Shown piece after piece: positions 1-50,561 of a stretch of 50,561 bases of DNA. Source of the stretch: Chloroflexota bacterium (GTDB lineage: Bacteria; Chloroflexota; Limnocylindria; P2-11E); the NCBI GenBank assembly GCA_005880575.1, contig VBIZ01000118.1, positions 1 to 50,561 on the forward strand. The letters run 5' to 3'. Made by a program: the position numbers and the translations under genes. Each line of letters opens with the position of its first letter. The first letter of the stretch is position 1. The notes below the pieces were generated by a model. That model was given only the letters and a program-made list of their open reading frames with translations, ran no database searches and had not been told where the DNA came from.

Positions 1-622
1 TGCCCAGGTTCGTGCCAAACGCGCCGAGCGCCGCGACGTGGTCGGGCTCGGCGTCAGCGAGGAGCGCGGCGCCCTGACTGCACGCCGCGTACAGCGAAGC
101 GGTCTTGAGCTCGATGCGGTCGAGGTACGCGGCCTCGCTCGGGAGCGATCGCGTCGCTGTGATCTCGCCGAGCTCGCCGTCGCACAGGGCGAATACGGTT
201 TGCGCGACGATCGCGATGACCTCGGGTTTGGGCAGGACCGCAGCGAGCGCGTAGGCCTTCGCGAAGAGATAGTCGCCGACGATGAGGGCGACATCGTCGT
301 TCCACTTCGCGTTCACCGTCCGGATGTTCCGGCGCATCTCCGCGCGGTCGACGACGTCGTCGTGGACGAGCGATGCGGTATGGACGAGCTCGAGCGATTC
401 AGCGAGGTTGAGCACGACCTCACGATCCTGACCGGGGCCGAATCGCGACGAGAGGAACACGAGCGTCGGCCGCAGGAGCTTGCCCGGCGTGGTGAAGAGA
501 TGCGCGACCGCATCGCGGAAGACCGGATGCGCGCCACGCCCCACATCGAGGAGACGCCGCTCGAGCTCACGCAGCTCGCCCTCGACGGGTGCATAGAAGG
601 TAGCGCTGGCGACCGCCCTCAC
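1..622 (-). CDS. Polyprenyl (hepta/octaprenyl) diphosphate synthase, C-terminus cut by window edge
   Basis: Reverse-strand translation from GTG at 622 reads VRAVASATFYAPVEGELRELERRLL...GKLLRPTLVFLSSRF...LVHTASLVHDDVVDRAEMRRNIRTVNAKWNDDVALIVGDYLFAKAYALA; DDVVD is the first Asp-rich motif region of trans-prenyltransferases. Confidence 0.9.
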   Translation of the reverse strand, partial: MRAVASATFYAPVEGELRELERRLLDVGRGAHPVFRDAVAHLFTTPGKLLRPTLVFLSSRFGPGQDREVVLNLAESLELVHTASLVHDDVVDRAEMRRNIRTVNAKWNDDVALIVGDYLFAKAYALAAVLPKPEVIAIVAQTVFALCDGELGEITATRSLPSEAAYLDRIELKTASLYAACSQGAALLADAEPDHVAALGAFGTNLG

Positions 623-655
623 GCGGCCGAGTTTAGGGACGAATCCGCGGTTTGC

Positions 656-3010
656 TCAGGGCTTGCGCGTTCGCCCTGGAGGCGGGGTCGGCTGAGGCCC
701 GGGCGGCTGCGTGGCGCCCGGCTGGCCGCTCGACCCGGGCGAGGGCGACGGGCTTTCGATCGGCCGCGGCGCAAAGCCGCAGATCCGCCAGCTGAATCGC
801 CCGTTGTAGCTGTAGGCGCCGGACACCGCGCCCTGCGCCCAGGCGTTGTAGTCCCTCTGCCAGTCCAGGAAGGGCGCCCGAAGATTGATCCCGCACGAGG
901 TGTAGAAGGTGCGGTCGTCTGTGGTCGGCTCGGTGCCCTGCACGTAGTGCTCGGTGAAGCGATAGCCGGGGCAGTTCGGACCAGGAAGAAGTCCCGAGCC
1001 GTTGCCGCCGTACAGCGAGGGGTTCACGCAGACGACCTTGTCGACGATCCCATCCGGACGCGCGTACCAATCGGCCGGCAGGCTGGCGACGACCGTCTTC
1101 ATGTAATCGCGCCAGAGCACGCCGGGCCCGAGCGCCGACGAAATGCCGCGCATCTCCGAGTTGTCGGAGTTGCCCATCCAGATCGCGGTGAGCCGCTGCG
1201 GCGTGAAGCCGATCGCCAGCACGTCCTGCAAGTTGTCGGTGGTTCCCGTCTTGAGAGCGGCAGGGCGGCCGATCGAGGTCCACGGGCCGAACACGAACGA
1301 ACCCTGCGGATTGGTGTTGTCCTTCAGGATGTCGGCCAGGACCCAGGCATAGCGCTGATCGATCACGCGCCGGCCCTCGGGCTTGGAGTAGTCCTTCACC
1401 ACCTTCCCTGACGGGTCGACGATCTTGAGGATGAAGGTCGGCTCTACGCGAACGCCCATATTCGCGATGACCTCGTATGCGCTCGCCATATCGATGAGGC
1501 GCATCTCGCCGGCGCCGATCCCGAACGAGAGGCCGAGCTGCGAGCGATCCCAGTCGCGGTTGATCCCAAGCAGGTGGACCGTGTCGATGATCGCGTCGAC
1601 GCCCACGGTCCGCGTGACCTGGAGCGCCGGGAGGTTGAGCGATTCTCGCAGCGCCTGCCGGATCGTTACCGGCCCGTGCTGCTCCTTCGTCGCGTCCTTC
1701 GGGCTGTAGCTCTTGCCACTGCCGTCGGGCATGTTGAACTGGATGTCGTAGAGCTGGGTCGACGCGGTCATGCCCGCCTTCAACATCCCGGTCAGGTACG
1801 TGAAGAGCTTGAACGTCGAACCCGGCTGGCGGAATGCGATGCCGGCGTGGTCGTAGTCGCCCTGCACCTGGGGCGTGTGCATGTAGTAGTCGTAGCTTCC
1901 GACGTACGCGAGGATCTCGCCGGTGGTCGGGTCCATTGTGATGAGCGCGGCGTTGTTCACGTTGTTGCCCTTGAGGGCGTCGACGTGCTGGCGCACCTCT
2001 TTCTCGGCGAGCTGCTGCATGTTCCAGTCGAGCGACGTGTAGACGTCATAGCCGCCGCGGTACGCGGCCTTCTCACCCAGGACCTGCACGAGCTGCTCGC
2101 GGACACGGAAGGTGAAGTGCGGCGCGTAGAGCGATGTGCTCACCCGCTTGACGACGATCTCCTCGTTCTTCGCGGCCTCGGCTTCGGCCGCCGACGCGTA
2201 GCCGTTGTCCACCATCGCATCGAGAACGAGCGCGCGTCGCGCCTTCGCCCCCTCCATGTTCTGGATCGGGTCGTAGTCCGACGGTGCCTGCGGGAGGCCG
2301 GCGAGAAGCGCCATCTGGCCAAGGGTCAGCTGGTTCAGGTCGGTGGTGCCGAAGTAGGTAGCGACCGCCGCCTTCAGGCCGTAGGCCTGGTTCCCGTAAT
2401 AGATCTGGTTGAAGTACATCTCGAGGATCTGGGACTTGCTGAACGTCCGGGTCGCCTCGATGGCGAGGATCGCCTCCTTGATCTTGCGGGTCAGCGTCGG
2501 GTCATCACCGAGGAGACGCGTCTTGATCAGCTGCTGCGTGATCGTGGAGCCGCCCTGACTGATCCGGCCGCTCGCGCTGTTGACCTGGATCGCACGGATG
2601 ATTCCGCCGATGTCGACGCCGGGGTTGGTCCAGAAGCTTTTGTCCTCGATCGAGATCGTCGCGTCCTGCATGCGCTTGGGGACGGCGTCGATCGAGATGA
2701 GGTCGCGCCGTTCGTCCGACAGCGTGTAGAGCAGGTGCTCGCCGCTTCGGTCATAAATGTGCGTGGTGAGCGGCACGGGCACCGTCGCGAGGTCGCTCGC
2801 CGCGGGAAGATCCGACGCGAAGTAGCCGAACGTCGCCGCCGCCGCGACCCCGACGAAAGCGAGGCCGGCAAACAGGACCGCCGTGAGCACCCCCGCGAAG
2901 GTGCCGACCGGCCGCACCGCGCTGACACGGCGCGAAAGACGCCCGCCCGTCCGGGCAGGAAAACGGTAGGCACGGTAAGCCCGGCCAGGAGCTATCCCCT
3001 TGATGGACAT
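656..3010 (-). CDS. Class A penicillin-binding protein (transglycosylase/transpeptidase, PBP1A-like)
   Basis: 784 aa; EDKSFWTNPGVDIGGIIRA and GGSTITQQLIK glycosyltransferase motifs; GSTFKLFTYL (SxxK) and KTGTT transpeptidase motifs; Pro-rich C-terminal tail. Confidence 0.95.
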   Translation of the reverse strand: MSIKGIAPGRAYRAYRFPARTGGRLSRRVSAVRPVGTFAGVLTAVLFAGLAFVGVAAAATFGYFASDLPAASDLATVPVPLTTHIYDRSGEHLLYTLSDERRDLISIDAVPKRMQDATISIEDKSFWTNPGVDIGGIIRAIQVNSASGRISQGGSTITQQLIKTRLLGDDPTLTRKIKEAILAIEATRTFSKSQILEMYFNQIYYGNQAYGLKAAVATYFGTTDLNQLTLGQMALLAGLPQAPSDYDPIQNMEGAKARRALVLDAMVDNGYASAAEAEAAKNEEIVVKRVSTSLYAPHFTFRVREQLVQVLGEKAAYRGGYDVYTSLDWNMQQLAEKEVRQHVDALKGNNVNNAALITMDPTTGEILAYVGSYDYYMHTPQVQGDYDHAGIAFRQPGSTFKLFTYLTGMLKAGMTASTQLYDIQFNMPDGSGKSYSPKDATKEQHGPVTIRQALRESLNLPALQVTRTVGVDAIIDTVHLLGINRDWDRSQLGLSFGIGAGEMRLIDMASAYEVIANMGVRVEPTFILKIVDPSGKVVKDYSKPEGRRVIDQRYAWVLADILKDNTNPQGSFVFGPWTSIGRPAALKTGTTDNLQDVLAIGFTPQRLTAIWMGNSDNSEMRGISSALGPGVLWRDYMKTVVASLPADWYARPDGIVDKVVCVNPSLYGGNGSGLLPGPNCPGYRFTEHYVQGTEPTTDDRTFYTSCGINLRAPFLDWQRDYNAWAQGAVSGAYSYNGRFSWRICGFAPRPIESPSPSPGSSGQPGATQPPGPQPTPPPGRTRKP

Positions 3011-3068
3011 CTGGTCTGGTTAACGCTCGGGATGCACGGTTCGTGCCATTAGCCGAGGCAGTGGTCGC

Positions 3069-3584
3069 CTAGCGCCGTGCAAAGCGTCCATACAAGCGAG
3101 CGCTAAGCGCAGCCCAGCCCCGCACGGGGCGCGCCTGGAGCGATTCGCGCAGGAAGCGCTGCGCCTCCCGGGCGTCGCCCTCCCACCCTTCGATCAGCAG
3201 CCGATCCTCTGGGCGGAGCGAGTTCGCGGGGCCGCGCCGCTCCATCGCCATCTCCGCTAGAGACATCCGGTCATAGAGCTCGGCAACCGCTGCGGCCGCC
3301 GGAGCGGCGTATTGCGCGAGGATCGCGCTGTATCGGGCGAACTCGCCGTTCTCGAGCGTCACCGCCTGCTTCGTCTGGTCGAACATCGTGGTGAGCTCGA
3401 GGTTGGCCGCGAGCTCGCGGTCGACGGCGTTCACGGCTTCCGTGAGCTCGCGCCGCTCGTCCGGGTCGGGCGCGATAGGGCGCGCGAGCCAGCCGGCCAG
3501 CGCGGCGGCCGCGGCGACTACCGCGGCGACGAGGTACGGCACATCCCCATCGTCCCACGTCGGCGCTGTATCCATCGCGCGCAT
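3069..3584 (-). CDS. Hypothetical protein, N-terminal hydrophobic segment (171 aa)
   Basis: ORF with VPYLVAAVVAAAAALAGWLARPI then a helical soluble part; divergent from the AAA-type ATPase gene. Confidence 0.6.
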   Translation of the reverse strand: MRAMDTAPTWDDGDVPYLVAAVVAAAAALAGWLARPIAPDPDERRELTEAVNAVDRELAANLELTTMFDQTKQAVTLENGEFARYSAILAQYAAPAAAAVAELYDRMSLAEMAMERRGPANSLRPEDRLLIEGWEGDAREAQRFLRESLQARPVRGWAALSARLYGRFARR

Positions 3585-3617
3585 GTCTTTGATACATCAC
3601 GTGTATGATGCGCGGCA

Positions 3618-4823
3618 ATGCTCCGACCGCGCGAGCGGACACTCGCGACGCCGTACTTCCCTGTCGGCGGTCCCGTCCCCGCGGCCGACCTCGTCGGTCG
3701 CGAGACCTACCTGCGACGCCTTATCGAGCGGCTCGAGGACGGCCAGCACGTCCTCATCTCCGGTCCCCGCCGGATCGGCAAAACGTCGATCATCATCGAG
3801 GCCCTGCGCCGGCTGCGCCGCCACGGCGCGTACACCGCGTACGTCGACTGCCTCGGCGCGACCGACATTCGTGGACTGGGCGAGCGTCTGGCGGACGCGG
3901 TGCTGCAGAACCTTTCGGGTGTCGAGCGGAGCTTCGAGCAGGCCAAGGCGATTGCAGCGGGGATGCAGCCGACGGTGAAGGTGAAGTACGAGCACGTCGA
4001 GCTCGCGCTGCAGCTCGCCCGCGAGACGAATGCCCAGCGTTTCTTCGAGGGCGCCCTCGACCTCGCACAAGGCCTGGCCAAGCGCTCGGGCAAGCGGGTC
4101 GTGGTGGTGCTCGACGAGTTCCAGGCCGCAGGCCGGCTTGGGCCGCGTGTGTTCGATGTCATGCGCACCCGGTTCCAAGCGCACCGCGGCGTGAGCTACG
4201 CGTTCCTCGGGTCCGAGCAGGGCATCCTCGAGGAGCTCTTCAGCGCGAAGGGGCACGCGTTCTACCGCTTCGCCGTGCCGCTCGATCTCACGGATGCGGG
4301 CGGGCACCGCTTCGGGATCGACCCGGACGATTGGCTCGAATATCTGAAGGCCAAATTCGCCGCGAAGAAGATGACGATCGACGATGCGAGCGTCGACCGC
4401 CTCCTCGATGCGACGGGCGGCCATCCTCAGGACACGATGCAGGTGTGCGCGGCGCTTTACTACCTGATGCGCGACGCTGGCTCGCGTAGCGTGACGCCCG
4501 ACCTTCTCGAGGTCGCATACGAGCAGGCCATGCGCGAGCTGGAGCGGCCGTTCGCGCTCCACTGGACCGAGCTCGGGTCGCACAAGTACCTGCAGCAGGT
4601 CGCGAAGCGCATCGCTCATCGCGCGGTGCTCTATGCGGCGGACGCGGACGGAGGCGCCGTGCCGCGTCCCGAAGTACTGCGCGCGCTCGCCGCGCTGCAG
4701 GAGCGCGGTCTCGCCGTGCGCCTCGGGCGCGGCCGCTACGACTTCGTCGAGCCGATGTTCGGCGAATACGTGCGCCGCCTCGATGAGGGCCTCATGTCAC
4801 CGGGTACTCTTCCGGCGCGATGA
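3618..4823 (+). CDS. AAA/STAND-type ATPase of the archaeal ATPase (ATPase_2) type
   Basis: 401 aa; Walker A SGPRRIGKTSII, Walker B RVVVVLDEFQ, FLGSEQ sensor-like segment, C-terminal winged-helix-like region. Confidence 0.8.
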   Translation: MLRPRERTLATPYFPVGGPVPAADLVGRETYLRRLIERLEDGQHVLISGPRRIGKTSIIIEALRRLRRHGAYTAYVDCLGATDIRGLGERLADAVLQNLSGVERSFEQAKAIAAGMQPTVKVKYEHVELALQLARETNAQRFFEGALDLAQGLAKRSGKRVVVVLDEFQAAGRLGPRVFDVMRTRFQAHRGVSYAFLGSEQGILEELFSAKGHAFYRFAVPLDLTDAGGHRFGIDPDDWLEYLKAKFAAKKMTIDDASVDRLLDATGGHPQDTMQVCAALYYLMRDAGSRSVTPDLLEVAYEQAMRELERPFALHWTELGSHKYLQQVAKRIAHRAVLYAADADGGAVPRPEVLRALAALQERGLAVRLGRGRYDFVEPMFGEYVRRLDEGLMSPGTLPAR

Positions 4824-5017
4824 CTAGCAGCGGCCGCCAACCCCCTATCGAGCCCCGCGCCGGTGTGAAGGTCCGCTTTGGACCGGACCGTCGGGTGGGC
4901 GAGCTCGTGCGGCCGTCACCGAACGGCGAAGAGTGGCTGGTCAAGGATCGGTTCGGGAAATTCTGGGTGGCGACGAACCGGCTGGTGCTGGAGGACGAAG
5001 AGACCGCAGCGCATTGA
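4820..5017 (+). CDS. Small hypothetical protein (65 aa), ATGA overlap with upstream ATPase gene
   Basis: Start codon overlaps the stop of the ATPase; beta-rich sequence GVKVRFGPDRRVGELVRPSPNGEEWLVKDRFGKFWVATNRLVLED. Confidence 0.6.
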   Translation: MTSSGRQPPIEPRAGVKVRFGPDRRVGELVRPSPNGEEWLVKDRFGKFWVATNRLVLEDEETAAH

Positions 5018-5060
5018 GCGCCGCGGCCTCTGTCGCCTTCGCGCTATGCCACGCGTCGCG

Positions 5061-5333
5061 TCAGGCGACTACGCCGCGCCGGCCGCCCATCGCCCGCCAG
5101 ATCAGGAGCACGATGATCGCGCCGATGACCGAGCCGATGATGCCCGCGGCCGAGAGCGTCAGCGTCCCACCAAAGATGAGAGCCGCGAGCGTTCCACCGA
5201 CGAACGAACCGACGATCCCCAGGACCATGGTCCCGAGCCAGCCCATCGGGTCCGGGCCTGGCACGAGCGCGCGCGCGATGAACCCGGCGATCAAGCCGAC
5301 GACCGCGAAGACGATCAGCCCCCAAAGGTCCAT
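5061..5333 (-). CDS. GlsB/YeaQ/YmgE family (transglycosylase-associated) membrane protein
   Basis: 90 aa; Gly-rich TM helices MDLWGLIVFAVVGLIAGFIARALVPGPDPMGWLGTMVLGIVGSFVGG. Confidence 0.9.
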   Translation of the reverse strand: MDLWGLIVFAVVGLIAGFIARALVPGPDPMGWLGTMVLGIVGSFVGGTLAALIFGGTLTLSAAGIIGSVIGAIIVLLIWRAMGGRRGVVA

Positions 5334-5407
5334 ACAGACACCTCCGTTTTGTTAGGGATCTCTCGTCTGCACCAACCGTGCCGCCGCCGAGCAGGCCCCG
5401 GCTGCAG

Positions 5408-5479
5408 TACCCCCGAGGCGAATCGAACGCCTGTCTACGGCTCCGGAGGCCGTCGCTCTATCCGCTGAGCTACGGGGGC
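5408..5479 (-). tRNA. tRNA-Arg (anticodon CCG)
   Basis: Reverse strand gcccccgtagctcagcggatagagcgacggcctccggagccgtagacaggcgttcgattcgcctcgggggta folds as a cloverleaf; anticodon loop CTCCGGA between ACGGC/GCCGT; T-arm AGGCG-TTCGATT-CGCCT. Confidence 0.93.
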
Positions 5480-5529
5480 GGGCGGGCCCAATTCTAGGTC
5501 TCGGCAACTGCTAGCGTGGCCGTCGACAG

Positions 5530-6285
5530 ATGACCGCGGGCACGACCACGCGCGAGCGCGACAAAGAGCTCTCGCTCGTACAGCACCTCGGCGAGCTCCG
5601 GAGCCGTCTTGTCGTTTCGGCGATCGCACTCGTCGTTGGGACAGCCATCGCGTTCTACTTCGGGACGCAGCTCATCCGTCTTCTCCTCATCCCCGTGGAC
5701 TGCACCTTCATTCCGACGTACTCGTGCCACGAGCCGCCGACGACGCTCGTCTCGTTCAGCCCGACCGAGAACTTCACGACGTACTTCCGCGTGGCGCTCT
5801 TCGCGGGGTTCGCGCTGGCGATGCCGGTGATCCTGTATGAGATCTACGCCTACATCGACCCAGCGCTTCTCCCGAAGGAGCGCCGCTTCATCCGGTTTAT
5901 GGGCCTACCGGTCATCGGCCTCTTCCTCGCCGGAATGCTGTTCTGCTACTTCCTCCTGCTGCCGAACGCGATCAAGTTCCTCATCAATTTCGGCGACGAG
6001 GTGATCAAGAACCAGCTTCGCGCGGCCGACTATCTCTCGTTCGTCACGATCTTCATCCTGGGGATGGGCCTGATCTTCGAGGTTCCGGCGGCGATATTCG
6101 CCCTCATCAAGATCCACGTCATCACGCGGCAGTGGCTCGCCAAGCAGCGCCGCTACGCGATACTCGCGGCGTTCGTCATCGGCGCGATCATCACGCCCAC
6201 GCCGGACCCCTTCAACCAGACGCTGGTCGCGGTCCCGATTTATCTCCTGTTCGAGCTGGGTTTGTTCCTCGCACGCTTCGCCTGA
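5530..6285 (+). CDS. tatC: Sec-independent protein translocase TatC
   Basis: [34 protein letters not shown]...[27 protein letters not shown]; six-TM TatC pattern. Confidence 0.95.
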
Positions 6286-7576
6286 GCTCCTCGAGCCGCG
6301 CCCGGAGCTTCGCCTCGGCGCCGAGGTCGGTCGGCTCGTAGTACCGCCGCCCGGCGAGGGAATCCGGCAGGTACGTCTCGTCCGGCGCGACGTGACCTTC
6401 GAAGTCGTGCGCGTACTTGTATCCCCGGCCGTATCCCTGCTCGGCCATCAGCCGGGTGGGCGCGTTGCGAAGGTGAAGGGGCACCGGGTCCACCCGCGTC
6501 TCGGCAAGGTCGTGCTGGAGCTCGCCGAGACCGCGCTTCAACGAGTCCGACTTTGGCGCGAGGGCGAGGTACACGGTCGCTTCGGCAAGCGGGAAGTACG
6601 CCTCGGGCAGCCCGATGAGATGGGTCGCCTGCTGGGCAGCACTCGCGATGACCAGAGCCTGCGGGTCCGCGAGCCCGACGTCCTCGCCCGCGAGGATGAC
6701 GATGCGCCGCGCGATGAACATCGGATCCTCGCCCGCGTCGATCATCCGCATGAGCCAGTACAGGGCGGCATCCGGGTCCGAGCCGCGCACGCTCTTGATG
6801 AACGCCGAGATCGTGTCGTAGTGCTGGTCGCCGGCGCGGTCATAGAGGAGGGAGCGCCGCTGGAGCGCCTCCTTGACCTCGTCGATCCCGACGGGCTTCT
6901 TCCCCCCGGGTCCGGGCACCGCGGAGTCCGCCGCCAGCTCGAGCGCGTTGAGGGCGACGCGCGCGTCACCGTTGCTCAGGGCGACCAGACCGTCCATAGC
7001 ATCTTTGGTGAGCTCGACCGAACCGCCGAGGCCGCGCTCGTCGGCGAGGGCACGTTCGACGATCACCCTCACATCGTCTTCGGTGAGCGGCTTCAGCGTG
7101 AACACGCGGGATCGCGATAGGAGCGCCGAGTTCACCTCGAACGACGGGTTCTCCGTGGTCGCGCCCAGGAGGGTGACGTCCCCGTTCTCGACGTACGGCA
7201 GCACCACGTCCTGCTGCGCCTTGTTGAATCGGTGGATCTCGTCGATGAAGAGGACCGTGCCCTGATTGGTGAGACCGCGGAGCTTCCGCGACTCATCGAT
7301 GATCTTGCGCAGCTCGGCCACACCCGAAGCGACGGCGGAGATCGCCACGAAGCGGGAATTCGTACGCTTCGCGCCGATCGCCGCGAGGGTCGTCTTCCCG
7401 GTGCCCGGCGGACCCCACAGGATCATCGACGGCAGCTGCCCCGCCTCCATCGCCTTCCGCAGTACGCGGCCCTTCCCGACAAGATGACCTTGCCCGACGA
7501 ACTCATCGAGGTCGCGCGGTCGCATTCGCGCGGCGAGCGGTTGGGCCTGCGTCATTCCGCGATTGTCCCACCGCAA
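6212..7576 (-). CDS. rarA: Replication-associated recombination protein A (RarA/MgsA AAA ATPase)
   Basis: [53 protein letters not shown]...[23 protein letters not shown]. Confidence 0.96.
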
Positions 7577-7625
7577 CCGATTTGCCGCTTCCTGACCTAT
7601 AAACAGTCGCTTATCCTATGAGATC

Positions 7626-7946
7626 GTGGAACGTGGAGGGATCCTGAGCCCGTCCAGCCTGCGCGAGCTGCGGAGCTATTACCGCGCGCTCGGCGACGTG
7701 AATCGTCTTCGTATCGTCCACATCCTCGTCACCGAAGGCGAGCAACCGGTCTCGGAGCTCGCGCGCCGCCTGCGGATCAGCCAGCCCCTCATGTCCTGGC
7801 ACCTGCGGCGCTTGCGACGTGCCGGGATCGTGCGGATGGAGCGTGTGGGGCGCGAGGTCCGCTGCTCGTTCGATCGCGAGCAGTTCGCGGAGCTCAACGC
7901 TCGCGGCTTTCGCCTACTCATGAACCGAGCCGAGGCGCAGGCGTGA
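7626..7946 (+). CDS. ArsR-family winged-helix transcriptional regulator
   Basis: YYRALGDVNRLRIVHILVTEGEQPVSELARRLRISQPLMSWHLRRLRRAGIVRMERVGREVRCSF. Confidence 0.9.
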   Translation: MERGGILSPSSLRELRSYYRALGDVNRLRIVHILVTEGEQPVSELARRLRISQPLMSWHLRRLRRAGIVRMERVGREVRCSFDREQFAELNARGFRLLMNRAEAQA

Positions 7947-8563
7947 GCCACGGAGTCGTACCGGATCGGCTTGCCGAAGGCGCGCGGGCGGGCATCGGGC
8001 CGTTGGCCCGAGCGCTTGCCGGCATGGGCATATCGGCGAACGCCGTGACGATCGCCGGGGGCGTGCTGACGATCGTCGGCTCGGGATTCGTGGCCGCATC
8101 GTGGCCGCTTCCGGCGCTCCTCGTCCTGCTCGTCGGGACCCTCGCCGACACGCTCGACGGGCAGCTGGCAAAGGCGGCCGGCGGCGGCACGCGCCTCGGA
8201 GCCTTCCTCGATTCGACGGTCGACCGCATCGCGGACGGGGCGCTGTTCGTCGGGGCGGCCGGGGCCGGCGCGAACCTGGGCCAGCCCCTTCTCCTCTGGT
8301 CCTCCCTCATCGCGCTCGTCGCGTCGTCCCTGGTCCCCTACGTGCGCGCGAAAGCCGAATCCCTCGGCGTGAGCGCGAGCGTCGGCCCGGCCCCGCGCGA
8401 GGCGCGCATCGTCATCTTCCTCATCGGTCTCGCGGCGTGGGCCTTGTTCGATCTCGAGGCTCTGTTCGTCGCCGCGATCTTCGTCCTCGCCGTCCTCTCG
8501 ACGATCACGTTCGCTCTCCGGGTGGTCCACGTGAGCCGCAAGCTATCCACAAGAGAAAGGTAG
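7943..8563 (+). CDS. CDP-alcohol phosphatidyltransferase, phosphatidylinositol-phosphate synthase-like
   Basis: CDP-alcohol motif DTLDGQLAKAAGGGTRLGAFLDSTVDR; adjacent to ino1; GTG start overlaps arsR stop. Confidence 0.88.
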   Translation: MSHGVVPDRLAEGARAGIGPLARALAGMGISANAVTIAGGVLTIVGSGFVAASWPLPALLVLLVGTLADTLDGQLAKAAGGGTRLGAFLDSTVDRIADGALFVGAAGAGANLGQPLLLWSSLIALVASSLVPYVRAKAESLGVSASVGPAPREARIVIFLIGLAAWALFDLEALFVAAIFVLAVLSTITFALRVVHVSRKLSTRER

Positions 8564-8575
8564 ATATCCGAAGGC

Positions 8576-9727
<1,152 letters not shown>

Positions 9728-10636
9728 ATGTTCGACCGTCTGCTCCACGGATCGGCGTTCTGGGGCTGGCGCGTCGGCGCGTCGCTGGCGCAGCGCCTGC
9801 CCTCGTGGATCACCTACCCCGCCGCCGTGGTCGGTGGCGAGATCGCGTATCTCCTCTGGGTCGGTCGGCGCAGGGTCGCCAAGCAGAACTTCGCCGTCGT
9901 GCTCGCCCTCCCGGCGGGCGACCGCGAGGTCGCACGCGTGGCGCGGCGCTCATTCCGCAACTTCGCGAAATACCTCGTCGAGATCATGCGGTTCCCGAGC
10001 CTTGAGACTGAAGACTTCGCGAAGCTGGTCACGGTCGATCCGCGCTCGTGGTCGTATTTTCGAGCCGCCCGAGAGCACGGGCGCGGCCTGATCTTCGTGT
10101 CCATGCATTTCGGCAACTTCGAGATCGGCGGCGCGCGGATCGCCGACGAGATCCCGCTGAACGTCATCGCCGACGAGCTCGAGAACCAGCGCCTCATGGA
10201 TCTTCTCGTCGCGAACCGCGCGCACAAGAACGTGAGGCTGCTGCCACCCGAAGGAGCCGTACGCCAGGTCCTCCAGGCCCTTCGCCGCAACGAGATGGTG
10301 GGTCTCATGATGGACCTCGGGCCGCGAGCGAAAGAGCTGGACAACGTCGAGGTCATGTTCTTCGGCGAGCTCACCGCGTTCCCGACCATCGCCGCGAACC
10401 TCGCCCGAGTCTCGGGCGCGCCGATCGTGGTCGCGGCGGTGACGAGGGAGCGCGACAACACCTTCCGCGGCGTCGCGCTGCCGCCCATCTTCGTCGAACG
10501 GACCAAGCAGGCCGCCCACGACATCGAGCACACCACGCAGGCGATCGTCCACGGCCTCGAGCAGCTCGTCCGCGGCGATCCCGACCAGTGGTACATATTC
10601 CGCCCCATGTGGACCCGGCCCGAAGGCACCGCTTAG
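9728..10636 (+). CDS. LpxL/HtrB/PatA-type lysophospholipid or phosphatidylinositol mannoside acyltransferase
   Basis: HX4E motif in VSMHFGNFEIGG; DQWYIFRPMW C-terminal motif typical of the family; abuts ino1. Confidence 0.85.
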   Translation: MFDRLLHGSAFWGWRVGASLAQRLPSWITYPAAVVGGEIAYLLWVGRRRVAKQNFAVVLALPAGDREVARVARRSFRNFAKYLVEIMRFPSLETEDFAKLVTVDPRSWSYFRAAREHGRGLIFVSMHFGNFEIGGARIADEIPLNVIADELENQRLMDLLVANRAHKNVRLLPPEGAVRQVLQALRRNEMVGLMMDLGPRAKELDNVEVMFFGELTAFPTIAANLARVSGAPIVVAAVTRERDNTFRGVALPPIFVERTKQAAHDIEHTTQAIVHGLEQLVRGDPDQWYIFRPMWTRPEGTA

Positions 10637-10639
10637 ACC

Positions 10640-11491
10640 ATGGGCGCGACGCGGGCGCTCGCGAGGGCGGCCGAGCGGGTCCTGCCGCGGGTTCCGCCCG
10701 AGTGGCAGGGGCCGATATCCGAAGTCGTTGGAACGATCGCGTATCTCGCGGCGCCGCGCGGCCGCGCCGCCGTCCGCGCGAACCTCGCCACGATCGCGCC
10801 AGGGCGGGCGCTCAGCGCGCGCCGGGTGTTCGTGAACCAGGTCCTGCAGTACCTCGAGGTGTTCCACATACCGCGCCTTGATCGCGCCCGCTTCGAGGCG
10901 GTCGTCCGTGTCGAGGGTTGGGAGAACTTCCTGTGCGCCCAGCGTCTTGGCAAAGGTGTGATCTTTGGCAGCGCGCACCTCGGACCGATCGCACTCGTCG
11001 GCCAGGTGCTCATGACGCGCGGCTACACCCTCACGCTTCCCGCCGAAAAGACCGACTCCGAGTTCATGCGCGCCGTGAATCGCGCGCGGCAGGCGCAGGG
11101 GCTCGTGCTCGTGCCGATCGATTCGGCGCTCGGGATCCATCGGGTGATCCGCGACAGCGGAGTGCTCGGGGTCCTCGCCGACCGTGCGGTCACCGGCGTG
11201 GGCCAACGGGTCGAGTTTTTCGGGCGGCCGGCGTTACTCCCGTCCGCGCACGTCGCGCTCGCGCTCCGTACCGGCGCGGCCCTGCTTCCTGCCTTCGCCT
11301 GGCGCGAGAAGGGCTTCCTCGTCGCGCGGATCGAGGAGCCGCTCGAGCTCGTGTCGACGGGGGACCGCGACGCCGACGTTCGCGCCGGCGTGCGCCAGTT
11401 CGCCGCCCATCTCGAGCGCTACGTCAAAGAGCACCCCGAGCAGTGGTCGGTCTTCGAGCCGGTTTGGGATTCCGACAAGCCAGATGAATGA
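10640..11491 (+). CDS. LpxL/HtrB/PatA-type acyltransferase paralog with degenerate HX4(D/E) motif
   Basis: Family-like C-terminus HPEQWSVFEPVW; catalytic region reads GSAHLGPIALVG (His retained, acidic residue replaced by Ala). Confidence 0.75.
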   Translation: MGATRALARAAERVLPRVPPEWQGPISEVVGTIAYLAAPRGRAAVRANLATIAPGRALSARRVFVNQVLQYLEVFHIPRLDRARFEAVVRVEGWENFLCAQRLGKGVIFGSAHLGPIALVGQVLMTRGYTLTLPAEKTDSEFMRAVNRARQAQGLVLVPIDSALGIHRVIRDSGVLGVLADRAVTGVGQRVEFFGRPALLPSAHVALALRTGAALLPAFAWREKGFLVARIEEPLELVSTGDRDADVRAGVRQFAAHLERYVKEHPEQWSVFEPVWDSDKPDE

Positions 11492-11582
11492 GCGACGAGG
11501 GGTTCACCCCCGAGGAGCGAGTCCGGCAGCCTTGAGCCCGTGGCGAGTCACGGAGCCCAGGGCGACGGGACGAGCTGCTTAA

Positions 11583-12329
11583 TTGGGTAGGGCTGATCTG
11601 CACATGCACAGCGAGCTGAGCGACGGCCTGTCGTCCATCGACGAGATCCTCCATTCCGCGGAGCGGGCCGGGCTCGACGTCATCGCGCTCACCGATCACG
11701 ACGACGTCCGCGGCGCGTTCGCGATGCGCGAGCTCGCCGCGCGGCGCTCGAGCCCCGTCGAGGTGGTGACGGGAGCGGAGGTCACGACGCGATCCGGCCA
11801 CCTTCTCGCCCTCTGGATCGAGGACGAGATACCGATGTTCTGCTCGCTCGCGCAGGCGCTCGACTTGATTCACAAGGCCGGCGGCATCGCGATCGCGCCG
11901 CATCCGCTCTCGTACCTCACGTTCTCCATCGGCGAGGGCGCCCTCCGACAGGTCTCGGCGCACGGCGACGGCGCACGGATGGTCGACGCGATCGAGCTGC
12001 GCAATCCGTCGTACGCGGGGCGCGTCCGCGCTTCTCGCGCGCTGTGGCTGAACACGCACGTGCTCCGCGTCGCGGCGACCGGATCGAGCGACGCCCATCA
12101 CGCGGCGCTCGTGGGCACGTGCTGGACCGACTTTTCGGGAGACACCTCGGAGGACCTGCGGACCGCCCTCCGAGCGCACCAGACGACGGCGAACGGCCGA
12201 GGCTGGACGCTGCGCGAGCACCTTGACGGCGCCGCCAAGCAGCAGTGGCGATCGATGGTCCGCGACCCGATCAAGCGCGCCCGACGCACAATGACCCGCG
12301 CTGGGGGCGTCAAGAACAAGAAGAAATGA
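11583..12329 (+). CDS. PHP-domain metal-dependent phosphoesterase
   Basis: ADLHMHSELSDGLSSIDEILHSAERAGLDVIALTDHDDVRG...PHPLS...TGSSDAHH; TTG start. Confidence 0.9.
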   Translation: MGRADLHMHSELSDGLSSIDEILHSAERAGLDVIALTDHDDVRGAFAMRELAARRSSPVEVVTGAEVTTRSGHLLALWIEDEIPMFCSLAQALDLIHKAGGIAIAPHPLSYLTFSIGEGALRQVSAHGDGARMVDAIELRNPSYAGRVRASRALWLNTHVLRVAATGSSDAHHAALVGTCWTDFSGDTSEDLRTALRAHQTTANGRGWTLREHLDGAAKQQWRSMVRDPIKRARRTMTRAGGVKNKKK

Positions 12330-12336
12330 AGCGCAC

Positions 12337-13452
12337 ATGAAGATCGGGATCGTCTCGCCCTACGCGTACCCGCGGCCGGGCGGAGCGAACTCATACATCC
12401 GCGAGAGCTATGAGGAGCTGCGCCGCTTGGGGCACGACGTCCGGATCATCACCGCGCCGTGGGGCGACGACCCGCCGGCTCAGGACGTCATCCAGATCGG
12501 CCAGGCGATCGCCGTTCCGTACAACGGCGCGATCGGCCGGATCACGCTGTCCCTGCGGCTCGAGTGGCTCGTGTCGCGCATGCTCGACCGCGAGCGGTTC
12601 GACATCATCCATCATCACGAGCCGCTCGTCCCTTTTCTCTCGATGCAGATACTCGACTCGGCGCGTTGCCCGCAGGTCGCGACGTTCCACGCCTTCGGGG
12701 GCTTCTCTTTCTCTTACTGGGCCGGCCGGCCGATCGGCAACCGGTACATGAACAAGCTCGATGCGCGGATCGCGGTGTCGAGCGCCGCGCGCCATTTCAT
12801 CTCAACCTACTTCCCCGGTGACTACAAGATCATCCCGAACGGCGTCGACGTGCAGTTCTACTCGAGCGCCAAGCCCTTCCCGGAATACAACGACGGCAAG
12901 ATCAACATCCTGTTCGTCGGCCGGCTGGAGCCGCGGAAGGGCGCGATGTACCTCATGGAGGCCTACGCGAAGCTCAAGCCGAAGCATCCGGAGCTTCGCT
13001 TGATCCTCTGCAGTGTCGGACCGCTGCTCGGGAGGCTCCGACGGTTCGTCCGCGAAAATCGCCTCGAGGACGTCCTTTTCGCGGGTCGCGTCTCCGACGT
13101 CGACAAGGCCCGCTTCTACAAGACGGCGCACATCTTCTGCGCGCCATCCACCGGTCAGGAGTCCTTCGGGATCGTCCTCCTCGAGGCCATGGCTGCGGGG
13201 CTGCCGGTCGTCGCGAGCGACATCCACGGGTACAAGCGTGTCGTACAGCGAAATGTCACCGGCCTCCTGGTCGAGCCCCGGGACCCCGACTCCATCGCGG
13301 CGGCTCTCGAACGGCTGCTCTGCGAGCCCGCCCTGCGCGAGCGGCTGGGCCAGGCCGGCGCCAGGCTCGCGCCCCAGTACGACTGGTCGCACGTCACGGC
13401 GCAGCTCGTTGAACTCTACGAAGACGTCATCCGTAAGAGAGGCGTGCGCTAG
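12337..13452 (+). CDS. GT4 glycosyltransferase, PimA-like phosphatidylinositol mannosyltransferase
   Basis: MKIGIVSPYAYPRPGGANSYIRESYEELRRLGHDVRII...VPYNGAIGRI...VATFHAF...IPNGVDVQFY...FVGRLEPRKG...ESFGIVLLEAMAAGLPVVASD. Confidence 0.88.
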   Translation: MKIGIVSPYAYPRPGGANSYIRESYEELRRLGHDVRIITAPWGDDPPAQDVIQIGQAIAVPYNGAIGRITLSLRLEWLVSRMLDRERFDIIHHHEPLVPFLSMQILDSARCPQVATFHAFGGFSFSYWAGRPIGNRYMNKLDARIAVSSAARHFISTYFPGDYKIIPNGVDVQFYSSAKPFPEYNDGKINILFVGRLEPRKGAMYLMEAYAKLKPKHPELRLILCSVGPLLGRLRRFVRENRLEDVLFAGRVSDVDKARFYKTAHIFCAPSTGQESFGIVLLEAMAAGLPVVASDIHGYKRVVQRNVTGLLVEPRDPDSIAAALERLLCEPALRERLGQAGARLAPQYDWSHVTAQLVELYEDVIRKRGVR

Positions 13453-13469
13453 AGTCTCGGCCCGAGGGG

Positions 13470-15131
13470 GTGGTCCTCGTGTTCAACCGTCAGATCGCCG
13501 CGTTTTCGGTCGCGCTCGCTCTCTTGCTCGCGGCCTGCACGCCGGCACCCAAGGGCAGCGGCAGCTCGCCGACCCAGTCGGGGGCCGCCGCCGAGCAGCC
13601 GCAGCCGGGTGGAACGCTCACCTTCATCGTGAACGCAGAGCCGCCGTCGTTCGATGGGCACCGCGAAACGACGTTCGCGCTGCTGCATCCGATCGCGCCG
13701 CACTACAGCACGCTGTACAAGTTCGACCCGACCGACCTTACGAAGGTCATCCCCGACGTCGCTGCGGCGACGCCCGAGGTCTCCGCCGACAAGCTGACGT
13801 ACACGATCAAGCTCCGCACCGACGTGAAGTTCCACGATGGCACGAAGATGACGAGCGATGACATCGTCGCGACGTACCAGAAGATCATCTTCCCGCCGAC
13901 CGGTGTGCTCTCGCCGCGCGCGGGCGCGTACGCCGCGGTCGAGACCATCAGCAATCCGGCGCCCGACAGCGTCGTCTTCAAGCTGAAGTACCCCTCCGCC
14001 TCGTTCGCCACGAACCTCGCCTCGCCGTGGAACTTTATCTACAGCGCGGCGAAGCTGAAGACGGACATCCACTGGTACGAGAAGAACATCATGGGCACGG
14101 GCCCGTTCACATACGTCTCGAACACCAAGGGACAGGACTGGGTCGGCAAGAAATTCGCCGACTACTTCGGCAAGGACAAGAGCGGCGTCCAACTGCCCTA
14201 CCTCGACGGGTACAAGGCGCTCATCATCACCGATGCGAACGCCGAGGTGAACGCGATCCGGAGCAAGCAGGCTTCGATCGAATTCCGCGGCTTCACTCCG
14301 CAGCAGCGCGACACCCTCTCAGGTGCGCTCGGGACCTCGCTCGCGATCCAGGAAGCGCCGTGGATCTGCGTGAACTACGTCGTTCCAAACACCAAGAAGA
14401 AGCCGTTTGACGACGTTCGCGTTCGCCAGGCACTCACGCTCGCGATCGACCGCTATGCGGGTAGCACGTCGCTCCAGAAGATCACAATCGTGAAGGACGT
14501 CGGCGGGCTCATGCGGCCCAAGGGGCCGTTCGCGCAAGCCGATGGCGACCTTCAGAAGATCGCGGGCTTCGGCACCGACGGTGCGGCCAACAAAGCGAAG
14601 GCCAAGCAGCTTCTCGCCGATGCGGGCCAGTCGAACCTCACCTTCAAGTTCCTGAATCGCAACATCACCACGCCGTACGAGCCGGTCGCGCTCTTCGTGA
14701 TCGACCAGTGGAAGCAGGTCGGCATCAACGCCACCCACGACGTGAAGGAGACCTCCGCGTACCAGGCCGACCTGCGCGCCGGCAACTTCGAGGTTGCGCT
14801 CGACTTCAACTGCGACTTCCTCGACGAGCCGGACCTGCAGCTCGCGAAGTTCTGGTCCGCGTCCGGACTCGGCAAGGGCCTGAACTTCGCGTACTACGAC
14901 GACCCGGACCTCGACAAGAAGATCGACGCCCAGAGCCGGGAGACCGACCCGGCCAAGCGCAAGACGCTCGTGGCCGACATCGAGAAGTACGCGATGGACA
15001 CGAAGGCCTACCAGTACCCCGTGCTCTGGTGGTATCGGATCATTCCGTACCTCAACGCCGTGCGCGGTTGGCGCATCGGTTCGAACCACTACACCAACCA
15101 GGACCTCGCGACCGTCTGGCTCGCGAAATAA
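13470..15131 (+). CDS. ABC transporter substrate-binding lipoprotein, family 5 (peptide/oligopeptide)
   Basis: Lipobox ALLLAACTPAP; PDVAAATPEVSADKLTYTIKLRTDVKFHDGTKMTSDDIVATYQK. Confidence 0.93.
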   Translation: MVLVFNRQIAAFSVALALLLAACTPAPKGSGSSPTQSGAAAEQPQPGGTLTFIVNAEPPSFDGHRETTFALLHPIAPHYSTLYKFDPTDLTKVIPDVAAATPEVSADKLTYTIKLRTDVKFHDGTKMTSDDIVATYQKIIFPPTGVLSPRAGAYAAVETISNPAPDSVVFKLKYPSASFATNLASPWNFIYSAAKLKTDIHWYEKNIMGTGPFTYVSNTKGQDWVGKKFADYFGKDKSGVQLPYLDGYKALIITDANAEVNAIRSKQASIEFRGFTPQQRDTLSGALGTSLAIQEAPWICVNYVVPNTKKKPFDDVRVRQALTLAIDRYAGSTSLQKITIVKDVGGLMRPKGPFAQADGDLQKIAGFGTDGAANKAKAKQLLADAGQSNLTFKFLNRNITTPYEPVALFVIDQWKQVGINATHDVKETSAYQADLRAGNFEVALDFNCDFLDEPDLQLAKFWSASGLGKGLNFAYYDDPDLDKKIDAQSRETDPAKRKTLVADIEKYAMDTKAYQYPVLWWYRIIPYLNAVRGWRIGSNHYTNQDLATVWLAK

Positions 15132-15171
15132 CCAACTAGCGAACTAACGGGAGCCGCCCGAGACTTACCGG

Positions 15172-16119
15172 ATGCGCCGGTACGTCGTCGGGCGGCTCGT
15201 CCTCATGATTCCGACGCTCGTCGGCGTCGCCATCCTGACGTTCGTCATCATGCGCGCGGTCCCAGGCGACATCGTCGCGCTCAAATACGCGGGTTCGCCG
15301 GTGCCGCAGTCCGTGATCGACGACGAGCGTCATCAGCTCGGTCTGGACAAACCCATGTGGGAGCAGTTCACCGACTGGATGGGAGAGCTCGCACATTTCG
15401 ATCTCGGTACGTCGCTCTGGACCGGCCGTCCGGTCGTCGACGAGGTCTTGGCGCGCTTTCCGCTCTCGCTCGAGCTCGCCATCATCGCGACCCTCCTGGC
15501 CATCGCGATCGCCATCCCGCTCGGCGTCGTCGCCGCGGTGCGCCAGGACAGCTGGGTCGACTACGCGATCCGCCTTTTCTCGATCGGCGGCCTGGCAATG
15601 CCGAGCTTCTGGATCGGTCTGCTCATGGTGCTCGCGACGATCACGCTCTTCGGCTGGGCGCCGCCGCTCGTTTTCACCGCGATCACGGAAGATCCCATCG
15701 CGAACCTCTCGCAGATGGTCCTTCCGGCGCTGTCGGTCGGCTATCGCTACTCGGCGGTGTCGATGCGCATGACGCGCTCGACGGTCCTCGAGGTCCTGCG
15801 GGAGGACTACGTCCGCACGGCACGCGCGAAGGGCGTGCGCGAGAGCGTCGTCGTCATGAGACACGCGCTGCGGAACGCGCTCCTGCCGGTCATCACGGTG
15901 ATCAGCCTGGAGTTCGCGTTCCTGATCGGCGGTCTCGTCGTCACCGAGCAGGTGTTCAACCTGAACGGCATCGGCAAGCTCCTCGTCGACGCCGTCGCCC
16001 ATCGCGACTACACCCTTGTCCAGGCCCTGGTGCTGCTCCTCGCATCGGTGTTCGTGCTGATCAACTTCGTCGTCGACATGATCTACGTCGTCCTGGATCC
16101 TCGTATCAGGTACTCGTGA
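15172..16119 (+). CDS. ABC transporter permease, DppB/OppB-like
   Basis: MRRYVVGRLVLMIPTLVGVAILTFVIMRAVPGD...YVRTARAKGVRESVVVMRHALRNALLPVITV (EAA loop). Confidence 0.95.
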   Translation: MRRYVVGRLVLMIPTLVGVAILTFVIMRAVPGDIVALKYAGSPVPQSVIDDERHQLGLDKPMWEQFTDWMGELAHFDLGTSLWTGRPVVDEVLARFPLSLELAIIATLLAIAIAIPLGVVAAVRQDSWVDYAIRLFSIGGLAMPSFWIGLLMVLATITLFGWAPPLVFTAITEDPIANLSQMVLPALSVGYRYSAVSMRMTRSTVLEVLREDYVRTARAKGVRESVVVMRHALRNALLPVITVISLEFAFLIGGLVVTEQVFNLNGIGKLLVDAVAHRDYTLVQALVLLLASVFVLINFVVDMIYVVLDPRIRYS

Positions 16120-17048
16120 CGGAGCTGGCGCACCCGGCGGTGCGCGATACCGAAGACGCCGCCAAACGCCGGTACCTCGAGTCCACCGGAACGCGCCGGT
16201 TCCTGCGGTTCTGGGGCGAATTCATCCGTCGCCGTCCGCTCGGAACGGCGGGCGCCATCCTCATCATCCTCATGCTGCTGACCGCGGCGCTCGCGGACCG
16301 CGTCGCACCGTACGACCCGACCGCATTCAATTTTGCCGACCTCCTGCAGAGGCCGTCGCCGCAGCATCTTCTCGGAACCGACCCGTTCGGACGGGACGTT
16401 TTCACGCGGATCGTTTACGGCTCCCGCACCGCGCTCCTCGTCGGGTTCACGGCGTCGTTCGTCGGTTGCACGCTCGGGCTGGTGCTGGGTGTGGTCGGCG
16501 CCTACCTCGGCGGGCGGGTGGATCAGCTCATCCAGCGGCTCATGGACGTCCTGCTGAGCTTCCCGCTCATCGTCATCGCCATCGCCGTCGTCGCGGCACT
16601 CGGGACCGGCGAGGGCAAGATTGGCAACGTCATCGCGGCGATCACCGTCCCCATCATTCCCCGCGTCGCCCGGGTCGTGCGATCGAGCGCGCTCAGCATC
16701 GTGAACATGCCGTACATCGAGGCGACCCGCGCCGTCGGTTCGGGCGCGGTCCGCATCATGTTCCGACACGTCGCACCGAACGTGTTCGCGCCGTACCTCA
16801 TCATGCTGACCGCGTTCCTCGGGCAGGCGATCCTGCTCGAGGCCTCGCTCTCGTTCCTCGGGCTCGGCGTGTTCGAGCCGACGCCGTCGTGGGGGCTCAT
16901 GCTGCGAGGCGCCGGCATGCAGTTCCTCGAGCAGGCGCCGTGGCTCGCGATCGCGCCCGGCGTCGCGATCAGCCTCGCGGTCTTCGGCTTCAACCTGTTC
17001 GGCGACTCGCTGCGCGACGCGCTCGATCCGCGCCTCCGAACCGCCTAG
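16116..17048 (+). CDS. ABC transporter permease, DppC/OppC-like
   Basis: GTG at 16116 overlapping the upstream stop; HLLGTDPFGRDVFTRIVYGSRTALLVGF...YIEATRAVGSGAVRIMFRHVAPNV. Confidence 0.93.
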   Translation: MTELAHPAVRDTEDAAKRRYLESTGTRRFLRFWGEFIRRRPLGTAGAILIILMLLTAALADRVAPYDPTAFNFADLLQRPSPQHLLGTDPFGRDVFTRIVYGSRTALLVGFTASFVGCTLGLVLGVVGAYLGGRVDQLIQRLMDVLLSFPLIVIAIAVVAALGTGEGKIGNVIAAITVPIIPRVARVVRSSALSIVNMPYIEATRAVGSGAVRIMFRHVAPNVFAPYLIMLTAFLGQAILLEASLSFLGLGVFEPTPSWGLMLRGAGMQFLEQAPWLAIAPGVAISLAVFGFNLFGDSLRDALDPRLRTA

Positions 17049-17506
17049 CTAAAGTCCACCCAGCCCGCAGCCCCGCGACGCCTGCGGTCGTGGAGTGTGG
17101 CGAGGATCCAGGGCAGGCCGACCAAGACGAACCAGAACACGATGTCGCCGCCCAACCACTTTTGGACGAGCGCGGGACCTCCGTCGATGAGATTGCGCAG
17201 GACGCCGAGCGCGATCGCGGCGCTCCAACCCCCGTACCACGCGATCACGAAGCCTTGAGTCACGCTTGGCCGCCAGGCTGGAGGGATGCCGTATTCGTCG
17301 CGCAGCGTGGCAAGGGCTCCATAGGTCAAGCCGAGCCCCACGGGAAGCAGGACGGGAGTGACGCCGCCTGGGTTTCCGGCAGTCTGCGGTTGAAAAGGCG
17401 CGAGTACGACGGCAATCAAGATTGGGGCGCCTATGAGACCCAAGAACCAAGCGATAGACCACGTGATCAGGTGGTCAAGGAGCTTCCTTGAGCGAAGCGG
17501 CTCCAC
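17045..17506 (-). CDS. Hypothetical membrane protein
   Basis: VEPLRSRKLLDHLITWSIAWFLGLIGAPILIAVVLAPF...; several TM helices; GTG start at 17506 is a choice. Confidence 0.6.
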   Translation of the reverse strand: MEPLRSRKLLDHLITWSIAWFLGLIGAPILIAVVLAPFQPQTAGNPGGVTPVLLPVGLGLTYGALATLRDEYGIPPAWRPSVTQGFVIAWYGGWSAAIALGVLRNLIDGGPALVQKWLGGDIVFWFVLVGLPWILATLHDRRRRGAAGWVDFS

Positions 17507-17531
17507 GGAGACGGAGGCTAACGGCGCGCGG

Positions 17532-18038
17532 TCACGATTCGGTCTCACCCGCGAGCTCTCCGCGAGGCTTCTGCGTCGCGAGCCGCAGAGCAGTGATGAC
17601 TTCCTGGCCGAGGTAGTACACCGGCCACAGCGGCGACTTCTGTCGCGTGATCTGTTCCTCTTTGTCTCGCGCGCCGCGGATCCCGTCATACGTGAGCACC
17701 GTGAACGAGACGGCCGCCTTGAGGACGGGCGGCGGTGAAGCCATGGGTACGAACATCTCGAGCGACTTCTCGACGAACGCCAAGAGCTTCCGGTTCTCGG
17801 CGCGCACAGACTCGTGCTCGCCGCCGCCGATGATGCCGCCCCCGGTGCTGAAGTAGAGGCTCGTCGAACCTTCGGCGACCGCGACCAGCGACACGACGTT
17901 CGTTCCGACGTGCCATTCCATCATCGCGGCCCAGACACGGGGCAGCTCCGGGGTGGGCGTGAGCCCGAAGTCAGACGGCTTGGCCGAGAGCAGCATCTCG
18001 CGGAGCGCCGGCGCGCCATCTTCCGGCCTATCGCTCAT
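17532..18038 (-). CDS. Hypothetical protein (~168 aa)
   Basis: MSDRPEDGAPALREMLLSAKPSDFGLTPTPELPRVWAAMMEWHVGTNVVSLVAVAEGSTSLYFSTGGGIIGGGEHESVRAENRKLLAFVEKSLE. Confidence 0.65.
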   Translation of the reverse strand: MSDRPEDGAPALREMLLSAKPSDFGLTPTPELPRVWAAMMEWHVGTNVVSLVAVAEGSTSLYFSTGGGIIGGGEHESVRAENRKLLAFVEKSLEMFVPMASPPPVLKAAVSFTVLTYDGIRGARDKEEQITRQKSPLWPVYYLGQEVITALRLATQKPRGELAGETES

Positions 18039-18516
18039 CGGCCGATCCCCGCTCCACTCCGGCACGGATCGCGGCCTCGAGCTCGTGAGGGTGTCGCGAT
18101 CCGATGAGCACGGGCATGCCCTTGCGCAGGCGAAGCTTCACGCCCACGTCGCCGCCGGTGGTGTATGCCCATCCGGCCGGCCCGAGACGCACGCCCCAGC
18201 CGCCGTAGTCGAAGAGCGGGCGGTAGCGCTTCACCTCGAGACCGACGATGTCCCCGAACGCGATGCGCCGGGTCGGCCACAGGTGGCGGAAGGCGATGGC
18301 CACACCGCCGTCGGTCACGTCGACGTCGAGATGCGACAGCGAGATGAGCGCGGCGACGAGCACGACCACGGCTGGCGCGATCGCGAGGAGCAGCGCGTCG
18401 CCGGGCCGCGAAAACACCACCGCGACCGTCGTGACGAAGACGACGAAGATCATCGCGAGCACGAGAAGACCCATGAGCATGTCGTGGAAGTGCTGCTCCT
18501 CGTGGTACCGGCTCAC
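18028..18516 (-). CDS. Two-TM membrane protein with PH-like C-terminal domain
   Basis: GTG at 18516 overlapping upstream stop: VSRYHEEQHFHDMLMGLLVLAMIFVVFVTTVAVVFSRPGD...VAIAFRHLWPTRRIAFGDIVGLEVKRYRPLFDYGGWGVRLG...VLIGSRHPHELEAAI. Confidence 0.75.
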   Translation of the reverse strand: MSRYHEEQHFHDMLMGLLVLAMIFVVFVTTVAVVFSRPGDALLLAIAPAVVVLVAALISLSHLDVDVTDGGVAIAFRHLWPTRRIAFGDIVGLEVKRYRPLFDYGGWGVRLGPAGWAYTTGGDVGVKLRLRKGMPVLIGSRHPHELEAAIRAGVERGSADER

Positions 18517-19289
18517 GTGCCCGTCCACACCGGCTTGCGCCGCTCGATGAAGGCGCGCACGCCCTCGCGGAAATCGGCGCTGGTGTAGCAGAGCGCGACC
18601 AGGTCGGCGGCCTCGTCGGGCAGCATGCGCGCGCGGATCCGTCGGACCATCTCCTTCGTCGCGTGCAGCGTGAGTGGCGCATACGAGGCGAGCTGCGCGA
18701 CGAGCTCGTCCACCCGCGGCTCGAGTGCAGCCTCGCTGCCGACGACCTCCGTGACCAGACCGATCGCCCGCGCTTCCTGCGCGTCGATCAGGCGCGCCGT
18801 GAAGACGAGCTCCTTCACCCGGCCGAGTCCAACGAGCGCCGCGAGGCGCACGAGGTTCGCCGCCGAAAAGCAGTTCCCGAGCGTGCGAGCGACCGGGACG
18901 CCGAAGCGCGCCGATGGCGCGGCAACGCGAAGATCGCACGCCGCCGCGATCGCCAGACCGCCACCGACGACCGGTCCGCGGAGCGCCGCGATGGTGGGGA
19001 CGCGCACGTCCTCGATCGCACCGAGCCAGCTGTCCATGCGGCGCTCGTAGTCGAGGGCCTGCGACGCCTGCGTGAAGTCGACGAACTGGGCGATGTCCGT
19101 CCCGGCGACGAACGCGTCGGGCGAGCCGCTGATCACGACGGCCTTGACCGACTCGTCCTCGTTCGCCCGGCGGCAGATCTCCGCGATGCGGTCGTACATG
19201 GCGAAGGTCAGCGCATTTCGCGCGGCAGGACGGTCGACGACGATCCGGAGCGCGCCGGCGCGGCGCTCGGTGCGGATCTCTTCGGTCAT
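18513..19289 (-). CDS. Enoyl-CoA hydratase/isomerase family protein
   Basis: IVVDRPAARNALTFAMYDRIAEICRRANEDESVKAVVISGSPDAFVAGTDIAQF...LRGPVVGGGLAIAAACDLRVAAPSARFGVPV. Confidence 0.93.
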   Translation of the reverse strand: MTEEIRTERRAGALRIVVDRPAARNALTFAMYDRIAEICRRANEDESVKAVVISGSPDAFVAGTDIAQFVDFTQASQALDYERRMDSWLGAIEDVRVPTIAALRGPVVGGGLAIAAACDLRVAAPSARFGVPVARTLGNCFSAANLVRLAALVGLGRVKELVFTARLIDAQEARAIGLVTEVVGSEAALEPRVDELVAQLASYAPLTLHATKEMVRRIRARMLPDEAADLVALCYTSADFREGVRAFIERRKPVWTGT

Positions 19290-20485
19290 GTGCGAGCGAT
19301 GATGCCTGCGCTCGCAAGATCGTCCACGTCGGCATCGCTCCAGCCGAGCTCCCGGAGCACGTCGGCGCTGTGCTCGCCCAGGCGGGGACCGGCGCGGCGG
19401 TGCGCGACGGGCGTGCGGCCGAGGCGCATCGGCGAGCCCAGCCCACGGAGCGTCCCGAGGACGGGGTGGTCGAGATCGACGAAGAACTTCCGCGCGAGCA
19501 GGTGCTCATCGTTGAAGACGTCGCCGTAGTCGGCGATCTCGCCACAGGGAACTCCCGCCTTGCGGAGAAGCGCGAGCCAATGCGCGGCGGGCTTCGTGCG
19601 GGTCACCTTTTCGATCGCCTCGACGAGCGCGTCGCGGTTGCGCCGTCGCGCGTTCGCGTCGGCGAACCGCGAGTCGGTCTCTAGCGGCCCGAGCCCGACG
19701 ACCCGGCAGAAGGCGGTCCAGTTCGGTGGCGTCGTAGCTCCGACAATGAAGTGGCGATCGGAGGCGGTGACCGCTTGGTATGGCGCGACGAGCTTGTGAG
19801 CCGAACCCGCGGCGCGCGGCACCTCGCCGCTCGCGAAGTACACGCCCGCTTCCCAGACCGCGAGCGACACGGCGGACTCGAACATCGATATGTCAACGAG
19901 CTGACCTTGACCGTCACGCTCTCGGGCGCGAAGCGCGGCGAGCGCCGCGATCGTCGCGTAGAGCGCGGCGGTCAGGTCCGCGATCGAGACACCCACCTTC
20001 ACCGGCGCGCCATCCGCTTCGCCGGTGATGCTCATGAGCCCGCTCTGGCCCTGCACGATGATGTCGAGCGCGGGCCGGTCGGCGTACGGCCCGTCGAGAC
20101 CCCAGCCGGTGACGGCGACGTACACCAGACGCGGGTTCGCCTCGACGAGCGAGGCCGGCGAGAGCCCCAGGTCCTCCATCGTGCCGGGCCGGAGATTCTC
20201 GACGATCACGTCGGATCGCGCAGCGAGTCTCTTGAAAACCTCGCGGCCCTCGTCGCGCTTGAGGTCGATCGCGAGACTGCGCTTGTCGCGATTGAGACGT
20301 GCGAAATTGCCGCTTTCGCCGGACGCGAGAGGCTCGAGCAGACGGGCCAGGTCCCCGGCCTTCGGATGCTCGACCTTCACGACGTCGGCGCCAAGGTCCG
20401 CGAGCTGCATCCCGCAGTACGGGCCGGCCATGTAGTTCCCGATCTCGACCACACGGATGCCCGCAAGGGGCGGGGCGCCTAGCAC
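19286..20485 (-). CDS. CaiB/BaiF family CoA-transferase
   Basis: GAPPLAGIRVVEIGNYMAGPYCGMQLADLGADVVKVEHPKAGD...LNRDKRSLAIDLKRDEGREVFKRL; GTG start at 20485 preferred over the longer ORF start at 20524. Confidence 0.93.
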   Translation of the reverse strand: MLGAPPLAGIRVVEIGNYMAGPYCGMQLADLGADVVKVEHPKAGDLARLLEPLASGESGNFARLNRDKRSLAIDLKRDEGREVFKRLAARSDVIVENLRPGTMEDLGLSPASLVEANPRLVYVAVTGWGLDGPYADRPALDIIVQGQSGLMSITGEADGAPVKVGVSIADLTAALYATIAALAALRARERDGQGQLVDISMFESAVSLAVWEAGVYFASGEVPRAAGSAHKLVAPYQAVTASDRHFIVGATTPPNWTAFCRVVGLGPLETDSRFADANARRRNRDALVEAIEKVTRTKPAAHWLALLRKAGVPCGEIADYGDVFNDEHLLARKFFVDLDHPVLGTLRGLGSPMRLGRTPVAHRRAGPRLGEHSADVLRELGWSDADVDDLASAGIIART

Positions 20486-21480
20486 GTGCCCCAGCGGTCG
20501 ATCCGGTCTCCGCTCTTTCTCCACACGCCTGCGAGCGTTCCCTCGTACCCCACGAACCAGACCTCACTGCCGCGTGCGAAGACGCTGCGCAGCGAGCAGG
20601 TCGTGCTCAGATTCGTCACCGGACTAACGGTGTTGCCCTCGACGATCAGGGCGGTCCCGGCATCTCCGACGACGTACGTGAGCGCGCCGACGCGCACCGA
20701 GGCCCGGAGCTCCTTCTGCACGCCGCTCTCGAGCGCGTGCCATTTCCCATCGAAGCGAAGGATCACGCCATCGTCTCCGGCGGCGATCGCTTCGGTGGGC
20801 GACGCGGCCGCCACGGTCCGAAGGGACGACGTCGTGCCGGTCTCGAAGGGCCGCCATCCCGCCGGCTCGAGCCGATAGGTGACGCCGCCCGCGCCGACGG
20901 CCCAGGCCGAACCGCTGGAGAAGCCCACGACGCCGTAGAGGTCCTCGGTGATCCCCTTCGCGTAGTCGAACCAACCGGTCGCGGTCTGCCGTTGCACCGT
21001 GCCGTCGGAGCCGACGACCAGCGCGCCATCCGGCATCAGCGACACGCCGTACGCGTTGAAGGACCCAACGTCGTCGGCGCGGATGGTCTTTCCGAGGTCG
21101 TCGATGCTCACCACGCGACCGAAGGAGCCGACCGCGGTGACCTCGTCGGCCCCGCACGCGGCCGCGACGAGCGAACGGAGCGTCGGGTCGACAAGCTCCC
21201 AGCGCTGCAACAGGCGATCGAAGCGTCCGATCCCGCCGCCGTCCGACACGACCCATACCGCGTCGCTGGTCGCGCATCCCGCGGACAGCGGCTGCTTGAA
21301 GACGAGCGGGCCGGTGTCGGGCTCCGGCGTCCGCGCCGGGGGGGCCGTGGGCGCGGGGGTGGGACTCGGCGCCGCTCGCGTGACGACGCCAAAGACCGCG
21401 CCGGCGCCGACCGCGAGGACGAGCATGATCGCGGCGGCGGCGAGAGCCGTGCTCGTGCGAAGCGTCCCGGGTGGAATCAG
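20479..21480 (-). CDS. Membrane-anchored extracytoplasmic beta-propeller-like protein (YCF48/photosystem-assembly-like repeats)
   Basis: N-terminal TM plus Pro/Thr-rich linker, then repeats such as SDAVWVVSDGGGIGRFD, GADEVTAVGSFGRVVSID, SGSAWAVGAGGVTYRLE, PTEAIAAGDDGVILRFD. First ATG at 21426; possible CTG start at 21480 overlapping the htpX stop. Confidence 0.75.
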   Translation of the reverse strand: MIPPGTLRTSTALAAAAIMLVLAVGAGAVFGVVTRAAPSPTPAPTAPPARTPEPDTGPLVFKQPLSAGCATSDAVWVVSDGGGIGRFDRLLQRWELVDPTLRSLVAAACGADEVTAVGSFGRVVSIDDLGKTIRADDVGSFNAYGVSLMPDGALVVGSDGTVQRQTATGWFDYAKGITEDLYGVVGFSSGSAWAVGAGGVTYRLEPAGWRPFETGTTSSLRTVAAASPTEAIAAGDDGVILRFDGKWHALESGVQKELRASVRVGALTYVVGDAGTALIVEGNTVSPVTNLSTTCSLRSVFARGSEVWFVGYEGTLAGVWRKSGDRIDRWGTC

Positions 21481-22400
21481 TCCATAGCCTCGAGTCTCTT
21501 TATGCGCTCCTCGATCGGCGGATGGGTGTCGAAGAGGTGGTCAAAGAAAGCCGGCGCGTCCTTCAGTGGGTTGGCGATATACAGGGAGGCCGTCGCCTTG
21601 TTGGCGACCTCGAGCGGCTCCTTGTCTGCTGCGATCTTGCGAAGAGCGGACGCGAGACCCGGCGGGTAACGGGTGAGGAGCGCGCCCGATGCGTCGGCAA
21701 GGTACTCGCGCTGTCGCGAGACCGCGAGCTGAATGAGCGTCGCGATGATCGGCGTCAGGACCGCGAGGGCTATCGCAATGACCGCGATGATCGCGCCGGC
21801 GCCGCCGCGGTCGCGGTCGCGTCCACGCCCCCAGAACATCGAGCGCCACATCCAGTCAGCGAGAAGGGCGACCGTCCCGACGAGCACGGTCACAAGGACC
21901 ATGACGCGGATATCGCGGTTGCCGACGTGTGAAAGCTCGTGCGCGATCACGCCCTCGAGCTCGGTGCGGTCGAGCTTGTCGAGAAGGCCGCGCGTCACCG
22001 CAATGGATGCGTGCTGGGGATCGCGCCCGGTCGCAAACGCGTTCGGCGCCGAGTCCTCGATCACGTAGATCTTCGGCGTGGGGATCCCCAGGCCGAGCGC
22101 GAGCGCTTCCACGATGTTACGGAGCTGCGGCTCCTCGCTCGCCCCGAGCTCGCGGGCCTGGCTCTGCGCGAGGATCAGCTTGTCGCCGGCGAAGTACGAC
22201 ACGAGCGCGCCGCCGATCGATATCGCGAACGCGAACGGCAGTGCCGCGACGCCCCCGCCCGGCGCGAAATACTCGCCGACGAAATAGGCGAGCAGGGCGA
22301 CCAGAGCGGTGAACGCCGCGATCAGGAGCAGCGTGCGCCAGCGATTCGCGGCGGCCGCGTCGTAGATCGAGAGTCGCGCGGGAGTGGGATCGGTGGTCAC
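21477..22400 (-). CDS. htpX: M48 zinc metalloprotease HtpX
   Basis: VIAHELSHVGNRDIRVM (HExxH); SAPNAFATGRDPQHASIAVTRGLLDKLDRTEL; FDHLFDTHPPIEERIKRLE. Confidence 0.96.
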   Translation of the reverse strand: MTTDPTPARLSIYDAAAANRWRTLLLIAAFTALVALLAYFVGEYFAPGGGVAALPFAFAISIGGALVSYFAGDKLILAQSQARELGASEEPQLRNIVEALALGLGIPTPKIYVIEDSAPNAFATGRDPQHASIAVTRGLLDKLDRTELEGVIAHELSHVGNRDIRVMVLVTVLVGTVALLADWMWRSMFWGRGRDRDRGGAGAIIAVIAIALAVLTPIIATLIQLAVSRQREYLADASGALLTRYPPGLASALRKIAADKEPLEVANKATASLYIANPLKDAPAFFDHLFDTHPPIEERIKRLEAMD

Positions 22401-22421
22401 GCTACTGAGGCTAGAGCCTCG

Positions 22422-22982
22422 CTAGAACTTCACCTGGGGCACCTCGCGCTCGGCCGCGTCGGCGAGCTCGAAATACTGTTCGGCCTTGAACCCGAACATC
22501 CCGGCGAAGACGTTCGTCGGAAAGGTCTGGAGCGAGGTGTTGTAGTCGCGGACGTTCCCGTTGTAGAACCGGCGCGCGAACGAGATCTTGTCCTCGGTCG
22601 CGGTCAGGTTCTCGGACAGATCCTTGAACTCCTGGACCGCCTGCAGCTGCGGATAGTTCTCGGCGACAGCGAAGACCGACCGCAGCGCGCTGGTGAGCAT
22701 GTTCTCGGCCTGCGCCCGCTGTTCCGGTGTCGCGGAGGATCCGGCCGCCACCGCGGCCGCGCGGGCTTCCGTCACCTTCTGAAAGACGGTCGACTCGTGC
22801 GTCGCGTAGCCCTTGACGGTCTCGACGAGGTTCGGGATGAGGTCGTGGCGCCGCTTGAGTTGGACGTCGATGTCCGCCCAGGCCTCCTTCACGCGCTGGC
22901 GCAGCGTGATGAGACGGTTGTATGTCGCGACGAAAAACAGCGCGAGCGCCCCAATGATGACGAGGACGACGATGATCTCCAC
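22422..22982 (-). CDS. lemA: LemA family protein
   Basis: YNRLITLRQRVKEAWADIDVQLKRRHDLIPNLVETVKGYATHESTVFQKVTEARAAA...ARRFYNGNVRDYNTSLQTFPTNVFAGMFGF. Confidence 0.96.
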   Translation of the reverse strand: MEIIVVLVIIGALALFFVATYNRLITLRQRVKEAWADIDVQLKRRHDLIPNLVETVKGYATHESTVFQKVTEARAAAVAAGSSATPEQRAQAENMLTSALRSVFAVAENYPQLQAVQEFKDLSENLTATEDKISFARRFYNGNVRDYNTSLQTFPTNVFAGMFGFKAEQYFELADAAEREVPQVKF

Positions 22983-23020
22983 GAACCCTCCCCTGGCGCT
23001 GCGAGGCTAGCAGAAGGTGC

Positions 23021-24883
23021 CTAGCCGAGGAGCGCTTTCACCGCCCGGACGATGTGCACCGTGCTTATGCCGGCGTCGTCGAGCATCTCTGCGGGCTTGC
23101 CGGATCCCGGCATCTTCCGGACCGCGAGGTGCCGGTAGCGCAGATCGCGGAAGCCGCGATCCGCGAGCGCGGCAAGGACCGCGTCGCCGATACCACCCTC
23201 GACCCAGTGATCCTCGACCACGACGATCCGACCGCCGGTAGCGCGCGCCGCGTCCACGAGCGTGTCCGCGTCGATGGGCTTCACCGTGTAGAGGTCGATC
23301 ACGCGGACGGGAATGTCTTCGTGGGCGAGGACGTCGACCGCTTTCAGCGCCTCGTGCAGCGTGATGCCGGCCGCGACGATCGTGACGCGGTCCTTGCTCG
23401 AGCCACCACGCACGACCTTGCTGCCCCCGATAGGGAAGCTCTCGCCCTTGTCGTAAATGATGCCGGTCTTCTCGCGCGTGGTCCTGAGGTACGTGATCCC
23501 CTCGCGGTCGGCCATCTGAGCGACGAGCTTCGCGGTCTGGTTCCCGTCCGAGGGGTAGAGCACGGTGCTGCCAAAGACCGCGCGCATCATCGCGAGATCC
23601 TCGAGGCCCATCTGCGATGGACCGTCCTCACCGATCGAGACCCCGGCATGCGACCCGACGAGGCGGATGTTCGCGCGTGAGATCGCCGCCATGCGGACGA
23701 AGTCGTACGCGCGTGTGAAAAATGCGGCGAAGGTCGACGCGAAGGGGACCAGGTCGACGACCTGCATGCCGACAGCGGCCGCGACCATCCTCTGCTCGGC
23801 GATGTACATCTCGAAGAACCGCTCGGGCGCCGTCTTCTTGAAGTCCTCGGCGTGCGTCGAGTTCGAGACCTCCGCGTCCAGCACGACGACGTCCTTGCGC
23901 GCGGCCCCGAGCGCGGCGAGCGCCTCGCCGTAGGCCTTCCGCGTCGCGATCGGCTCGGTGTAGGTCTTGAGCGCGAGCGATCCGGATCGCTGCATCGACG
24001 GACGTTCCCACCGCTCGGGCTTCGCGACCGAGACCGTGCGCGAGCGCGTCTCGCCGCCGAGCTCCGCGATCGCCTGCTTCGCCTGCTCGGGGTCGAGGGC
24101 CTTGCCGTGCCAGCCTTCCTTGTTCTCGAGGAACGACACGCCCTTGCCCTTCACGGTCCGCGCGAGGATCGCGGTCGGCCGTGCGGCGCCGCGCGCGCGG
24201 GCGTATGCGTCGTCGATTTCGGCGAGATCGTGTCCATCGATGACGATGGGATCGACACCGAAGGCGCGAACGCGCGCGGCGTACGCGCTCATGTCCCACT
24301 CGAGCTCGGTCGGCCCGCGCTGGCCCAGGCGGTTCACGTCGACGATCGCGGTGAGATTGGCGAGACCCTCGTGTCCGGCCTGGTCGAAGGCTTCCCAGAT
24401 CGAGCCCTCCGCGGTCTCGCTGTCGCCGACGAGGACCCACACGTGATAAGGGGCGTCGAAGACGCGCTTCCCGGCGAGCGCGACGCCGACGCCGATCGGG
24501 AGGCCCTGCCCGAGCGATCCCGTGGCGACGTCGACCCACGGAAGGATCGGCGTGGGATGCCCCTCCAGGCGGCTGCCGAGCTTGCGGAACGTCATGAGCT
24601 CGTCGTCGCTGATCGCGCCCGCCGCTTTGAACATCGCGTACACGAGCGGCGACGCGTGGCCCTTCGAAAAGATGAGGTGATCGTTCGCCGGGTTGTCCGG
24701 CTGCCCGAAGTCATACCGGAGATGACCGCCGAGCAGGACCGCGATGAGGTCCGCTGCGGAGAGCGACGAGGTCGGGTGCCCCGATCCGGCCGCGGTGGAG
24801 CAGCGAATGCTGTCGATGCGAAGCTGCCGAGCGAGGTCCTTGTACGTCTGAAGCTTGGTGTCGGCCTTTACCTCGGTGGTCAC
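23021..24883 (-). CDS. tkt: Transketolase
   Basis: GTG at 24883: VTTEVKADTKLQTYKDLARQLRIDSIRCSTAAGSGHPTSSLSAADLIAVLLGGHLRYD...LIFSKGHASPLVYAMF...GSLGQGLPIGVGVALAGK. Confidence 0.95.
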   Translation of the reverse strand: MTTEVKADTKLQTYKDLARQLRIDSIRCSTAAGSGHPTSSLSAADLIAVLLGGHLRYDFGQPDNPANDHLIFSKGHASPLVYAMFKAAGAISDDELMTFRKLGSRLEGHPTPILPWVDVATGSLGQGLPIGVGVALAGKRVFDAPYHVWVLVGDSETAEGSIWEAFDQAGHEGLANLTAIVDVNRLGQRGPTELEWDMSAYAARVRAFGVDPIVIDGHDLAEIDDAYARARGAARPTAILARTVKGKGVSFLENKEGWHGKALDPEQAKQAIAELGGETRSRTVSVAKPERWERPSMQRSGSLALKTYTEPIATRKAYGEALAALGAARKDVVVLDAEVSNSTHAEDFKKTAPERFFEMYIAEQRMVAAAVGMQVVDLVPFASTFAAFFTRAYDFVRMAAISRANIRLVGSHAGVSIGEDGPSQMGLEDLAMMRAVFGSTVLYPSDGNQTAKLVAQMADREGITYLRTTREKTGIIYDKGESFPIGGSKVVRGGSSKDRVTIVAAGITLHEALKAVDVLAHEDIPVRVIDLYTVKPIDADTLVDAARATGGRIVVVEDHWVEGGIGDAVLAALADRGFRDLRYRHLAVRKMPGSGKPAEMLDDAGISTVHIVRAVKALLG

Positions 24884-25249
24884 GCCTCCACGGTACGCCG
24901 CCGGCCGCGCGGGCGCGAGACAACCGCATGCCGGCGAGGAGCGAGACCTCGGCGCACCTCCGGCAGGGCCGCCACCGCTCGGCGTGGGAACGCGTCGATG
25001 TCCCAGCACCGACCACGATGTGATCACCGTGCTCTTCGAGGCGCGCGCGCCTCGCCCGCGACTGGGCGATGGACCGCCGATGCGAGAGCACAAAGTGTGT
25101 CGCAGCTTGACGGACGAGGACCGCAGCCGATGTCCGCAGCCTTCGACCGAAAACGCCATGACGAGCGCGTCCGCGTTGTCGGTCGGGCTCGGCCACCCGC
25201 CCAAGAACTCGCGAGAGCGCGTCAGATCGAACGGTCCCTTCGGTGTCAT
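24884..25249 (-). pseudogene. Possible degraded, frameshifted gene remnant upstream of tkt
   Basis: Reverse strand: MTPKGPFDLTRSREFLGGWPSPTDNADALVMAFSVEG reads protein-like, then continues as RTSAAVLVRQ only after a +1/-1 frame change near 25140; no intact ORF follows. Confidence 0.35.
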
Positions 25250-25306
25250 CGTGAATCGCCTCACGGGTGTCGGATTCTGGCGTACCGTCTGCGGCGGAGG
25301 GCGAAC

Positions 25307-26206
25307 ATGGAGATCGGTCTTTACGGCTTGGGGCGCATGGGCGGGAACATGGTCACTCGGCTCGCGAGGGGCGGGCACCGCGTGATCGCGGGGAACCGCA
25401 GCCCCGAGCCGGTGCAGGAAGCAGCGAAGCATGGCGCGGTCCCGTCGAGCTCGGTCGAAGACATGGTCAAGAAGATGAAGCCGCCCCGTGTCCTCTGGGC
25501 GATGGTCCCCGCCGGCGAGCCGACCGACCACGCGCTCGACGAGTTCGCTCGCTTCGGCTCGCCCGGCGACGTGCTCGTCGATGGCGGCAACAGCTACTTC
25601 CGCGATTCGATGCGCCGCGCGGAGAAATACAGTGCAATGGGTTTTCGCTTCCTCGACGTCGGCGTGTCGGGTGGGATCTGGGGACTCGAGAACGGCTACT
25701 GCATGATGGTGGGCGGTCCCGCCGATGCGGTCGCGATCACGAAGCCCGTGCTCGATACGCTCGCGCCCCCGAACGGCTGGGCGCACTTCGGAAAGAGCGG
25801 CGCGGGGCATTTCGTGAAGATGGTCCACAACGGGATCGAGTACGGAATGATGCAGGCGTACGGCGAGGGATTCGAGCTTCTGCACGCGAGCGAATTCGAT
25901 CTCGACCTTCGGAAGGTCTCCACCGTATGGCTCCAGGGCAGCGTCGTCCGGTCGTGGCTGCTCGAGCTCGCGGAGCGCGCGTTCGAGCAGGAAGGGAGCG
26001 ACTTGAAGAACATCAGGGGCTGGGTCGAGGACTCGGGCGAGGGCCGTTGGACCGTGCTCGAGGCAGTGACTCACGGCGTGCCCATGACCGCCATCGCGCA
26101 CTCCCTCTTCGCGCGGTTCGTGTCCCGGCAGGAAGACAGCTACGCGATGAAGGTCGCGGCCGCGCTCCGCAATCAGTTCGGCGGTCACGCCGTGAAGAAG
26201 GACTAA
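25307..26206 (+). CDS. gnd: 6-phosphogluconate dehydrogenase (decarboxylating, short GntZ-like form)
   Basis: MEIGLYGLGRMGGNMVTRLARGGHRV...DVLVDGGNSYFRDSMRRAEKYSAMGFRFLDVGVSGGIWGLENGYCMMVGG...GHFVKMVHNGIEYGMMQAYGEGFELL. Confidence 0.96.
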   Translation: MEIGLYGLGRMGGNMVTRLARGGHRVIAGNRSPEPVQEAAKHGAVPSSSVEDMVKKMKPPRVLWAMVPAGEPTDHALDEFARFGSPGDVLVDGGNSYFRDSMRRAEKYSAMGFRFLDVGVSGGIWGLENGYCMMVGGPADAVAITKPVLDTLAPPNGWAHFGKSGAGHFVKMVHNGIEYGMMQAYGEGFELLHASEFDLDLRKVSTVWLQGSVVRSWLLELAERAFEQEGSDLKNIRGWVEDSGEGRWTVLEAVTHGVPMTAIAHSLFARFVSRQEDSYAMKVAAALRNQFGGHAVKKD

Positions 26207-26210
26207 GGCA

Positions 26211-27734
26211 CTGGCAACCTCGACGCTCAACCCGCTGCGCGAGGGGCTGCGGCTCTCGCGTATCCCCGAGCCCTCGACGATCGTCATCTTCGGCGGATCC
26301 GGTGACCTCGCGCAGCGCAAGCTCATCCCCGCGCTCTACAACCTCGCGCTGCAGCGGCTCCTCCCGGCGACGTTCTCCGTCGTGGGCACGGCGCGGAAGC
26401 CGCTGAGCCACGAGGGATATCGCGAGGAGCTGCGCGCCGCCGTTGCTCAGTACAGCCGGACGCGACCGCTGAACGAAGAGGTCTGGCGCAGCTTCGCGGA
26501 GCACCTGCATTACGTTGCGACGCCGGACGATGCCGGGTACGAGGAGCTGCGGCGCACGCTCGAGCAGCTCGACTTCGCGCTCGGCACGCATGCCAACCGC
26601 CTCTTCTACCTCGCGACCCCGCCGCCCGCTTACAAGGCGATCGTCGAAGCGATCGCCCAGCACCGTCTGCGCGGGGAGTCCGGATGGGCGCGCATCGTCG
26701 TCGAGAAGCCGTTCGGCCACGATCGCGCATCCGCGCTCGAGCTCAACGAGATCGTGCACACCGTCTTCCGCGAGGACGAGGTGTTCCGCATCGACCACTA
26801 CCTCGGCAAGGAGACGGTCCAGAACATCCTCGTGATGCGTTTCTCAAACGGCATCTTCGAGCCGATCTGGAACCGGCAGTACGTGGATCACGTCCAGATC
26901 ACGGTGGCTGAGACGATCGGTGTGGGCGAGCGCGCCGGTTACTACGAGCAGGCGGGCGCGATGCGCGACATCGTGCAGAACCACCTGCTCCAGCTTCTCG
27001 CCCTCGTCTCGATGGAGCCGCCCGCCGCGTTCGACGACAAGGCGGTCCGCGACGAGAAAGTGAAGGTGATGCGGGCGCTTCGCCGGATCGCGGGCGACGA
27101 CGTGTCGATGAACGCGGTGCGGGGCCAGTACACGCGAGGCTTCATCGAGGGCGTCCCCGTACCGGGATATCGCGAGGAGCCGGGTGTCGCGCCCGACTCG
27201 CGGACCGAGACGTACGTCGCCCTGAAGCTCTGGGTCGACAACTGGCGCTGGGAGGGCATTCCGTTCTACGTCAGGACCGGAAAGCGGCTTCCCAAACAGT
27301 CGACGGAGATCGCCATCCAGTTCCGGGTCGCACCGCATCAGCTCTTCTCCCGTGAGGCTCTCGCGGGCCTCGAGCCGAACGCACTCGTCCTGCGGATCCA
27401 ACCGGACGAAGGCATCTCGCTGCGGTTCGGCGCGAAGGTCCCGGTGCAGGGGATCCGCATACGCGCGGTCAACATGGACTTCGACTACGGCGCGTCCTTC
27501 ATGGTCGACGCACCGGATGCGTACGAGACGCTCATCCTGGACGCGCTCCGCGGCGACGCGACGCTCTTCACGCGACACGACGAGGTCGACCAGCAATGGG
27601 CGTTCGTCGACCCGATCATCGCCGGCTGGGCCGAGTCGTCGGAGCGCCCGGCCCTGTACGAAGCGGGCACCTGGGGCCCGGCCGAAGCGGATGCGCTCGT
27701 CGAGCGGGACGGACGGAAATGGCGGAAGGCGTAG
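26211..27734 (+). CDS. zwf: Glucose-6-phosphate 1-dehydrogenase
   Basis: IFGGSGDLAQRKLIPALYNLALQ (upstream of the ORF-track start at 26382); VVEKPFGHDRASALELNEIVHTVFREDEVFRIDHYLGKETVQNILVMRFSN; apparent CTG start at 26211. Confidence 0.95.
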   Translation: MATSTLNPLREGLRLSRIPEPSTIVIFGGSGDLAQRKLIPALYNLALQRLLPATFSVVGTARKPLSHEGYREELRAAVAQYSRTRPLNEEVWRSFAEHLHYVATPDDAGYEELRRTLEQLDFALGTHANRLFYLATPPPAYKAIVEAIAQHRLRGESGWARIVVEKPFGHDRASALELNEIVHTVFREDEVFRIDHYLGKETVQNILVMRFSNGIFEPIWNRQYVDHVQITVAETIGVGERAGYYEQAGAMRDIVQNHLLQLLALVSMEPPAAFDDKAVRDEKVKVMRALRRIAGDDVSMNAVRGQYTRGFIEGVPVPGYREEPGVAPDSRTETYVALKLWVDNWRWEGIPFYVRTGKRLPKQSTEIAIQFRVAPHQLFSREALAGLEPNALVLRIQPDEGISLRFGAKVPVQGIRIRAVNMDFDYGASFMVDAPDAYETLILDALRGDATLFTRHDEVDQQWAFVDPIIAGWAESSERPALYEAGTWGPAEADALVERDGRKWRKA

Positions 27735-28873
27735 ACGTGGACACGACGTTCTGGGGGACACGCCAGACCGGCGTGGCGGCGCTCGAGCGCGAGCTCACGC
27801 GCCTGCGTCGCGCGCAGAGCGCCCACGCCCGCGAGCTCGGTCGGCCGATCGCGCGGGCCTCGGTGCTGAATCTCATCGTGTACGCCGAGCGCGAGGAGCA
27901 CGCTCGCCGCGCGGCGCGCAGCATCGCCGACCTCGCGCTGCGGCACCCGTCGCGCGCGATCGTCGTGCTCGCCGACCGCGGCGCGCGCGAGGGAGTCGAA
28001 CAACGCATCGAGATGCACTGCCGGCTACCGATCGCGGACGGCGCGCGACTCGTGTGCTACGAGCAGATCCTCGTCCGCGCGCGCGGCGACGTCGACGACC
28101 GCCTCGCGTCCGCGCTCATCCCGCTTCTCGTGCCTGATCTGCCGGTCTTCCTCTGGTGGACGGGGACACCGCCGCTCGGCTCGCGGTCGTTCGCGGATCT
28201 CCTGCGTCTCGCCGATCGGCTCCTCGTCGACTCCGCCGATTTCGCGCGACCCGAGCTGACGCTGCCCGTCATCGCGCGCATCTCGGATGACGCGCGTGGA
28301 CGATTCGGCCTCACCGATCTCAATTGGACGCGGCTCACACCATGGCGCGAGATCGCGACATCGTTCTTCGACGTTCCCGCGTGGCGGTTCTTTCTGGACG
28401 GTATCACCGGGCTGCGTGTCGGTTTTGCCGTGGACATGGACGGTCGTGACATACATCCTTCGCAGGCGTTGCTGTTCGTGGGATGGCTGGCGTCGCGTCT
28501 CGGCTGGCGACCGCTCGAGGCGCTCGCTCCTTCAGAGGCCGGCGGGCTCCTGTTCGCGATCGCGCGTCCCGACAGCGCACGGATCATGGTCCGCGTGCGT
28601 CCGCGCTTCGAGCGCGGGCTCGACGAGGGCGACGTATCGGGGATCCGAATACAGGCGGCGAGTGGCCAGCAGCTCGCGGAGTTCGTCGTGAAGCGCCAGC
28701 CGAGTCCACGGCATCAGACTGCCACCGTCCTCCTGGACGGCGAGCGGCGATGGGAGCGCACCATGCCGCTTCCGTCGCCGGCCATCGTCGAGCTCATCGG
28801 TGAGGAGCTCTCGATCCTCGGAAGCGATCGCACGTATGAAAAGGCGCTCGACAGTCTTGTCGAGCTCGCCTAG
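27719..28873 (+). CDS. opcA: OpcA-like glucose-6-phosphate dehydrogenase assembly protein
   Basis: MAEGVDVDTTFWGTRQTGVAALERELTRLRR...RASVLNLIVYAE...LVPDLPVFLWWTGTPP...; directly downstream of zwf. Confidence 0.88.
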   Translation: MAEGVDVDTTFWGTRQTGVAALERELTRLRRAQSAHARELGRPIARASVLNLIVYAEREEHARRAARSIADLALRHPSRAIVVLADRGAREGVEQRIEMHCRLPIADGARLVCYEQILVRARGDVDDRLASALIPLLVPDLPVFLWWTGTPPLGSRSFADLLRLADRLLVDSADFARPELTLPVIARISDDARGRFGLTDLNWTRLTPWREIATSFFDVPAWRFFLDGITGLRVGFAVDMDGRDIHPSQALLFVGWLASRLGWRPLEALAPSEAGGLLFAIARPDSARIMVRVRPRFERGLDEGDVSGIRIQAASGQQLAEFVVKRQPSPRHQTATVLLDGERRWERTMPLPSPAIVELIGEELSILGSDRTYEKALDSLVELA

Positions 28874-28907
28874 TGGGTTAGCACACAAGTTGCGGACAGG
28901 CGATGGC

Positions 28908-30161
28908 ATGGCCAGCGAGAAGACCGGCGATCTTCGCGCGCCCGCGCAGGCGCGTCTGCTCGCCAACCGGTACCGGCTTCTCGAGCGCATCGATGAGGGC
29001 GGCGCCGGGGAGGTGTGGCGAGCACGCGACGAGAAGCTCGGCCGCGACGTCGCGATCAAGCTCCTCGGCCCCGACGCGGATGACGCCTTCCGCTCGCGCT
29101 TCGCTGATGAAGCGCGCCGTGCCGCGGCGGTGGTCCATCCGAACGTCGTCACGGTGTTCGACGAAGGCCGGGACGGCGCCGACGCGTTCATGGTCATGGA
29201 GCTCGTGCCGGGGAAAACGCTCCGCGACATCGTGGCCGAGCGCGGTCCCTTGCCCGCGCACGAGGTGGCGCGTCTCGTCCGGCAGGTCGCTGCGGCGCTC
29301 GACGCCGCTCATGCGGCCGGCGTGATCCACTGTGACGTGAAGCCGGCGAACGTCATCGTCGACCCCAAGGGCCTCGCGAAGCTCACCGACTTCGGGATCG
29401 CGCGGGCCGCGCGCGATCGTGACGAGCAGGAGCTCCTCGGAACGGCCCGATACATCGCGCCCGAGCGCGTCGAAGGTGGCCCGGTCACCGCGCGCACCGA
29501 TGTCTACGGACTCGGGCTCGTCGCGTACGAGCTCCTCACCGGAAGGCCCGCGTTCGACGGCGCGACGAGCGAAGAGCTCGTGCGCGAGCGGCTCCTCGGA
29601 CCGCCGCCGTCGCTGCGGCTCGCGCGGGTCGGCCTCGACGACCGCCTCGACGCGATCGTTGGACGCGCCCTTGCGACGTTGCCTGATCGGCGGTACGCAA
29701 GCGCCGGCGCCTTCGCGCGAGCGTTCTCGGACGTCGCCGATCGCGACAGCGATCCCACCTCGCTCCTTGGATCGATCGGACGCACACGCGACGCGCGCGG
29801 CTGGACGCTCCCGCGATTCGACAGCAGCGTCGCGATCCTTGCGGTGCTCGCGATCCTCTTCGCTCTCTTCCTCTTCTTCTCGTCCTTTCCAAAGGCGGCC
29901 GTCCCCGGTGCGAACCCGACCCCTGCCGCGAGCGCCGCCGTGGTAGGCACGCCGAACGTCGTCGGAAAGAAGCTCGCCGACGCGATCGCGGCGTTGCAAG
30001 CCGCCGGCTTTCCGGTGATCGAGTGGGGTCCGGCGCAGAGCCAGGGTGCGCCGTGCGCGGTGATACGTCAGGACCCGCCAGCCGGGACGGCGCTGGGGCG
30101 TGGCGCGAAGACGACCCTCGCGTATGTAGCCGGCAAGGACTGCACGCAGAAGGGAGACTAG
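28908..30161 (+). CDS. Ser/Thr protein kinase (PknB-like) with TM and single extracellular PASTA domain
   Basis: RYRLLERIDEGGAGEVWRARDEKLGRDVAIKLL...GVIHCDVKPANVIVD...KLTDFGIARA; C-terminal PNVVGKKLADAIAALQAAGFPVIEW...QDPPAGTALGRGAKTTLAYV. Confidence 0.93.
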   Translation: MASEKTGDLRAPAQARLLANRYRLLERIDEGGAGEVWRARDEKLGRDVAIKLLGPDADDAFRSRFADEARRAAAVVHPNVVTVFDEGRDGADAFMVMELVPGKTLRDIVAERGPLPAHEVARLVRQVAAALDAAHAAGVIHCDVKPANVIVDPKGLAKLTDFGIARAARDRDEQELLGTARYIAPERVEGGPVTARTDVYGLGLVAYELLTGRPAFDGATSEELVRERLLGPPPSLRLARVGLDDRLDAIVGRALATLPDRRYASAGAFARAFSDVADRDSDPTSLLGSIGRTRDARGWTLPRFDSSVAILAVLAILFALFLFFSSFPKAAVPGANPTPAASAAVVGTPNVVGKKLADAIAALQAAGFPVIEWGPAQSQGAPCAVIRQDPPAGTALGRGAKTTLAYVAGKDCTQKGD

Positions 30162-30163
30162 GG

Positions 30164-30961
30164 CTGGGAGCGCAAACGGCGGCACGCACCGACACGGGGC
30201 GCGTTCGCGAGAACAACGAAGACCGCTACCTCGTCCGCGAGGGAGGCAAGACGACCCTCATCGCGGTCGCCGACGGCGTCGGCGGCGAGGCGGGCGGCGA
30301 GCTCGCGAGCGCCGCCGCGGTCGATGCGCTGGCCGACGGTTTCTTCAGCACGCCGGCGGGCTCGATGACCCCGGCCGAGGCCCTCGCGGCGGCGATCCGC
30401 GGCGCGAACGACGCGGTGCTGGGCGCCGCGGGCAAGAGCGGACAGCAAGGAGCGGCGTCGACGCTCGTCGTGGCGGCGATCGCGGACGGCTCGGCCGCTA
30501 TCGGAAACCTCGGCGACAGCCGCGCCTACCTGCTACGCGACGGCGAGATCCGCCTGGTCACGGCCGACCACTCGGGCGAATACCAGAGCTCGATCACCAG
30601 ATTCGTCGGCGATCCGCGCGGCGTGCAGCCAGACGTGTTCCTCGAGGCGCTCCGTCCCGGTGACCGTCTTCTGCTGTGCTCCGATGGATTGACGCGTCAC
30701 GTCCCCGACGCTGAGATCGCGTCGACAGTGCGACGAACCGACCTCGACCGAGCGGCGACCGCCCTCATCGATCTCGCCAGGTCACGCGGCGGCGAGGACA
30801 ACATCACGGTCGTGCTCTATGCGGCGCGCCGCACGTTCGGCCTCGCGAGCCTGCGTCACAACGTCGTGAACCTCGTCCTTGCGCTGCTGACCGCGGTCGT
30901 CGTTGCCGGCGCGATCGCGGCACTCCTCTTCGCTAGCGGCGCATACCCGACCGCGCGGTAG
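30164..30961 (+). CDS. PP2C-family Ser/Thr protein phosphatase (PstP-like), C-terminal TM
   Basis: TDTGRVRENNEDRYLVREGGKTTLIAVADGVGGEAGGELAS...GNLGDSRAYLLRDGEI...LLLCSDGLTRHV...GGEDNITVVLY; apparent CTG start at 30164 (alternative GTG at 30053). Confidence 0.92.
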   Translation: MGAQTAARTDTGRVRENNEDRYLVREGGKTTLIAVADGVGGEAGGELASAAAVDALADGFFSTPAGSMTPAEALAAAIRGANDAVLGAAGKSGQQGAASTLVVAAIADGSAAIGNLGDSRAYLLRDGEIRLVTADHSGEYQSSITRFVGDPRGVQPDVFLEALRPGDRLLLCSDGLTRHVPDAEIASTVRRTDLDRAATALIDLARSRGGEDNITVVLYAARRTFGLASLRHNVVNLVLALLTAVVVAGAIAALLFASGAYPTAR

Positions 30962-33900
30962 CAAGGAGCCGGGAGAATCCCGGCGAGCTGCTCCACGAGA
31001 TGAGCGCCCCGACCGTCGCCGCGACCGCGAGGGCGAGAGCGACCCGTGCGAAGAGCGCGGAAAACGAGAACGACGACCCGATCGTCGGGTTGCAGACGAA
31101 CGTCGGATAGAACGTGCACTCGTACGTCCACGTCGGAAGGATGAAAAACATCCCGGCCTGGGCGCCCGGGAACGGCTGTGCCGAGATGAACGGATAGAAG
31201 TACGCGAACACCGCCGCGGCGATCGCGAGGTACCCGACAACGAGGCGGGCGCGACCGGTCTCCCACAGGTACGCGAGCCCCGCCGCGAGCGCGAGCAGGT
31301 AGAACGGCAGCACCGTGAAGAAGTGATAGAAGAACAGCACGCGTCCGATCGGAATCCAGGCGACGTACTGCGCCAGACCGGCGAACACGACCACGGCGAG
31401 CGGAACCGACCGCGCGCGGATCGCCGCGACGGCGCACCACCCGAACGCGACGATGCCGGCCCAGAAGAGCGCGACGTTGCCGGCGTCGTATATGTACGCG
31501 TTGTCGCCGCCGCCGGACGCGCCGAAGTACCAGTAGACGGGCTTCAGCACGAGCGGCCAGCTCCACCACGGCGACCCTGCGGGATGCGGAGCGGTCAGCC
31601 CCGAGTGGTACCAGTACATCTGCTGCGTGAGCTCCCAGAGGCTCCAGTTGTAGGGGATCGTCGGGCCGCCAAACCAGCGCACGTAGCTCGCGAGATAGAT
31701 GCCGGCGGGGATCGCGGCGAACGAGATGAAGAGGACGATCGCGTTCAATCCGCGCCGCGCGAAAAGGTCGAGCGGACCGCCGGAGCCGGGGTGTCCGCGC
31801 TCGTACGCGCGCGCCGTGACGGCGAGCGACGCAATCAGCATTCCGGCCAGCGCGTAAGCGCCGGCCCACTTCGCGGCGAGCGCGAACCCGAAGAGCGACC
31901 CCGCGATGACGATGTCGAGCGTCGCCCACCGTCGCGGCCGATGGGCCGCGATCACGAAGTACCAGCCCGCCACGATCAGTGTCGCGACGTAAATGTCGTT
32001 CATGCCGATCCGCGCCTGGGCAAACATCGAACCGTCCGCGAGCACCGCGACACCGACGAGCGCCGGGACGACCGTAGACGCGAAGAGCCGCCGGGCGAGG
32101 AGCACGAGGAGGAACGCGAGCACGGCGGCGAACAGGACCCCGGGCAGCCGCCACGCCAGCGCATGACGGCCGGTCTCGACGAGATCCGCGCCGTTCGCGC
32201 CGGCGACGACGAGCTTGTCGCCCTCACCGTCGACGCCGAGCAGAGTCCCGGTGACCGGGATGGACACGTACGGCGACGACCCGTGCGTTTCGACCACCAC
32301 GATGCGTCCTTCATCGAGTGCGTACAGGAAATCGGTGCGCGGGACGATCGCGAGTGCGGTCGCGCCCGTGGAGAAGGATCCCGTGCGCGCGTTCGCGAGC
32401 GAGACCGCCTCGTGCGAGCCGGACTCGAGCTCGAACACGTCGAGTGTCGGCGCGTCGGCGCGCGCGACGAAGATGCGGTTCGGGCCGAGCGCATACGCGA
32501 TCGCCGTACCGGGACGACCGCCGGTGAGCGCCCGCGTTTCCTGCCCGGTGTCCGCCGAGATGACATGCACGGTCCCCTGCGGGTCGAGGACGTAGAGCTC
32601 GCTGCCGTCCGTCTTCGCGGTGACCGCGACCGTCGCGACCGGTACGAGCGTCGGTTGGGCGTCGAGCGTCGCGTAGATCGCGAGCCCCGCCGGCGCGCCG
32701 ACGACCACACGGTCGCCCGCGAGCGACAGCGAGCGCGCTCCGCCGAACGGCAGCTGAACCGTTTGGAGCTGCGTGTTGCTCGGCGTCTCGGCGAAAGGCA
32801 CGACCACAAGCGATGTGGGGGTCATCACGATCGCGTGGTCGCCCTGGACGGCGATGGCAGATGCGGTATCGCCGAGATTCGCGCGGTCACCAGGACCTCC
32901 GCCACCGCGCGCCCAGACAGTGACGACGCCGTCACGCGACACATACGCGCGGGTGCCATCGCCGGAGACCGCGAAAGCCGCCGGACCATCTCGTGGCACG
33001 CTCTCCCGCCCGACGACTCGATCGTCGCCGAACGCGAGGATCCCGAGCGCCATGATCTCCTTCGCGAGGTGTGGGTGGGTCCACTCGTAGGGCTCGCGCT
33101 GCGCGAGAAGCTCGAACGCCGTCCGTGCGTGATACACCTCGTCGAAGTACATGTCGCGGGGCCAGTCCAGCCGGTAGCCTCGTGACGCGAGGACCGCGAG
33201 GGCGACGAGTGCGGCCACGGTCACGTCGCGACGGGTTGGCAGCCGACCCGGGCCGAGCCCAGGGGGTAGGACCCACGAGCGCTGCCGCGGCCGAGATACC
33301 GCGGCGACATCCCACGCCGTGTCGCTCTCGAGCCGCGTGTCGCCGCGGACGAGGCGCCACACCAGATAGGCGGCTGCGCCCATCATCACGACCGCGATCC
33401 CGATCTGCCCCGTCCGGCCGAAGAGGGTCGCCTCGATGATCTGCGGGACGCGCAGATCGACGTATTGCTCGTACCGCGTGAACGCGTAATAGAGCGAGAG
33501 CGCGAACGTGAGGGCGAGCACCAGGTACGGCACCAGCACGCGCCGGCGCGTGGCGGCGAGCGGCAATGCGAGCGCGAAGACCGGGAAGAGATAGCGCTCG
33601 TGCGCGCGCGTCGGCAGGAAGTAGAACGCGAGACCGGCGAAGACGGCGCACGCGAGGAGCGCGGCCGTATCGCGACGCCACCACAGTGGCAGCGCCGAAG
33701 CGACGACTCCGATCACGAGGAGGAGGCCACCCCAGACGACCAGACCGGCGTCCGGCTTCCAGAAGTCGAAGAAGACCGACCACCCGTTGAACGCGTAGAG
33801 CGACGTGTAGGGGTACGTCTCCGCGGCGCTGCGCACGAGCTGAACGAGCTCGGCCGCGATGCGCGTCGGGTCGGGTCCCCAAAACGGCACGCACAGCACA

Positions 33901-34544
33901 TAGGCGGTCGCGGCGGCGGCGCCCAGCGTCACGCCAAGCGCGCGCCACCGCGCCTCACGGACGAACTCGAACGCGGCGGCCGCCACGATGACGAGCAGCC
34001 CGATCCCGAACTGCGGCTTCACCAGCGCGGCGACTGCGCCGAGCGCGCCCGCGAGCCACCACCGCCGCGAGCCCGCGGCGAGGACGGAGGCGAAGAGCGG
34101 AAGTGTCCCGACCGCATCGACCTGGCCCCAATAGGTGCCCGCGAAGATCGCTCCCGGCTGAAGCGACCAGAGGGCGGCGGCGGCGATGCCCGGAGCGCGC
34201 CCCGCCGTGCGCCAGAGCACGCGCGCCGCGAGGATCGCGATGCCGATGTCGGCGGGTATGGTGATCGCCTTGACCGCGATGCGGAGAAGCTCGCCGTCGA
34301 AAAGGGCGCCGAGAAGCCAGAGGACGTACAGGAACGCGGGCGGGTAGTCGCTGAAATATCCCGGCTCGTAGAAGCGCGCGGGGCCGATCTGCGCGAGCCT
34401 CTCGGCCCACGCCTCGAATGTCCCCACGTCGGTCGGAAAACCCTGCGCGCGCACCGCGAGAAGCCGGATGAGCACACCGAGCGCGATCGCCGCGGCGACC
34501 ACAAGCTGCGCACGGCGGTCGCCGCGCTGCTGGTCCTCGTTCAT
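30933..34544 (-). CDS. GT-C / PMT-like double glycosyltransferase fusion with beta-propeller-like insert (~1203 aa)
   Basis: N-terminal GT-C membrane part (TDVGTFEAWAERLAQIGPARFYEPGYFSDYPPAFLYVLW); second half with PMT-like MYFDEVYHARTAFELL...THPHLAKEIMALGILAFGDD, then ~285 aa of propeller-like beta repeats, then WRLPGVLFAAVLAFLLVLLARRLF...GSMFAQARIGMNDIYVATLIVAGWYF as in PMT proteins. Confidence 0.85.
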   Translation of the reverse strand: MNEDQQRGDRRAQLVVAAAIALGVLIRLLAVRAQGFPTDVGTFEAWAERLAQIGPARFYEPGYFSDYPPAFLYVLWLLGALFDGELLRIAVKAITIPADIGIAILAARVLWRTAGRAPGIAAAALWSLQPGAIFAGTYWGQVDAVGTLPLFASVLAAGSRRWWLAGALGAVAALVKPQFGIGLLVIVAAAAFEFVREARWRALGVTLGAAAATAYVLCVPFWGPDPTRIAAELVQLVRSAAETYPYTSLYAFNGWSVFFDFWKPDAGLVVWGGLLLVIGVVASALPLWWRRDTAALLACAVFAGLAFYFLPTRAHERYLFPVFALALPLAATRRRVLVPYLVLALTFALSLYYAFTRYEQYVDLRVPQIIEATLFGRTGQIGIAVVMMGAAAYLVWRLVRGDTRLESDTAWDVAAVSRPRQRSWVLPPGLGPGRLPTRRDVTVAALVALAVLASRGYRLDWPRDMYFDEVYHARTAFELLAQREPYEWTHPHLAKEIMALGILAFGDDRVVGRESVPRDGPAAFAVSGDGTRAYVSRDGVVTVWARGGGGPGDRANLGDTASAIAVQGDHAIVMTPTSLVVVPFAETPSNTQLQTVQLPFGGARSLSLAGDRVVVGAPAGLAIYATLDAQPTLVPVATVAVTAKTDGSELYVLDPQGTVHVISADTGQETRALTGGRPGTAIAYALGPNRIFVARADAPTLDVFELESGSHEAVSLANARTGSFSTGATALAIVPRTDFLYALDEGRIVVVETHGSSPYVSIPVTGTLLGVDGEGDKLVVAGANGADLVETGRHALAWRLPGVLFAAVLAFLLVLLARRLFASTVVPALVGVAVLADGSMFAQARIGMNDIYVATLIVAGWYFVIAAHRPRRWATLDIVIAGSLFGFALAAKWAGAYALAGMLIASLAVTARAYERGHPGSGGPLDLFARRGLNAIVLFISFAAIPAGIYLASYVRWFGGPTIPYNWSLWELTQQMYWYHSGLTAPHPAGSPWWSWPLVLKPVYWYFGASGGGDNAYIYDAGNVALFWAGIVAFGWCAVAAIRARSVPLAVVVFAGLAQYVAWIPIGRVLFFYHFFTVLPFYLLALAAGLAYLWETGRARLVVGYLAIAAAVFAYFYPFISAQPFPGAQAGMFFILPTWTYECTFYPTFVCNPTIGSSFSFSALFARVALALAVAATVGALISWSSSPGFSRLLATARSGMRR

Positions 34545-35731
34545 TGCCAATACTCGAATCGCGTGATCGCGATCGTGGCATAGATGTTTACGGCGAGCGA
34601 TAGAACGATCGCGAGGATGAAGATGGCCGTGGGCCGGCGGCGCCAGACCCCACGGAAGAGACCGTCCCCCGTGAGCGCCAGCGCGACGAGGAACGGTTGG
34701 GCATCGATGCTGAAGCGGTACCCGAACTGCTGGAATCCCACGGTGCCGTGAAAGAGGTCGGGCAGGAGCGCAAGCAACGCCGCGGTCGCGGTGGCGGCCA
34801 CGGCGACGTCGCGGCGGACCTCGCGAAGCGCCAGGAAGACCCATACGAATGCCGGCGTGGTGAGAAAGAGGCTCATGCCGATGAAGCGCGGGCGCGGGAA
34901 GAAGGGTGTTGCCGGGACAAAGTCGGGCGGCTCTAGAAAGATCGCTTTCAGCTGGCGCAGCAGGTACACGGGCGAGAAGAGCCCCTGATTGAAGAACACG
35001 TCGCCCTGGGTGAGCCGGGCGTACCCCTCATCGAGCGGCGTTCCCCATCTCAACAGGTTGTATCCCACATAGACGATGGCAAAGGGCAGGCCACCGGCGA
35101 CGACGGCGCCGAGAGCGCGCCCGTACCCCGTGCCGCTCCTCCGCGCGCAGAGCAGCGCGAGCGCCGGCGCGGCAAGCGCGACGGGCAGGCGGGCGAGTGC
35201 GGAGATACCGACGAGCGCGCCGACCGCGACGGCGCTGCCACCGCCCGCGGCGACGGCGAAGGCGAAGGACAAGAAGAGCATCGACGCCGAGTGGGCCGCA
35301 AACCAGGCTCGCCCGTCGACGCTCGAGAAGAGGAGCGTGGTCCCGAACGCGGAGAGGAGCGCGCCGGCGAGCGCGTACTTTCGCGGCGCGCCGTACGCCC
35401 GTAGCCCGTAATAAAGGACTCCAGCCGACGCCCCGCCGGCTATCCGGGACGCGACCACCTGCGCGACCGCCGTCGGAAAGAACGGCACGAACGGAAGCGA
35501 CAGGATCGCCGGCAGGGGCGGATAAACGACGCAGTAGCGCCCCTCGCCGCAGGAAAGGAGCTCGTTCAACCAGGGAGGCGCCTCGGTCAGCCACCAGCGG
35601 CCATGGAGGAACGCGTCCGCCAGGCGCCCGTAGTAGTCGTAGTCGGTGGTGAGACCGAGGCCGGCGGCCACGTAGATCCCGGCCGCGATCACACCGATCC
35701 ATATCGCGGCTGCTCTGTCCGACACGGTCAT
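34541..35731 (-). CDS. GT-C-like polytopic membrane protein (putative glycosyltransferase)
   Basis: 396 aa multi-TM; LTTDYDYYGRLADAFLHGRWWLTEAPPWLNELL...YCVVYPPLPAILSLPFVPFF; ATGA overlap with the downstream fusion gene. Confidence 0.75.
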   Translation of the reverse strand: MTVSDRAAAIWIGVIAAGIYVAAGLGLTTDYDYYGRLADAFLHGRWWLTEAPPWLNELLSCGEGRYCVVYPPLPAILSLPFVPFFPTAVAQVVASRIAGGASAGVLYYGLRAYGAPRKYALAGALLSAFGTTLLFSSVDGRAWFAAHSASMLFLSFAFAVAAGGGSAVAVGALVGISALARLPVALAAPALALLCARRSGTGYGRALGAVVAGGLPFAIVYVGYNLLRWGTPLDEGYARLTQGDVFFNQGLFSPVYLLRQLKAIFLEPPDFVPATPFFPRPRFIGMSLFLTTPAFVWVFLALREVRRDVAVAATATAALLALLPDLFHGTVGFQQFGYRFSIDAQPFLVALALTGDGLFRGVWRRRPTAIFILAIVLSLAVNIYATIAITRFEYWQ

Positions 35732-35761
35732 GCGACATCAACACGCTAACCTTGCGGGCCA

Positions 35762-36484
35762 GTGCCCGCACGGCTCGACAGCCTCTCCTTCTTTTTCCCG
35801 GCACTCAACGAAGAGGACAACGTCGCGCCGATCGTCGAAGAGGCACTGGTGGTTCTGCCGCGCTTCACCGACGACTTCGAGGTCACCGTCGTCGACGACG
35901 GGAGCAGCGACCGGACCGGCGCGATCGCCGACGATCTCGCGCGGAAGGACCCGCGCGTCCGGGTGATCCATCACGGGACCCGTCGCGGGTACGGCGGTGC
36001 CGTCCGCTCGGGCCTGCGCGCAGCCTCCAAGAACTGGATCTTCTTCACCGACGGCGACCGCCAGTTCGCGCTCGAAGACCTCGCGCTGCTCATCGCGGCG
36101 AGCGATGGCGTCGATGCGGTCGTCGGCTTCCGGAAGAAGCGCGCCGACCCGGCGCGGCGGCTTTTCGTTGCGTGGGTCTACAACCGCCTCATCCGCCTGG
36201 GGTTCGGCGGTGGCTGGCGCGACGTCGACTGCGCGTTCAAGCTCTTCAGAAGAGAGGTGTTCGAGCGCGTGCCGCTCGAGCGGGTGCGCTCCGAGGGTGC
36301 GTTCTTTTCCCCCGAGCTCTTGATCACGCTCCGCCGGGCCGGAATCCGCGTGCGTCAAGTCGGGGTGCGGCACTTTCCTCGCACCGCCCACGAGCCCAAG
36401 GGCGCCTCGCCGCGCGTGATCCTCCGCGCGATCCGCGACCTCCTGCGGCTACGCGCTCGCCTCTGGTTGCATCCAAACAGCTAG
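35762..36484 (+). CDS. GT2 glycosyltransferase, polyprenyl-phosphate mannose synthase-like
   Basis: SFFFPALNEEDNVAPIVEEALVVL...VTVVDDGSSDRTGAIADDLARKDPRVRVIHHGTRRGYGGAVRSGLRAASKNWIFFTDGDRQF. Confidence 0.92.
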   Translation: MPARLDSLSFFFPALNEEDNVAPIVEEALVVLPRFTDDFEVTVVDDGSSDRTGAIADDLARKDPRVRVIHHGTRRGYGGAVRSGLRAASKNWIFFTDGDRQFALEDLALLIAASDGVDAVVGFRKKRADPARRLFVAWVYNRLIRLGFGGGWRDVDCAFKLFRREVFERVPLERVRSEGAFFSPELLITLRRAGIRVRQVGVRHFPRTAHEPKGASPRVILRAIRDLLRLRARLWLHPNS

Positions 36485-37779
36485 CGGCGCTCGAGCCTCC
36501 AGATGTCCGCGAACGTCTCGCGCTCGCGGATGACCCGCGCCTGGCTGCCGTCGAGCAGGACGACCGCGGGTCGCGGGGTCTCGTTGTAGTTCGACGCCAT
36601 CGCGACGCTGTATGCGCCCGCACCCGGGATCGCGAGGATGTCGCCCGACCGCGCGGTCGGCAGGCGCACCGAGCGAATAAGGACGTCGCCCGATTCGCAG
36701 TACCGCCCGGCGACCGTCACCTCCTCGGCCGGCTTCTCGGCGGCGCGCGCCGCAAGGACGGCGGTGTACTCGGCGCCGTAGAGCGCCGGCCGGATGTTGT
36801 CCCCCATGCCGCCGTCGACGGCGACGAACGTGCGGACATCGGGCACGCGTTTCGTGCCGACGACGCGGTAGAGCGCCACCGCGGCTCGCCCGACGAGGCC
36901 CCGGCCGGGCTCGACGTAGATGGTGGCGCCGCGGAGCGCGCGATCCTTCCGGACCGGCTGCGTGACGGCGCGCGCGTAGTCGTCGAGCTCGGGCGCCTCC
37001 TCGGTCGCCTGAAGACGTACGGCCACACCGCCGCCCATCCCGAGCTCGGTGATCGGCGCGCCGGTCGTGGAACGCACTTCATTCGCGAACGCAACAAGGG
37101 CCCGTGCGAGCTCACCATAGGGGCGCGTGTCGCGTACCTGCGCACCGATGTGCGCGTGTATGCCGACGAGCGAAAGGCCCTTCGTCTTCGCGATCTCCCG
37201 CGCCTGCCCGAGGGCCTCGCCCGTGCTGATGGGCGCGCCGAACTTGCTATCGGTGGTCCCGGTGACGAGGTGCGGGTGCGTGTCAACCGCGATCCCGGGA
37301 GCCACGCGCAGCCACACCGCCTGCGGCCGGCGGCGGCCGTGGGTGAGGCGGGCAAGCCGCTCGATGTCGTGGGCACCGTCGATCACGAAGCGGCCGACGC
37401 GCGCCTCTAGGGCCCCGGCGACCTCGTCGTCGGGCTTGGCGTTGCCGTGCAGCTCCATCCGCGATGCCGGAAACCCGGCCCGCCGCGCGGCGCTCAGCTC
37501 CCCCAGGGACGCGACGCTCGCGTCGACGCCCTCGCGCGCGATGACCCCACCGACGCCGATGAGGGCGCATGCCTTCACGGAATACGCGACGCGGACGGGT
37601 CGATAGCGGAAGAAGGCATCAACGTACTCGCGGAGACTGGCGCGGATCGTCTCCGCGTCGTAGACGTAAAGGGGCGTTCCGTTCCGGTCGGCAAGTGCTT
37701 GGAGATCGTGTGTCCCGATCCGGACGTGCCCGTCGCGACCCACGGCCGTCCGAAGCGGCCAGATCGCGCGCTCGATCAC
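36481..37779 (-). CDS. lysA: Diaminopimelate decarboxylase
   Basis: TPLYVYDAETIRASLREYVDAFF...RVAYSVKACA...ELHGNAKPDDEV...KFGAPISTGEAL...GIHAHIGAQV...YVEPGRGLVG...CESGDVL. Confidence 0.95.
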   Translation of the reverse strand: MIERAIWPLRTAVGRDGHVRIGTHDLQALADRNGTPLYVYDAETIRASLREYVDAFFRYRPVRVAYSVKACALIGVGGVIAREGVDASVASLGELSAARRAGFPASRMELHGNAKPDDEVAGALEARVGRFVIDGAHDIERLARLTHGRRRPQAVWLRVAPGIAVDTHPHLVTGTTDSKFGAPISTGEALGQAREIAKTKGLSLVGIHAHIGAQVRDTRPYGELARALVAFANEVRSTTGAPITELGMGGGVAVRLQATEEAPELDDYARAVTQPVRKDRALRGATIYVEPGRGLVGRAAVALYRVVGTKRVPDVRTFVAVDGGMGDNIRPALYGAEYTAVLAARAAEKPAEEVTVAGRYCESGDVLIRSVRLPTARSGDILAIPGAGAYSVAMASNYNETPRPAVVLLDGSQARVIRERETFADIWRLERR

Positions 37780-37783
37780 GGAG

Positions 37784-38284
37784 TCAGGAGTTCTGTTGGG
37801 GATCGTCGGGCAACGACTCGATGAACTCCTTGAAGACCGAGAGCTCGTTGTCGTCGCTCGACTCCGCATTGATCGCCGACCGATCCAACACGGTCTCGCT
37901 CACGAGGATGCGCGCGGAGCAGCGGACCGCGAGGGCGATGGCGTCGGAGGGACGGCAGTCCACCTCGATCTCCCGGTCAGCCACCTGTAGGAACACGCTG
38001 CCGTGGAAGACCCCGCCGCCGGACTCGTCCGCGACGAGGTCCTTCACCACCACTCGGGTGATCTCAGCGCCGATCTTCGTAAGCATGTCGACGATCAAAT
38101 CGTGAGTGAGAGGTCGTTCGCTGGTGATCCCGGCGATCCGCGTGGCGATGCTGTACGCCTGGTCCGGCCCGATCCAGATCGGCAGAAGCCTGCGAACGCC
38201 TTCGGCCTGCAGTAGCACGACATGTTGATTCGTGAGCACGTGGACGCGGACGGACTCGACCGAGCACGGCACGAGCATCGTCAC
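37784..38284 (-). CDS. Bifunctional nuclease family (DUF151) protein
   Basis: VVLLQAEGVRRLLPIWIGPDQAYSIATRIAGITSERPLTHDLIVDML...EIEVDCRPSDAIALAVRCSARILVSETVLD. Confidence 0.95.
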   Translation of the reverse strand: MTMLVPCSVESVRVHVLTNQHVVLLQAEGVRRLLPIWIGPDQAYSIATRIAGITSERPLTHDLIVDMLTKIGAEITRVVVKDLVADESGGGVFHGSVFLQVADREIEVDCRPSDAIALAVRCSARILVSETVLDRSAINAESSDDNELSVFKEFIESLPDDPQQNS

Positions 38285-38335
38285 AAGCGTACCCGGTCGA
38301 AGCGCCGCGCAAGCCTCATACCGAGCGTCCGTGCG

Positions 38336-39034
38336 CTAGCCGAAACGGAATCGACCCTGCTCTCGTCGCGGCCTGAGCAGAAGGAGCAGCAGAATGCCGG
38401 CAGCGAACCCGAAGATGTGCGCGAAATACGCGATGTTCGCGGTCGCCTGATGCGCGGTGAGCCGAAGCTCGGCGAGGGCGTCGATCACCTGAAGGACGAT
38501 GAAGAAGCCGATCACGATCAGGGCGGGCAGCTGAAGGATCGTGATGAAGATCCCGAGGAACACAAGCGTCGATACGCGCGCCGCCGGGAACATCACAACG
38601 TACGCGCCGAGAACGCCGGCGATCGCGCCCGAGGCACCGACCATCGGCTCGGGTTGCACGAGTCCCTGACCGATCGCGGCGACGATGCCGCACAGGATGT
38701 AGAAGACGAGATAAGTCAGGCTCCCGAGGCGCTCCTCGACGTTATCGCCGAAGACCCAGAGATAGACCATGTTCCCGATCACGTGAAGCCACCCGCCGTG
38801 AAGGAACATGTGGGTGATCAGGGGCGCGAACGTGCCGAGCGTGAGCTGCCCGTGCGCGATCTGGCTCGTGAACTGCGCCCAGTCGAACGAGTACCGGTCG
38901 TAAAAGGCCGCGACCTCGCTCGGCTGCCGCATGAGCGTGAGGACGTAGATCCACACGAGGATGTTGGCGGCGATAAGAAGCCGGTTCACGATCGGCGTCT
39001 TTGCGGTCGGGTTCTGATCGCGAAGTGGGATCAC
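38336..39034 (-). CDS. Rhomboid family intramembrane serine protease
   Basis: VIPLRDQNPTAKTPIVNRLLIAANILVWIY...THMFLHGGWLHVIGNMVYLWVFGDNVEERLG...MVGASGAIAGVLGAY (GxSG); catalytic His in YFAHIFGFAAG. Confidence 0.96.
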   Translation of the reverse strand: MIPLRDQNPTAKTPIVNRLLIAANILVWIYVLTLMRQPSEVAAFYDRYSFDWAQFTSQIAHGQLTLGTFAPLITHMFLHGGWLHVIGNMVYLWVFGDNVEERLGSLTYLVFYILCGIVAAIGQGLVQPEPMVGASGAIAGVLGAYVVMFPAARVSTLVFLGIFITILQLPALIVIGFFIVLQVIDALAELRLTAHQATANIAYFAHIFGFAAGILLLLLLRPRREQGRFRFG

Positions 39035-41127
39035 GCGCGGAGCTCCGTCGCCACCACCTTCGAGCCGTGGATCGTGAAGATCGTGCGCAACCCCTCGGAG
39101 ACGTAGAACGCGCTGGGTTCGGGAAGGTTTGCAGGAAGCGAGAACCGCGCCATCTCGCCCCCGTCCCGGTTCATCTGGACGACGACCTTGTTCGGAGCGT
39201 CGAGCAAGTAGATCGCGCGCTGCACGTCGATCGCCTGCACCGCGGTCGGCTTCAGCGCTGCCCCCGTCCACCGCGGGACGAAGTCCACCTGCGACGCCGT
39301 GAAGGAGGTCGTGAGGCGCCGGAAGAGCAGGATGTCGCCCCGCGTCGTCACGATCCAAATGTCCCGATCGACCGCGATCGATCGGCCGATCCCGGCCGGG
39401 ATGGGGTCGGTCAGGTAGGCCACGGCGCGCTGGAACCCCGTGCCCGGAAAGGACTCGTGCTTCCAGACCTGGCCGCTCGTGGCGTCGAGGACGTAGAGGT
39501 TCGCGACGAAGACGGCGAACGCGTCGGCCGACTTCCATGTCGCTGAATCCTCCGGGGTCACGTCGGCGACGCCGGGGCCTTCGACCCGCCACACGCGGTT
39601 CTGATCGTCGAGTGAATAGACCACGTCGTTCAGGGTGCCGACGAGGCGGGGTGCGCCGACGCCGACCGTTCCCTTCGTGAGCGCCGGAGCGACCTGGGTG
39701 GGATCGCCGAAGACCCGCCAGAGACGGCCCGCGCCGGGGTCGGCCGCGTAGAGGCCATTCACATTTCCCACGAGCGCGGTCGGCTTCGCGCCTGGGGCGA
39801 TCGGCCGGCCGTCGGGTCCGGTCACGCGCGCGAGATCGACGATCACCCCGGTGATCCGATCGTCGAGCGCTGTGATCTGGTCGCGGAGACCGGCGATCTC
39901 CGTCGGGTCCGCCGCCGTCGACCGCGCGGTCTCATCGAGCGTCAACCGCGCGTGGTCGATCTTCTGCCGCGCAAGCTGGGTGTCGGGGGGCTTGCGGTCG
40001 GCGGCGCGCTGCGCGGCCGAGATGTCGCTCCCGATGGTGATGACGGCCAGCTTGTAGTTGTTCTTCACCTGGTTCGTCTCGAAGTCGCGGTACGCGACCA
40101 CACCGATGCCCCCGGCCACGACGAGGAGCAGCGCCGCAAGGAACGATGCGGCGCGGCGCTGGCGGCGCGAGCGCGAGCGCGCCGTATCCGGCCGGTTGGG
40201 AAGCGGCGGGGCGCGCCGCGGCATGAGCTCGAAGCCGACCGCCACGGTCTTTCCCATGGCCTTCGCTGCGGGCGCGGCCGCCGCGCCGATCGCCTCCGCG
40301 ACGTGAGGACGGCGCCGCCAGACCGATTCGAACCGCGAGCGAATCCCATCCGCGATCAGCACCTCGGCGGGATCCGTCCGCTGCGGCTCGGGCAGAACCC
40401 GACCTGCCGCGGCGGTCGCGGCGGTCACCTCGATGAAGATCGCCGCGACGCTGCCGACCACGCCGTCGGCAACGGCTCGGTTGTTGATGTGCTCCGCCGC
40501 GGCGCGCGGGTGCAAGGTGATCGCCGCATTCTTCAGCGCCTCCGCGCCGAGGCCTTCGACGAGACCGCCCGACGCCAGGATGAGCGTGTCCCCCGGCTCG
40601 ATGCTCTGACGCCACACGTCCGGCAGGACGTCCGCGAGGCCGCCGAGCGACTCGGCTTCGCGTGTTGTGGTCCGATGAACGAAGTCCGCGAGCTCTCCCG
40701 GCTCGTCGCCCGGCAGAAAGAGCCGCGCGCGCCGCACGAGAAAGACCTGCGCGGCGCCGATGCGCGCGGCGTAGAGCTCGTTGTTCACGACGACCGCGCA
40801 TGCGCAGTGAAGCGTCACGCGGCCGCGCTGATCGCGCAGGCGCTGCGCGGCCCGGCGATTCGCCTGCCGGAGCGCTTTGCGGAGCGACACCTCGATCCCC
40901 GCCGAGAGGTCGTAGTAGTACTCCTGACGGGCGAGGTCGGCCACTTCCTTGGCGATGTCGGCACCTGCGTTCCCGTGCTGCCGCGCGACCTCGCACAGAA
41001 GGTAAAAGCGTCCCTTCGTCCGGAGGGTCGCGCCGAGGGTCGGTTCGCTCGTGACGATGACGTCAGGCGTGCCGGGTCGCAGCTCCGCCGTGGTCCCGAT
41101 CTTCGTCGCGAGGCTCAGCTGTCGCAT
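39031..41127 (-). CDS. PP2C-fold (apparently catalytically degenerate) protein with TM segment and C-terminal propeller-like domain
   Basis: ATG at 41127: MRQLSLATKIGTTAELRPG...; PP2C-like strands with ARIGAAQVFLVRRARLFL and GDTLILASGGLVEGLG; TM FLAALLLVVAGGIGVVAY; C-terminal repeats (LYAADPGAGRLWRVFG, VYSLDDQNRVWRVEG, LYVLDATSGQVWKHE). Confidence 0.75.
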   Translation of the reverse strand: MRQLSLATKIGTTAELRPGTPDVIVTSEPTLGATLRTKGRFYLLCEVARQHGNAGADIAKEVADLARQEYYYDLSAGIEVSLRKALRQANRRAAQRLRDQRGRVTLHCACAVVVNNELYAARIGAAQVFLVRRARLFLPGDEPGELADFVHRTTTREAESLGGLADVLPDVWRQSIEPGDTLILASGGLVEGLGAEALKNAAITLHPRAAAEHINNRAVADGVVGSVAAIFIEVTAATAAAGRVLPEPQRTDPAEVLIADGIRSRFESVWRRRPHVAEAIGAAAAPAAKAMGKTVAVGFELMPRRAPPLPNRPDTARSRSRRQRRAASFLAALLLVVAGGIGVVAYRDFETNQVKNNYKLAVITIGSDISAAQRAADRKPPDTQLARQKIDHARLTLDETARSTAADPTEIAGLRDQITALDDRITGVIVDLARVTGPDGRPIAPGAKPTALVGNVNGLYAADPGAGRLWRVFGDPTQVAPALTKGTVGVGAPRLVGTLNDVVYSLDDQNRVWRVEGPGVADVTPEDSATWKSADAFAVFVANLYVLDATSGQVWKHESFPGTGFQRAVAYLTDPIPAGIGRSIAVDRDIWIVTTRGDILLFRRLTTSFTASQVDFVPRWTGAALKPTAVQAIDVQRAIYLLDAPNKVVVQMNRDGGEMARFSLPANLPEPSAFYVSEGLRTIFTIHGSKVVATELRA

Positions 41128-41138
41128 CGCTGGCGAGT

Positions 41139-41438
41139 TTAGGGACGTGACGCCGGTACGGAGCGGATCTTCGCGATGCCGCTCCGCGGCGCGCGCGAGG
41201 CGATCTCGGCGACGAGCTGCTCCTCGCGCAGGCGTATCTCCGCCGCCCACTGCGCGGTCGGGACGGCCACGACGAGCGTCCCTTCATCCATACGCAGGGC
41301 GGTCGTTCGTGTCGCGTCCGGGCCGATGACGGCGCAGGCGACCGAGGTCCAGGCGCGCATCGCGTCGGCCTTGGCGACGTCGCTGTCGAGCCGGAGCGTG
41401 CGGAGCGCTCTGGAGACCGCCGCGGCGAGCGGTCTCAC
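41139..41438 (-). CDS. DciA-like DUF721 protein
   Basis: VRPLAAAVSRALRTLRLDSDVAKADAMRAWTSVACAVIGPDATRTTALRMDEGTLVVAVPTAQWAAEIRLREEQLVAEIASRAPRSGIAKIRSV; downstream of recF; GTG overlaps recF stop. Confidence 0.88.
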   Translation of the reverse strand: MRPLAAAVSRALRTLRLDSDVAKADAMRAWTSVACAVIGPDATRTTALRMDEGTLVVAVPTAQWAAEIRLREEQLVAEIASRAPRSGIAKIRSVPASRP

Positions 41439-42544
41439 GTGAGCCGGGCGATCTCTGTCACCGTCGCCCCTCGCCGAAGAGGCTCGGGGATGCTCGTGAG
41501 CACCGCCGCGGTGAGGAGGGTCTGCGCACCTTCCGGAAGCGCGCGGCAGAGCGCCTCGCGGTGGGCAGTGTCGAGCTCGGAGAGAACGTCGTCCAGGAGG
41601 AAGACCGGAGGCTCTCCGACGTGGGTGCGGATCCACTCGGCCTCGGCAAGCTTCAGCGAAAGGACAGCGGACCGTTGCTCGCCTCGCGACGCGAAGGTCG
41701 GGAGCGGCCGCTCGCCCAGCGCCACCGCGAGGTCTTCGCGATGTGGACCGACGAGGGTCGTCGCCTGCCAGCGCTCGCGATCGTGCTTCTCCGCGATGAG
41801 CCGGCGATACCCCTCGGCTCGCTCCTCCGCGGTCGACGCTTGTACCTGTCCCGCGTACGCGATGTCCGGAGCCGGGTCGGCACCGAGCGCGGCGACGGCC
41901 GCGCGGAACGCCGGACGGAGCTCGCGCACCGCCACCTCGCGGCGAAGCGAGATGGATGTGGCAAGCCGTACCAGCTCCGTGTCCCAGAACGCGATCTCGC
42001 TCTCGGACACGGGTTCGTCGTCGCGGCCCGCCCGAAGCAGCGCGTTCCGCTGCGTGAGCACGTTCGCGTACGCGCGCATGTCGGCGCGATGCGAGCGGTC
42101 GACCTGCGCGACCATCTCGTCGAGATAGCGGCGCCGCGCCGATGGCGCCGACGCGAGGAGATCGGTGTCCTCGGGGAAGAAAGCCACGACCGCCACTCGG
42201 CCGACGACGTCGTCGGCGCGTCTGGGGGCACCGTCGGCGGTGTACCTGCGGGGTCGCCGGCGGCTTTCGACCGCCGGCGCGAAGAGGGTCACTTCCAGGC
42301 GGGTCCGATCCGCGGCCCGGCACGCGTCGATGGTCACTCGCGCGAGAGGCGCACCCCAGTGGATCATCTCGACGTCGTCGCCGGCGCGCGACGAGTCGCC
42401 GCGCGCGATGAGATGCACAGCCTCGAGGATGTTGGTCTTCCCCGCGCCGTTCGGACCAACGAACGCCGTCACCCCTGGGGCGAGGTCGAGCGTTCGGTCC
42501 TCATAGCTGCGGAAGTTCTCGAGCCCGATCGCGGCGACGCGCAT
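41435..42544 (-). CDS. recF: DNA replication and repair protein RecF
   Basis: MRVAAIGLENFRSYEDRTLDLAPGVTAFVGPNGAGKTNILEAVHLIARG...FLLDDVLSELDTAHREALCRAL. Confidence 0.97.
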   Translation of the reverse strand: MRVAAIGLENFRSYEDRTLDLAPGVTAFVGPNGAGKTNILEAVHLIARGDSSRAGDDVEMIHWGAPLARVTIDACRAADRTRLEVTLFAPAVESRRRPRRYTADGAPRRADDVVGRVAVVAFFPEDTDLLASAPSARRRYLDEMVAQVDRSHRADMRAYANVLTQRNALLRAGRDDEPVSESEIAFWDTELVRLATSISLRREVAVRELRPAFRAAVAALGADPAPDIAYAGQVQASTAEERAEGYRRLIAEKHDRERWQATTLVGPHREDLAVALGERPLPTFASRGEQRSAVLSLKLAEAEWIRTHVGEPPVFLLDDVLSELDTAHREALCRALPEGAQTLLTAAVLTSIPEPLRRGATVTEIARLT

Positions 42545-42561
42545 GGCGGCGAGCCCGCTCC

Positions 42562-43689
42562 CTACGCTGGGATGCGAAGCGGCATCACCACATGAAGATA
42601 GCTGTCGTCGCCGACGATCTTGACGACGCCTGGCGCGAGCGGACCCCCAAGCTCGAGCGCGATCTCCGGGGCGCTGAGGCTGGAGAGCGCGTCGGCGACG
42701 AATCGCGAGTTGAACGCGATCGTTGTGGCCTGGCCTTCGACCGTTGCATCGATGCGGCCGGTGTTATCACCGACCTCGGCGGCGTTCGCCGTGATCACAA
42801 GCGGCGGCTCGTTCGCTGGGTCGACTTGGAACCGAAGCATGTTCGCCGCGTCCCGCGCGAAATAGGACGCGAGGCGCGTCGCTTTGAGGAGCTCCTCGCG
42901 CTGCGCGAGCACGCGTGTTGAGTGGCTGGTCGGGATGACCTGCTTGTAGTTAGGAAACTGGCCTTCGATGATCCGCGACACCAGGTCCGCCTCGTCCGTG
43001 TGGAAGATGACCTGGCTCTTGTTCGGCGTCACCAGGATGTCGACGGTGCGATCCTCGCTGTCCTCGAGGATTCGAGCCACCTCGAAAAGGCTCTTCGCCG
43101 GCACGATCACCTCGATTGATGGGTCCACTCGGTCGAGCAGCCGTGCATGCCGCACGGACAGCCGGTAGGGGTCAGCCGCGGCCATGGTGATGAGGTCGCC
43201 GGCGAACGTGGTGAGCACGCCGGTGAGAACCGGGCGGCTGTCGTCGGTCGCGGCCACGAACGCGACCTCGCCGATCATGCGACGAAGCGTTCCTTGCGAC
43301 ATACGGGTGGTGGGTTTTTCGGGGATCTGCGGGATGATCGGGAACTCCTCCGCATCCATGCCTTTGATGTTCGCTTCGTACGGGCCGGACTTCAGATGAA
43401 CGGTCTTCGTCCGCACGTTCAGCGCGAGCTCGACATTCCCCGGCGGCAGCGAGTTCACGAAATCGATGAAGAGCTTCGCCGGCACGGTGATGGCGCCGTC
43501 GTCCTCCACCTTCGCCGGAACCCAGCAGTTGATCCCGACCTCGAGGTTGGTCGCCGTGAGACGCAGACGGCCCGCATCGGTGCGCAGGAGAACGTTGCCG
43601 AGGATCGGCAGGCTTCCGCGAGTCGAGACCCCGCGGCCCGCGATCCCGAGGCCGTGCGCGAGGTTCTCTTGTAGACAAACGACCTTCAC
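42562..43689 (-). CDS. dnaN: DNA polymerase III beta sliding clamp
   Basis: GTG at 43689: VKVVCLQENLAHGLGIAGRGVSTRGSLPILGNVLLRTDAGRLRLTATNLEVGI...; C-terminal DSYLHVVMPLRIPA. Confidence 0.97.
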   Translation of the reverse strand: MKVVCLQENLAHGLGIAGRGVSTRGSLPILGNVLLRTDAGRLRLTATNLEVGINCWVPAKVEDDGAITVPAKLFIDFVNSLPPGNVELALNVRTKTVHLKSGPYEANIKGMDAEEFPIIPQIPEKPTTRMSQGTLRRMIGEVAFVAATDDSRPVLTGVLTTFAGDLITMAAADPYRLSVRHARLLDRVDPSIEVIVPAKSLFEVARILEDSEDRTVDILVTPNKSQVIFHTDEADLVSRIIEGQFPNYKQVIPTSHSTRVLAQREELLKATRLASYFARDAANMLRFQVDPANEPPLVITANAAEVGDNTGRIDATVEGQATTIAFNSRFVADALSSLSAPEIALELGGPLAPGVVKIVGDDSYLHVVMPLRIPA

Positions 43690-43996
43690 GCAGCCCTCCC
43701 CGCTCGTAGCCAGGAAAGATAGATACAACCAGTAGTGGCGGTAGTAGTGGTGTGGACTATGGGGCTTCCCTCACAAAGTTGTGCTTGAGAGGGTTGGGGA
43801 CCGGGTGTCGACGAGCGGCGGAGGCGGGTGGATGTCCCGGGATAACTGGTCTCGAGAGAGGGCACAGGTAGCAGAAGAGAACATCCGTACGGCGGACATG
43901 TCCACAAACAGAGGCCTTTATCCACACGCCGGGACACCTTATCCACACTCGCTTGCCCGGCGCTGGCGCACTCAGACCGGCCAGGCCGGCAGCTCG
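43690..43996. promoter_or_regulatory. Candidate chromosomal origin (oriC) in dnaA-dnaN intergenic region
   Basis: 307-bp gap between dnaN and dnaA; perfect TTATCCACA boxes at 43918-43926 and 43939-43947; related ATGTCCACA at 43898-43906; TAG-rich track near 43731-43755. Confidence 0.8.
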
Positions 43997-45415
43997 TCAG
44001 TCGGCGTACAGCAGCTCGCGAAGGGCCCCGACGTCTCGTCGGAAATCGTCGTTCTCGGCCATCTCGCGCTCGATCTTCTCGCAGCCGTGTAACACCGTCG
44101 AGTGGTCGCGCCCCCCGAGCGCTTCGCCGATGCGGAGGAGCGGAGCCTCGGTCTCTTCGCGCATGAGGTACATCGCGATCTGGCGCGGAACGACGACCTG
44201 CCGGTCGCGCGCCTTGCCCTTGATCTGCTCGAGCGGCACGCCGTAATAGCGCGCGACGGTCTCGACGATGCGCTCCGGCGAGAGGCTCTTGCGGCGGGGG
44301 TTGTACAGGAGGTTCTGCAGCATCTCTTGCGCGAGCTGTGTCGTCACCGGGACAGCCTGCAGCGCGGCGAACGCAGCGATTCGCGTAAGCGCGCCCTCGA
44401 GCTCGCGGATGTTCGAGACGATCCGCTGTGCCAGGAAGTCGATCACCGGCGGCGGGACCGCGACGTTTTGCGCCTCGGCCTTCGCGCGAAGGATCGCGAT
44501 CCGTGTCTCGAGGTCCGGCGCCGAGATGTCGGCAGTGAGGCCCCATTCGAAACGCGAGCGGAGGCGATCCTCGAGCTGCGTGATCGCTTTCGGCGGGCGG
44601 TCGCTCGACATCACTATCTGCTTGCCCTCTTCGTGGATCGCGTTGAAGGTGTGGAAGAACTCCTCCTGCGTGCCTTCCTTGCCGGCGATGAACTGGATGT
44701 CGTCGATGAGAAGTACGTCGATGCGCCGGTAGCGGTCGCGGAACTCCTCGCCCTTCTGAGCGCGGATCGAGTTGATGAACTCGTTGGTGAACTTTTCGCT
44801 CGTCGCGTAGGCGACCCTCTTCTTGGGATGACGCGCGATCACCGCGTGTCCGATCGCGTGCATGAGATGTGTCTTCCCGAGACCGGATCCGCCGTAGACG
44901 AACAGCGGGTTGTAGCTGTGCCCGGGCCGCTCGGCGACCGACAGCGCCGCCGCGTGGGCGAGGCGATTGTTCGAGCCGACCACGAAGGTCGAGAAGGTGT
45001 AGCGAGCGTTCAGCAGAGCCCCCGCCTCGCGTCGCTCCTGCGTGCTTGTCTGCTGGCCGGCTCCGCCAGGCTGCGGCGAAGACATTCCCGGGGCGGCGCT
45101 GTTGCGCGCGGCTGTCGCCGGGGCGCCGGAGGAAGTCACGAAGCGCACATCCACCGTACGGCCGACCAGGTGCTGGAGCGCTTCGCGTACCTGGGGCCGG
45201 AACTTGCTCTCCAGCCACTCGCGCGCGAATGCATTTGGGACGCCGATGAGATAGACGTCGTCCTCTTCGGAGATGACCTGCGTGTCCTTGAACCACGTGT
45301 CGTATTGAGCGCGCGAAAGTCCGACCTGCAGCTCACCGAGGGCGGCCGTCCAAAGCTGTTTGACGTTCAACGGCTCCCCTTCTCTACGCACGTGCTCCAA
45401 GATCGCTCCCCACAA
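43997..45415 (-). CDS. dnaA: Chromosomal replication initiator DnaA
   Basis: LNARYTFSTFVVGSNNRLAHAAALSVAERPGHSYNPLFVYGGSGLGKTHLMHAIGH...VLLIDDIQFIAGKEGTQEEFFHTFNAI...GRDHSTVLHGCEKI. Confidence 0.98.
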   Translation of the reverse strand: MWGAILEHVRREGEPLNVKQLWTAALGELQVGLSRAQYDTWFKDTQVISEEDDVYLIGVPNAFAREWLESKFRPQVREALQHLVGRTVDVRFVTSSGAPATAARNSAAPGMSSPQPGGAGQQTSTQERREAGALLNARYTFSTFVVGSNNRLAHAAALSVAERPGHSYNPLFVYGGSGLGKTHLMHAIGHAVIARHPKKRVAYATSEKFTNEFINSIRAQKGEEFRDRYRRIDVLLIDDIQFIAGKEGTQEEFFHTFNAIHEEGKQIVMSSDRPPKAITQLEDRLRSRFEWGLTADISAPDLETRIAILRAKAEAQNVAVPPPVIDFLAQRIVSNIRELEGALTRIAAFAALQAVPVTTQLAQEMLQNLLYNPRRKSLSPERIVETVARYYGVPLEQIKGKARDRQVVVPRQIAMYLMREETEAPLLRIGEALGGRDHSTVLHGCEKIEREMAENDDFRRDVGALRELLYAD

Positions 45416-45592
45416 CCGTCATGCGAAGACCGCTCGACGCCACACCGAAGGGAAAGACCGCGGTTCCGACCGACCCGTTTCGGAAGCCCGCGAACTATAC
45501 CCCAAGGAGAAGCCGCCCTGTCTACTGCTATGCTCGTCTGCACACAAGTCGTTTTTTGATCGTTTTGTTCCAGCGGGAGAAGGGACTCGACC

Positions 45593-45730
45593 TTGAAGCG
45601 CACCTATCAACCGAAGACCCGCCGACGTGCGCGCGTGCATGGGTTTCGTTCGCGCATGAGGACGACTGGCGGTCGTCGTGTGCTCGCCGCGCGCCGCGCG
45701 CGTGGCCGCAAGCGCCTCACCGTCGTCTAG
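45593..45730 (+). CDS. rpmH: 50S ribosomal protein L34
   Basis: TTG start; (M)[44 protein letters not shown], not in the supplied ORF track. Confidence 0.97.
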
Positions 45731-45743
45731 CGCCGCGTCATTC

Positions 45744-46091
45744 GTGGACGCCGCGCGTCTGCGGCGGGATGCGGACATCGCCGCGGTGTGGAGCGAGGGA
45801 ATGAGGATTCAGCATGCGCTGTTCGCCCTTCGCGCTCGCCCGAACGGACTCGGCGTGATCCGCCTCGCGGTCGCCGCCCCGCGTTCGCTCGGCCGGGCCG
45901 TCTCGCGCAACCGGTCCCGCCGTCGTCTGCGTGAGGCATTCCGCACCGCGATCGCCGGCCTTGCGAACGGGCCCGGTTACGACGTCGTGATCGTGACCCG
46001 TCCGGAGGCGGCGGCCACACCCTTCCCCGACCTCCGAGCGGCCGCTGCGACGGCGCTGGCATCGCTCGGTCGGCGCGTGAGGACCGCGTGA
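45744..46091 (+). CDS. rnpA: Ribonuclease P protein component
   Basis: [67 protein letters not shown]; RNRxRR motif; start could be further upstream. Confidence 0.93.
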
Positions 46092-46309
46092 AGACCGTCG
46101 TCCTGGCGGCACTTCGCTTCTACAAGGCTGCGGTGAGCCCGATGCTGCCGCCGGCGTGCCGGTACACGCCAACCTGCTCGGAATACGCGATGGAAGCCGT
46201 CGAGCGGTATGGGGTCCTGCGCGGAGGCTGGCTCGCAACGAAGCGCCTCTTCTCGTGCCACCCATGGAGCCGCGGTGGCTACGACCCGGTGCCCGAGGCC
46301 CACCGCTAG
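46088..46309 (+). CDS. yidD: Membrane protein insertion efficiency factor YidD
   Basis: [68 protein letters not shown]. Confidence 0.97.
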
Positions 46310-47283
46310 TGCTCGACTTCCTCCTCCCTGTTTGGAACACGTTCCTCGTCCACCCGCTCATCAACCTGCTGATCCTCGCGGACTACTTCGTCAAGGACTT
46401 CGGGCTCGCGGTCGTGATCGTCACCGTCGCGATCCGCCTGGCGCTCTTCCCGGTGTTCCGCGCGCAAGTCCGCTCGTCGCGCGCGATGCAAGAGCTCGCG
46501 CCGGCGATGAACGACATCAAGAAGAAGTTCGGGAACGATCGCGCGAAGCTGCAGCAGGAGCAAATGAAGCTCTACCAGGAGCGCGGCATCAATCCGATCG
46601 GTGGATGCCTGCCGATGCTCGTCTTTTTCCCGGTCCTCTTCGCGATGTACGCCGCGTTCCAGCAGGTCGGCGGCCTCTCTGGTACCCACGCGCTCACCGT
46701 CGAGCAGCTCAGGGACATGGTGCTCTGGCCGTTCCTCCAGTTCACGGTTGCCGACATGCCCCCAGACGCGCACATCGATCTCGCCGCGCACTGGCTCCCG
46801 TGGGTCCAGAATCTCGCACAGCCCGACCACGTGATCACGCTGCCGGCGATCGGTGGCATCGGCCCGTTGCCGATCATCTCCGCGCTGCTGCAGCTTGTCG
46901 CCTCGATCCAGGCGCTGCCGCGCAATCCCGCTCAGACCGACGATCCCACGCAGCGGACGATGCAGTCGATGACGTACTACCTGCCGCTCATCACGATCGT
47001 CTTCTTCAAGGATCTCGCGTCGGGGGTCTTCATTTACTACATCACGACGACGATCTTCCAGATCATCCAGCAGTACTTCGTGATGGGCTGGGGTCAGCTT
47101 CCTCGGTTCATCCCGCCGCTCGCGAACATCCCGACGCCCGCGGACAAAACGATGCGGGCACGGGAGCGGGCGGCGATCGTGGAGGCGGAGCACGACATGG
47201 AGGAGCCTGAAGCCGTGGCGGCGTCCGGCCGAGGCGGCAACGGCGGCGGAGGCCGTCGACGCGGGAGGAGGAGGAAGCGATGA
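46309..47283 (+). CDS. yidC: Membrane protein insertase YidC/Oxa1
   Basis: GTG at 46309: [105 protein letters not shown]; basic C-terminal tail. Confidence 0.96.
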   Translation: MLDFLLPVWNTFLVHPLINLLILADYFVKDFGLAVVIVTVAIRLALFPVFRAQVRSSRAMQELAPAMNDIKKKFGNDRAKLQQEQMKLYQERGINPIGGCLPMLVFFPVLFAMYAAFQQVGGLSGTHALTVEQLRDMVLWPFLQFTVADMPPDAHIDLAAHWLPWVQNLAQPDHVITLPAIGGIGPLPIISALLQLVASIQALPRNPAQTDDPTQRTMQSMTYYLPLITIVFFKDLASGVFIYYITTTIFQIIQQYFVMGWGQLPRFIPPLANIPTPADKTMRARERAAIVEAEHDMEEPEAVAASGRGGNGGGGRRRGRRRKR

Positions 47284-48200
47284 GTCCGCTTCGTGGGGAG
47301 GAATTCACCGGGCGTTCGGTGGAAGAAGCGATCGAGCGGGGGCTGCGATCGCTCGGCAAGAAGCGCAGCGACGTCGAGTACGAGGTGCTGGAGAAGGGCA
47401 AGCCCGCGAACGTGCTCGGCATCGGCGGCGAGGATGCTCGCGTGCTAATCACCTTCGTCGAGGAGGAAGCGCCGCCCGAGCCGGAGCCGGTCATCGACGA
47501 GGCCGAGGTGCCACGCCGGCCCGACGCCATCCGCGAGCGCGAAGAGCGTCGCGAGGAGCGCGAGGAAGCCGAGCGTGAGGAGGCCGCCCCGGCCCTGGCC
47601 GAGGACCTCGCCGCCGGCGTTCTGGTCCTCCGAGACCTCCTCGCCCTCATGGGCGTCGAGGCGGAGGTCGCGCTCGACACCGGCCCGCGCCACGACGGCG
47701 TCGAAGTCCTGGGCTCGGATCTGGGCGCGCTCATCGGCCGCGGCGGCGAGAACCTCGTCGCCTTGCAGCAGATCACGTCCGCGATCACGTCACGCCGGGT
47801 GGGTCGGACCGTTCACGTGCCGCTCGACATCGAGGGCTATCGCCGTCGTCGGGAGGAGCAGCTTCGCGAGATCGCCAGCCGCGTCGCGTCCCGCGTGCGC
47901 ACCAGCGGCCAGGCCGTCACGCTCGAGCCGATGCTCGCCTACGAGCGAAGGATCGTGCACCTCGCGGTGCAGGACACGCCCGGAGTGAAGACCGAGTCGG
48001 TCGGAGTCGATCCGAACCGTCGCGTGGTGATCAGCTCCACCGCTCCGGGGGCGCGGGGTCCGGCGCCGTTCCGTCCGGGCCCTCCCGGCGGCGTCCGCGG
48101 CGGCGGGGGCCCGAATCGCTACGGACCGCGGCGCGGTTTCGGTCCGAGACCCGGTGGATACCGGCCAGGCTCGAACTTCGGTCCGCGAGATCGACCCTAA
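47280..48200 (+). CDS. Jag/KhpB RNA-binding protein (Jag_N, KH, R3H) with Arg/Gly/Pro-rich C-terminal tail
   Basis: EFTGRSVEEAIERGLRSLGKKRSDVEYEVLEKGKPANVLGIGG; KH GSDLGALIGRGGENLVALQQITS; R3H MLAYERRIVHLAVQDTPGVKTESVGVDPNRRVVI; tail RPGPPGGVRGGGGPNRYGPRRGFGPRPGGYRPGSNFGPRDRP. Confidence 0.93.
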   Translation: MSPLRGEEFTGRSVEEAIERGLRSLGKKRSDVEYEVLEKGKPANVLGIGGEDARVLITFVEEEAPPEPEPVIDEAEVPRRPDAIREREERREEREEAEREEAAPALAEDLAAGVLVLRDLLALMGVEAEVALDTGPRHDGVEVLGSDLGALIGRGGENLVALQQITSAITSRRVGRTVHVPLDIEGYRRRREEQLREIASRVASRVRTSGQAVTLEPMLAYERRIVHLAVQDTPGVKTESVGVDPNRRVVISSTAPGARGPAPFRPGPPGGVRGGGGPNRYGPRRGFGPRPGGYRPGSNFGPRDRP

Positions 48201-48203
48201 ATA

Positions 48204-48217
48204 GCCCCCTCGGGGGC
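48204..48217 (+). terminator. Candidate rho-independent terminator downstream of jag
   Basis: GCCCCC-TC-GGGGGC hairpin followed by ctttcag, 4 nt after the jag stop. Confidence 0.7.
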
Positions 48218-48260
48218 CTTTCAGAGGCGCGGGTACAGACGGTAGCGTTCGAGTCCTCGT

Positions 48261-49484
48261 ATGGATGTCAACTGGGCGCCCGCGCGCGTTCGCCGTAACT
48301 TCCGGATCGACACGTTCAGCGCGATATGCGGTGGCGTCTACATCGCCGTGCTCGTCACGTTCATGCCGATCGTCGTCCGGCGGCTCGGCGGATCCACCAC
48401 CGATGTCGCGATCGTGATCGCGGCGCCGTTCATCGGTCACCTGCTGTCCCCCTTTACCGCATACCTCCTCACCGGCTTTCCTCAGGTGAGGGTCGTCGCC
48501 GGTACGGTGACCGTCGCGCGGGCCACGTTCCTCGCGGGCGTTCTCGTGGCCGCGACGCCGCTCATGCTCGCGATGACGACCGTCGTCTCGTTCGTCATCG
48601 CAACCGCCAACATCAGCGCGTACGCCGCACTCATGCAGGGGATCTACCCCGACCGCGAGCGGGCGCAGGCGATGGCGAACGTCCGGATCGGAGGAGCCAT
48701 CGCGGGCATCGCGGCCGCCGCCGTCGCCGGCACGTTCATCGATGTGATCCCGGCGGCATGGGTCTTCGCCGCGTCCGCGGGCATCGGGCTCCCGGGCGCG
48801 ATCGCGTTCTTCTGGGTCCGCTACGACGGATCCGCGAAGGTCCAGGCGCGCCGATCGCTCCCGGTGATCGCCCGCGATGTCTGGGCCGACCACAAATACA
48901 GGAGGTTGCTGCTTTCATTCACCGTATTCGGGATCGGGAACCTCATGAATGTGGCGGTCTACCCGATCCTGCTGGTCGATCACTTCAACGCCTCGAACTC
49001 GTTCATCGGTGCGATGATGGCGGTCTCCTCGGCCACGATGATCGTGGCGTATCTCGTATGGGGCCGAATGATCGATCGCGGTTCCTCGATCCGGCTCACG
49101 CTCGTCAACACCGTGGTGACATTGCTCATCCCGATCGGGTACATCGCCGCGGCCGACGTGTGGCTCCTCCTGCCCGTCGCCGTCGTCGCGGGGATCGTGA
49201 ACGCGGGCGGCGAGATCACGTTCTTCACGAACATCGTCCAGATCGCGCCTCGCGACAAGATCGGCGAATACGCGACCGCGCAGTCTCTGCTCATGGGCCT
49301 TCGCGGGACGGCCGCTCCGTTCGTGGCGGCGGCACTTCTTGCCGTAGCTGATCCGCGGGTCGTTCTGCTGATCGGCGTGATCTTCATGACCGCGGGGTGC
49401 GCGATCATGGCCGGCGCGGTGCGCCTCATCGCGCCGACGGCGGTGCCGAGCGCGCGCGTCGTGGTGGAGAGCCCGGCCGATTAG
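48261..49484 (+). CDS. MFS transporter
   Basis: 407 aa, ~12 TM; FSAICGGVYIAVLVTFMPIVVRRLGGSTTDVAIVIAAPFIGHLLSPFTAYLL...QGIYPDRERAQAMANVRIG. Confidence 0.88.
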   Translation: MDVNWAPARVRRNFRIDTFSAICGGVYIAVLVTFMPIVVRRLGGSTTDVAIVIAAPFIGHLLSPFTAYLLTGFPQVRVVAGTVTVARATFLAGVLVAATPLMLAMTTVVSFVIATANISAYAALMQGIYPDRERAQAMANVRIGGAIAGIAAAAVAGTFIDVIPAAWVFAASAGIGLPGAIAFFWVRYDGSAKVQARRSLPVIARDVWADHKYRRLLLSFTVFGIGNLMNVAVYPILLVDHFNASNSFIGAMMAVSSATMIVAYLVWGRMIDRGSSIRLTLVNTVVTLLIPIGYIAAADVWLLLPVAVVAGIVNAGGEITFFTNIVQIAPRDKIGEYATAQSLLMGLRGTAAPFVAAALLAVADPRVVLLIGVIFMTAGCAIMAGAVRLIAPTAVPSARVVVESPAD

Positions 49485-50260
49485 GCTCGAAGCGGAACCC
49501 CGCTCGCGCGCATCGCGCTCGCAAAGCGATCGGCGATCAGCTGGTAGCCCTCGTCGGAGGGATGGAATCCGTCCGGCGAGACCGTGCCCGTCGAGACGAG
49601 AGCCGCGCTGCCGGTGAAGAGATCGACGACCTTGACCCGCGTCGGGCTCCGGGCGGCGATCGCCGCGATCGCGTCGTTGTAGCCCTCTATGCCCGCGAGG
49701 AGGCGTGCCTTGTCGACGCCGGCGTAGACGGGCACGGCGCGCAGATCGGGCACCGTGCCGACAAAGATCGTCGCACCGGTCTTCTGTACGAGGCCGTCGA
49801 CGATCTGCCCGAGGGCGTCGGCGAACGACGCCGGCTCGATCGTCGCGTTCAGGTCGTTCACCGCAAGCCAGACCGAGACGACATCCGGCTTCTGCGCGAT
49901 CGCGCCAGGCAATTGCTGCGTGACCGCCTGCAGCGCGAGTGAGCCCGAGACGCCGAGATTCGTGTACGGCGGCGAGCCCGCTGGAAGGCGCGCGGCCACG
50001 AGCGACGGCCACGATCCCTTCGCCGGGTCGCTTGCGCCCACGCCTACGGTGTCGGACGCGCCGATCGCGACGTAGCGGATGCCGACGCTCTGACGCGCGG
50101 TCGCCGGTGCGGTCGTCGCTGGGCTCGTCGGCGTCGTCGTTCTTTCAGGCGTGGCCGACGAGCGGGCCGCGGGGCCGGCGCACGCGGTCGCAAGCGTCGC
50201 GCAGATCATGGTGAGGACGGCCAATTCAGTTCTCGACATCGGTACAATTGTCTTGCCCAC
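49481..50260 (-). CDS. Secreted SGNH/GDSL-type hydrolase
   Basis: N-terminal signal/lipoprotein-like segment; YVAIGASDTVGVGASDP block I, PDVVSVWLAVNDL block III-like, SPDGFHPSDEGYQ (DxxH). Confidence 0.88.
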   Translation of the reverse strand: MGKTIVPMSRTELAVLTMICATLATACAGPAARSSATPERTTTPTSPATTAPATARQSVGIRYVAIGASDTVGVGASDPAKGSWPSLVAARLPAGSPPYTNLGVSGSLALQAVTQQLPGAIAQKPDVVSVWLAVNDLNATIEPASFADALGQIVDGLVQKTGATIFVGTVPDLRAVPVYAGVDKARLLAGIEGYNDAIAAIAARSPTRVKVVDLFTGSAALVSTGTVSPDGFHPSDEGYQLIADRFASAMRASGVPLRA

Positions 50261-50286
50261 GAGAACGGGCGTCCGACAGCGGACAC

Positions 50287-50561
50287 GGGGATGCGTGGTT
50301 TCGACAGGGCAGGCAGACGGACCGCCGCGAGCCGAGGAACGCCGTTCCTCCTCGTTAATCCGAACGGCAGGCAGACAACTGCCAACACTTCTTACGCTCT
50401 CGCTGCCTAGTCAGTGAGACGTCCTCCCGGTCTCCGCTCCGCGGGCCGGGAAGGGCGATATAAGCGGAGCTGCGGCCCGCCGATCGGTCGGTAGGCGGGC
50501 TCAAGTAAACCGACCTGGCGAGTACGAGGAGCGTGTCGGTGCGCGCCTCGTTCCGCGAGAT
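50287..50561 (+). ncRNA. ssrA: Transfer-messenger RNA (tmRNA), 3' end cut by window
   Basis: 5' end GGGGATGCGTGGTTTCGACAGGG is the canonical tmRNA start; tag reading frame ...ANTSYALAA-stop (gcc aac act tct tac gct ctc gct gcc tag, 50382-50411). Confidence 0.93.

Follow-up and report, generated by a model that had tools for sequence, protein, structure and literature searches.

The window, meaning the whole stretch of 50,561 nucleotides that was analysed, contains a single uninterrupted minus-strand reading frame with its ATG at position 34544 and its stop at 30933. All peptides quoted in the first-pass annotation of this DNA lie in that one frame, among them MYFDEVYHARTAFELL (residues 465-480) and THPHLAKEIMALGILAFGDD (residues 489-508). 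Through Pfam analysis of the translated product three families have been identified above their curated cut-offs: GT87 (PF09594) at residues 67-306 (27.8 bits against a gathering score of 25), PMT (PF02366) at residues 791-952 (31.1 bits against 22.7) and PMT_4TMC (PF16192) at residues 969-1139 (42.8 bits against 32.4). The protein is therefore composed of two GT-C modules in tandem. The MIR domain, found in loop 4 of eukaryotic-type PMTs, has no Pfam match in this protein, whose beta domain is situated in loop 1. The NCBIfam equivalog model for PMT, NF058602, scores 41.3 bits against a cut-off of 800, and for this reason the protein is not called an equivalog of the characterised PMTs. The gene product is predicted to be a GT-C enzyme with two functions, located in the cytoplasmic membrane, in which a GT87-like module is fused to a PMT/GT39-like module. 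The positions of the modules and of the neighbouring genes are collected in Table 1.

Table 1. Coordinates of the fusion gene, its predicted parts and the adjoining genes within the window.
Feature	Position	Strand	Basis
Whole gene, GT87 - PMT(N) - propeller - PMT(C), 1203 aa	30933..34544	minus	ORF and translation, Pfam
N-terminal GT-C module, GT87, residues 1-420	33285..34544	minus	PF09594, invariant columns
PMT N-terminal part, residues 428-508: TM1 and loop-1 helices, catalytic DE (468-469), HPHLAK (490-495)	33021..33263	minus	Pmt1 alignment, 54-row alignment
D468-E469 codons, presumed catalytic DE motif	33138..33143	minus	invariant; aligned to Pmt1 DE
Inserted seven-bladed beta-propeller (predicted), residues 509-797	32154..33020	minus	AlphaFold2, Foldseek, 1l0q profile match
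PMT C-terminal part, residues 798-1203: TM2 onward, RIGMND (845-850)	30936..32153	minus	PF02366, PF16192
396-aa polytopic protein, directly upstream, 4-nt stop/start overlap with the fusion gene	34541..35731	minus	
GT2, polyprenyl-phosphate-sugar-synthase-like, divergent neighbour	35762..36484	plus	PF00535, 3e-28

The first-pass annotation had described the product as a PMT-like enzyme with a propeller in its first extracytoplasmic loop. This part of the reading is upheld by the Pfam families, by the predicted structure, by profile matches in the PDB and by the insert-less PMTs used for comparison, whereas the role that the annotation suggested for the insert, in acceptor recognition or as a scaffold, stays conjectural. 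The annotation had missed the GT87 module fused at the N-terminus, the adjoining GT2 gene and the conservation throughout the class. The divergently oriented GT2 product finds ArnC, DPM synthase and sll0501 among its PDB matches. Its gene adjoins the fusion in all five families of the class in which the layout was read (designated f1 to f5), in most loci with a long enough flank. The 396-aa polytopic protein has no family in Pfam and no match in the PDB; its gene clearly adjoins the fusion in f1 and f2, and many f3 loci have weaker matches at that place. The other side of the locus is occupied by genes for a PASTA kinase, a PP2C phosphatase, G6PD and OpcA.

The PMT sequence is interrupted between FGDD, which ends at residue 508, and WRLPG, which starts at residue 798. 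The 289 intervening residues (509-797, nucleotides 32154-33020) agree closely with the approximately 285 residues at nucleotides 32155-33020 estimated beforehand. An AlphaFold2 model of the insert, built with 39 relatives, has a pLDDT of 94.6 and a pTM of 0.91 and contains 28 strands, with no helix before TM2. According to this model, the insert is an all-beta domain of seven four-stranded blades, that is, a predicted seven-bladed beta-propeller in a GT-C/PMT context, as had been expected. The best solved matches of the model in Foldseek are WD40 propellers (E 4e-12), with TM-scores of 0.76 to 5yzv and 0.75 to the designer seven-blade propeller 7big. When the insert alone is used for a sequence-profile search, the closest solved chain is again a propeller, the archaeal S-layer protein 1l0q (E 1.6e-9). 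No WD40/YVTN or other propeller-repeat family was reported in the insert by Pfam.

In the full-length model (pLDDT 86.2, pTM 0.81) the last loop-1 helix ends at about residue 505 and the first propeller strand follows at about 510, while the last propeller strand ends at about 790 and TM2 starts at about 794. The block pLDDT at both junctions is 87-91. The propeller is thus tethered between the loop-1 helices and TM2 by linkers of only about 3-4 residues, and these junction positions place both of its ends near the membrane, at the face where the catalytic loop is found. The domain is modelled as an extracytoplasmic neighbour of the catalytic DE motif, and the short linkers suggest a pose over the active site. 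The best 50 Foldseek matches of the full-length model are all soluble propeller-type proteins, so they do not bear independently on the fold of the GT-C parts.

The catalytic motifs of both modules have been examined in an alignment of 54 sequences. D468 and E469 (DE), together with H490, P491 and K495 (HPxxxK), are invariant, and so are R845, I846, M848, N849 and D850 (RIxMND). The combination characteristic of GT39/PMT enzymes, a DE in loop 1 with HPxxxK downstream, is thereby present. Yeast Pmt1 is the best PDB profile match, and the family profile aligns FDEV and HPxLAK with this enzyme at E 2.9e-15. Within the GT87 module the invariant columns are D39, Q141, D143, K176 and HER 315-317, which by analogy with PimE (PMC12041525) may be read as catalytic. 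The order of D39, Q141, D143, K176 and H315 matches the loop-1 Asp and the Lys/His phosphate ligands of PimE, a correspondence of order and not of alignment to PimE itself; a sequence search of the PDB with the GT87 part returned no match, PimE included.

Of 101 genomes sampled from the Chloroflexota class to which the source belongs, probably Limnocylindria, 100 gave a match to the protein. The proposed search for homologues with the same insertion between FGDD and WRLPG yielded 66 sequences from families f1-f5, all of them with the order GT87 - PMT(N) - insert - PMT(C). The insert measures 278-336 residues in f1/f2, 307-315 in f5, 333-359 in f4 and 334-539 in f3, and in every insert-bearing sequence of the five families it is in frame at one identical junction. 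Even the reduced genomes of f5, of about 1.1 Mb, have retained the layout. The presence of the layout in every sampled lineage of the class indicates that it is real and ancient. Profiles of the f1 and f3 inserts match at 98.9% probability, by which these inserts are judged homologous; the f1 and f4 profiles give a partial and weaker match (68.8% over 61 columns). Since the junction is the same in all and the f1 and f3 profiles match so well, the shared insert is more than chance. A profile composed of f1, f2, f4 and f5 inserts was searched against 201 Chloroflexota genomes, and each listed member of the class gave a match to the insert; this profile spans the f4 inserts end to end, with f4 rows being part of it. 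Outside the class the profile gives only weak partial matches, the best of them at E 3e-10, which lie in frames of 362-1162 residues.

In ordinary bacterial PMTs, as the first-pass annotation had stated, TM2 follows almost at once upon loop 1. Insert-less PMTs of other classes, and paralogues within the class, have about 3-6 residues at the junction; in nine insert-less proteins with a matched loop-1 segment the gap is 3-5 residues, the remaining rows having no clear loop-1 match, and one insert-less f22 lineage has 27. The 505-534 aa PMT paralogues in f4 genomes likewise have 3-5 residues and no insert. When the PMT core was used for a maximum-likelihood tree, all 66 rows with the insert were placed to the same side of a branch supported at 100/98, which, for a tree whose root is not independently determined, fits a single gain of the insert before the class diversified. 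A scan for close relatives in 85,462 species genomes recovered the layout at Chloroflexi loci, along with a single PMT from Clostridiaceae, which lacks the insert.

The propeller is the fastest-evolving part of the protein as judged from sequence identity, which amounts to 52% within f1 and 17% to other families, the lowest of all parts, against 84% and 48%, respectively, for the catalytic loop. Its few class-wide constant residues (E752, G755, D772, G792, W798 and R799) are grouped in the last blades and the exit linker/TM2, and a clear conserved ligand pocket is consequently not evident. Such divergence, combined with fixed residues at the exit, is compatible with a domain for binding or scaffolding that keeps its anchoring constant and varies in its face.

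According to the current literature, bacterial PMTs do not have the bulky soluble domain found in the eukaryotic enzymes (PMC12331936). Rv1002c/MtPMT of M. tuberculosis (GT39) shares with the present protein PF02366, PF16192, the loop-1 DE, HPxxxK and the expected extracytoplasmic catalysis; however, it is a stand-alone PMT without such a domain (PMC12331936), in contrast to the loop-1 propeller and fused GT87 module described here. Yeast Pmt1, Pmt2 and Pmt4, and POMT, resemble the fusion protein in that their PMT core has a soluble beta-domain close to its active site. In the eukaryotic enzymes this domain, the MIR beta-trefoil, is located between TM7 and TM8 on flexible linkers of about 20 residues and covers or frees the active site (PMC12705809), whereas the propeller lies between TM1 and TM2 on its much shorter linkers. 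PimE belongs to GT87 (PMC8476585), as the N-terminal module does, but it is a separate protein. EmbB and other arabinosyltransferases are also GT-C enzymes with extracytoplasmic beta domains; these are, however, beta-sandwich CBMs, the N-terminal one being anchored by two extra TM helices before the GT-C core (PMC7341804), and are not placed in a PMT loop 1. The S-layer propeller 1l0q and the WD40/YncE propellers have the same seven-bladed fold, but they are free or surface-layer domains and not insertions in a membrane glycosyltransferase. No precedent for a propeller in a PMT or GT-C enzyme was found in the open-licence literature. The layout is a new, class-wide domain architecture within a known kind of enzyme, with a function that we infer. 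A whole bacterial class carries a PMT with a soluble domain of another fold and in another loop than the eukaryotic one, fused to a GT87 module, the kind of enzyme by which mycobacteria extend O-mannose.

In mycobacteria the PMT adds the first mannose to Ser/Thr from polyprenyl-phosphate mannose, and PimE extends the O-linked chain (PMC12331936, PMC7053730). The GT87-PMT fusion and the adjoining GT2 suggest, by analogy, a mycobacterial-type O-mannosylation pathway in one chain, and the protein is most likely a putative polyprenyl-phosphate-sugar-dependent protein O-mannosyltransferase. Synthesis of the polyprenyl-phosphate sugar, with mannose as the probable sugar, would fall to the neighbouring GT2; the first sugar would be placed on Ser/Thr of exported proteins by the PMT half, and the GT87 half would add a further sugar, as PimE does after the PMT. 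The propeller would cap the PMT active site and position the acceptor or the sugar-bearing product, thereby doing the job of the MIR domain from loop 1 instead of loop 4. Because the propeller lies on the MIR face, albeit in loop 1, this handling of acceptor or product is the best guess for its role. The proposal as a whole, with initiation by the PMT half, extension by the GT87 half and positioning by the propeller, may be right or wrong with about equal probability. A more specific version is advanced tentatively and with less confidence: an O-glycosylation machine specific to the class, whose single polypeptide both starts and extends the glycan and whose propeller is an independently evolved bacterial counterpart of MIR, selecting acceptors or making transfer processive. 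The fusion offers a testable natural experiment on acceptor choice by PMTs and on the coupling of initiation to extension.

The propeller might instead serve as a docking platform for another protein (a Sec/translocon partner, an S-layer or wall protein, or a partner glycosyltransferase) and contact neither acceptor nor sugar. Propellers are common protein-binding scaffolds, the best PDB profile match of the insert comes from an S-layer, and fast divergence with conserved exit blades would agree with docking, so that this role fits nearly as well as acceptor or product handling. The short linkers beside the loop-1 helices, however, put the propeller at the catalytic entrance, a costly position for mere docking, and the docking platform is regarded as rather unlikely. 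Still less probable is an enzyme building a cell-surface polysaccharide or glycolipid, in which the GT87 and PMT halves add successive sugars and the propeller binds the growing glycan in the manner of the EmbB CBMs. GT-C enzymes with carbohydrate-binding domains do act on glycans (EmbB, PMC7341804), three-component GT2/flippase/GT-C systems modify them (PMC11127046), and the 396-aa polytopic protein forms an operon-like pair with the fusion; yet the matched families are PMT and PMT_4TMC and not of ArnT or Emb type, and the best PDB relative is Pmt1.

The low identity of the propeller, below that of any other domain, could also be taken for the mark of a neutral passenger without a role. This is very improbable, as the insert is kept in frame at the same junction by all insert-bearing sequences of the five families, the small f5 genomes among them, and class-wide constants persist in its last blades. 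An assembly chimera, named in the first-pass annotation as a possible undoing of its reading, or a frame-joining artefact has a practically negligible probability: the source is a metagenome-assembled genome, but dozens of assemblies, produced independently in many studies, show the layout, and few-contig genomes such as one of 7 contigs are among them. As the layout is not confined to one assembly, having been read in the 66 sequences from many independent genomes, chimerism is excluded. Under the favoured O-mannosylation reading the fusion would mark a conserved system for surface glycosylation in soil and freshwater bacteria that are both abundant and uncultured. In most f1 genomes it is the only strong PMT-family match.

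Ordinary PMT paralogues of 505-534 aa (L137-L140), devoid of both the propeller insert and the GT87 fusion, are encoded by f4 genomes belonging to the same class as the fusion carriers. Four stand-alone GT87 genes have been identified elsewhere in the window's own genome, on contigs C124, C62, C21 and C96.

The neighbouring polytopic protein shares 53-89% identity with its counterparts in f1 and f2 relatives, and searches of Pfam and PDB returned no match for it. It represents an uncharacterised family that is linked to the fusion and is possibly GT-C-like. The PP2C gene lies tail to tail with the fusion gene and overlaps it, and the neighbour block conserved in f1 comprises PASTA kinase, PP2C, G6PD and OpcA.

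Coordinates of features adjoining the fusion gene in the window
Feature	Position	Strand	Size
Polytopic protein	34541-35731	(-)	396 aa
Fusion/PP2C gene overlap	30933-30961		29 bp

Giant fusion paralogues are present in the f3 genomes G057 and G071 (L142, 2616 aa; L141, 3001 aa), with more than 1000 residues beyond the fusion. L075, the second copy in the f4 genome G032, is another such paralogue and is placed with L142 in the tree of the PMT core; all three retain the insert. In genome G007 (L023/L051), the fusion is broken into two overlapping frames of 531 or 812 and 803 aa; the break falls inside the insert and is probably a frameshift of that assembly. The propeller of locus L053 (7504-8514) contains an exact tandem repeat of 33 residues, ELYALDSAGIVHVVAGDTAAEARALTGGRPGQA twice, approximately one blade in length and shared by L026, whose sequence is identical; it stems from the duplication of a blade or else from a repeat in the assembly.
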